Virus record (IMG/VR): IMGVR_UViG_3300045999_013652
Span: 1-28,495 of that record
DNA: 28,495 nucleotides
Reading direction: 5' to 3' (one strand)
Origin: a virus
The notes beneath the pieces were generated by a model. The model worked only from the letters and a program-made list of their open reading frames with translations. It made no database searches and had not been told where the DNA came from. Position numbers and translations under genes: made by a program. Of the stretch, positions 1 through 28,495 are shown piece by piece; within the stretch, counting starts at the first letter, position 1, and each line of letters starts with the position of its first letter.

Positions 1-40
1 TATAATTTTAAACTTTATGTAACAATAACAGTATTCTCAA

Positions 41-50
41 AAAATATATA
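41..50 (+). promoter_or_regulatory. AT-box, candidate late promoter
   Basis: AAAATATATA lies 18 nt before the first start codon. The same box recurs upstream of most transcription units here, so I read it as a candidate promoter for the gp55-type sigma. In such an AT-rich genome a single copy is weak evidence. Confidence 0.4.
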
Positions 51-68
51 CTTTAGAGTATAAGTTAT

Positions 69-356
69 ATGAGGTTTAAAGAACTAAATTACGGGGATAA
101 GACCATTACTAATCCAAGGGAGATAGTATCAATCCTCGAAAAAAATAATTTTCATTGGTTAATAGATTCGGAAATTGAAGATGCTAAAATTGAGATTAGC
201 AAAAACACTCTCATTTGGCATGGTGGTAATTATTATTCAGGATTCTGGCATTATGGGATTTTTAAAAATGGTAATTTTTATGGTACCTTTGAAAATGGAA
301 TTTTTGAGAATGGAAACCTCTATGGTAAATTTCTGAGTGGTGTTAAGTTAGTCTAA
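69..356 (+). CDS. Small pentad-repeat (beta-solenoid-like) phage protein
   Basis: A 95-aa protein of unknown function. Residues 1-48 are ordinary. The second half is built of about eight five-residue units of the form x-(F/W/Y/L)-x-x-G, for example IFKNG, TFENG and IFENG. Regular aromatic/Gly pentads like these usually build a beta-solenoid or MORN-like sheet, and similar W/F-G-rich small proteins are common in large phages. It has no signal peptide or membrane segment. It starts 22 nt before the next gene and is preceded by an AT-box. I do not recognise a named family. Confidence 0.7.
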   Translation: MRFKELNYGDKTITNPREIVSILEKNNFHWLIDSEIEDAKIEISKNTLIWHGGNYYSGFWHYGIFKNGNFYGTFENGIFENGNLYGKFLSGVKLV

Positions 357-377
357 ATATAAAAAATAATTTTTTTT

Positions 378-827
378 ATGGGTAAAAGACGATTCGCCAG
401 GCAAAGTAATTTCAAAGAAGAAATTTTAGATGTTGTTAGGATAATTGAAAAGAAAAATAATAGAATATTTTTTGAAATAGAAGATATCATAACAGAAGAT
501 ATTGCTGAGGCAGTTGCTATAATGATGCGACAGAAAGGTATAAATCAAACTGTTTGGAATAAAGAATTAAATCTTGATATTGATACAATTGACCCAAGAA
601 AATGTTTATATTGGTTGACTGGTGGGGATAGGGAATGGGTTACGTTGAATAATTATAATAAGCCTTGGAATCAATGTGACCATCATTTTGCAGATGAATT
701 TGAATTTGTGGTAAGGTGGATTATAAAAAAATCAAAGACCCTTGGGGATATAAAAGAATCTTTTATTGAACATCTAAGTTTACCTGTACTATATGAATTT
801 GCAATAAATAAAAATCTTGTAAAATAA
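378..827 (+). CDS. Hypothetical phage protein
   Basis: A 149-aa soluble protein of no family I recognise. The N-terminus is basic (GKRRFARQ). The middle has a W/C-rich stretch (KCLYWLTGGDREW, then KPWNQCDHHFADEFEF) with two Cys and a His pair that might bind metal, but the spacing fits no known zinc motif. The rest looks helical. It follows the upstream small gene closely in the same direction and is closed by a clear intrinsic terminator 4 nt after the stop, so the two genes probably form one unit. Only the reading frame is well supported. Confidence 0.7.
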   Translation: MGKRRFARQSNFKEEILDVVRIIEKKNNRIFFEIEDIITEDIAEAVAIMMRQKGINQTVWNKELNLDIDTIDPRKCLYWLTGGDREWVTLNNYNKPWNQCDHHFADEFEFVVRWIIKKSKTLGDIKESFIEHLSLPVLYEFAINKNLVK

Positions 828-830
828 TAC

Positions 831-858
831 AAAACCCCACTACTACTGTGGGGTTTTT
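831..858 (+). terminator. Intrinsic terminator
   Basis: AAAACCCCAC, a 7-nt loop, then GTGGGGTTTTT form a GC-rich hairpin flanked by A and T tracts just after the 378-827 gene. The A tract means it could also work for minus-strand transcripts. Confidence 0.85.
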
Positions 859-863
859 AATTT

Positions 864-874
864 AAATATATAAT
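864..874 (+). promoter_or_regulatory. AT-box touching the start codon
   Basis: AAATATATAAT ends 4 nt before the ATG at 879 and directly follows a terminator, so a new transcript should begin near here. If it is a -10-type box the mRNA would be leaderless or nearly so. Confidence 0.45.
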
Positions 875-878
875 TATT

Positions 879-1733
879 ATGTTGAAAGGTGTATTTATAG
901 ATTTGAATGTTTTGATAAACATTGAGAATAAAGCTTGGGTTGTAGATAAGAAAAATTCTAATACACCAATACTTAAAATTTCAAAATCTGAACTGAATTT
1001 AATTAAAAGTGGGATTTATAAAAATCAAGGAAATAAAATAGATTTTAATGGAACCACATTTTATCTTCCAACAAATCTAATGAATAAGATTAAGTTGAAA
1101 GTGAAATCTTACAACTTGGACTTTTCTAATTTAGGGATATCTCTTCAAGAATTTATGAACAAAGATATTATTGATAATCTTGATTATGAACTTAATCTAG
1201 AGTTTATTTCCAATTTAAAGAATAAAATACAAGATATTTATATAATATGTTCAGATAAAACGAGAAAATCATATGAGTCTTTACTTGAAAAACTGGAAAT
1301 GGAATTTCAAAAAAATGGTTTAATTATTAAAAATTATTATCCTATATCTGAAAACTTTTTAAACCAAAATGATGATGATATAAGATTTAAAAAGATGAGA
1401 TTGTTGATTCAACATCTTGTTGGTTATAGGACAGATGGTAATAAATTTAAGGATGAAGAAATAACCAGATATGACCAGATTGAGTTTTATGACAATTCTA
1501 ATGAAACACTTAAAATGTCAAAAGAAATAAATAATCTTTTTGAATTCCTACTTTCAAGGACAGATGATGGTTTGCGTAGTGTCATAAAGGAAGATGTGGT
1601 TGAGTATAAACCAAGTTTGATGATTTTCCAAGAAAATGAAAATAAAGTAAATCAGAGAAATTCATCCAAGGTCTTTTTAAATATTTCCAAAATAGTGAAA
1701 ACATTCGAAAATTTTAATCCTTATTCTTCATAA
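879..1733 (+). CDS. Possible HAD-like phage protein (divergent)
   Basis: A 284-aa protein. The N-terminus, GVFIDLNVLIN, resembles HAD motif I (hydrophobic strand, then D-x-D), but the second Asp is Asn here. Later come IYIICSDK (motif II-like, Ser after a hydrophobic strand), several Lys, and IEFYDNS, which could be the acidic motif IV. The order and spacing fit a HAD-type phosphatase or kinase-phosphatase fold, but no motif is canonical, so any activity is doubtful. It could be a degenerate HAD protein or something unrelated. It stands alone between a terminator and a convergent gene whose 3' end overlaps it by 20 nt. Confidence 0.55.
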   Translation: MLKGVFIDLNVLINIENKAWVVDKKNSNTPILKISKSELNLIKSGIYKNQGNKIDFNGTTFYLPTNLMNKIKLKVKSYNLDFSNLGISLQEFMNKDIIDNLDYELNLEFISNLKNKIQDIYIICSDKTRKSYESLLEKLEMEFQKNGLIIKNYYPISENFLNQNDDDIRFKKMRLLIQHLVGYRTDGNKFKDEEITRYDQIEFYDNSNETLKMSKEINNLFEFLLSRTDDGLRSVIKEDVVEYKPSLMIFQENENKVNQRNSSKVFLNISKIVKTFENFNPYSS

Positions 1734-2322
1734 TCCTCTCAATCATATCATTTAAACTCCTGGCATCCACAATTTTTCCATCTGTTTTTGTTTCTATGCC
1801 TTGTTCTATCTTAGTTTGTTTGATATTCTCCATCATTCTATCATAGTCCTTTCTCATATCTTTATAATATTTCTCCAACTCAGTCCTTTGACTTTGGGCA
1901 AATTTAATATTATCTCTGATTTGGGAAATTGATTGATTGACTACTTCATGCATCCTGGCTGATGAATCTCCATTATCCACTTGTCTTAATTGTGTGAGAA
2001 AGTTTTTTCTTGTCATCTTTTGTAAAAAGATAGTCTCAGCATAAACTTGGGCGTCTTCTTTTACTTTTTTTGATAGGTATTTATTTTCTGAAATACCTGG
2101 TATGTCACCAAAGTATAATTCAAAAAGAGCATCCAAAATTTCCTCAGCTGATTGTAAACTATCAACCTCATCTTTGTCATAATCATATATTTGTATTTCA
2201 CCCAAATCAGGTAAATCCTCTCTCCTGGCTAAGTATTTGTTTACATCCAAATCTTTGTTTTCATCTTGAATCCTGGAGAATTCCTCTTGTAAACTGTTGA
2301 TTTTTTCCTCTTTTTTGCTCAT
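1714..2322 (-). CDS. 16: Probable terminase small subunit (gp16-like)
   Basis: A 202-aa acidic, strongly helical protein transcribed away from the large terminase gene. It has a charged N-terminus, a hydrophobic block near residues 62-72 (EEILDALFELYFGD), and a central region, DSSARMHEVVNQSISQIRDN, followed by a long coiled coil to about residue 165. The SAR-x-x-EV pattern followed by an N-x-x-(L/F) coiled coil resembles the central domain of T4-type gp16, which recognises phage DNA and stimulates the gp17 ATPase. T4 gp16 is 164 aa. The position beside gp17 supports the call. The match is by pattern only, and another coiled-coil virion protein is possible. Confidence 0.55.
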   Translation of the reverse strand: MSKKEEKINSLQEEFSRIQDENKDLDVNKYLARREDLPDLGEIQIYDYDKDEVDSLQSAEEILDALFELYFGDIPGISENKYLSKKVKEDAQVYAETIFLQKMTRKNFLTQLRQVDNGDSSARMHEVVNQSISQIRDNIKFAQSQRTELEKYYKDMRKDYDRMMENIKQTKIEQGIETKTDGKIVDARSLNDMIERIMKNKD

Positions 2323-2340
2323 TGGAGCCTCATAAATTTG

Positions 2341-2350
2341 TCATATATAT
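2341..2350 (+). promoter_or_regulatory. AT-box upstream of terminase
   Basis: TCATATATAT ends 17 nt before the ATG at 2368. Its position argues for the ATG at 2368 over the in-frame TTG at 2338, which lies upstream of the box. Confidence 0.4.
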
Positions 2351-2367
2351 TGAAAAAACTGGTTTCT

Positions 2368-4503
2368 ATGGCAGAAAAAAAGGAGGTTGAAGAGGAAAGG
2401 AAGATAATTTTTACAAGTGAATTAGTCACGGAAACTACCAACAAGATTAATGACGGGGTAATTCTAAAGAGGTTTCAGAATCCTTGGTTCCAAAATGAGG
2501 TTGGTGTTAGAAGAGCTGGGTTAACCTTCATGATGACTGATGATGAGATTCAGGAATACATCAAATGCAAACTTGATATTCAATATTTTGCTGAAAAGTA
2601 TTGTAGAATTAAAACTGAGGATGGTTCAGTTCAGAACATAAAACTTAGAGATTATCAAAAAAATATATTGGATCTTTATACAAAAAATAGGTTTAGTATA
2701 TTATGTGGTTCGAGGCAGATTGGTAAAACAGTGAATGCTGCAATAACTATGTTACATTTCATCACATTCAATAATGATAAAAACATAATGATTGTTGCTA
2801 ACATAAGGAGTACAACTATTGAAATTATTGATAAAATTAAAAATATTTATATACAATTACCATTCTTTCTAAAAGTTGGGATTAAAAACTGGAATCAACA
2901 ATCCATTATTTTTGAAAATGGATGTAGGATAAAATCATCAGCTAGAAGTAAAACACCAGCAATTGGTTACACAATTGACTTTTTATATCTTGATGAGTTT
3001 GCTCATATACCCTCAAATATAATTGAACCTTATTATACAGCAGCTTTTCCAACTGTATCTGCTATAGAAAATTCCAAAATCATAATTACTTCTACTCCAA
3101 ACGGAATGAATTTATTCTATAAGTTACTTAGTGATTCTGAAAGACCTGAGGGAGACCCATTAAAGAACAATTATAAAGCCATGAGGGTTTATTGGTATCA
3201 AGTAGCTGGTAGATTTGTCACTTATTTTAGATTGAACAACCATAAGCTACATGATTTGAATCTGAAAAAAGATTATGTATTTCAAAAAGTAAAAGAATCT
3301 TTTGGTGATTTGACAAAAGTTGAAATGAAGTTTAATTCAGAAAGTCTAAAAGATGTTATTTATGTGTACAATAATGATTTGTGTAGTGACCAAATGGTGA
3401 AATCATTCACTTTTGAGACTTCTGATGGTAGAGAGATATCAATTTATAATATTGCTGAGGTTACTACTTGGAAGGAGGAAGCCATTAAAGACATTGGTGG
3501 TGAGGATGCGTTTAATCAAGAGTATGGTTTGAGGTTTATAAATGCAACTAGGTCTTTATTATCAGAACATATAATTGAAAATTTACTTCAGAATAAAAAG
3601 AACTATGTATATGAAAAAATTGAAGAATTGGACAAACGCCTAAAATTTCCTTATGATGAATTACTTTGGGTTGATGATATTTCAGTTTTTGCACCCTTAG
3701 AAAGAAAATCAATCAGAGGAGTGATGTCAGTTGATATTTCTGAAGGATTAGGTCAAGATTACTCAGTCATTAATATTTTCAAAATTTCCCAAAAATCTGA
3801 TGAAGTTATTGAATCACAAAGTGTTAAATACACGAATTTGAGTGATTTTTTTTGTTTAGAACAAATTGGAATTTATAGATCTAATCATGTTTCAGTTAAA
3901 CAGTTAGCTGAAATATTTTATGTTTTGTTGTTTGAATATTTTGATTACGATAATTTCAAAGTAGTTTTGGAACTTAATAATTATGGAAATGAGTTTTTAG
4001 CTCATTTACCAGGTTTATTTGAAGGTAATAATAATTATGGTTCAAGTGTGTTTTTTAGGTACAGACATCGAGTAGATTCTACTGAGGAAAAAATAGGTTT
4101 GAAAATAGGAGACAATAAGAATATACTAGTCAAGGATTATCAAGATTGTATGGATAAAAGGAATTATATAATAACAAATGAAGACAATATAAGAGAGATA
4201 ACAACCTTTGTGAAGCACATAACCTCTTCAGGGAATGTTAGATATGCTGCTGATATGGGACATGATGATACTGTGATGACTCTAGTTAATACATCAAGTG
4301 TTTTCAGTAAGTATGAGTTCAAAGAAATGGTTGAGGATTATGCTTCAAAAATTGTAGAAAGTTCAAAATTGAGTTACTATAGAAATTTGCTAGGTGAGAG
4401 GGAATATGTCGAGGGAGTTGATTACCAATCATTATTGAACGTAAATAAAAGAAGGAGAATGTATAACAGTCTCCTTTCAAAAAATACTAAAACTTTAGGA
4501 TAG
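2368..4503 (+). CDS. 17: Terminase large subunit (gp17-like packaging ATPase-nuclease)
   Basis: This is the motor that pumps DNA into the prohead and cuts the concatemer. The ATPase domain shows Walker A GSRQIGKT (residues 114-121), Walker B FLYLDE (205-210) and coupling motif TSTPNG (241-246). The C-terminal RNase H-like nuclease has its acidic residues in SVDISEG (D456), VVLELNNYG and ADMGHDD. I start at the ATG at 2368 (711 aa): the frame is open to a TTG at 2338, but that would put the AT-box inside the gene. T4 gp17 is 610 aa. Part of the excess is a block of about 85 residues between VAGR and WKEE, two segments that are nearly adjacent in T4-type enzymes. The last 9 nt overlap a convergent small gene. 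Confidence 0.95.
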   Translation: MAEKKEVEEERKIIFTSELVTETTNKINDGVILKRFQNPWFQNEVGVRRAGLTFMMTDDEIQEYIKCKLDIQYFAEKYCRIKTEDGSVQNIKLRDYQKNILDLYTKNRFSILCGSRQIGKTVNAAITMLHFITFNNDKNIMIVANIRSTTIEIIDKIKNIYIQLPFFLKVGIKNWNQQSIIFENGCRIKSSARSKTPAIGYTIDFLYLDEFAHIPSNIIEPYYTAAFPTVSAIENSKIIITSTPNGMNLFYKLLSDSERPEGDPLKNNYKAMRVYWYQVAGRFVTYFRLNNHKLHDLNLKKDYVFQKVKESFGDLTKVEMKFNSESLKDVIYVYNNDLCSDQMVKSFTFETSDGREISIYNIAEVTTWKEEAIKDIGGEDAFNQEYGLRFINATRSLLSEHIIENLLQNKKNYVYEKIEELDKRLKFPYDELLWVDDISVFAPLERKSIRGVMSVDISEGLGQDYSVINIFKISQKSDEVIESQSVKYTNLSDFFCLEQIGIYRSNHVSVKQLAEIFYVLLFEYFDYDNFKVVLELNNYGNEFLAHLPGLFEGNNNYGSSVFFRYRHRVDSTEEKIGLKIGDNKNILVKDYQDCMDKRNYIITNEDNIREITTFVKHITSSGNVRYAADMGHDDTVMTLVNTSSVFSKYEFKEMVEDYASKIVESSKLSYYRNLLGEREYVEGVDYQSLLNVNKRRRMYNSLLSKNTKTLG

Positions 4504-4638
4504 TTTTTTTAGTAGGTTATCAATCTTTTTATCTTTTTTTGGTAATGAAAATAAATCAAACCAAGATTTTTTCTTTAGACCTTTTTGAGTTTTTTCAATT
4601 TCATTGGTCAATTCTGTCAATATATTTAGGTTTTTCAT
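4495..4638 (-). CDS. Small basic ORF downstream of clpS
   Basis: A 47-aa open frame starts with ATG 12 nt after the ClpS stop on the same strand and ends with TAA inside the last 9 nt of the terminase gene. The product begins MKNLNILTELTNEIEK, has an amphipathic N-terminal helix, a W-F-D-L-F patch and a Lys-rich tail. I know no family. Tight coupling to clpS and its filling of the whole gap to the terminase gene support it as real. It may be a partner of ClpS or an unrelated small phage protein. Confidence 0.55.
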   Translation of the reverse strand: MKNLNILTELTNEIEKTQKGLKKKSWFDLFSLPKKDKKIDNLLKKLS

Positions 4639-4650
4639 AGTCATAAAATT

Positions 4651-4932
4651 TTAAGCTATTTCCATAGTAACACTGAGACCGTTGGATTTCAATTTACTAT
4701 ACATTTTTTGTATAGTTTCATGGTCACCCCTTTTAACATCACACTTACCAGTGAAATGTACTATGTGAGCACATTGGGAAGCTTGTTCTGGTCCATGGTC
4801 GCAATATTTGATTAAACAGTTTATTACATGTTCAAAGGAATTATAATCATCATTGTGAAGGATTAGAATGTAGGGTTTACTCAAGACTTCTTCTACTTGA
4901 TAACTGGTTTGTTCTCTTGTAATTGTTGACAT
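4651..4932 (-). CDS. clpS: ClpS-type Clp protease adaptor
   Basis: A 93-aa protein covering the whole ClpS core. ClpS brings proteins with N-degron (bulky N-terminal) residues to the ClpA/ClpC unfoldase for degradation. The substrate pocket is intact: HNDDYNSFEHV matches the NDD-x(4)-E/D-x-V signature, and CAHIVHFTGKC carries the pocket His. At the gate position where E. coli ClpS has Met40 there is Phe, a feature I associate with Bacteroidota ClpS, as is the GKC-x-VK-x-G ending. The N-terminal extension is about 20 residues, so it could still reach a Clp ATPase. An AT-box sits 3 nt before the ATG. It probably came from a host. It could retune or compete with host N-degron degradation. Confidence 0.93.
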   Translation of the reverse strand: MSTITREQTSYQVEEVLSKPYILILHNDDYNSFEHVINCLIKYCDHGPEQASQCAHIVHFTGKCDVKRGDHETIQKMYSKLKSNGLSVTMEIA

Positions 4933-4935
4933 AGA

Positions 4936-4947
4936 TTTATATATATT
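4936..4947 (-). promoter_or_regulatory. AT-box upstream of clpS
   Basis: On the minus strand AATATATATAAA ends 3 nt before the clpS ATG. A separate plus-strand box follows at 4971-4980, so this region is a divergent promoter zone. Confidence 0.45.
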
Positions 4948-4970
4948 TTTATTAGGAGATATTTGAATAC

Positions 4971-4980
4971 AAATATATAT
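4971..4980 (+). promoter_or_regulatory. AT-box upstream of 5005
   Basis: AAATATATAT lies 24 nt before the ATG at 5005. It falls inside the longer frame that opens with a TTG at 4963, which argues that the frame truly starts at 5005. Confidence 0.4.
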
Positions 4981-5004
4981 GGAAAATTTGAAAAAAACAA
5001 TTCT

Positions 5005-5445
5005 ATGAAAAAAATTTTTGTTCAGACTTCAATTTTCTTAGTAATTATAATTGTTGCTTGGGGTTACATATTCAAATTCAAACCACTAGATATAGATTTT
5101 TCAAAATTCAATCCATTCAAAAAGTCTGAACTTGATATTATTGAGGATAGATTGTTGAAAAGAGTGTCTCAACTTGAGGCTAAAAGTGATTCATTACAAC
5201 CAATTTTATCAAAATATCAAAAAGAAACTGATAGTTTGATGAAAAAAGATTTTGAAATTGATAAGGAATTGGTAATGTTGAAACAAAAAGATTTAATATT
5301 TGAAAAAAAATTCAATCAATCAAGAGACTCTATGAATAAGTATAGAAATAGTCTAAAGGATGTGGTGAAAAAATATGAAGACATGAAAAAAAATCCCAAG
5401 AACTATTCCAATAAGGAAACCATTGATTTTTTCAAAAAATATTAA
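5005..5445 (+). CDS. Membrane-anchored coiled-coil protein (spanin-like topology)
   Basis: A 146-aa protein starting MKKIFVQTSIFLVIIIVAWG: a basic tip, then one transmembrane helix (about residues 8-23), then a long periplasmic region rich in K/E/D/Q that reads as coiled coil (about 45-130). This is the layout of an inner-membrane i-spanin (Rz), and the gene directly precedes another membrane-tethered coiled-coil gene. Spanins disrupt the outer membrane at lysis. No holin or lysin is seen beside it, so the role is inference; a generic membrane protein is equally possible. I prefer the ATG at 5005 to the upstream TTG because the signal-anchor then begins at the start. Confidence 0.6.
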   Translation: MKKIFVQTSIFLVIIIVAWGYIFKFKPLDIDFSKFNPFKKSELDIIEDRLLKRVSQLEAKSDSLQPILSKYQKETDSLMKKDFEIDKELVMLKQKDLIFEKKFNQSRDSMNKYRNSLKDVVKKYEDMKKNPKNYSNKETIDFFKKY

Positions 5446-5450
5446 TTTAT

Positions 5451-5945
5451 ATGAAAAAGATATTTTTTTTAATTTTTACAGTTTTCTCACCATTTTTGGT
5501 GAAATCTCAAGACTTGCCTAAATATTATATCAGTAAAGGTGACACTCTTGGATTGACCCTCCCAATGTCTCAAGTAAAGAAGATTAGAAGAGACCTTGAA
5601 CTAAAGATGGTGCTTGAAACAATAAAATCTAATTGTGACTCCTTATCTAATAAATCCAAAAATCAAGAGCAAGAATGTTTGAATAGATTATCTGATAAGG
5701 ATAAAATTATAAATCAATTAGATACATCCAGACAATCAAAAATAAGGATTATTCAAAGTTTAAATGGTGAATTAGTTACCACAAGGCTTGATAGAGATTT
5801 CCAAAAAAAGGCTTCTCAAACTAAAGACAGTTTGAATATTGTAGTAAATCTAAAGTTGACTGAAGTCAAAACACAAAGAAACTTTTATCTTGGTGGGACA
5901 GTTTTATTTTTAATTACCACTTTGAGTCTATTATTATTCCATTGA
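5451..5945 (+). CDS. Exported coiled-coil protein with C-terminal membrane helix
   Basis: A 164-aa protein with a classical signal peptide (MKKIFFLIFTVFSPFLVKSQ, cleavage likely after KS), a central coiled coil (about 50-135) and a C-terminal hydrophobic helix, GGTVLFLITTLSLLLF. The topology, exported at one end and anchored at the other, is that of a unimolecular spanin, but there is no lipobox Cys, so outer-membrane lipid anchoring is not supported. The start is 5 nt after the previous stop, so the two genes are surely co-transcribed. Together they look like a periplasm-spanning pair. No sequence family is recognised. Confidence 0.6.
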   Translation: MKKIFFLIFTVFSPFLVKSQDLPKYYISKGDTLGLTLPMSQVKKIRRDLELKMVLETIKSNCDSLSNKSKNQEQECLNRLSDKDKIINQLDTSRQSKIRIIQSLNGELVTTRLDRDFQKKASQTKDSLNIVVNLKLTEVKTQRNFYLGGTVLFLITTLSLLLFH

Positions 5946-5961
5946 AAAAAAACAGTTTTTT

Positions 5962-5973
5962 TATATAATATAT
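5962..5973 (+). promoter_or_regulatory. AT-box upstream of 6005
   Basis: TATATAATATAT lies about 31 nt before the ATG at 6005, after a short run of A and T tracts. Confidence 0.35.
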
Positions 5974-6004
5974 ACTGTACATAATTAAAAATTATTCTTT
6001 AAAA

Positions 6005-6535
6005 ATGAATCATATCAGAAAATTTAATTCCTTTCAGAAAGGAAAAAGAAGAGAAGAAATCATAAAGGAAGCTGTATTCCAAGTAAATGATATTTATAAA
6101 GTCAAAACTACTATTGATATTCCACAGTCTTTGATAAACGCTTATGTTAAGAAGGTAAAGGACAATACTGGAAAGAATTTAAGACAATTTTTTGGTGATA
6201 TGGACATTGCTGAAGAAATTGTAAAGTTTGTTGCGCAGAGTGGATTAGATTCTGATAAGCTTTCAGCAAATGCCCTAGTTGGTGGTGGTCAAGAACAATC
6301 ACAACCACAAGCCCAACCAGAGGCACAAACACAAGCTCAGCCTCAAGCTCAGCCAGAAGCACAACCACAGGTTCAACCAGAAGGACAATCTCAAGGGCAA
6401 GTACAGGTTCAGACTGAAACTGAAGGACAGACACAGCCACAAGCTCAACCACAGGATCAATCACAAGGAGAATTTGAAGAAGTTCAAGGTAGTGAAGAAG
6501 AAGAGGAAGAGGGTGAAGAAAAATTACCTGATTAA
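6005..6535 (+). CDS. Q/P-repeat, acidic-tailed phage protein with capsid-leader-like N-terminus
   Basis: A 176-aa protein of unknown family. Residues 1-95 form a globular helical domain. Residues 96-158 are low-complexity repeats of the type QPQAQPEAQ, and the end is a Glu run followed by KLPD. The N-terminus, MNHIRKFNSFQKGK, resembles those of several other proteins here and T4 capsid-targeting leaders (M-x-x-(I/L)-x-x-(F/Y)-x-x-F). An I-K-E/A sequence at residues 20-23 would suit a gp21-type protease. This suggests, but does not prove, a head or core protein. A terminator follows. The frames overlapping the repeats on the other strand are compositional shadows. Confidence 0.7.
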   Translation: MNHIRKFNSFQKGKRREEIIKEAVFQVNDIYKVKTTIDIPQSLINAYVKKVKDNTGKNLRQFFGDMDIAEEIVKFVAQSGLDSDKLSANALVGGGQEQSQPQAQPEAQTQAQPQAQPEAQPQVQPEGQSQGQVQVQTETEGQTQPQAQPQDQSQGEFEEVQGSEEEEEEGEEKLPD

Positions 6536-6548
6536 AATAATTTAAGAT

Positions 6549-6579
6549 AAAAAAAACACTGATTAGTCAGTGTTTTTTT
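6549..6579 (+). terminator. Intrinsic terminator
   Basis: ACACTGA, loop TTAG, TCAGTGT, flanked by an A run and seven Ts, just after the 6005-6535 gene. Confidence 0.85.
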
Positions 6580-6590
6580 ATGCACTTTAT

Positions 6591-6600
6591 AATATATAAT
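6591..6600 (+). promoter_or_regulatory. AT-box touching start codon
   Basis: AATATATAAT ends 2 nt before the ATG at 6603 and follows a terminator, so a promoter is needed here. This spacing predicts a leaderless or nearly leaderless mRNA. Confidence 0.45.
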
Positions 6601-6602
6601 CA

Positions 6603-7214
6603 ATGAAATACCTCAAAGTTTATGAGCAGTTCAATAATCAGGTTTTGTTAATTGTTGATGTTCAGAAATCATTTCGTAAATTTTTTACAGAAATGTATTT
6701 ACACAATCTCATGAAATATTGTAACAATTTTACTGAAGTATATCAATTATGGGACAATCATGTTGATGGGAAAAATGTTGATAAAGACTATTTATTTGAT
6801 GAAAATCCTGATATACCGGTTCACATGGATTTGTATAATTTTCCAAATCAAAAGGACATTATTGAAAAAAGATACAATTATGATGTCGATGTAGATTTCT
6901 ATAAAGACATTCTGGACAAAGAAACCTTTGAAAAAATAAAAGAAAAGGAACGGAGGAACTATTTAGAGGTTGGTGAAATATTTGAGACTAAAGAGGGTAC
7001 AGCTTTGGTTTATATAGGGAATAACCATAAATGGTTTCAAGTGCCGAAAAAATTATATGATCTATTCAAGAATTTGAAAGGTAGAGAAATAATAATAGTG
7101 GGGGGTGCTGACTCTGAATGTTTATCTGATATTTATATTTCAGCTCAATCAATGGGTTTGAATATAAAAAGAGATTGGAAATATATTTGGACTGCTAGTA
7201 GTTGTCCTTTTTAG
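6603..7214 (+). CDS. Isochorismatase-like cysteine hydrolase
   Basis: A 203-aa protein of the isochorismatase/nicotinamidase superfamily. LLIVDVQKSF (catalytic Asp19) is the family's first signature, IIEKRYNYDVD supplies the Lys (K89), and IIIVGGADSECLSD holds the nucleophile Cys173 in the right context. Members hydrolyse nicotinamide, isochorismate or related amides; the substrate cannot be told from sequence. Nicotinamidase activity would fit NAD salvage, known in other large phages. Between residues 40 and 130 it carries a phage-specific, charged insertion. The leader MKYLKVYEQFNN before the first strand resembles T4 capsid-targeting peptides. The stop interlocks with the convergent gp25 gene in TTAG. 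Confidence 0.75.
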   Translation: MKYLKVYEQFNNQVLLIVDVQKSFRKFFTEMYLHNLMKYCNNFTEVYQLWDNHVDGKNVDKDYLFDENPDIPVHMDLYNFPNQKDIIEKRYNYDVDVDFYKDILDKETFEKIKEKERRNYLEVGEIFETKEGTALVYIGNNHKWFQVPKKLYDLFKNLKGREIIIVGGADSECLSDIYISAQSMGLNIKRDWKYIWTASSCPF

Positions 7215-7594
7215 GTCATTCTTGAAACCTGGCTTATTATATCATAATCATTGATGGTCAGGTTTATGAACATCATATCTTGGTAATTTTCAGGATCCTG
7301 AACAAAAACCACATTAACATCAAAATTAGTTGAATATATTTCTTTACAATATAATTCTAACTGTTCTAATATAACTTCTTTAACAGCAGACTCAGAAACA
7401 TTGGTTTCAAAAAGTAGTTCATCCAAGTTAGCACCAAGTTCTGGTTGACCCAAAACCTCACCTTTGATTGTAAAAATTATTAATTGATATTTTTGAATAA
7501 TAACTTTTATTATGTCATCTTCAATAAGATCTACTGGTGTGTAAAAAGGAACCCCATCATAGAGAATATAAAAATCTGTAAAGTCTAAAGCCAT
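7211..7594 (-). CDS. 25: Baseplate wedge protein (gp25-like)
   Basis: A 127-aa protein of the gp25/GPW family, a component of the contractile-tail baseplate wedge that helps start sheath polymerisation. The diagnostic segment is present: KGEVLGQPELGANLDELLFE (residues 44-63), matching the G-E-R/V-(x)n-P-x-x-G-x-x-L-x-x-x-(L/I)-F-E signature, followed by the helix and sheet of the family. Length is normal (T4 gp25 is 132 aa). Downstream of the clamp-loader gene on the same strand, it has an AT-box overlapping that gene's stop, so it may have its own late promoter. The stop interlocks with the 6603 gene. Confidence 0.9.
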   Translation of the reverse strand: MALDFTDFYILYDGVPFYTPVDLIEDDIIKVIIQKYQLIIFTIKGEVLGQPELGANLDELLFETNVSESAVKEVILEQLELYCKEIYSTNFDVNVVFVQDPENYQDMMFINLTINDYDIISQVSRMT

Positions 7595-7597
7595 AAT

Positions 7598-7608
7598 TTA
7601 TATATTAA
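7598..7608 (-). promoter_or_regulatory. AT-box embedding the upstream stop codon
   Basis: On the minus strand TTAATATATAA ends 3 nt before the gp25 ATG. The TAA stop of the clamp-loader gene lies inside this box. The same arrangement recurs at 13807 and 25185. Confidence 0.5.
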
Positions 7609-8579
7609 AACAAGTCTCTTATTTTACCAATGAGAGCCATGCCTAAAATAAGAGGGTCGGTGCTTGTTTCAATCAAGTGGTGATATTCACACACAATGTA
7701 ATTTACTTGAAATAATTTTTCAATATTTGTTCTCTTCTCATTGAGTGAATATTCAACAAAATCTTTACTGAAAATTTGAAATAATTCATCAATTCTATCA
7801 GACCCATAATTTTCATTCAAAAAATGAAAAATAAATTCATAATCTTTTGATTTATCATAAATCAAATCATAAGTGTCAATTTTTAGTTTGTTCGAAATAT
7901 TTGTAGATATGGTGGATTCGCCAGTCAGTTTGAAATTGTCTACTTGTATTAGAATATTTCTGAAATCAGGAAATTTTTTATTAATTATTTTTACTAAATT
8001 TTCCTTTGGAATGTCAAATTTTTCAGAAGTACATATTTCATTCTTTATTTTTTTATAAAGTTCTTGTTTTAAGTACTTTTCTTCTTCTTGAGACTGACAG
8101 TCAAAATTTACTTCAATAAGTCTTGATCTTATACCATCAGAAACTTTGTTTATGTGGTTTGTTGTGAAGATGAATCTGACATTTTTTTTGGAATATTCCT
8201 CAATATAAGCTTTCAATGCATCTTGGTATTGTATAGATGTCCTTTCAAATTCATCCAAAAAAACATATTTAGTAGAATCAGAGTCAATACTCACATCAAG
8301 GTCAAACCCCATATAAACTTTTGAGCAAAATTCATCAATTTTTGTTCTCAAAGTTTCAATAGAAGTATAAAAGGAACTGTTAATTTCTAAAAATGGTCTA
8401 TCCTTTGTGTATTTACCAATTAAAATTCTGGCCAAAGTGGTTTTTCCTGTACCAAAAGAACCATAAAAAATGTAATTGTTAGTTACGCCATTAGTGAAGA
8501 GTGATTTAATTCTTGGTAGGAGTATAACATCTTCAAATTTTTTGGGTCTCCACTTTTCAGATAGTAATAGATTTTTCAT
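7605..8579 (-). CDS. 44: Clamp-loader ATPase subunit (gp44-like, RFC-type AAA+)
   Basis: A 324-aa AAA+ protein. With the gp62 subunit, gp44 opens and loads the gp45 sliding clamp, which in T4 serves both replication and late transcription. KWRPKKFEDVI (residues 9-19) is the typical clamp-loader start. Walker A is GSFGTGKT (40-47), Walker B YVFLDEFE (105-112), sensor 1 FTTNH (138-142), and IRSRLIEV (150-157) carries the SRC-like arginine finger. The C-terminal collar region is divergent but of normal length (T4 gp44 is 319 aa). It is the first gene of a two-gene minus-strand unit with gp25. Upstream lies a 64-nt divergent promoter region shared with 8644. Confidence 0.92.
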   Translation of the reverse strand: MKNLLLSEKWRPKKFEDVILLPRIKSLFTNGVTNNYIFYGSFGTGKTTLARILIGKYTKDRPFLEINSSFYTSIETLRTKIDEFCSKVYMGFDLDVSIDSDSTKYVFLDEFERTSIQYQDALKAYIEEYSKKNVRFIFTTNHINKVSDGIRSRLIEVNFDCQSQEEEKYLKQELYKKIKNEICTSEKFDIPKENLVKIINKKFPDFRNILIQVDNFKLTGESTISTNISNKLKIDTYDLIYDKSKDYEFIFHFLNENYGSDRIDELFQIFSKDFVEYSLNEKRTNIEKLFQVNYIVCEYHHLIETSTDPLILGMALIGKIRDLF

Positions 8580-8630
8580 AGGTTTTTATTATCAGATTTT
8601 CGCCCAAAGTTTTAAGAAATGCAAACTTTT

Positions 8631-8640
8631 AATATATAAT
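8631..8640 (+). promoter_or_regulatory. AT-box touching start codon
   Basis: AATATATAAT ends 3 nt before the ATG at 8644. The longer frame upstream would run through the clamp-loader gene on the other strand, so this ATG is the better start. Confidence 0.45.
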
Positions 8641-8643
8641 ATA

Positions 8644-10122
8644 ATGATTGGTGAAAGATTTAATTTTGAAGACGTTTTCTTTAGAGATTTGACTGTTTGT
8701 GTATTAGATACACTTGAGGGTGAGGTAAGGTGGGTGAATAAGTTCAGTTCAGGTGATAGAGTTGTGAATGTTCCTTTTTATTATTCTTTGACAGGAGATG
8801 AGAGGTTTTTGTTAGATTCCTTCACTGATGATGTAGTTTCTAACAGCAGGTATGTTGATTTGAATACAGATATTATACCAAGGGGTCATTTGACTTTAAC
8901 TAGTTATGAAATCAGAGCTGATGAGTTTGCCAATCCAAATGTTTGGTTGAAAATGGTTGTGGAGAATGATGCTGAGATAAGAAATATGTTGACAAAGGTA
9001 AGAGCAATTCCAATTACTGTCAGATATGAGTTACAAGTACATTTATCAAGTGAAATTGATACTTTTAAATGTAGTCAGGCAATATTGGATACTCTTTGGT
9101 TATATAGGTTCATGTATTTTGAATATAATTTTATGAACATAGATGCTGTTATGACTATTCCAGACTCTTCTAATATAGAAATAAATAGAGAAAAAAATTT
9201 AACATCAGATAATACTATAAAATTAACAGTAGCTTTTGATGTTCAAACCTATTATCCAGCTTTCAGAAAACCGAAATTACCTGATAATTTACCCTACACT
9301 GTTCAAACTACTCCTTACTATAATAAAACATTGTCTGTAAAAGTTGATGTTGTAAGACCTGGTCAGGGTTATTATACTGAAACATTAGCTACCTGTGAAA
9401 TAGTTTTTTTAGAGAGTATTTCAACATCAGTAACTATTTCTTTGGAGTTGGATTATCCTGAACCAAATAGTACTATTTTAGATAATTTCAATTTTACCCA
9501 AACAAAAATTTCTGATCAAGTAATTCAACTTAGGGATTATATAAATTCTACAACTGAATTTACAGCAAGTAGTCTTGGTTATAAAATTATAGTAAAAGGA
9601 CCACCATCAAGTGGTAGTTCACTGAATGGTAAAAAGTTTTTCCTCACAAACATTGATAAACAAATTTCAGTCACTGAATTTGATGGGGGTTGTCAATATA
9701 ATGATAAAGCTGGTGATGTGATTTATTCTGAAAATCATTTTATCACCACATCATCAGATGGGAGTATGGTAATTCAGATTGGTGCAGGTGCGTCAATAAT
9801 TGGTAGTTATTTAAATATGAATTTGAATGAGAATGGTTTGAAAGTAAATGTTTATGTGGACCCTGATAAAGGTTACTATTATAAAAAAATAATTTGTGGG
9901 GATGATTTACCAATAACCTATTCAAACAATATTGACCCAAATCAGGCTTTATCAAATAATTATTATACATCACCACCTGATGGTGGTGATTTTAGGGATA
10001 TTATAATAATGCCGAAGAGAACCAGGTGGTATAATAATATGATTAATTTGAAAAGTAAAGACAGTATGGTTAGAAGAAATCCTTATAATAGTCAAGATTT
10101 GAATAATCAAAAAAAGATATAG
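8644..10122 (+). CDS. Probable tail-completion / sheath-stabiliser protein (gp15-like)
   Basis: A 492-aa beta-rich structural protein. The N-terminal 220 residues fit the layout of T4-type gp15, the proximal tail-sheath stabiliser: a short N-terminal strand, VVNVPFYYSLTGDERF (V-P-x-x-Y...R), PRGHLTLTSYEIRADEF, then RAIPITVRYELQVHLSS and an FDVQTYYPAF ending. Gp15 of T4 is 272 aa; here about 240 extra residues follow, rich in Thr, Ser, Asn and Tyr, which could be one or two Ig-like or other beta domains. The start at 8644 is chosen by its AT-box and because upstream sequence belongs to the opposite-strand gene. The family assignment is by motif resemblance only. Confidence 0.5.
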   Translation: MIGERFNFEDVFFRDLTVCVLDTLEGEVRWVNKFSSGDRVVNVPFYYSLTGDERFLLDSFTDDVVSNSRYVDLNTDIIPRGHLTLTSYEIRADEFANPNVWLKMVVENDAEIRNMLTKVRAIPITVRYELQVHLSSEIDTFKCSQAILDTLWLYRFMYFEYNFMNIDAVMTIPDSSNIEINREKNLTSDNTIKLTVAFDVQTYYPAFRKPKLPDNLPYTVQTTPYYNKTLSVKVDVVRPGQGYYTETLATCEIVFLESISTSVTISLELDYPEPNSTILDNFNFTQTKISDQVIQLRDYINSTTEFTASSLGYKIIVKGPPSSGSSLNGKKFFLTNIDKQISVTEFDGGCQYNDKAGDVIYSENHFITTSSDGSMVIQIGAGASIIGSYLNMNLNENGLKVNVYVDPDKGYYYKKIICGDDLPITYSNNIDPNQALSNNYYTSPPDGGDFRDIIIMPKRTRWYNNMINLKSKDSMVRRNPYNSQDLNNQKKI

Positions 10123-10186
10123 ATTTCTAGATTTTATATATACTTATAATCAATATTGGAAATTGAAAAAATATGATTTTTTAAAC

Positions 10187-10198
10187 TAATATATATAA
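10187..10198 (+). promoter_or_regulatory. AT-box upstream of 10228
   Basis: TAATATATATAA lies 29 nt before the ATG at 10228. Confidence 0.4.
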
Positions 10199-10227
10199 AA
10201 TAAAACTAAAAAATAATAATTTTTATT

Positions 10228-11517
10228 ATGAAGAATCTCAAATTGGAGTTATTCAACTTTAGAAAAAACCTTTCTGTTGAAGATGTTCAAGTTTCATCTA
10301 TTTTAGAGGGACATATTAATGCTTGTAATAACCTTTCAGAAAAACAAATTATATTGTCTTTGAATGAGCAGCTAAAACAATATACATTTGATAAGTCAGT
10401 CAAATCTTTATTGGAATCATTAAATGATGATGTGAAAGAATATCAATTGCTTTATGAATTAAAACATCTATATAATGTTTTAGATAGCAAGAACCAAGGT
10501 GAAATGTACAGACAACCTATAAATGTACTTTTACAAACAATTAATTTGGAATCTGACCAAGATAGAATGTCTAAAATTCTCAATGAATTAGCTGTTTATG
10601 ACTGGGTGCCAGAAATTAAATTATTTGTACATAATCTTGTTAAGTCACCAGAGAAAAGAACAAATCTTTTGTCAGGTGGTAAAGGTGAATCTATCTACAC
10701 CATTGTTGAGCAAGTTGAAGATGGTTACCTGTGTTTAGTTAGAGATTCTTGGTTTATTTTAACTGAAAATAACATTGAAAAGACACTCTTAGAAAATCAC
10801 GTTTCTGACCAAGAAAAATTAAGAACTCTTAGGAATCTTGAAGTTGGGATGCGTTTTGCATCATTGACTGATGACAGAATAAACTTCAGAATTTCTGAAA
10901 ATTTAACTATTGGAATATCTACAAATAAGAAGGGTGTTATTTTCATCAATGATGATGAAATGAATAAAGAAACTACTTTAGAAAGTTTATTTGCTTCACC
11001 TATTATTCCTATTGTAAATAAGAATTTTTATCCAATTTTACTTGAGACTTCACATAATTTAAATAAATTTGTTGAGATGGATGTAGTTAAGAGAGTTTCC
11101 AACTTGATTAATCCACATTTAGAAGTTTTTGCATTTAACTATAAAAATGCTATCTATTTATATAGATGTGATGAAAGATATGGCCATTCGTTTTTTAAAT
11201 ATGAATCAGCTTTAGAATTAGTAAATGAAGTTAGAAATGAATTGAACTATGATTTAACATATTTTTATGAGAATAATTTGAGTAAAGAATTAATCACAAA
11301 AAGAAAACTTGAAGACAAAGAAAGAGAAATCACTTTGAAACTTGAAGATGTTGATTTGAACATTAATAAAATTGAAAATTCAATCAGAATGATTGGTGAG
11401 TCTAATACATTGACTATTGCACTTGGTAATTTGAAAAAGAGGAAGGATGCTTTGGAAGAAGAAATAATAGCCATTAGAGAATTACAATATAGAGAAAGAG
11501 AAAAAGAAAGAATCTAA
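10228..11517 (+). CDS. Large hypothetical, probably virion-associated protein
   Basis: A 429-aa soluble protein with no motif I recognise. Residues 1-140 are helical, 150-320 mixed alpha/beta (a strand-rich stretch YTIVEQVEDGYLCLVRDSWF near 156-175), and 350-429 a very charged coiled coil ending in REREKERI. It stands as its own unit between an AT-box and a strong terminator, among tail and head genes. That context, plus the C-terminal coiled coil, suggests a structural or assembly role, but no function can be assigned. Confidence 0.75.
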   Translation: MKNLKLELFNFRKNLSVEDVQVSSILEGHINACNNLSEKQIILSLNEQLKQYTFDKSVKSLLESLNDDVKEYQLLYELKHLYNVLDSKNQGEMYRQPINVLLQTINLESDQDRMSKILNELAVYDWVPEIKLFVHNLVKSPEKRTNLLSGGKGESIYTIVEQVEDGYLCLVRDSWFILTENNIEKTLLENHVSDQEKLRTLRNLEVGMRFASLTDDRINFRISENLTIGISTNKKGVIFINDDEMNKETTLESLFASPIIPIVNKNFYPILLETSHNLNKFVEMDVVKRVSNLINPHLEVFAFNYKNAIYLYRCDERYGHSFFKYESALELVNEVRNELNYDLTYFYENNLSKELITKRKLEDKEREITLKLEDVDLNINKIENSIRMIGESNTLTIALGNLKKRKDALEEEIIAIRELQYREREKERI

Positions 11518-11525
11518 AATATAAT

Positions 11526-11555
11526 AAAAACCTCCTGAAATGGAGGTTTTTTTTG
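11526..11555 (+). terminator. Intrinsic terminator
   Basis: AAAACCTCC, loop TGAAAT, GGAGGTTTTTTTT just after the 10228-11517 gene. Confidence 0.85.
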
Positions 11556-11580
11556 TTTATATCAAAACAAAGAATCAAGT

Positions 11581-11590
11581 AAATATATAA
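11581..11590 (+). promoter_or_regulatory. AT-box, leader of late sigma gene
   Basis: AAATATATAA lies 77 nt before the sigma ATG. The leader holds a small hairpin (AATCCA/TGGATT at 11606-11621), and a second 5-bp hairpin (GGAGA/TCTCC, 11670-11685) begins inside the start codon itself, which could restrain translation. Confidence 0.35.
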
Positions 11591-11667
11591 CATGAAAGGA
11601 TTTTAAATCCAATTATGGATTAAAAAATAATTAGAAGGCTATTTACTTACATAATAAAGACCTATAC

Positions 11668-12006
11668 ATGGAGATTATTGTCTCCAAGGCCCAAGGAAAA
11701 CTAACCAGAAATTGTAAACTAATGTTGGAGGTTCTTGCTAAGAGAACCATCAAGAAAATGAGATACTATAATAATGATGATAGAATGGATTGCTATCAAT
11801 CTGGTCTATTAGATATGTTCTCAAACTGGCACAACTTCAATGAAGAGAAGTCTGATAATGCTTTTGCTTACTTCACTGAAATCTTCAAGAGAGGCCTAGC
11901 AAAAGGATTTAATGAACTCTATAAGAAAAAGGGTGATAGTGACCACCAGATTAGATTGATTTCAATAGAATCATCTAATGATGGAATGGGGTTACATTCC
12001 ATTTGA
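11668..12006 (+). CDS. 55: Late-transcription sigma factor (gp55-like)
   Basis: A 112-aa minimal sigma factor. T4 gp55 binds host RNA polymerase and recognises the simple late promoter TATAAATA, working with the sliding clamp. The region-2 core is clear: DRMDCYQSGLLDMFSNWHNFNEEKSDNAFAYFTEI lies at about residues 36-70 (quoted here in two parts of the same stretch: DRMDCYQSGLLDMF and KSDNAFAYFTEIFKRG), matching the gp55 pattern of a helix, N-F-(x)n-K-S-x-N-A-F-A-Y-F-T-x-I. It lacks sigma region 4, as expected. It is shorter than T4 gp55 (185 aa). A clamp loader is encoded nearby, consistent with T4-style late transcription. Its leader is long and structured. Confidence 0.88.
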   Translation: MEIIVSKAQGKLTRNCKLMLEVLAKRTIKKMRYYNNDDRMDCYQSGLLDMFSNWHNFNEEKSDNAFAYFTEIFKRGLAKGFNELYKKKGDSDHQIRLISIESSNDGMGLHSI

Positions 12007-12012
12007 TCAATG

Positions 12013-12085
12013 TGGGCCTTCCTGGATTCGAACCAGACACCTTCGACTTATGAGGTCGCTGCTCTACCTAATGAGCTAAAAGCCC
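12013..12085 (-). tRNA. tRNA with CAU anticodon (Met, or Ile2 if lysidine-modified)
   Basis: A complete 73-nt cloverleaf. Acceptor GGGCTTT pairs with AAGGCCC, the D arm is GCTC/GAGC, the anticodon loop is CTCATAA (anticodon CAT), and the T arm holds GGTTCGAATCC. Discriminator base A; CCA is not encoded. The outermost anticodon-stem pair is a G-A mismatch. CAU can be elongator Met or, with lysidine at the wobble base, Ile for AUA. Sequence alone does not settle it. It lies convergent to the sigma gene and just beside the second tRNA. Confidence 0.93.
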
Positions 12086-12089
12086 GAAG

Positions 12090-12163
12090 TAGACAGGGCG
12101 GGACTTGAACCCACAACCTTGACCGTATAAGAGTCCTGCGCTCACCAATTGCGCCACCTGTCC
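12090..12163 (-). tRNA. tRNA-Ile (UAU anticodon)
   Basis: A complete 74-nt cloverleaf. Acceptor GGACAGG pairs with CCTGTCT (first pair G-U), the D arm is GCGC/GCGC, the anticodon loop is CTTATAC (anticodon TAT, reading AUA), and the T arm is GTGGG/CCCGC around TTCAAGT. Discriminator A; CCA is not encoded. The outermost anticodon-stem pair is again G-A. tRNA-Ile(UAU) is uncommon in bacteria, which usually read AUA with a lysidine-modified CAU tRNA. In this AT-rich phage AUA is frequent, so the tRNA would help late translation. Confidence 0.9.
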
Positions 12164-12249
12164 AAATCATAGTACAAATATATGCAAAACTTTTCAGATA
12201 GTTCTGAAAATTTAAAAAAACTTTACATTAGTTTTATTATAAACTTCAT

Positions 12250-12594
12250 ATGTCTACAATATTTTATTTACTCTCAATACTTTTCATTTGGGTAGAGATT
12301 TTCCAAATGAGGAATAGAATGAGAATTGATCATATTGAAGTTCAGTCATTAAATCCAAAGAGATGGATTTTCTTTTACATCTCTAAGATTGTTTATTACT
12401 TTTGGATGATTTTAGGTCTTTTCAGTGATAATCCCCATTTATTCTCTATATTGATTATTTTAGGATTATTGAAATTCTTAATTGTTAAAACCAAAAAAGA
12501 TTTTTGGATAAACCTATATGATTTAATATCTTGTGTATTGAGTATAATAATTCTCCTGGGATTTACGTTCTTAGGTGTTGTTCTGTTATTATAA
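12250..12594 (+). CDS. Small polytopic membrane protein
   Basis: A 114-aa protein with three or four hydrophobic segments, at about residues 2-18, 40-57, 65-80 and 90-113, separated by short basic loops. A holin or membrane-remodelling role would fit the size and topology, but no family is recognised and no lysin lies next to it. The 3' end overlaps the convergent gp4 gene by 32 nt. Confidence 0.6.
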   Translation: MSTIFYLLSILFIWVEIFQMRNRMRIDHIEVQSLNPKRWIFFYISKIVYYFWMILGLFSDNPHLFSILIILGLLKFLIVKTKKDFWINLYDLISCVLSIIILLGFTFLGVVLLL

Positions 12595-13069
12595 TAAATT
12601 CAAAACCTTTTCGTTCACAATACTCAATCATAGCTTTCCATTTACTCAAGTTTTTATTATACATTTTAAGAGAGTATTCAAAATTTTTAAGTTGTTTAGC
12701 AGTTGGGTTATTTGGTAATTTTGGTTCTTGTGTTTCTGAATGGGGTTTCACTTCTGCTACTACTTTAGAGAGTGTTCCATCTTTTCTTCTTAGTTCATAA
12801 TAAAAATCAGGGTAATAACTATGTTCTGAGGTTTTGAACTCTTGTCTTTCAGACAGCCATTCTGTTTTTGTATATGGTATTCTTAAATGTTCAGCTCCCC
12901 AGAAAATTATATTTTCATTGTTATCAAGGTATATCATCATTTTTTGTTCTAATCCAGACCTGTAATAGAGACCTCCTTGTGAATTCAATTTTATTACTTT
13001 ATCTCTATTATTTGGTGTGTAAAGTCCTTGTTTATATTTAGTTGGTTGTTTTGGTGCACTATTTATCAT
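12563..13069 (-). CDS. 4: Head-completion nuclease-fold protein (gp4-like)
   Basis: A 168-aa protein of the T4 gp4 (gp50/65) head-completion family, needed to finish packaged heads before tail joining. Typical features: QGLYTPNNRDKV near the start, YYRSGLEQKMMIYLDNN (residues 35-51), FWGAEHLRIPY, then HSYYPDFYYE and KVVAEVKPHSE. The last two carry the PD...(D/E)xK nuclease signature (PD and EVK). T4 gp4 is 150 aa. A perfect palindromic AT-box in the 42-nt gap to 13112 probably drives both genes. Confidence 0.88.
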   Translation of the reverse strand: MINSAPKQPTKYKQGLYTPNNRDKVIKLNSQGGLYYRSGLEQKMMIYLDNNENIIFWGAEHLRIPYTKTEWLSERQEFKTSEHSYYPDFYYELRRKDGTLSKVVAEVKPHSETQEPKLPNNPTAKQLKNFEYSLKMYNKNLSKWKAMIEYCERKGFEFIIITEQHLRT

Positions 13070-13084
13070 ATAATGGTAAATTTT

Positions 13085-13096
13085 GAATATATATTC
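13085..13096. promoter_or_regulatory. Palindromic bidirectional AT-box
   Basis: GAATATATATTC is a perfect 12-bp palindrome centred exactly between two divergent start codons: 15 nt separates it from the ATG on each side. It is a strong candidate for one box serving both genes. Confidence 0.6.
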
Positions 13097-13111
13097 TAAA
13101 ATATTGGTTTT

Positions 13112-13810
13112 ATGGGAGAATTGTTGGAAAGAATAAAACTGAGTAATTTAGTTAATGGGAATGGAATTGTAGATAATTTCAAAAAAAATTCATTATATTT
13201 TTATAACAAGTATAGAAAGTCAGATAGTGAAGTTAGATCTGTTCCTTTGAGTAGGATACAGGCAGGTAGATTTTATTTTTTTCACTACCTAGATGATTCA
13301 AATTGGATTAGGTACTCACCTGTTTTTGTTATCAGTATTAAAAAATTCAAAAATCTTCAAATAATTTTTGCTGTAAATTTTAATTTTTTACCTCTCGAGG
13401 TAAGACCTTCTATATTTGATGATGTAATGATAGAAAGAAATTTTGATAAAGATTTACCCCTGGTAGTTAAATTTGATGAAGTATATAAAAGGTTGAGAAA
13501 GTATGGATTTGAGTACTGTATACAAGAGTATAATTTAGTTCAAGTAAAATTGTGTCATAAAATTAATATGGAGGTTGTTCCAAGATTTTTATATTCTGGA
13601 CATCCTAAAAATAAATATGATGCTAAAAAATTATATCAGATATGGAAAGCTAAAATAAAAACAAGGACTCAGAGGGATAATGAGATGTCAAATGCTTTGA
13701 TTACTGATTTATTTGAAGTATCTGATGACATTTCTGAAAATTATAAAGTACTGAAGAACCACATAACAAGATTGCAAAACAGTCTAAAAAAATACGGCAG
13801 TCAAAGTTAA
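13112..13810 (+). CDS. Conserved-type phage structural/assembly protein, unknown function
   Basis: A 232-aa protein. The middle resembles a pattern I have seen in T4-like and other myophage hypotheticals: IQAGRFYFFHYLDD (residues 49-62), then a Y-x-P-(V/L) strand, YSPVFVISIKKFKN, and IIFAVNFNFLPLEVR. These usually sit near head or tail genes, but I cannot name the family. The C-terminus is a basic helix with coiled-coil character. It precedes the portal gene and its TAA stop lies inside the AT-box that serves the portal gene. Confidence 0.75.
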   Translation: MGELLERIKLSNLVNGNGIVDNFKKNSLYFYNKYRKSDSEVRSVPLSRIQAGRFYFFHYLDDSNWIRYSPVFVISIKKFKNLQIIFAVNFNFLPLEVRPSIFDDVMIERNFDKDLPLVVKFDEVYKRLRKYGFEYCIQEYNLVQVKLCHKINMEVVPRFLYSGHPKNKYDAKKLYQIWKAKIKTRTQRDNEMSNALITDLFEVSDDISENYKVLKNHITRLQNSLKKYGSQS

Positions 13811-13817
13811 TATATAA
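13807..13817 (+). promoter_or_regulatory. AT-box embedding the upstream stop codon (portal gene)
   Basis: TTAATATATAA contains the TAA stop of the 13112 gene and lies 32 nt before the portal ATG. Confidence 0.5.
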
Positions 13818-13849
13818 CACTATAATAATAAATAATTGAAGCATTTTTA

Positions 13850-15583
13850 ATGGCATCATATAACCCACTTAACAACCAAGGTCAATCTCAGACAAATTTA
13901 AATTCAACAGTTGAGAATAAAGGTTTATTCAACAGACTTCTTAGAAATTTGTCAAACTTTGGCATGAGGTATGATGACATGATACTAAGAAACACTGTTG
14001 GTGTTGGTATAAATGAAGACCCATATTCTCAGAAAAATAATTCAATGTATGATTTTTTCAGTCAGAAAGCAGTTGCTTCTGTTCTGAATAAAAAGTCAAT
14101 TCCTTATCTTGACAGATCTTATGCTGATAAAAGAAGAATATTGAGGGAGTATTCTATAAAAGATGAAATAAGAGATTTTATTTCAGCTGTATCTGATGAG
14201 GGTATTATCTATGGTGTTGATAGAGACTTTTGTTCACCTGAACCTTTATCAAGTGATTTTTCTCAAGATGTAAGAGATAAATATCAAGAATATTTTGAAG
14301 TAATTTATAATAAGTTTGGGTTCAATGACAACATAACAGCATGGAATATGATGAGAGATTATCTAATTGATGGTTATGTAGCTATAGAAATAGTATGGGA
14401 TGATAAAAAGAAAAACATAATTTATTTCAACAGACTTAGACCAGAGACTTTGGTTCCTGCTTATGAGCCAGCTATAGGAAATCTCTGGATACAATTCCCA
14501 GAAGACCCTCAATTAAGAAGGATATTTTTAGATTCTCAAATTGTATTCATTTCATATTCAACTCAAAATGATTTTACTGAAACTTCATATGTTGAGGGGT
14601 TGATAAAACCATATAACCAATTGAAGATTTTGGAGCAAACAAAAATTATGTTCAATATCATAAATGCTACAATTTATCAGAAATTTACTATACCAATCAA
14701 AGGTTTGCCAAGACAACGTGCTGAGGAACAAATTGGTCAGTTGATAGCTGATTATTCTGAGGAGATTGAGTGGGATGATACTATGGGTACAGTTACAATC
14801 AATGGAAAAAAACATTTACCATATAACAAACAAGTTTGGTTTCCTGAGGGGGATGCTGGAACACCACAAATGGAACTTGTGAGTCCTGAGGGTCACAATT
14901 TGAATGAAGACATCTTATTAACTTGGTTTCATAATGCTTTGAAAAGAGCTTCAAAGATTCCATTCCAAAGATTTGATAAAGAAAGTGGTGGAGGTACCGT
15001 ATTTGATGATGCTGCCTCTATGACAAGAGATGAAGTTAAATTTAATAACTTCATCAATAGGTTGAGAGCTAATTATAAAGAGTTGATTGTAAAGCCTTTA
15101 AGACTGCAAATGTGTATGGAGTTTCCAGAACTTAAAGATGATGAAATATTTCTAAATCAAGTTGATATAATTTTTGTATCCAATCAATTATTTGAAGAAT
15201 GGAAAAGACTTGGTAACTTGGAAAAAAGGAGTGGTATATTAGGGACTTTACTTGGAATTCAAACGCCTGATGGTAAACCATATTTCCACATTGATTATCT
15301 TATGGATAAAGTGATGAAGCTCACGCAAGAAGAAAAAGAAGAGAACAAATCATATTGGATTAAATCCCAAGGTGGTGGTACTGCTCCTGAAGGTGAAATG
15401 GGTGGTGCTGGTGAGGCTGGTGGAGCAGCTGGTGGTGAAGTTGGTGAAATGGGTGGTGGTGAAGAAGCTGGTGGTGCACAAGCTACTCCTGAGGCTGGTG
15501 GAGCACAAGCTACTCCTGAGGCTGGTGGTGCACAAGCTGCTCCAGAGGGTGGGGGTGAAGAAGCTTCTGAATTTGAATTTTAA
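13850..15583 (+). CDS. 20: Portal protein (gp20-like)
   Basis: A 577-aa portal protein, forming the dodecameric head vertex through which DNA passes and to which terminase docks. T4 gp20 is 524 aa. The portal body spans residues 50-500: typical stretches include DEIRDFISAVSDEGIIYG, FNRLRPETLVPAYEP, IPIKGLPRQRAEEQI and DIIFVSNQLFEEWKR. The last 70 residues are a low-complexity Gly/Ala/Glu tail including three copies of a nine-residue GGAQATPEA-type unit. Such a flexible acidic tail is not part of T4 gp20. The stop interlocks with a convergent gene in TTAA. The next plus-strand gene is the protease-scaffold fusion, so the T4 order 20-21-22-23 is kept. Confidence 0.95.
   Translation: MASYNPLNNQGQSQTNLNSTVENKGLFNRLLRNLSNFGMRYDDMILRNTVGVGINEDPYSQKNNSMYDFFSQKAVASVLNKKSIPYLDRSYADKRRILREYSIKDEIRDFISAVSDEGIIYGVDRDFCSPEPLSSDFSQDVRDKYQEYFEVIYNKFGFNDNITAWNMMRDYLIDGYVAIEIVWDDKKKNIIYFNRLRPETLVPAYEPAIGNLWIQFPEDPQLRRIFLDSQIVFISYSTQNDFTETSYVEGLIKPYNQLKILEQTKIMFNIINATIYQKFTIPIKGLPRQRAEEQIGQLIADYSEEIEWDDTMGTVTINGKKHLPYNKQVWFPEGDAGTPQMELVSPEGHNLNEDILLTWFHNALKRASKIPFQRFDKESGGGTVFDDAASMTRDEVKFNNFINRLRANYKELIVKPLRLQMCMEFPELKDDEIFLNQVDIIFVSNQLFEEWKRLGNLEKRSGILGTLLGIQTPDGKPYFHIDYLMDKVMKLTQEEKEENKSYWIKSQGGGTAPEGEMGGAGEAGGAAGGEVGEMGGGEEAGGAQATPEAGGAQATPEAGGAQAAPEGGGEEASEFEF
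15467..15547 (+). repeat. Three 27-bp tandem repeats in the portal gene tail
   Basis: Three direct copies (15467, 15494, 15521) encode AGGAQATPE and close variants. The first two differ at one base. They probably vary by slippage. Confidence 0.9.
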
Positions 15584-15984
15584 ACTTTATTCTTTCTACC
15601 AATAATTTCCTTTGATTTTGAAGGATTGTTTACTCCAAATTTTTGAATCATTGTTTTCTCAATTTTCTTACGTATTTCCTTATTCTGAATTGGGTATTCA
15701 ACTCCATAATTTTCCTTTAGAGTTGCTTTCCTTTTAGATTCAGAACATTTTCTACAATAATACTCACCCCATCTGTTATCATATTTGACATAATTTTTAA
15801 AAATTACCTCCTTATTTATACCGCACCCATCACATTTGCATTCTATCTTATAGTGACTACCAGTAGACAATAACTCAATTGGTATTTCAAGGGTTTCACC
15901 TATAGACACATCATAACCTAGCTCTTCATAGTAAGAATAGTTTGATTCATTAATTTTTATTAATATTTCTCTAGTTAGTATCAT
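15580..15984 (-). CDS. Truncated homing-endonuclease-like protein (zinc ribbon plus YGV repeats)
   Basis: A 134-aa protein. A four-Cys ribbon (ECKCDGCG ... YYCRKC, about residues 48-80) is followed by two copies of a helical repeat, KENYGVEYPIQNKEIRKK and QKFGVNNPSKSKEI. These DNA-binding-type repeats usually precede a nuclease domain (VSR- or GIY-YIG-like) in phage free-standing homing endonucleases. Here the frame stops right after the second repeat, so the nuclease part is missing and the gene looks like a remnant or a stand-alone DNA-binding module. It is inserted between portal and protease genes on the opposite strand, and overlaps the stop of its partner gene by 4 nt. Confidence 0.65.
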   Translation of the reverse strand: MILTREILIKINESNYSYYEELGYDVSIGETLEIPIELLSTGSHYKIECKCDGCGINKEVIFKNYVKYDNRWGEYYCRKCSESKRKATLKENYGVEYPIQNKEIRKKIEKTMIQKFGVNNPSKSKEIIGRKNKV

Positions 15985-16406
15985 GATACATCTTGTGTTA
16001 TATTAAAATCAATATCAAAAGTTGCTATTTTATATGGTTCATTTTCATATCTAAAATACACTGGCCTCAATACACCCTTTTGGAAATCTATAACTTCACC
16101 ATAATCAGATGGTATAACCTTTGCAAAAAAACCATCATCTCTTATATCTATCTCTGATATAGTGTGTGATGTGGCATAAATTTGCTCATTTTTTCTGTAG
16201 GTGCTCTGAAAAGTACTTCCAAAAACTTCATCAAGTTTTATTGGTGAAAGATTTTTTATTTCATCCTTTAGAGAAATGGAATTATTTAATATATTATCTA
16301 TATTATAATTTCTTTTGAAATATAAAGATTTTCTAAAAAAAAAGTTAATTAGATCATCCAAAAAATCTTCTTTTTTTGAAAAAATTTTAACAACATACTC
16401 TTGCAT
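15981..16406 (-). CDS. Hypothetical phage protein
   Basis: A 141-aa protein, likely alpha helix first (residues 1-60, several Phe in FLDDLINFFFRKSLYFKR) and beta-strand rich after (80-141). No family is recognised. Its last codons overlap the start of the homing-endonuclease-like gene (4-nt overlap), so the two form a small minus-strand unit set into the head operon, probably acquired together. No clear AT-box lies upstream of it. Confidence 0.65.
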   Translation of the reverse strand: MQEYVVKIFSKKEDFLDDLINFFFRKSLYFKRNYNIDNILNNSISLKDEIKNLSPIKLDEVFGSTFQSTYRKNEQIYATSHTISEIDIRDDGFFAKVIPSDYGEVIDFQKGVLRPVYFRYENEPYKIATFDIDFNITQDVS

Positions 16407-16493
16407 TATGATCCTTATAAAACCTAAGCATCATAAAGTTTTTATTGAGTCCATAAAAAATCCTTCTTAAAAAAATTGTGGTTTTTTTAGGTT

Positions 16494-16506
16494 GATATAT
16501 AATATA
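16494..16506 (+). promoter_or_regulatory. AT-box upstream of protease-scaffold gene
   Basis: GATATATAATATA lies 22 nt before the ATG at 16529. Confidence 0.45.
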
Positions 16507-16528
16507 CTTAAAAAATAAATCGCGATAA

Positions 16529-18640
16529 ATGAAACCAATCCTAATTGTTGAAAACAATACAAATCCATTGAAGGAGAATGTTCAGGTTAGTGGTGGTAAA
16601 AAAGAATATGTTTTAGGTGGTATTTTCACAGAATTTGGTGTTAAAAACAGAAATGAGAGAATCTATACTGCTGATAAATTTATTCCATGTTTACAAGAAC
16701 TCAATGAAAGAATTAACACAATGGGTGTTGTTTATGGTGAATTTGACCATCCTGATGTGTTTGATACTTCTCTTTCGAGAGCATCACATATTATTAAGAG
16801 GGCAAATTTTATTAAAGAGTCCAATAGAGTAGAAGGAGAGATTAAACTTCTTAATACTTATTGGGGTAAAGAGGCTAAATCTCTTGTTGATGATAATTGT
16901 CCAGTTTTTGTATCTTCTAGAGCAGCTGGTGTTACTGAGTCTGATGGTACTGTGACTTTAAAAAAATTATTTACCTATGATATTGTTGCTGATCCTGGTT
17001 TTGCATCAGCAAGAATGAGTTCTATTAATGAATCATTAGGTTTTAAAAAAGAAACTAACTTTAGGATATATGAAATGTCCGATGAGTCAAAAATAAACGA
17101 TATATTCACTATGAACAAGAATGAATTCGTTACCAAGCAACAGTTGACTGACTATTCTAAATACTTGATCAATGAAATTTCTAGTACTAAGAAGCAAGTT
17201 CAAACTGCTGTCAAGAGTGGTAATATCAATCCAAAGAAATTAGAGCAACTTCTTGAGTATTATGAAGAGCTTAATAAGACAAATACACAAATGGTTAAGT
17301 ATCTTGACTATTTAGCAGAAAAAGTACAAGTTGTAGTAAATGAAAATAGTTCATTGAAATCAACAACTGAAAAACTTATTTCTCACAATGATTATTTAGC
17401 TGAAAATCTTGAAAAGGCAATAAATTATTCTGAGTATTTAGCTGAAAATCTTGATAAGAACATTTCCTACTCTGAGTATTTAGCAGAAAACTTAGATAAA
17501 AACATTGCTTATTCTGAGTATTTAGCTGAAAATCTTGATAAGAACATTTCTTACTCTGAGTATCTAGCAGAAAACTTAGATAAAAACATTGCATATTCTG
17601 AATATATTGCTGAGAACCTTGATAGAGGTATTTCTTATGCTGAATATTTAGCTGAAAACCTTGATAATTCAATTGCTTATTCTGAGTATTTAGCTGAGCA
17701 TGTTGAAGGTAACATTGCATATTCTGAATACATTGCAGAAAACTTGGATGATAATATTGCTTACTCTGAATATATTGCTGAGAATCTTGATAAGACAGTT
17801 TCTTATGCTGGAATGATTGCTGAGAAATTAAATTCAGGTGCAGTTAATGAATCTAAAAAATCTACAAAAGTAGTTCCAACTCTTGAGGAAATGGGTTTTG
17901 AAGAAAATCCAATGGAAGAAGAGGAGGAAATGATGGCTCATGAGGAAGGAGATATGATGGCCCATGAGGAAGAAGAAGAAAATCTTCCACATTTAAGTGC
18001 TTCTGAAGAAGAAGTAAAATCTCAGGCTTGGGCTGATGAAGAAGCGGATGAAGAGGAAACCTATTCTTGGGAAACTGCTGAAGAAGAAAGTTCTGAAGAG
18101 TCTGAAGAAAAATATGAAAAAAATTCTGATACAGAATTATCTAAACAAATTGATAAATTAATTCAAGAGGCTAAAAAACGTAAAGTTTCTGAAACATCTG
18201 AAATGCATTTCTTGAAATTCTTGAACAAACGTCAAGCTGATGATTTTTATAATCTAACACTTGAAGAACAAGAGCAAGTAAAACTTTATATAAATGAAAA
18301 AAGTTACTTCTCACAAGGTGAAGTTCTAAGACTTATCCAAGAAGCATTATCAACTAAAAATGAATCTCTAGAAGAGAGATTGATTAGATTGATGCCTGAA
18401 AACATTAAGCCAATCTGGTCCCAACTTAATGAATCTTCTAAGAAATCAATAATGTCACAAGCTAGACTTTATCCTGATTTAACAACAGAGTCTAATATTG
18501 AACATTTTTGGAATACTAGAAGTCTTAAGAAAAAAGAATCTGGTACTAAGAAACTAGTTTCAGTAGATCCTATCATTCAAGAAGATAGATTAGCTGAAAA
18601 TGAAGTTAAATCCATCTTAGAAAGATTCAAAAGCCTTTAA
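16529..18640 (+). CDS. 21: Prohead protease fused to repeat-bearing scaffold (gp21-gp22-like)
   Basis: A 703-aa protein. Residues 1-170 are a T4 gp21-type serine protease that matures the prohead: GEFDHPD (His74), FVSSRAAG (Ser129/130) and YDIVADPGF (Asp151/155) mark the catalytic sites. In T4, protease (212 aa) and scaffold gp22 (269 aa) are separate proteins; here the frame continues into a long helical, acidic part typical of a scaffold. Residues 286-439 are eleven 14-residue repeats of the form YSEYLAENLDKNIA. A Glu-rich segment follows (about 450-530), then a K/E-rich helical end. (L/I)-x-E sites, the known gp21 cut motif, occur in nearly every repeat and at SINE-S (165-169), just after the protease. 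Self-processing of a fused precursor is a reasonable inference. Confidence 0.88.
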   Translation: MKPILIVENNTNPLKENVQVSGGKKEYVLGGIFTEFGVKNRNERIYTADKFIPCLQELNERINTMGVVYGEFDHPDVFDTSLSRASHIIKRANFIKESNRVEGEIKLLNTYWGKEAKSLVDDNCPVFVSSRAAGVTESDGTVTLKKLFTYDIVADPGFASARMSSINESLGFKKETNFRIYEMSDESKINDIFTMNKNEFVTKQQLTDYSKYLINEISSTKKQVQTAVKSGNINPKKLEQLLEYYEELNKTNTQMVKYLDYLAEKVQVVVNENSSLKSTTEKLISHNDYLAENLEKAINYSEYLAENLDKNISYSEYLAENLDKNIAYSEYLAENLDKNISYSEYLAENLDKNIAYSEYIAENLDRGISYAEYLAENLDNSIAYSEYLAEHVEGNIAYSEYIAENLDDNIAYSEYIAENLDKTVSYAGMIAEKLNSGAVNESKKSTKVVPTLEEMGFEENPMEEEEEMMAHEEGDMMAHEEEEENLPHLSASEEEVKSQAWADEEADEEETYSWETAEEESSEESEEKYEKNSDTELSKQIDKLIQEAKKRKVSETSEMHFLKFLNKRQADDFYNLTLEEQEQVKLYINEKSYFSQGEVLRLIQEALSTKNESLEERLIRLMPENIKPIWSQLNESSKKSIMSQARLYPDLTTESNIEHFWNTRSLKKKESGTKKLVSVDPIIQEDRLAENEVKSILERFKSL
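17384..17845 (+). repeat. Eleven 42-bp coding repeats (14-aa scaffold units)
   Basis: Tandem 42-bp units encode 14-residue helix repeats. Units 2-5 are almost identical, alternating NIS and NIA endings in pairs, which suggests recent duplication of an 84-bp pair. Units 1 and 11 are degenerate. Frames read across these repeats on the other strand are artefacts. Confidence 0.95.
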
Positions 18641-18681
18641 TCTATAAAAAATCCAGTAAAGAAAATTTAAAGTTTTTTAAG

Positions 18682-18693
18682 GAATATATATAG
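18682..18693 (+). promoter_or_regulatory. AT-box upstream of major capsid gene
   Basis: GAATATATATAG lies 26 nt before the major capsid ATG, followed by an A-rich leader. A strong late promoter is expected here because this is the most abundant virion protein. Confidence 0.45.
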
Positions 18694-18719
18694 ATAACAA
18701 AAAAAAATTAAAAAAAAAT

Positions 18720-20474
18720 ATGTCACACATTAGAATTGACAAACAGAAGGCTCTTAAAAAATGGTCTCCTGTTTTAGAAAACATGGGTGTTACAGGCGAA
18801 GATAGACTAGATTGGATGTCAGAATATGCTGAATTCCACTCTATCAATGAAAACGCTTATGTTAACGCTACTTTAGCTGGTATGGGTGCAGTTACATCAC
18901 CTCAGCCTTCAACTTTTGCTGGTTTCACTGATCCAGGTAAAATTGGACAAACCCTCGGTGGCCTTTCAACTGGTTCTGGAGATTTGGGTCAAAACCTTCT
19001 TCCAGTAGCTATGAAAATTGCTGCTCAGACTATTGGTCTTGATTTAGTTGCTGTAAAACCTTCACCAGGTCCAAAATTAGACCTTCTTTATATTGATTTC
19101 CAATATGATGATTTAGCTAACCCTGGCACTTTTGGTAGACCACAAATTTTCAAAGTTACTGCTGCTGGTTCTGGTCAACTTGACCAAGCTAAATTGAGCA
19201 TCAGAGCTTCATTGACTGCTAATGGTATCATTGAAACTTCAGATGGTCTCAAAGGTAAAAGACTTTGGTTAACAATCGCTACTGGTGCTGCTGGTACATA
19301 TAATCAGATTGCTGCAAGTGTGAACCTAACAAGTGAACCTTCAACACCATATGGTGGTGTTGCTGAATTTTTAGGATTCTCTCGTATTGATGGAGCTCCA
19401 ATTTTAAGAGCTTACAGACAAGCTAATTCTGAAAGAGTGAATTCTCCTTCATATGCTTATACTTTCGATCCAGCACAGAACACTTTCCACATTGCTACTC
19501 AGTCAATGGTTGATTATATAAAGTGTATTGGTACAGCTGCTGTTGCTCCTACTTCAATTGAACTCATCTCAGCTCTTGAAGACCATATTCCTGGATTCTC
19601 TACAAACTTCGCTGGCACAAGAACTAATGATGCTTCTGGTACTTATCCAATGGATAGGCTTACTGATGATAATAGTTATGCTGGTGTTATTGGGCCAAAA
19701 ATTTCTTCTAAATCAATCGCAGTTGGTACTATTGAAGTATCTTCAGCTCTTAGAAGAACTGAAATCGAAGACATCAAAGCTAACACTGGTATGGATATCG
19801 TTCAGAAGATGGAGTCAATCCTTGTAAATGAACTTTCTCAAACAATCTCTAAGCAAATTGTTTCTAAGATTTTTGAAATGGGTGATTTGAACAGACTATC
19901 TGCTCCACTACAATCTACAAAGACTGTATATGGAACTCCAGGTTTAACTGCGACAACTATCTTTGACCTTGACACTGATTATGCATCTGGAACATTAGGT
20001 GGTGAAACTACACATGCTGTACAAAGAAAACTCATCACTAAGATGGTACATGCTTCTAACTTCATCGCAACTGAAGGTCGTGTTGGACCTGCTCAATTTG
20101 CTGTGACTAATGGAGGTATTGCTGCAGCTCTTATGGACATTGCTGGTTACACAATTAACCCAACCAAGTCTAAAATCAATGGTTCTGGACAACTTTATCC
20201 AGTTGGTCAAATTGGTGATATCCAGATCTATGTAGATCCTTATATGAAGTATAATGATGACAGAATTGTCATTGGTAGAAAGAATAACCCAGATCAACCT
20301 GGTATTATTTTCGTACCTTACTTAATGGCTCAATCAATCAGCCTTATATCTGAAGCAACATTCGCTCCAAGATTGTTACTTAGATCAAGATATGCAGTTG
20401 CTGAAGTAGGTTGGTATCCACAGAAGCAATTCATGACATTATCAGTTATTGATTCTAATCAATACCTTAACTAA
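18720..20474 (+). CDS. 23: Major capsid protein (gp23-like)
   Basis: A 584-aa T4-type major capsid protein, the hexamer subunit of the head (T4 gp23 is 521 aa). The N-terminus is a helical prodomain that ends at a candidate protease site, HSINE-NAY (cut after Glu44); downstream come NATLAGMGAVTSPQPSTFAG, the SSALRRTEIEDIKANTGMDI arm region, and the closing LLRSRYAVAEVGWYP, which is typical of the family. Mature length would be about 540 aa. Codons here end in C more often than in neighbours, a usual sign of very high expression. The gene stands alone between an AT-box and a perfect terminator. The other frames inside it are shadows. Confidence 0.95.
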   Translation: MSHIRIDKQKALKKWSPVLENMGVTGEDRLDWMSEYAEFHSINENAYVNATLAGMGAVTSPQPSTFAGFTDPGKIGQTLGGLSTGSGDLGQNLLPVAMKIAAQTIGLDLVAVKPSPGPKLDLLYIDFQYDDLANPGTFGRPQIFKVTAAGSGQLDQAKLSIRASLTANGIIETSDGLKGKRLWLTIATGAAGTYNQIAASVNLTSEPSTPYGGVAEFLGFSRIDGAPILRAYRQANSERVNSPSYAYTFDPAQNTFHIATQSMVDYIKCIGTAAVAPTSIELISALEDHIPGFSTNFAGTRTNDASGTYPMDRLTDDNSYAGVIGPKISSKSIAVGTIEVSSALRRTEIEDIKANTGMDIVQKMESILVNELSQTISKQIVSKIFEMGDLNRLSAPLQSTKTVYGTPGLTATTIFDLDTDYASGTLGGETTHAVQRKLITKMVHASNFIATEGRVGPAQFAVTNGGIAAALMDIAGYTINPTKSKINGSGQLYPVGQIGDIQIYVDPYMKYNDDRIVIGRKNNPDQPGIIFVPYLMAQSISLISEATFAPRLLLRSRYAVAEVGWYPQKQFMTLSVIDSNQYLN

Positions 20475-20485
20475 TAATGAATTAG

Positions 20486-20517
20486 AAAAAAAACCTCCCT
20501 TCTGGGAGGTTTTTTTT
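20486..20517 (+). terminator. Strong intrinsic terminator after major capsid gene
   Basis: AAAAAACCTCCC, loop TTCT, GGGAGGTTTTTTTT form a perfect stem. It insulates the capsid transcript and may work in both directions. Confidence 0.9.
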
Positions 20518-20528
20518 GATATATAAAA
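20518..20528 (+). promoter_or_regulatory. AT-box after the capsid terminator
   Basis: GATATATAAAA abuts the terminator and ends 11 nt before the ATG at 20540. Confidence 0.4.
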
Positions 20529-20539
20529 GAAAAAAATTT

Positions 20540-20734
20540 ATGCAAAGAGATAATTTAAGTTTGATTAGAGATACTAGTAAAATTTCAAAAGATGATGAAA
20601 ATATCTTGAGGGAAAAATTTGTTTCTGACTATTCTAGAAAAAAAGGATGGGATAAGGAAAATTTATCACCAACACAAATGTTGGAAATTGTACAACAAAA
20701 CGAATATAAGAATCCTGGTTTAATACTATCTTGA
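20540..20734 (+). CDS. Small hypothetical phage protein
   Basis: A 64-aa charged, helical protein, starting MQRDNLSLIRDTSK. No family is recognised. The start at 20540 is preferred to the in-frame ATG at 20516, which lies inside the capsid terminator. Its own AT-box and the open frame between terminator and the next gene support it as real. Confidence 0.6.
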   Translation: MQRDNLSLIRDTSKISKDDENILREKFVSDYSRKKGWDKENLSPTQMLEIVQQNEYKNPGLILS

Positions 20735-20754
20735 TTGAAACTAATTAATTATTA

Positions 20755-20764
20755 GTAATATAAT
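20755..20764 (+). promoter_or_regulatory. Weak AT-box upstream of glycosyltransferase gene
   Basis: GTAATATAAT lies 16 nt before the ATG at 20781. It fits the common box less well than the others. Confidence 0.3.
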
Positions 20765-20780
20765 TTTAAAAAAATATTCA

Positions 20781-21524
20781 ATGCAAAATAGTTATAAACC
20801 AAAATTCACTTATGTAATTCCTTTTAGATATTCACAAGATAGGATTTTACCTTTGAAAAGAGTTGTTGAGTGGTTATCTGGATTTCAAGGAATTGAAATA
20901 TTGATAATTGAACAAGATAAACATTCAAAATTGGAAAATATGAATATGAAGGCTAATGTCATATTCTGTGAGAGTGAGTTACCTTTCAATAAAGCATGGG
21001 CTTATAATGTTGCGTTGAGAAGATCTATATCACCAATTTTAATATTTGGTGATGCTGATTTTATAATGAATCCAAATGAATTAATTGAAGGATTGAAAAC
21101 TCTAGAGTTTTTTGACTGTGTTTTGCCAGTATCTAATATTATAAGATTAACCCCACAGGAGTCAAGCATGGATTCTGGTTCAATTTTGAGAATTCAAAGA
21201 AAAGAATTACCTGGGAATATATCAGATGGTATATCAATCTTCAAAAGGGATGCGATTCAAAAAGTTGGTGGTTGGAATGAGGATATTTTAGGTAATGGAT
21301 TTTGTAATAAATTTCAAGATTTGAAAATTAAAAAGATGTTGAATTATAAAATTTTGAACTGTAGTGGATATTCTTTGTTTCACAGGCAATCCCCATTTGA
21401 CCAAAATTTGTTTGATAGGAATAAACAAATTTATGACTATTACTGTCAAGATTCCTCAGATTTAAATTTACATATAAATACCACAGTACCAAAAAGTGGC
21501 TTCAAAAATAAATACCAGTTTTAA
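20781..21524 (+). CDS. Family-2-like glycosyltransferase
   Basis: A 247-aa GT-A fold enzyme. FTYVIPFRYSQDR is the first strand, IEILIIEQD the second, ESELPFNKAWAYNVALRRS the nucleotide-binding helix, and ILIFGDADFIMNP holds the D-x-D metal site. GGWNEDILGNGFCNKFQD corresponds to the G-G-(x)n-G-x-E-D acceptor segment, with Q-D in place of the usual E-D. It would add a sugar to a phage or host target: modified phage DNA bases, a capsid or tail protein, or a surface glycan. The acceptor cannot be told. The stop interlocks with the convergent 21521 gene inside a hairpin. Confidence 0.85.
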   Translation: MQNSYKPKFTYVIPFRYSQDRILPLKRVVEWLSGFQGIEILIIEQDKHSKLENMNMKANVIFCESELPFNKAWAYNVALRRSISPILIFGDADFIMNPNELIEGLKTLEFFDCVLPVSNIIRLTPQESSMDSGSILRIQRKELPGNISDGISIFKRDAIQKVGGWNEDILGNGFCNKFQDLKIKKMLNYKILNCSGYSLFHRQSPFDQNLFDRNKQIYDYYCQDSSDLNLHINTTVPKSGFKNKYQF

Positions 21525-21536
21525 TAAACTGGTATT
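21511..21536. terminator. Symmetric hairpin holding both convergent stop codons
   Basis: An 11-bp perfect stem (AATACCAGTTT against AAACTGGTATT) has a 4-nt loop, TAAT. The plus-strand TAA and the minus-strand TAA stops overlap at the loop. There is no long U tract on either side, so it may be a bidirectional attenuator or an mRNA 3'-end stabiliser, not a classical terminator. Confidence 0.6.
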
Positions 21537-22096
21537 CTTACTTTGTCATACTTCATGAGTAATTGATATAAATTATCATATTCTAGATTTATATCAATTA
21601 TTTCTTTTTTAATCCAGTCTTTATTATCAAAGTATTCCAAAATCATCCCTTTTTTTAGTTCACTCTTTTCTTTTGGAAAATAAAATCTTTGTTTTTCTAA
21701 AAAAGAAAAAGAAACTCCATTGTATAGATAAGTTTTGTTGTCCAAGTTAGAATCATAAATTGTAATACTCATTGATTTTTCCTCACCAGAATTACTAATT
21801 TTAGTGGCATCAGTTTGGCCTTTGTATTTCACAATAGCGTTGTTCTGTTTAAAAGTTTCTAAAAGGTAGAGACAATCCTCCCTCAAAATATCATTATTTG
21901 ATACATTTTGTAAAGCAATAAATGAATTCTCTAATTCCCCTTTATAGTGACCCTTCACAGCGATTACAGTATAGTCTTTTGAGTAAAGAATGCTTGATGC
22001 CTTTTCACAAAGAAGATTATTTTCAACTTTTGTTAAATCTTGTTGCTCTGGTGAGAAAAGTATGTAGGATATATCAGTTCCGTTCAAATTAAACAT
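21521..22096 (-). CDS. Hypothetical phage protein
   Basis: A 191-aa soluble alpha/beta protein. The first half has SFIALQNVSNNDILREDCL followed by a helix LLETFKQNNAIVKYKGQTDAT, and the second half is strand-rich with many aromatics. I recognise no family. The gene is last in a minus-strand set after 24707-23388 and 23351-22089, overlapping the latter by 8 nt (ATG before the stop), so it is translationally linked to the polymerase-like gene. An AT-box lies within the last codons of that gene (22100-22111), so it might also be transcribed alone. Confidence 0.65.
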   Translation of the reverse strand: MFNLNGTDISYILFSPEQQDLTKVENNLLCEKASSILYSKDYTVIAVKGHYKGELENSFIALQNVSNNDILREDCLYLLETFKQNNAIVKYKGQTDATKISNSGEEKSMSITIYDSNLDNKTYLYNGVSFSFLEKQRFYFPKEKSELKKGMILEYFDNKDWIKKEIIDINLEYDNLYQLLMKYDKVRIPVY

Positions 22097-23351
22097 ATGA
22101 ATATATATTAATATCTGAATTCTGGACTTCTATTGTATTGACTCCAAATTCTAAATCTAAATATTTGTCAAATATTTCTTTTACAAAATTCTTTTGTGAT
22201 GAAGGACAAATGATACTATCATGTACTGTTAATAAATGAATATTTGGGTTTATATTAGTAATTTCTTTTATAACTTTGTTATAGATAAAATCAGATTCTA
22301 AATTCTGTAGATTATATGACAAAGTTTTATAACCACCATTTATTTTCTTAAAGTGTTTTATAAAGATGTAAATTGTTGGAAAACTTTTTTCAAACAATTT
22401 ATCATATTTATTTGGGTAATTTTTTCCAAAAAATACTTTATAAATACATTCTTTGATAATCTTTTTTTCTTTTACTGTAGTCTGATTCATAAAATGTTCA
22501 TAAAATTTACCTTGTTTGGTCAAAAATTTAAAAAGTTCAAATTCATTACTATCAACTAAATCCAATCCAAATTGTTCAATCAATTTGGTTAAAAAAAGAG
22601 GTTGTGAGTTCTTGATATCAATTTCAAAAGTTTCCTCACCATCTATCAATAGACAATTCTTTCTGAGGAATGATTTTAGGATGGTAAAATTTGTATGCAT
22701 TCTACCATAATTATCAAAATGATAAAATATGTGTTTATCATTGATACACTCTACACTATACTTGTTTCTTTGATAAATATCATAATCTTGTATGGTGGAG
22801 TCCAAAAAAAATATAGACCTTGAATAGTCTATTTCAACATAGAACAAATCAGATACTAACTTTTTCTTAATTTCTGCATCAATTTTATTATTAATAAAAT
22901 CTTCTTTTATTACAGATGAAACAGCATTTTTGTATTTTTTCAGTAAAGTTCTGTCTGAATTCTTGAATCTTGTTATTTGTTTTTTGAAAACATTGTCATC
23001 CAACTTATAAACTCTTGCGTTTTTACCTTTTAAATGTTTTTTTGTAAGTTTCAAAACATTATTTTCACTCAGGTAATTTATGTAGTAGTTATATAAATGT
23101 CCGTACTTTTCTTTTAAAACTACTGATGATAAATTGAATGAATTTTCTTTTGTGAAATAATACTTGAGAATTAAATTATGAACTATATCAATCAGATAGG
23201 ATGATTTAATTTTTTGTCCATTGTAGAATATATTCTCTACTTTAGATTCTTTGAGAAGGCAAGTTGGTAGGAATTGGATACTATGTTTCTTCTTATCCAA
23301 ATTTTTGAATACATCAAATTTGGGTTTGAATTCTTTTACTAATTTCATCAT
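22089..23351 (-). CDS. PolA-like palm-domain protein with N-terminal winged-helix-like domain
   Basis: A 420-aa protein. Residues 75-120 (VLKEKYGHLYNYYINYLSEN then HLKGKNARVYKL) look like a winged helix. After this come Y-G-R-M-H-T-N-F-T (215-223), motif A-like FEIDIKNSQPLFL (D245), motif B-like KECIYKVFFGK (300-310), LSYNLQNLESDFIYN (344-357) and motif C-like LLTVHDSI (373-380, H377-D378). The order and the VHDS motif match family-A DNA polymerases and T7-type RNA polymerases, but the protein has no exonuclease domain, no thumb of normal size and is far shorter. Similar wHTH-plus-palm proteins occur in Bacteroidota mobile elements as hypotheticals. It could be a replicase, a primase, a terminal transferase or an RNA polymerase. 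No activity is shown. Confidence 0.6.
   Translation of the reverse strand: MMKLVKEFKPKFDVFKNLDKKKHSIQFLPTCLLKESKVENIFYNGQKIKSSYLIDIVHNLILKYYFTKENSFNLSSVVLKEKYGHLYNYYINYLSENNVLKLTKKHLKGKNARVYKLDDNVFKKQITRFKNSDRTLLKKYKNAVSSVIKEDFINNKIDAEIKKKLVSDLFYVEIDYSRSIFFLDSTIQDYDIYQRNKYSVECINDKHIFYHFDNYGRMHTNFTILKSFLRKNCLLIDGEETFEIDIKNSQPLFLTKLIEQFGLDLVDSNEFELFKFLTKQGKFYEHFMNQTTVKEKKIIKECIYKVFFGKNYPNKYDKLFEKSFPTIYIFIKHFKKINGGYKTLSYNLQNLESDFIYNKVIKEITNINPNIHLLTVHDSIICPSSQKNFVKEIFDKYLDLEFGVNTIEVQNSDINIYSYV
22100..22111 (-). promoter_or_regulatory. AT-box inside the end of the polymerase-like gene
   Basis: On the minus strand TTAATATATATT ends 3 nt before the ATG of the 21521-22096 gene. It coincides with codons near the end of the upstream gene, so part of the match is coding. 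Confidence 0.3.
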
Positions 23352-23387
23352 GGGTTATAAAAATAACCTGAATAATTGTTTCAGAAA

Positions 23388-24707
23388 TTATTGTTTAGTG
23401 ATTTCACCAGGTATTTTTCCTGGGAATTTACCCTTTTTCTTATCTTTTTCCTCTGAGCCTCTTTCTATTTCAGTATAGACATCTGGATATACTTGCTCTT
23501 CTGAATCCACATCATATTTAATATCAAAAAACTCTCCAAAATCAACTAGACCACTTCTGGTGAGTTCTATTTCACTCTTCTTATTGAAATATTCATCAAT
23601 CTTTTTTTGTATAATATCAACAAATTGATTGAATATATTAATTGTAGAATCTGTAAATATTCCTATTGGTTTTTTTCTTTTTTTATTAAATGATCCAAGG
23701 ATAACTTTGAAACAGTATTCTAACTTTTTTTCTTGCTCTATATAATTTTTGGTAAGTTTATTAGGTATTAATTCTGTATTGATTCTGAACTTATCTTTAT
23801 CAAAAAACTGTGGGACTATAAAATCAAAATTTATCAAATCATCTTTAACCTCTGATAAGTAGATGTTGAACAATTTACAAATAAGATTGAGGTATACTTC
23901 ATCCCTCTTGTTACCATTTGGTTTTATAGTTGATAAATCAATGGATTGACAAAAATTTAGGAAGTTTATTAGGATGAGTGTATAAATTTCTACAAACTCA
24001 GTTGAATTTCCCTCAGAAATTTTTTTATAAAGGGGGTTCAGAATTTCAAATGAAACATTTTGGTCTTCTACCCTCAATATAAGTTTTTCAAGATTGTTTT
24101 GAAATTCATCTTCCATCAGGAATGAATTTTGAGTATTTGGGTTTAAAATCTTATAGAAAAAATAGGCAAATGACTTCTCTCCAAATACATAATCCAAATC
24201 TTGTTCACTTGTATTGAGAAAATACTTTATTGCTTCTTTTGTTTGGTCACTTAACTTACCTTTGAATATTACTGGTATTGAATCAACTTCTAATAATCTT
24301 GCATACTCATCAATTTCTTCCATTGTATAATCAAATTTATTACCTTTACAGATTGATATCAATACTAAGTTATTTTTTGGAATCCTTGAATATTCTATAT
24401 TGGCTGGTTGGTTGTCAGGAAAATACTCAAAACAAAACCACCACTTTCTATTTAGTAGTCCCAAAACCCTTTCAGAAAGGTTGTCAAAAAAGTCAATAGC
24501 ATTATTATAATAATTTTGCATTGCTAAATCTATAAGATTGATTGGGTCAGAAGATAAAGATTTTGCTTTTATTGTGAATTTATGACCATTCCAATTCACA
24601 TAAATCTTACTTCCCTGAATATCCTCTAAGATTATTAATTCACTATCCAAAACTTGGCTTAGAGAATTGTCATCTGATATTTCACTCAAATTCATTAATT
24701 TTGACAT
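23388..24707 (-). CDS. Large phage protein, possibly a degenerate nucleotidyltransferase/RNA-ligase relative
   Basis: A 439-aa protein of a kind I have seen as hypothetical in large Bacteroidota phages. Residues 25-50 read LEDIQGSKIYVNWNG then FTIKAKS, which resembles the ligase/nucleotidyltransferase motif I (E-K-x-D-G-S), but the nucleophilic Lys is replaced (E28-D29-I-Q-G-S). A WWFCFEYFP segment (about 89-97) may be motif III. If this is right, the enzyme lacks the adenylated Lys and would be inactive as a ligase. This is a weak match. The remainder is helical, ending in a K-rich tail. It is first in a three-gene minus-strand unit, divergent from the NFACT-R gene across a palindromic AT-box. 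Confidence 0.5.
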   Translation of the reverse strand: MSKLMNLSEISDDNSLSQVLDSELIILEDIQGSKIYVNWNGHKFTIKAKSLSSDPINLIDLAMQNYYNNAIDFFDNLSERVLGLLNRKWWFCFEYFPDNQPANIEYSRIPKNNLVLISICKGNKFDYTMEEIDEYARLLEVDSIPVIFKGKLSDQTKEAIKYFLNTSEQDLDYVFGEKSFAYFFYKILNPNTQNSFLMEDEFQNNLEKLILRVEDQNVSFEILNPLYKKISEGNSTEFVEIYTLILINFLNFCQSIDLSTIKPNGNKRDEVYLNLICKLFNIYLSEVKDDLINFDFIVPQFFDKDKFRINTELIPNKLTKNYIEQEKKLEYCFKVILGSFNKKRKKPIGIFTDSTINIFNQFVDIIQKKIDEYFNKKSEIELTRSGLVDFGEFFDIKYDVDSEEQVYPDVYTEIERGSEEKDKKKGKFPGKIPGEITKQ

Positions 24708-24760
24708 ATCTGTTTTAAAAAAGTTACCCTTTTGTTTTTATTTAACTTTTGTTTTTGACT

Positions 24761-24778
24761 ATTTAATATATATTAAAT
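24761..24778. promoter_or_regulatory. Palindromic bidirectional AT-box
   Basis: ATTTAATATATATTAAAT is a perfect 18-bp palindrome, 20 nt before the ATG at 24799 and 53 nt before the ATG of the divergent 24707 gene. It may drive both operons. Confidence 0.5.
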
Positions 24779-24798
24779 ATAAATTTGCCAATTGTTTA

Positions 24799-25188
24799 AT
24801 GAGATATATTAAATATTTTTTTGAAGCTAAATCAGACAAACCAAAAGTTAAAAAACATGACATAGATGGGTTTGTTGTTCTACAAGGAAAAGATGCTTCT
24901 GCTAATGAATATTTAACCTTAGAAGTTGCAAATGAGGATGATATTTGGATGCATGCTAAGGGGGTGCCAGGCAGTCACATAATCATCAAGATAAAAGAAA
25001 AGATACCAACTGAAACAACTATTCAACGTGTTGCAGAGATTGCTGCTAAGAATAGTAAATCTACAGAAGATATGGTAAAGGTTGTTTATTGTAAGAAGAA
25101 ATTTGTTACAAAGGAACCTGGTATGAACACTGGTCAAGTAAAAGTTGATTATATCAATGCAAATGAAATAATTGTCCCTAAAAATTAA
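24799..25188 (+). CDS. Stand-alone NFACT-R domain protein (ribosome quality-control type)
   Basis: A 129-aa protein, almost all NFACT-R. This is the RNA/tRNA-binding domain of RqcH/Tae2/Rqc2, which act on stalled large ribosomal subunits and help add C-terminal tails. Signatures: DGFVVLQGKDASANEYL (the G-x-N-x-x-x-N-(D/E)-x-L start), DDIWMHAKGVPGSHIIIK (the diagnostic W-x-H-(x)n-G-S-H), IQRVAEIAAKNSKS, and a VVYCKKKFVTKEPGMNTGQV end. The NFACT-N and coiled-coil parts of RqcH are absent. The frame is open farther upstream, but only the ATG at 24799 follows the promoter box and starts near the domain. It begins MRYIKYFFEAKSDK, a possible capsid-leader-like segment. Its stop overlaps the AT-box of the peptidase gene. 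Confidence 0.85.
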   Translation: MRYIKYFFEAKSDKPKVKKHDIDGFVVLQGKDASANEYLTLEVANEDDIWMHAKGVPGSHIIIKIKEKIPTETTIQRVAEIAAKNSKSTEDMVKVVYCKKKFVTKEPGMNTGQVKVDYINANEIIVPKN

Positions 25189-25195
25189 TATATAA
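25185..25195 (+). promoter_or_regulatory. AT-box embedding the NFACT-R stop codon
   Basis: TTAATATATAA includes the TAA stop of the NFACT-R gene and ends 4 nt before the ATG at 25200. Same arrangement as at 7598 and 13807. Confidence 0.5.
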
Positions 25196-25199
25196 ATGG

Positions 25200-26573
25200 A
25201 TGGCAAAGAATAAGAAAAATCAAAATAATTCACAAGCCCCACTTATAAAGTTTAGTGATGATTTTTGGATAATGTTGGATAAGATTGCCCAAGTAGATAA
25301 TTCTGAAATAGCTTGGTCTTTATATGAATTAGATTCAAACCCCCTTGTTAAAAACATAATGCGGGTTAGTAAAGTAGATATTTCTGAAAAAGAAAGTAGG
25401 TTTTCTGTAACTATTTCAGGAAGTCAGGTTGATGTGAGAATCACTTCTTTTTTGAAAAATTATTTTGAAGACCAATTTTCAGATGATAAGATACAGAAAT
25501 TTATAAGGTCTTATAACAGACTGATATCAGGAAGTGATGATGTGGAAGATGAGGATACTAAACAAATTGAAATCAAAGAATTTAACTATGACCCATCAGA
25601 TATCAAATCTACATTTTTATCACTTGTCAGTGAAACATATCCATATGGATATGAAGAAGAAGTTGTGAAATTTTTACCATCTTTTTTAAAAAGAGACAAA
25701 CACGGAAATTACTACCATTTGATTGGCACTTCAGATACAGCATTCACTTGTCATTTGGATACGGCTTCAAGAACTAAATCAAAAGTAAAACTTAGGGAAT
25801 TTGAAAAAGATGGTCAGACTTTTATCAAAACAGATGGAAGTTCTATATTGGGCGCTGATGACAAAGCTGGTGTTACAGTTTTGCTTTATATGATTCACAA
25901 TAATGTACCAGGTGTTTACTGGTTCTTCATTGGTGAGGAGAGGGGTGGTATTGGATCTAGAGATGTGGCTAAGACTTATGATGATTATTCATTTATGAAA
26001 GATGTAAAGAAAATAGTATCCTTTGATAGAAGGAATTACTATTCAGTAATTACGTCTCAGATGGGTGTTTCTTGTTGTTCAAATGAATTTGCACAATCTC
26101 TTTGTGATGAACTAAATAAAAGTGGTCTGAAGTTGACTTTGGACCCCACTGGAATCTTCACAGACTCAGCCAGTTTCATTGATTTAATACCAGAGTGTAC
26201 CAATGTATCAGTTGGATATTTTGATGAGCACAGACACACAGAATTGCAAAATATAACCTATTTAAAAAAGTTATGTAAAGCAGCAGTGGTTTGTGATTGG
26301 GATAAATTGGTTGTGAAAAGAAAAATTGGTATAGATGAGGAAGTTTCCAAAAAGTATGCTAGAATGGTTGGTGATACAAGAAGACTCAAAACAAATAATA
26401 AAATTAAGTTTTCAAGTGAGGGAGGCAATTTGTTTTATGAAATTGATATAATAAATGGTGAACTAAATGATTTTCATGAGGATATGGTTCAATTAGAAAG
26501 ATTATTTGCTCAATACAGACACCAACCAAGTATCTCATTCCATGAGAATACAATAAAAATTAAATTTGACTGA
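25200..26573 (+). CDS. M20/M28/M42-like zinc aminopeptidase-type protein
   Basis: A 457-aa protein with a co-catalytic two-zinc peptidase core at about residues 135-365. CHLDTAS (H185, D187), ILGADDKAGV (D220), FFIGEERGGIGS (E246/E247), SFDRR (D276) and FDEHRHTE (H344/H346) give the usual metal and base residues. Members remove amino acids or cleave short peptides. Residues 1-130 are an acidic, phage-specific N-terminal domain, and the C-terminal 90 residues are another extension, so it may act in a complex. It lies 11 nt after the NFACT-R gene on the same strand and is followed directly by 26573 and then the tmRNA. All metal ligands seem present, so activity is likely. The natural substrate is unknown. 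Confidence 0.85.
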   Translation: MAKNKKNQNNSQAPLIKFSDDFWIMLDKIAQVDNSEIAWSLYELDSNPLVKNIMRVSKVDISEKESRFSVTISGSQVDVRITSFLKNYFEDQFSDDKIQKFIRSYNRLISGSDDVEDEDTKQIEIKEFNYDPSDIKSTFLSLVSETYPYGYEEEVVKFLPSFLKRDKHGNYYHLIGTSDTAFTCHLDTASRTKSKVKLREFEKDGQTFIKTDGSSILGADDKAGVTVLLYMIHNNVPGVYWFFIGEERGGIGSRDVAKTYDDYSFMKDVKKIVSFDRRNYYSVITSQMGVSCCSNEFAQSLCDELNKSGLKLTLDPTGIFTDSASFIDLIPECTNVSVGYFDEHRHTELQNITYLKKLCKAAVVCDWDKLVVKRKIGIDEEVSKKYARMVGDTRRLKTNNKIKFSSEGGNLFYEIDIINGELNDFHEDMVQLERLFAQYRHQPSISFHENTIKIKFD

Positions 26574-27019
26574 TGGAGTGGAATAAACATATCAAAAAAT
26601 TTGAGAAATATGATGACCCAGATGATTTTGAATTTGATTTTTCAGATGAGTTGTCGCCTAAGAAATATAGTAAATATGGTGATGATGAAGAAGTTGATAA
26701 TGAATTAAAAGCAGCATTTGAGCACTTAGCATCTACTATAAGACAAATGATTAGAAATGCTGGTCTAAAAAATTCAACAGTTACTGTACATGATAAAGAT
26801 TTTGTTATGGAATTTATTTTAGAACAAAATCAAAAGTTCTCAAAGTTTATGTCAATCATTGGTTTGATGAAAAAAATTCATCAAGATATTTTAATTCAGT
26901 ACGAACCTGCTGTTGATTTGTGGTATACCAAAGACAAAAAACCACTTTTAACAGTAGATTTTTATTATAAAGAGGGTAAGAGTGGTAATTTTAAATGGTC
27001 AGAAGACATACCTTTTTAA
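26573..27019 (+). CDS. Hypothetical phage protein with capsid-leader-like N-terminus
   Basis: A 148-aa protein whose ATG overlaps the peptidase stop by 1 nt (TGATG), so the two are translationally coupled. The first 40 residues are very acidic (DDPDDFEFDFSDEL). The start MEWNKHIKKFEKYDD has the H-I-K-K-F pattern of other N-termini in this window. Residues 60-120 are helical and 125-148 strand-rich. No family is recognised. It is the last protein gene before the tmRNA, from which a separate AT-box divides it. Confidence 0.7.
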   Translation: MEWNKHIKKFEKYDDPDDFEFDFSDELSPKKYSKYGDDEEVDNELKAAFEHLASTIRQMIRNAGLKNSTVTVHDKDFVMEFILEQNQKFSKFMSIIGLMKKIHQDILIQYEPAVDLWYTKDKKPLLTVDFYYKEGKSGNFKWSEDIPF

Positions 27020-27040
27020 ACTTTTTTGTTTTTTTCAGAT

Positions 27041-27051
27041 AAAATATATAC
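27041..27051 (+). promoter_or_regulatory. AT-box upstream of tmRNA
   Basis: AAAATATATAC lies 14 nt before the mature 5' end of the tmRNA, suggesting late expression from its own promoter in addition to read-through. Confidence 0.45.
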
Positions 27052-27065
27052 TTTTGTAAACTAAT

Positions 27066-27418
27066 GGGGGCGACTTGGAATAGATTCGCGATGTAAGTTT
27101 AGGGATGCAGGCATTGGGTGATATCGACCAATTAAATAAGGTATCAAAGCTGTAAATGGCAACACAAACGAAGTAGCTAGCAAAGAAGAATTAGTATTTG
27201 CCCTACGCAACAACCAACTCAAGGTAAACGAGGTAGCTTCTGTAGCTTAATAGTTTCCAACAGTAATGAGTCTGTAAAACTCACGATGTTATCTGTCAGT
27301 TAGAATCGTAAAATCAAATTGAATATTTTGTCAGTTTAAGAAAAAATTGACTAAGCTTGTGAAAGAGTTTTTAGGTTTAGTTGAGGAAGACGTGGGTTCG
27401 AATCCCTCCGCCTCCACA
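27066..27418 (+). ncRNA. ssrA: Transfer-messenger RNA (ssrA)
   Basis: A complete tmRNA of about 353 nt. The tRNA-like ends pair: GGGGGCG (27066-27072) with CGCCTCC (27409-27415), then discriminator A; CCA is not encoded (the next bases are CAA). The T arm, GTGGGTTCGAATCCCTC, has one internal U-U mismatch. The 5' half has the typical GACTTGGAATAGATTCGCGATG, and the 3' side CTAAGCTTGTGAAAGAGTTTTTAG is the conserved tmRNA core. An internal open frame encodes the tag. tmRNA frees stalled ribosomes and marks the protein for Clp/Lon-type degradation. Bounded by an AT-box and a perfect terminator. Boundaries are from pairing and could be off by a base or two at the 3' end. Confidence 0.95.
27158..27253 (+). 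other. tmRNA tag reading frame (long variant)
   Basis: Reading from GGC at 27158 gives 30 codons before the double stop TAA TAG. The peptide begins GNTNEVAS, passes through KEELVFALRNNQ and ends VNEVASVA. The resume codon is placed by similarity to Bacteroidota tmRNAs, whose tag begins GETN or GENN right after TAAAT. Usual bacterial tags are about 8-12 residues. The NEVAS block occurs twice (near the start and near the end), as if the frame grew by duplication. The end is VA, not the usual AA. Confidence 0.75.
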
Positions 27419-27422
27419 AAAG

Positions 27423-27452
27423 AAAAACCCACCAAATTTGGTGGGTTTTTTT
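27423..27452 (+). terminator. Intrinsic terminator after tmRNA
   Basis: A 28-bp perfect palindrome (AAAAACCCACCAAA then TTTGGTGGGTTTTT) with extra Ts follows the tmRNA 3' end by 4 nt. Confidence 0.9.
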
Positions 27453-27504
27453 AATATATTGACTTTTCAATAAGGGTAGTGAGAGAAAAATAATATATAT
27501 CTCA

Positions 27505-27515
27505 AAATATATATT
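27505..27515 (+). promoter_or_regulatory. AT-box upstream of HNH gene
   Basis: AAATATATATT ends 3 nt before the ATG at 27519. A second AT-rich box (AATATATAT) lies at 27492-27500. Confidence 0.35.
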
Positions 27516-27518
27516 GTT

Positions 27519-28229
27519 ATGGGAAAAAAATGGACAGATGAAACAAGGATATTGTTTGAAAAGAAAAAAGAATTAGGTATATCAAGATTATCAATTGCAT
27601 TGTGTAATAATTACACCATAAATAAATATCAACTCATTTATGATGGTGTTCTGGTGGGGTCATTCAAAACTTGGCAAGATGCATTTCAGACAATAGATGA
27701 TGTAAAGGAAAGGGGTATAAAAATAGTAAGGAGTGAAAATAGGCGAATTTTAAAAGAATTGGAAAAAAATGGTGATCAGTTGCTATGTTATCGTTGTAAT
27801 ACTTACAGAAATACAGAAGATTTTAAATGGGGACATAAATACTGTAATAATTGTGCGATGGAACAGAAAAAGGAATATTACTATCTGAATAAATATGAAA
27901 TTTCAAGTAATAAATATCTCTCATATGAAAAATATTTTAGAGGTTTAATAAATAAAAGGGGGAGAAGTAATTTTATATCAGTAGAAGATTTAATTGGTCT
28001 TTTAGAAAAACAGGACTATAAATGTGCTATCACTAAACAAGATTTCGTTATGGAAAAAGGAAGTCCAAAATTACCATCTATAGATAGAATTATACCAGGT
28101 AACGATAATGGAACTTATACTATAGATAATGTACAAATAATTTGGCATGGTTTGAACGCCTTCAAAAATGTGTGGAGTATGGACTTTATATATGAATGTT
28201 GCGAACATATAATGAAAAATAGAAATTAG
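27519..28229 (+). CDS. HNH-type endonuclease with N-terminal DNA-binding-like domain
   Basis: A 236-aa protein. The C-terminal half is a His-Me finger nuclease: CAITKQDF, SIDRIIPGNDNGTYTIDNVQ and WHGLNAFKN match the pattern S-(I/L)-D-R-I-x-P-G-x-Y-T-x-(D/E)-N-V-Q-(x)n-N-x-x-K. CYRC...YCNNC (about residues 89-112) is a four-Cys zinc site. The N-terminal 80 residues are an unnamed domain. Such proteins are free-standing homing nucleases, and this one sits next to a tmRNA gene, a common target of mobile elements. Its stop interlocks with the convergent 28226 gene in TTAG. Confidence 0.82.
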   Translation: MGKKWTDETRILFEKKKELGISRLSIALCNNYTINKYQLIYDGVLVGSFKTWQDAFQTIDDVKERGIKIVRSENRRILKELEKNGDQLLCYRCNTYRNTEDFKWGHKYCNNCAMEQKKEYYYLNKYEISSNKYLSYEKYFRGLINKRGRSNFISVEDLIGLLEKQDYKCAITKQDFVMEKGSPKLPSIDRIIPGNDNGTYTIDNVQIIWHGLNAFKNVWSMDFIYECCEHIMKNRN

Positions 28230-28408
28230 GACTTATATTTTCCACCACTACGTTTCCTTTTACAATATTGCTTCTGTGAAAATCCAAGATTGCGACTGCT
28301 ACAATTTATATTTTTCTTGTATTTAACAGACCATCTGGATTTCATACCCTTTCTTGGTTTGTTATATCCTTCAGTGATGAAGTCTTCATATGATAGTATA
28401 TTTTCCAT
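28226..28408 (-). CDS. Small basic internal head protein with capsid-targeting leader
   Basis: A 60-aa protein in two parts. Residues 1-13, MENILSYEDFITE, resemble the capsid-targeting leaders of T4 internal proteins (which begin MKTYQEFIAE) and end in I-T-E before Gly14, the (I/L)-x-E sequence that T4 gp21 cuts. Residues 14-60 are strongly basic (many Lys and Arg, two Cys), as in T4 internal proteins IPI-IPIII, which are packaged with the DNA and injected. I infer a cleaved, DNA-associated capsid protein. There is no direct homology evidence. It is coupled to the upstream zinc-finger gene (2-nt gap). Confidence 0.6.
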   Translation of the reverse strand: MENILSYEDFITEGYNKPRKGMKSRWSVKYKKNINCSSRNLGFSQKQYCKRKRSGGKYKS

Positions 28409-28410
28409 AA

Positions 28411-28495
28411 TTACCAGTTACATTCAGGACAAGAATTCTGTCCATTGCCATCACAGTCGTTACATTCCACTCTACCATTTCCATCACAGTCAGGA
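28411..28495 (-). CDS. C-terminal end of DnaJ-type zinc-finger protein (partial)
   Basis: The open frame enters from the right edge of the window, so the start is missing. The visible 27 residues include CDGNGRVECNDCDGNGQ and end CPECNW: C-x-x-C-x-G-x-G units spaced like those of the DnaJ zinc-binding domain. T4-like phages often encode small CxxCxGxG proteins. Whether a J domain lies upstream cannot be seen. Confidence 0.6.
   Translation of the reverse strand, partial: PDCDGNGRVECNDCDGNGQNSCPECNW

Follow-up and report, generated by a model that had tools for sequence, protein, structure and literature searches.

Does the rod of a phage head scaffold also mark the places at which it is to be taken apart? 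The question is raised by a 703-aa open reading frame (16529-18640, + strand) in a 28,495-nucleotide viral record, IMGVR_UViG_3300045999_013652, which was analysed over its whole length and is referred to here as the window. Directly upstream of the major capsid gene, this frame joins a predicted prohead protease to a run of 14-residue units, each of which contains a motif of the type recognized by the T4 gp21 protease. A preliminary description, made from the DNA letters, had proposed that the fused protease might cut after the glutamate of each unit and so break the scaffold into nearly identical 14-residue peptides. We asked how much of this proposal survives comparison with relatives and with known head-maturation systems.

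A protease fused to a probable scaffold in a huge-phage fragment

The best matches of the window are LR756502, LR745206, LR756501 and LR756504, at 52-73% identity and from genomes of 634-735 kb. All genomes of at least 634 kb in the huge-phage paper are Mahaphage, and their predicted hosts are Bacteroidetes (PMC7162821). As judged from these best matches, the 28-kb record is a fragment of a Mahaphage-type huge phage. Elsewhere, it encodes a tmRNA (27066-27419; Rfam 74.6 bits, also called by ARAGORN) with a long predicted tag, GNTNEVASKEELVFALRNNQLKVNEVASVA, a ClpS adaptor homologue (4651-4932, − strand; Pfam E=4.9e-17) and a free-standing NFACT-R domain (24853-25188, + strand; E=4.8e-15), which makes three factors of ribosome rescue or degradation on a single 28-kb fragment. 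Genes for tRNA-Met(cat) and tRNA-Ile(tat) lie side by side at 12012-12163 (− strand), and an ORF at 6005-6535 contains a Gln/Ala-rich 12-nt repeat (6295-6388).

The 703-aa frame takes the position of T4 gene 21, between the genes for the portal protein (gp20 family; 13850-15583, + strand; PF07230 E=3.2e-56) and the major capsid protein (gp23 family; 18720-20474, + strand; PF07068 E=8e-28). The portal C-terminus carries short-period Gly/Ala-rich repeats of the type GGAQATPEA (15409-15565). In T4, genes 21 and 23 flank the scaffold gene, gene 22. No separate gene occupies the equivalent position in the window, where the protease gene is longer instead.

The first 168 residues (16529-17032, + strand) constitute a gp21-type serine protease domain. 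The protein matches the prohead protease profile phrog_207 (E=3.8e-30, aa 4-275), the same family that T4 gp21 matches, and gives a weak hit to Pfam Peptidase_S77 (PF03420; E=6.8e-4, below its cut-off). Foldseek searches with the predicted model returned three chains of 5jbl (T4 gp21) as the only matches at E<=0.001, with E about 1e-8 and probability 1.00. The predicted catalytic positions H74 (in GEFDHP, aligned to T4 GELNHP) and S129/S130 (in SSRAAG, matching T4 SSRGLG) are invariant in 52 sequences. These matches support the fusion of protease and scaffold that had been proposed from the letters.

Downstream of the protease domain, the protein consists of a helical lead-in (aa 203-273; 17135-17347, + strand), the array of units, an acidic linker (aa 442-535; 17852-18133, + strand; pLDDT 25-46) that is disordered and varies in length without keeping to multiples of 14, and a conserved helical C-terminal domain (aa 536-703; 18134-18637, + strand). 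Searches of this extension against scaffold families (phrog_237 and related) gave no match at E<=1, while T4 gp22, used as a control, matched phrog_237 at 1.6e-92; a T4-type scaffold family was likewise not matched by any other scanned ORF of the window. By location the extension corresponds to gp22, between the protease domain and the capsid gene, and in tblastn searches the match of a sister-clade protein spans the gp21-gp22 boundary of Aeromonas phage phiAS5. Taken together, our analysis indicates that the region is very probably a head scaffold rod.

In two Lak phages (L087 and L088) the protease comes with an acidic tail but without such repeats, which means that not all of Mahaphage share the array. 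Both keep [IV]NESLG at the end of the protease domain, and an acidic Asp/Ser-rich stretch replaces the rod; the Lak scaffold must therefore be organized differently.

An array that keeps its register

Repeat analysis resolved eleven contiguous 42-nt units at 17384-17845 (+ strand), in frame and with no frame break, which encode 14-residue units of consensus YSEYLAENLDKNIA; Tandem Repeats Finder picked up the array at periods 42, 84 and 126. L-A-E or I-A-E had been described at the same place in every unit, and indeed [LI]-A-E occupies unit positions 5-7 in 11/11, so that the codons of the glutamate at position 7 (E7) recur every 42 nt from 17402 (E292) to 17822 (E432). The array thereby holds 11 [LI]xE motifs in 154 residues, whereas shuffles of its own residues averaged 4.3 and never exceeded 10 (n=2000). 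The repeat begins further upstream: within the helical lead-in lies an in-phase unit, YLDYLAEKVQVVVN (17300-17341), which contains YLDYLAEK and is followed by one degenerate unit before the array.

At least 70 distinct relatives encode the array gene. In 68/68 relatives, the anchors that flank the array are separated by an exact multiple of 14 residues, from 11 to 15 steps, and one diverged relative (L090) shows a register shift of 7 (its units were re-phased by eye). The heptad register expected of a coiled coil therefore survives insertions and deletions. AlphaFold models aa 274-435 as a single helix of about 160 residues, with no break in a model of the repeats only, at modest confidence (pLDDT mostly 60-82, low pTM); 162 residues of helix would correspond to a rod of ~24 nm. 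Matches of the repeats to Pfam LTI65_PGEED and to a designed coiled coil (PDB 8qkd) were set aside as low-complexity helical similarity.

Of 118 pairs of relatives with C-terminal domain identity of 90% or more, 11 differ in unit number, mostly by one unit, in line with the earlier suggestion that this number may vary between strains. The companion suggestion, that units 2-5 were recently duplicated, fares differently. Their near-identity is real (98% of DNA positions between units 2 and 4, 95% between units 3 and 5), but recent duplication is not the best account of it. Among relatives that are not identical to the window, the two closest, L003 and L004, agree with it in unit number, although their matching units are 5-24% different from its own; moreover, the near-identical unit pairs vary by relative (3 vs 5 in L004 and L006). 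Because close relatives keep the unit number while other pairs are homogenized, we prefer homogenization over recent duplication, and the near-identity of units looks like the product of recurrent conversion and not of fresh gain.

Cutting, docking or coil packing

Across 764 units from about 70 relatives, Y4 is present in 100%, A6 in 99% and E7 in 99.7%. The codons of E7 vary synonymously (GAA 508, GAG 254), and this abundance of synonymous change implies that selection acts on the residue. The hydrophobic positions of the unit set a heptad register (a=2/9, d=5/12, e=6/13) in which E7 and residue 14 both fall at f, on the exposed outer face; residue 14 has the highest entropy of the unit (1.95 bits), whereas that of E7 is 0.03. 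E7 is the most conserved polar residue of the unit at each divergence level tested, and its motif is conserved beyond what coil packing needs. Coil packing does not call for invariance at an f position; recognition by a protease or by a binding partner does.

Enzymes of the gp21 family cut after L/I-x-E, with P2 free (PMC9026906, PMC9958956, PMC5694885), and the rule quoted for T4 gp21 in the preliminary description agrees with these reports (PMC9026906, PMC9958956). On the basis of conservation and T4 precedent, we predict four cut sites outside the array. The N-terminal autocleavage site, L-I-V-E8 then N (16541-16552, + strand), would be the counterpart of LIE-9 in T4 gp21 (PMC9026906); E8 is invariant in 52/52 sequences, and P3 is aliphatic in all. 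At the end of the protease domain, S-I-N-E168 then S (17021-17032, + strand) conforms to [IVL]NE then [SA] in 71/72, with N167 and E168 invariant in 52. Just past the rod, A-V-N-E441 then S (17840-17851, + strand) is located in a disordered stretch 6 residues beyond the predicted helix end, and conforms to [LIV][NFLT]E then [SNA] in 68/68 relatives (P1′ Ser 58, Asn 9, Ala 1). In the capsid protein, the putative propeptide site S-I-N-E44 then N (18840-18851, + strand) conforms to [ILMV]xE then N[AV] in 70/71 relatives, the lone exception being a truncated fragment. The array units resemble these conserved sites in having an aliphatic P3 (L/I/V 48/44/8) and Asn or Ser at P1′ (Asn 73%, His 22%, Ser 3%), while P1′ is N, S or H in only 18% of the LxE motifs found elsewhere in the window. 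However, conserved LxE motifs also occur within folded domains of the 703-aa protein (E57, E547 and E605), so the motif by itself does not imply cutting.

The best overall explanation, to which we assign a probability of about one half, is a scaffold rod fused to the protease that dismantles it, with many E7 positions cut. Each unit would contribute two heptads to a long coiled-coil-like helix, whose core residues L9 (a), L5 (d) and I13 (e) would build the rod, and whose outer face would present Y-[LIV]-A-E then N as a gp21-type site. Once the shell is complete, the protease would be activated by the predicted cuts after E8 and E168; it would then trim the capsid propeptide (E44), release the rod (E441) and cut many E7 positions, so that the rod could exit as 14-residue peptides or as peptides whose length is a multiple of 14. 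Judged as a separate step, cutting at several or more E7 sites is in our estimate evenly balanced, and at these even odds it ranks ahead of any single rival. The array gene is a concrete candidate that predicts exact peptide masses ([M+H]+): 1658.79 for NLDKNISYSEYLAE, 1642.80 for NLDKNIAYSEYLAE, 1601.73 for NLDNSIAYSEYLAE, 1594.74 for HVEGNIAYSEYIAE and 1629.73 for NLDDNIAYSEYIAE.

The main rival reserves cutting for the ends of the rod (E168 and E441) and regards the Y-[LIV]-A-E face as a repeated docking site, for instance for the N-terminal propeptide of the capsid protein or for neighbouring rods. We consider this possible, although less probable than cutting within the array. Y4 and A6 match E7 in invariance within the main clade, and the 735-kb clade (123 units) retains Y4 in 100% and A6 in 93% of units, next to E7 in 96% and a residue 14 with 2.70 bits of entropy; this conservation exceeds what gp21 needs and would suit a docking face equally well. 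E441, invariably conserved and in disorder right past the helix, would be an ideal release site. Cutting of the units, and complete digestion with it, is also disfavoured by their place in a predicted continuous helix, which the protease would first have to open; the best-conserved other sites are at the helix end or outside the helix. The sister clade (that of a 462-kb phage; about 35% identical) argues in the other direction. It relaxes Y4 as well as A6 (24%) and retains E7 in 68% of units and an aliphatic P3 in 93%, including every unit that has E7; these values are conservative, since the count takes in the out-of-phase units of L090. A clade that drops the alanine and mostly keeps the glutamate behind an aliphatic P3 fits the needs of a gp21 site, not those of coil packing, and agrees better with a P3-P1 rule than with docking through a three-residue face. 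Furthermore, internal cuts reduce T4 gp22, whose role is the most closely analogous, to small peptides (PMC9958956).

A plain long coiled coil, with LxE as a functionless by-product of a homogenized, Leu/Glu-rich heptad repeat, is a quite unlikely reading of the array. The continuous helix, the homogenized units and the change of array length by whole 14-residue units only are all expected of such a coil, and the 16 LxE motifs of T4 gp22, at a density similar to that of the array, do not exceed shuffling (5.9 per 100 residues beside a mean of 5.7 for shuffles at the composition of gp22 itself). Against a by-product stands the glutamate itself: exposed at f, it stays near invariant although its codons change synonymously, and no position of the unit varies more than the f position of the other heptad. 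A length gauge, in which the repeats measure out the scaffold core, unit number sets head size and cleavage is secondary, agrees with the variation by whole units among relatives but is highly improbable and was dropped, as unit number does not scale with genome size among the few complete genomes (about 11-12 units in the 634, 636 and 642 kb and 462-kb phages, about 13 in the 735-kb phage).

Within the favoured reading, in which the fused protease cuts many E7 positions, complete cutting at every unit is unlikely. About 8% of units have Val at P3, and in the sister clade a third of units are without Glu; a strict L/I-x-E enzyme would skip both kinds, and full reduction to 14-mers is the less likely for it. 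A natural repeat of this type could show how helix stability is balanced against protease access.

A fusion also poses a problem of stoichiometry, given that T4 assembles about 580 copies of gp22 with 55 of gp21 (PMC9958956). One lead is a possible internal promoter or translation element at 17057-17113 (+ strand), where codons 177-188 (AACTTTAGGATATATGAAATGTCC) show strong synonymous constraint upstream of an internal ATG (M195, 17111) that is present in 40/40 sequences. An internal promoter or start at this point might yield a protease-free scaffold and, if real, would solve the stoichiometry problem. Five sister-clade phages (L092, L097, L098, L101 and L104) carry the DNA GGATATATAGAA in a different frame, about as far upstream of a conserved ATG, and ATATATA-like stretches are also found ahead of the protease and capsid genes; the pattern is lost in several relatives (e.g., L022, L027 and L047). 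A candidate hairpin at 17064-17080 was rejected: pairing holds in 93% of cells, yet two-sided changes are absent and shuffles do equally well. The most complete version of the proposal, in which the structural repeat is itself the demolition signal and a regularly perforated rod is broken down by its fused protease into 14-mers that are nearly identical, perhaps alongside protease-free copies from the internal start so that rods outnumber proteases, strikes us as doubtful.

Comparison with known systems

In P2 gpO, lambda C/Nu3 and herpesvirus UL26/UL26.5, an N-terminal protease is carried on the scaffold and released by self-cleavage, and lambda and herpesviruses also make a nested scaffold-only product. 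These proteases belong to other families or have other specificities, and we know of no tandem array of cut motifs in their scaffolds. In the literature searched, we found nothing relevant on scaffolds built of repeats or on proteases fused to scaffolds in huge phages, no cleavage data for a close relative, and no scaffold rod whose outer face bears gp21-type motifs at strictly periodic intervals. Protease-scaffold fusion is known in kind, and the chopping of a scaffold by gp21 is known as such.

The proteases gp175 of phiKZ and gp245 of SPN3US are relatives of gp21 and share with the system predicted here Glu-specific head maturation, C-terminal autoprocessing and the presence of several cut sites in one propeptide; they differ in their S/A-X-E or A-X-E specificity (PMC9026906, PMC10052503).

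The nearest comparison is T4 itself, in which gp21 degrades gp22, gp67 and gp68 to small peptides that exit through the shell (PMC9026906, PMC9958956, PMC5694885). The likeness extends to the protease family and fold, the position between portal and capsid genes, the N-terminal LxE site and a scaffold with L/I-x-E motifs that include LAE and IAE: gp22 contains LIAE9 (then A), KLAE53, KIAE61, KIAE84 and WLAE100. The first reported gp22 cleavage was at a Glu-Ala bond (PMC9026906), and since LIAE9 is the only L/I-x-E of gp22 with Ala next, I-A-E is probably a real gp21 site. Motif density is already similar in gp22 (5.9 per 100 residues vs 7.1 in the array), so the novelty lies in regular spacing and not in density. 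The present extension has no detectable sequence match to gp22 families; and whereas T4 keeps protease and scaffold in separate genes, with irregularly spaced motifs in gp22, here the two are fused and a motif recurs in register every 14 residues. If the E7 sites are cut, this scaffold may carry its own demolition points.

Follow-up and report, generated by a model that had tools for sequence, protein, structure and literature searches.

A conserved NFACT-R, peptidase, small-protein and tmRNA cassette in a clade of huge phages: a probable phage-dedicated trans-translation unit

Does a phage carry its own set of parts for rescuing stalled ribosomes? The question is raised by a viral stretch of 28,495 nucleotides (the window) in which a stand-alone NFACT-R protein, a metallopeptidase, a small protein and a complete tmRNA lie in a row on the plus strand. 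An initial annotation read this row as a co-regulated rescue set, perhaps one retargeted to host proteins, running from a palindromic promoter-like box to a terminator. Its description of the row holds: every element is present, the NFACT-R and peptidase genes are 11 nt apart, the peptidase and small-protein genes overlap by 1 nt (a gap of -1 nt), and ~46 nt separate the small-protein gene from the tmRNA, which is followed by a terminator-like hairpin (Table 1). The palindromic box also exists upstream of NFACT-R (TATTTAATATATATTAAATA, at 24760), but no conserved promoter was found 5' of NFACT-R in the relatives compared.

Table 1. Features of the cassette, and the separate clpS gene, in the 28,495-nt window
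Feature	Position	Strand	Basis or remark
ClpS	4651..4932	-	PF02617, 4.9e-17; phage protein-degradation set, outside cassette
NFACT-R stand-alone domain protein, 129 aa from ATG	24799..25188	+	PF05670, RqcH match, 88 viral loci
N-terminal MRYIKYFFE|A of NFACT-R, capsid-targeting-like; predicted cleavage after E	24799..24825	+	motif enrichment
Metallopeptidase, M20/M28/M42 fold with ~130-aa N-terminal domain	25200..26573	+	PHROG 4191, PepT-like motif, Foldseek
Small protein, 148 aa	26573..27019	+	ORF; AlphaFold core; conserved in 50 relatives
Acidic tail ending Pro-Phe, like the bacterial SSB tip	27002..27016	+	48/50 relatives end P[FWY]
Bacteroidota-type promoter TTTG-N20-TACTTTTG, directly 5' of tmRNA	27025..27056	+	sequence; conserved motif
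tmRNA (ssrA)	27066 to about 27416	+	ARAGORN, Rfam, two-sided pair changes
Tag reading frame GNTNEVASKEELVFALRNNQLKVNEVASVA and stops	27158..27253	+	ARAGORN; 27-30 aa tag conserved in clade
T-arm	27392..27408	+	window loop near-canonical TTCGAAT
Terminator-like hairpin 3' of tmRNA	27423..27452	+	sequence; palindrome given on - strand by scan

The arrangement recurs in relatives drawn from IMG/VR and in two genomes of 634-642 kb. Anchored on NFACT-R, the three-protein order is the same at 84 of 88 related loci, the other four being interrupted by contig ends. A tmRNA was found at 50 of 55 non-identical loci; four of the remaining five end at contig edges, and the fifth, L004, has a near-identical copy (L005) with an inverted tmRNA ~3 kb off. 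Wherever a non-identical locus offers enough sequence, the tmRNA lies downstream of the trio, inverted in two phages. With the tag as anchor instead, 30 contigs had 2.5 kb or more of upstream sequence; about 28 of them carry the three proteins there in order, and the other two have an inverted tmRNA. The four-gene arrangement is not due to chance. NFACT-R and tmRNA are kept in synteny, and the objection that the initial annotation had anticipated, that related phages might carry the genes apart, fails because an entire clade of huge phages keeps them linked. In Mahaphages of 636 and 735 kb, no cassette was detected in the one 17-kb stretch searched around the best peptidase match of each.

The cassette commonly sits directly behind gp23, and T4-like phages share the layout of their head clusters, so the trio and tmRNA might merely travel with a conserved head gene cluster and share no function, a reading that the tmRNA's separate promoter would also suit. 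We consider it rather unlikely, since all four elements keep together where gp23 is not adjacent (the window, L008, L009, L091, L092 and L134) and the protein genes are tightly packed, with spacings of -4 to +58 nt across relatives. The protein genes are linked to one another more closely than to the tmRNA, which has a separate promoter and in some relatives lies 0.6-2.2 kb away or inverted. TTTG-N18-22-TAnnTTTG precedes the tmRNA in 28 of 49 relatives, against 0.11 expected. Co-regulation of the row as a single operon is thus doubtful and unsupported: this conserved promoter, of Bacteroidota type, belongs to the tmRNA, and NFACT-R lacks one.

The clade tmRNAs share the common architecture of bacterial tmRNA/SmpB trans-translation, namely an alanine acceptor with G3-U70, PK1 and an internal tag frame with a stop, but differ from bacterial and other phage tmRNAs in a T-arm that is rebuilt in most members, a changed D-loop and a position fixed next to NFACT-R. 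The window tmRNA is called by ARAGORN and matches Rfam RF00023 with 74.6 bits (E 1.7e-27) against a gathering threshold of 47; that of G005 also exceeds the threshold (58 bits), whereas nearly all others fall below it or are missed. ARAGORN and Rfam together overlook nearly all tmRNAs of this clade, most of which have a non-canonical T-arm: in most relatives a 6-bp stem and a GGCAGUA loop (or similar) replace UUCRANY. Low-stringency ARAGORN (-ps70, -ps50) returned noise only, and most hits of a loose T-arm pattern scan were unrelated. The ARAGORN and Rfam result that tmRNA occurs only in four close relatives was overturned by word-7 blastn and iterative nhmmer. The acceptor stem is fully paired in 44 of 44 tmRNAs, with G3-U70 invariant (GU in 41/41). 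Among 41 relatives, two-sided changes affect 25 of 41 predicted pairs, and the T-stem occurs in 21 different fully paired versions. Covariation reaches 0.332, compared with 0.109 in shuffled alignments, and none of 500 shuffles was as high. The tmRNA structure and the tag are under strong selection; covariation and the open tag frame rule out a decaying copy.

The tag frame spans 27-30 codons and is open in all 50 sequences (two shortened by contig ends), while the other frames are closed. The encoded tag contains ...EDLVAALQNN... and is expected on the C-termini of tagged proteins as GKTNEVGTREDLVAALQNN.... Its last two residues are VA in 20 of the 50, TV in 15 and LV in 8. Known tmRNA tags are of a 9-residue type ending ALAA/AMAA, as those of Bacteroidota do; the ClpXP-type ...AA ending, usual though not strictly defining for tmRNA, is absent from the longer, conserved clade tags. 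Derivation of the tag from a phage protein was rejected, as no match was found among the relatives' ORFs. To our knowledge, phage tmRNAs had previously been noted singly, without a fixed context or explanation. Here, a large clade of the largest known phages keeps the tmRNA within a conserved cassette, and its rebuilt T-arm and long, conserved tag escape most standard annotation. Surveys thus appear to understate how common and how specialised phage trans-translation is, and several questions become testable: the role of the non-standard tag, the orthogonality of phage SmpB and tmRNA to the host, and the action of an isolated NFACT-R on the ribosome.

The NFACT-R protein matches PF05670 (5.5e-15), and its best PDB match is RqcH of B. 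subtilis (residues 455-550, 4e-18). It is conserved at all 88 viral loci, and in the tree the phage proteins group as a single clade (98/96) close to Bacteroidota sequences. The domain is homologous to that of RqcH/NEMF (Rqc2), but the phage gene encodes only this C-terminal domain, without NFACT-N, HhH or coiled coil. NFACT-N (PF05833) has no match in the 129-aa protein or in five phage genomes, and a search for a full RqcH elsewhere in the phage yielded none in any of the five large relatives. Consequently, NFACT-R alone cannot carry out Ala-tailing, because the tRNA-handling NFACT-N is missing both here and elsewhere in these phages. One could suppose that the isolated domain is a decoy: by sitting where RqcH binds the 50S subunit, it would block Ala-tailing by the host and give the phage tmRNA route the advantage. 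Retention of only this domain, in genomes lacking NFACT-N, would fit such a role, as would its location in RqcH near the A-site finger (PMC8012679) and the presence of RqcH in some Bacteroidota. RqcH binding, however, relies on its other domains (uL11, tRNA; PMC8373112), and one cellular relative (L170) likewise stands alone. The RqcH family has no match in certain Bacteroidota, the Bacteroides control genome among them, and in such hosts a dedicated blocker would therefore be useless. We regard the decoy as improbable.

The peptidase belongs to clan MH, with matches to the PHROG 4191 'peptidase' family (1.4e-69) and to PepT/tripeptidases, a PepT-like ILGADDKAG motif, and Foldseek matches to TET/M42 and PepT that indicate an M42/M28/M20 fold. 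All expected metal ligands and catalytic Glu/Asp positions of the clan are present, and H185, D187, D220, E246, E247, D276 and H344 are invariant in 33 sequences. The Pfam M28 match is below cut-off, and the family within the clan is unsettled. Compared with M20 PepT, M28 and M42/TET enzymes, which share its fold, motif and catalytic positions, the cassette peptidase has two additions, its N-terminal domain and a small partner coupled to it in translation. It could serve something other than ribosome rescue, because paralogues occur elsewhere in these genomes and relatives occur in many phages without NFACT-R. A peptidase-small protein fusion (L160, L163) was considered as Rosetta-stone evidence and set aside as weak: it is a single frame, but carries an internal start or cleavage-like motif.

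Both tmRNA and SmpB have already been described in huge phages (Al-Shayeb 2020, PMC7162821; Melnitz survey, PMC9004378), and SmpB is present in all five large relatives (E about 1e-50). The clpS gene reported elsewhere in the window is there, and copies 67-77% identical occur in 3 of 3 relatives checked. The proposal of a phage-owned rescue set is supported by the observed linkage, the selection on tmRNA and tag, SmpB and ClpS; an NFACT-R without NFACT-N and the lack of support for single-operon control count against it. On balance, we favour a conserved ribosome-rescue cassette of a Mahaphage-type huge-phage clade whose core is a phage-dedicated trans-translation system, and the hosts of the clade are most likely Bacteroidota. 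The tmRNA would be expressed from its own host-type promoter and charged with alanine through its intact G3-U70 acceptor. Phage SmpB would probably deliver it to ribosomes stalled on broken mRNA, where it would add the phage-specific 27-30-residue tag. NFACT-R most likely binds the large subunit, just as the domain does in RqcH, and may then help to clear or capture obstructed 50S subunits or keep host RqcH off them. The peptidase and its coupled small partner most likely trim or recycle tagged or released peptides. Such functional coupling of the accessories to the tmRNA is what we infer; the gene identities, the linkage, the selection on tmRNA structure and tag, and the presence of SmpB and ClpS are what the sequences show.

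As a counterpoint to the rescue reading, two of the proteins have capsid-targeting-like N-termini and may instead act inside the virion or from it, a role outside the initial annotation. The 10-residue capsid targeting sequence of T4 depends on residues 4 and 7 for targeting and is cleaved at an L/I-x-E motif (PMC9026906). In LR756502, 82 of 912 ORFs carry the motif MK.(I/L)K.(F/Y)..F.E at their N-terminus, where 10.3 are expected and 50 shuffles gave at most 16; in G005, 34 of 508 do (6.2 expected). The window NFACT-R N-terminus outscores 99.88% of internal-Met controls, and 48 of 50 relatives have a like N-terminus. NFACT-R and the small protein fit the motif; the peptidase mostly does not, with clear cases in L095, L141 and L152. 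The similarity to T4 internal proteins extends to hydrophobic or aromatic residues at about positions 4 and 7, a [hydrophobic]-x-E site, and the presence of a gp21-type protease and gp23 in these phages; the motif sequence is similar rather than identical, the carrier proteins are unrelated to T4 IPs, and packaging here is a prediction. Virion delivery of NFACT-R and the small protein is therefore possible, given these N-termini, often beside gp23.

The trio could thus consist mainly of head-internal proteins that, like T4 IPI-III and Alt, are packaged and ejected. The N-termini of NFACT-R and the small protein would target the prohead, the gp21-type protease would cut after [F/L]xE, and NFACT-R, ejected with the DNA, would act at once on host ribosomes or nucleic acid. 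Motif enrichment across both genomes, its fit to the T4 pattern and to NFACT-R, the small protein and some peptidases, and the frequent position directly behind gp23 are consistent with this; in one W01 protein (80294), gp23-like sequence directly follows the E of the motif. Packaging and cleavage are, however, read from a short motif, the true NFACT-R start is uncertain in L004 and L010 because the frame is open far upstream, and the tmRNA is left unexplained. We hold this account to be plausible, if somewhat doubtful; it is compatible with the favoured trans-translation cassette, and delivery rather than neighbourhood would then be the key. A bolder combination, which we judge unlikely, is an orthogonal viral trans-translation in which a tmRNA with a re-engineered elbow would be read only by phage SmpB, the non-ClpXP tag would be a handle for a phage pathway, virion-borne NFACT-R and small protein would seize stalled ribosomes in the first minutes, and the peptidase would process tagged products.

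The small protein comprises a disordered acidic N-terminal part, an alpha-beta-beta-alpha-beta-beta core that AlphaFold models with pLDDT above 90, and a C-terminal tail. It has no confident fold match: Foldseek matches (H-NOX and others) were weak and were discarded, and a PDB search with its profile gave nothing meaningful. Identity as an SSB was rejected, as a Pfam search gave no OB-fold family match (PF00436); no SSB was found in five phage genomes either. The likeness is limited to the tail, which ends EDIPF here and DDLPF in Bacteroidota SSBs.

The window, an IMG/VR fragment of 28,495 bases, derives from a T4-like myovirus with the corresponding head genes (a gp20-type portal, a gp21-type prohead protease and the gp23 capsid protein). 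The four-element run reported in the initial annotation is confirmed in both content and order: a stand-alone NFACT-R protein of 129 aa whose best PDB match is RqcH, a metallopeptidase gene starting 11 nt after the NFACT-R gene, a 148-aa small protein whose gene overlaps the peptidase gene by one base, and a complete tmRNA followed by a terminator-like hairpin. An alignment-query search of IMG/VR with NFACT-R yielded 80 loci, and an NFACT-R search of a phage collection returned the 642-kb LR756502 and 634-kb LR745206 genomes. The Mahaphage clade of Al-Shayeb et al. 2020 includes the largest genomes of that study and has predicted Bacteroidetes hosts (PMC7162821).

The grouping of NFACT-R with tmRNA, likewise put forward earlier, holds among these relatives. 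NFACT-R, peptidase and small protein keep their order in 84 of 88 loci, the other four ending at contig edges, and of 55 non-identical loci, 50 yielded a tmRNA homologue with word-7 blastn and iterative nhmmer; it mostly follows the small-protein gene at 30-170 nt, and in some loci the distance is 0.6-2.2 kb. Four of the five loci without a match are truncated; for the fifth, L004, a near-identical copy (L005) shows the tmRNA inverted and ~3 kb off. Starting independently from the tag sequence, a second scan recovered 57 contigs, and ~28 of the 30 with enough upstream sequence have the trio upstream, in order, the other two having an inverted tmRNA. The block lies directly behind gp23 in most of the 88 loci and is intact yet away from gp23 in the window lineage and loci L008, L009, L091, L092 and L134. 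A second peptidase paralogue sits between small protein and tmRNA at L125, L135, L138, L139, L143 and L169. At L004, L010 and other loci, the NFACT-R frame stays open for at least 100 aa upstream with homologous sequence, which would be an additional domain fused to the protein or else a gene overlapping it.

ARAGORN's tmRNA hits were confined to the window and one near-identical contig, with L008 added by Rfam; the apparent absence from most relatives was overturned by the blastn and nhmmer searches. A 7-bp acceptor is retained in all 44 complete tmRNAs, including G3-U70, the identity pair for alanine. Both sides vary in 25 of the 41 pairs that RNAalifold predicted from 41 sequences, and the covariation score for acceptor and T-stem was 0.332 versus 0.109 in shuffles (0/500 as high), a signal abolished by sliding. 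Most T-arms combine a 6-bp stem (21 different versions in the clade) with a GGCAGUA loop rather than the standard UUCRANY, and the same tmRNAs change the D-loop from UGGAAU to UAGAAU. ARAGORN and Rfam miss the other tmRNAs because of these alterations, the window tmRNA being the least altered of the set.

The tag is 27-30 residues long, with an approximate consensus of GKTNEVGTREDLVAALQNNMILVEDLATV; its frame is open in 50/50 sequences, and both alternative frames are closed. Four Bacteroidota genomes have ordinary 9-residue tags (GENNYALAA, GERQYALAA, GNTQYAMAA, GDNNFAMAA); the initial glycine is common to both, whereas the phage tag ends in VA, TV or LV instead of ALAA/AMAA. No protein resembling the phage tag was found among the phage genomes examined. 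SmpB (PF01668, E about 1e-50) is encoded by all five large relatives searched, and the window ClpS is 67-77% identical to copies in three relatives checked. These findings support a trans-translation system dedicated to the phage. By inference, host mRNA decay during infection would leave many ribosomes on broken mRNA and create a need for rescue. Some pathway components are known in phages, tmRNA and SmpB having been reported in huge phages (PMC7162821) and tmRNA in about 2.3% of phages (PMC9004378), but the NFACT-R cassette, rebuilt T-arm and long tag appear undescribed in the literature searched.

Exactly one NFACT-R is present per genome (four of five large relatives and others searched), and NFACT-N had no match in the five. 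The phage proteins form one clade (support 98/96). Its closest cellular neighbours are Bacteroidota RqcH and a stand-alone protein of 124 aa from the Bacteroidales genome L170, encoded beside a type I restriction system and a gene resembling uracil-DNA glycosylase. Because RqcH places its NFACT-R domain close to the 50S A-site finger (PMC8012679), ribosome docking would be the simplest reading of the isolated domain. The peptidase is probably active, as predicted from its fold and from ligand positions that are all invariant across 33 sequences.

The tmRNA has a promoter of its own: upstream of it, TTTG-N18-22-TAnnTTTG, a promoter type typical of Bacteroidota, occurs in 28 of 49 regions versus 0.11 expected, and TAnnTTTG alone in 38 (4.5 expected). 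No comparable motif was found upstream of NFACT-R. Thus, co-transcription of all four elements as one run, proposed from their spacing, is not supported, with readthrough still possible. Overall, the interpretation in the initial annotation is partly supported.

Coordinates and sequences of individual features (slash, putative cleavage point)
Feature	Location	Strand	Sequence
Predicted tmRNA promoter	window 27025-27056		TTTG-N20-TACTTTTG
60-aa ORF	window 28226-28408	-	starts MENILSYEDFITE/G
81-aa protein	LR756502 80294-80539	+	MKHLKNYKSFNE/DATANASTAGMGGVSPAQP
Cellular stand-alone NFACT-R gene, Bacteroidales	L170 4956-5330		

Of 50 small proteins, 48 end in P[FWY] preceded by acidic residues, a tail (DDIPF/DLPF) like the DDLPF of host SSB. 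An SSB identity was rejected, there being no SSB domain; possibly the protein is a mimic docking on host SSB-binding repair proteins. In the T4 capsid targeting sequence, targeting depends on residues 4 and 7 and cleavage occurs at an L/I-x-E motif (PMC9026906); a similar N-terminus is found on NFACT-R, on the small protein and on the L095, L141 and L152 peptidases, and these motif-bearing proteins may be packaged into the virion. The motif, MK.(I/L)K.(F/Y)..F.E, begins 82 of 912 ORFs in LR756502 (10.3 expected) and 34 of 508 in the related phage genome G005 (6.2 expected), ~7-9% of ORFs from many unrelated families, and if functional as such would imply dozens of ejected proteins per virion. 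After its motif, the LR756502 81-aa protein resembles the N-terminal part of gp23 (SINE/NAYVNASNVAGMG), which hints at where gp23 is cut during maturation and at a small head protein derived from gp23. The N-terminus of the window's 60-aa ORF is very like T4's MKTYQEFIAE/A, and G006, another related phage genome, also has a relative of this ORF near the cassette.

Follow-up and report, generated by a model that had tools for sequence, protein, structure and literature searches.

A lone NFACT-R protein with a predicted capsid-targeting leader, encoded beside the head genes of huge T4-like phages

The stretch of DNA analyzed here (the window, 28,495 nucleotides, IMG/VR record IMGVR_UViG_3300045999_013652) is a 28.5-kb viral fragment carrying genes for a T4-like head, a small open reading frame (ORF) for an NFACT-R domain protein, and a tmRNA gene. 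The following features are referred to throughout; the arrow marks a cleavage position.

2368..4503, + strand, terminase large subunit (T4-type PHROG match)
13850..15583, + strand, portal protein (PHROG 213)
16529..18640, + strand, head maturation protease, T4 gp21-like, about 700 aa (PHROG 207, 3.8e-30)
18720..20474, + strand, major capsid protein (PHROG 138)
24799..25188, + strand, lone NFACT-R protein, 129 aa (ORF from ATG to TAA; Pfam, PDB, and AlphaFold2)
24799..24825, + strand, residues 1-9 of that protein, MRYIKYFFE, predicted capsid-targeting leader with a predicted prohead-protease cut after E9 (FFE↓AK)
24862..25146, + strand, NFACT-R domain proper, residues 22-116, core D-[IL]-W-x-H-x-K-G-x-P-G-S-H
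25200..26573, + strand, peptidase, M28/PepT-like, next after NFACT-R (PHROG 4191)
26573..27019, + strand, third gene of the conserved trio; its relatives begin MKLKKYKDIFEK / MKINKYKKFLEK, which is leader-like
27066..27419, + strand, tmRNA gene, directly downstream of the trio (Rfam, 74.6 bits)

Searches with the 129-residue protein returned Pfam NFACT-R_1 (PF05670; 5.6e-15, 56.3 bits against a curated cut-off of 29.8) and, from the PDB, RqcH chains with E-values as low as 4.6e-18. An AlphaFold2 model computed from a family alignment of 32 rows had a pLDDT of 90 and a pTM of 0.82, with disorder only in residues 1-12. Its top fold match by Foldseek and VIA-align 2 was the NFACT-R domain of B. 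subtilis RqcH (Z 19.2, rmsd 1.3 Å over 108 residues), followed by S. suis FBPS, CCDC25, and the yeast and human NEMF-type factors (Rqc2/NEMF); no competing fold was found by these programs, the next family scoring a Z of 3 or less. Eighteen positions, including D48, W50, H52, G58, S59, and H60, are common to phage and cellular NFACT-R domains. The first-pass annotation, made from the letters alone, had read the W-x-H..G-S-H core as NFACT-R and had proposed a Pfam HMM search and an AlphaFold comparison with B. subtilis RqcH as checks; both agree with it, no other fold matches better, and the protein almost certainly adopts the predicted NFACT-R fold. The same annotation held that the N-terminal and coiled-coil parts of RqcH are missing, and this was confirmed: neither NFACT-N nor the coiled-coil/M parts were found in the ORF, which has 21 residues before the domain and stops at residue 129; the AlphaFold2 model has no helices for a coiled-coil/M domain; and NFACT_N (PF05833) occurs in 0/12 related phage records, on which count an N-terminal NFACT half encoded elsewhere in the phage was rejected. 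Judged by its domain content, the protein belongs to the NFACT-R domain family; it does not qualify for the RqcH family, two of whose defining parts it lacks. A TTG start at 24667 in the mechanical ORF list has no support, as orthologues begin at or near the leader.

Relatives of this protein were found in at least 48 IMG/VR loci and in two very large genomes, LR756502 (642 kb) and LR745206 (635 kb), and the gene is single copy in all 12 of the large phage records. Phage genomes over 634 kb have been placed in the Mahaphage clade, with Bacteroidetes predicted as hosts (PMC7162821), and we infer that LR756502 and LR745206 are the Mahaphage-clade genomes of that study. The phage NFACT-R proteins group together on one side of a branch (SH-aLRT 91) in a tree that is weak and built from few columns, and dN/dS across the family is 0.02-0.17, indicating purifying selection. 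Recent transfer from a host RqcH was rejected, as in the same weak tree of few columns the phage clade is not nested in the sampled Bacteroidota or Bacillota; matches to plasmids, and weak ones to Listeria and Enterococcus phage records, are distant (at most 47.5% identical).

The place of the gene is also conserved. The PHROG 4191 peptidase follows NFACT-R directly in 53 of 54 loci (the lone exception being truncated at the locus end); 48 loci have the capsid gene upstream, and 42 the protease-scaffold gene. Relatives usually have the genes in the order protease-scaffold, capsid protein, NFACT-R, peptidase, third gene. Five genes separate the capsid gene from NFACT-R in the window, and the NFACT-R trio is intact and followed by the tmRNA, an arrangement found again, tmRNA included, in the 465-kb relative G002. 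Taken together, the single clade, the purifying selection, and the fixed place beside a T4-like head cassette indicate that the phage NFACT-R gene is not a stray acquisition. The peptidase is tightly paired with NFACT-R yet has no leader. The window tmRNA has a predicted 30-residue tag, GNTNEVASKEELVFALRNNQLKVNEVASVA, which is long for a tag and contains NEVAS twice. Near the NFACT-R trio in two other loci (L001, 8835-10349, - strand; L226, 7360-8868, + strand) lies a protein of about 500 aa with many CxxCxG-type zinc-knuckle repeats, beginning MRFLKFNDFLLES and MKLRRYIDFLLPINES, respectively.

At the N terminus of the window NFACT-R protein is the predicted leader MRYIKYFFE↓AK, which scores 12.7 bits in the profile described below, the best of the 33 window ORFs; MIKKYKLFKEGK is another such leader. 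NFACT-R orthologues begin M[IKR][KNY].. and place an E↓[GSAK] junction some 41 residues N-terminal to the core Trp. The leader ends in aromatic/aliphatic-x-E↓[S/G/A], with I, F, L, or Y at P3, resembling T4 prohead protease sites. Some orthologues score low (1.6 in L004, 0.0 in L039, and -1.7 in L050) and keep the site-like E, and in L002, L006, L016, L021, and L038, where an N-terminal extension of ~100-150 residues is present, FNE↓S, FTE↓G, or INE↓S is still found at the junction. Among the extended proteins, those of L002, L016, and L021 have an in-frame Met at the leader start, which suggests a second start or a gene fusion; that of L006 has none there. Three further window ORFs (6005-6535, +; 6603-7214, +; 28226-28408, -) begin MNHIRKFNSFQKG, MKYLKVYEQFNNQ, and MENILSYEDFITEG and look like weak or altered leaders.

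To score such leaders, a profile was built from the N-termini of LR745206, with a threshold of 8 bits and the expectation taken from internal stretches. The first-pass annotation had noted that the first nine residues resemble a capsid-targeting leader, and the resemblance holds up statistically: 80/735 ORFs of LR745206 reach the threshold, against 2.35 expected, as do 61/467 ORFs of LR756502, which lay outside the training set (1.23 expected; 34 against 0.17 at 12 bits or more), and 26/349 ORFs of G002 (1.43 expected). Cellular ORFs gave 6/472 at 8 bits or more and none at 12 or more, and T4's own ipII and ipIII leaders reach just 4.6 bits with the huge-phage model. Paralogy was rejected as the source of the common leader: without residues 1-16, the 80 LR745206 proteins still cluster as 70-72 separate families. 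When 77 of the 80 are aligned, only M1 and E10 are nearly invariant, and conservation is 1.5 bits at the residue after E and at most 0.16 bits beyond. The consensus is MKYLKxYxxFE↓S or MIKKYxxFIxE↓S (L062-L093 from LR745206, L094-L113 from LR756502, and L228-L247 from G002). Since the training columns of the profile contain the cleavage site, genes were also selected by residues 2-4 alone, which answers this point in part: [FILY]-x-E-[SNAG] then occurs within residues 6-15 in 50% of the selected LR745206 genes versus 5.6% of the others (Fisher 3e-29), and in the second phage in 46% versus 8.0% (3e-16).

Sites of the same kind occur in the head proteins themselves. An INE↓N site is present in the capsid protein of L001, a 98% relative, and SINE↓N in orthologous capsid proteins; the scaffold parts of orthologues carry repeated IAE/LAE, the same kind of site as the leader junction, and in orthologues the long C-terminal part of the protease looks like a fused scaffold. 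The leader statistics, the test on residues 2-4, and these capsid and scaffold sites together make a strong, though indirect, case for reading the leader as cleavable and capsid targeting; it could instead send proteins elsewhere in the infected cell. As a separate observation, the protease is joined to a long part with many YSEY[IL]AE repeats in L003 (1744-3822), L004 (1981-4080), L006 (3696-5795), and L007 (4024-6147), with an L/I-x-E-type site in each repeat, as if the protease cut its own scaffold into pieces.

The nearest precedent is T4, in which the capsid-targeting sequence (CTS) is about 10 residues long and gp21 cuts after L/I-x-E (PMC9026906). As in the T4 internal proteins and Alt, the leader here is short and aromatic/aliphatic, ends in [I/L/F]-x-E before a small residue, is encoded along with a gp21-type protease, and is common to several unrelated proteins (seen here in relatives, the window being 28 kb); unlike in T4, it has its own consensus and stands on about 80 ORFs in one phage rather than a handful, and packaging is predicted. 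As far as sequence can tell, the window NFACT-R protein works like a T4 internal protein, and both the capsid targeting and the size of the leader-bearing cohort appear to be new.

Its place beside the head genes and its packaging leader suggest, first of all, a virion protein. Going by the leader site and the leader-family statistics, it probably enters the head, is trimmed, and leaves along with the DNA at ejection: the leader of ~10 residues would take it into the prohead core, and a gp21-like protease would cut after [F/I/L/Y]-x-E, leaving a basic domain of about 120 residues that would stay in the head until the DNA is ejected and leave with it. We consider packaging in the head likely, and entry into the cell slightly less so. 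Once in the cell, the domain might, with less certainty, bind RNA as the NFACT-R domain of RqcH does (large subunit, tRNA, or peptidyl-tRNA) and act on translation or on tRNA as soon as infection begins. Whether its target is the ribosome or tRNA is evenly balanced in our estimate; its partner could be the stalled or free 50S subunit, tRNA, other RNA, or packaged DNA. In RqcH, NFACT-R sits near the A-site finger of the 50S subunit, where it is peripheral and poorly resolved (PMC8012679), and tRNA-Ala is selected by NFACT-N, not NFACT-R (PMC8373112), so a lone NFACT-R protein should not tail proteins on its own. The whole reading, in which huge T4-like phages of a Mahaphage-type lineage conserve a head-cassette protein whose NFACT-R domain carries a capsid-targeting leader and has an early RNA target, has about an even chance of being right.

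The leader-bearing cohort would supply companions for such a protein. Pfam matches among the LR745206 members include RNA_lig_T4_1 (8.3e-21), the PolyA_pol head domain (9.8e-30), 2'-5' RNA ligase with RNase_T, SMODS-associated NUDIX, and methyltransferases, and a T4 Rnl1-type RNA ligase and a tRNA-nucleotidyltransferase-type protein are the predicted companions. We suggest tentatively, at somewhat short of even odds, that each head carries dozens of leader-marked proteins from ~70 families, delivered with the DNA, whose RNA and translation tools act before phage expression. On the same reading, and with similar reserve, the head kit may comprise the lone NFACT-R protein, the T4 Rnl1-type RNA ligase, the tRNA-nucleotidyltransferase-type protein, and the 2'-5' RNA ligase/exonuclease, and would deal with stalled ribosomes or damaged tRNAs before any phage gene is expressed.

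Three other explanations were weighed against an early RNA target. The best of them is that the protein resides inside the head and binds the packaged DNA of the phage or the prohead core, serving assembly or condensation, with no action on host translation. Its fixed place beside the capsid gene would fit, as would the basic mature chain of every member (pI 8.0-9.7) and the presence among the fold matches of CCDC25, an NFACT-R protein whose DNA complexes have been solved (Z about 15). However, the closest match in both fold and sequence is the RNA- and ribosome-associated RqcH domain rather than CCDC25, the net charge is modest and not above that of cellular RqcH domains, and several leader-bearing cohort members resemble enzymes; we regard this explanation as unlikely.

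It is quite unlikely that NFACT-R, the phage tmRNA, and SmpB form a ribosome-rescue set acting on stalled ribosomes late in infection. The window tmRNA lies 1.9 kb downstream, in the same place as in G002, and SmpB is encoded in 4/4 records over 460 kb, but in LR745206 SmpB lacks the leader, which means that NFACT-R is treated differently. Moreover, there is no tmRNA above the cut-off in LR745206 or LR756502 (ARAGORN predicted none in LR745206 or in the first 400 kb of LR756502, and Rfam matches were sub-threshold only), and a search for S4 (RqcP-like) domains found none in LR745206, LR756502, or G002. The same search found none in G007 and one in a 265-residue frame of G001; an RqcP might also be supplied by the host.

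The last explanation, taken from the first-pass annotation, that the lone domain binds stalled 50S subunits at the NFACT-R site and blocks or joins alanine tailing by host RqcH, is possible but not favored, and in our view very unlikely: the family keeps the signature residues, and NFACT-R is found in 221/296 Bacteroidota genomes, mostly in long frames (nearly all of the matches listed are in frames of about 490-660 aa), full-length NFACT proteins being common in the phylum, whereas the selection of tRNA-Ala by NFACT-N and the peripheral position of NFACT-R argue against it, and a control Bacteroides genome has neither NFACT_N nor NFACT-R, so that a target in the host, itself inferred indirectly, is not guaranteed. 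The idea drawn from that control genome, that hosts of the lineage have no RqcH, was overturned by the genome survey.

Lone NFACT-R proteins are already known in a few bacteria and in algal viruses. The domain occurs without the N-terminal parts of RqcH in four bacterial loci (L223, L224, L187, and L193), in EhV as ehv463 (PMC10222054), and in BFVD entries; the bacterial proteins differ from those of the phages in having no phage leader and lying outside head cassettes. Two of their ORFs are at 5867-6253 (-) in L223 and 6262-6729 (-) in L224, and L224, on a long branch, is the only one of the four to adjoin the phage clade. CCDC25 likewise has the NFACT-R fold outside a full RqcH and has been solved with DNA, but it is eukaryotic, about 22% identical, and of another architecture. 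The phage protein resembles RqcH, Rqc2, and NEMF in NFACT-R sequence, predicted fold, and the D-[IL]-W-x-H-x-K core, and differs from them in having no NFACT-N, HhH, or coiled-coil/M domain, in its added N-terminal leader, and in its place in a phage head cassette. Among 5.39 million open papers, the only one to name both NFACT-R and phage was a review of bacterial ribosome rescue.

Most proteins of the largest phages are without known function, and the common leader, present on dozens of unrelated ORFs in each phage, may outweigh the lone NFACT-R protein as a finding. Being readable from sequence, the leader would mark proteins that are packaged and probably injected, making dozens of unknowns per genome candidates for early host takeover or counter-defense. 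The lone NFACT-R protein would be a conserved case of a virion-delivered ribosome-rescue domain, and it would offer a small soluble tool for finding what NFACT-R itself binds, a domain poorly resolved in RqcH structures.
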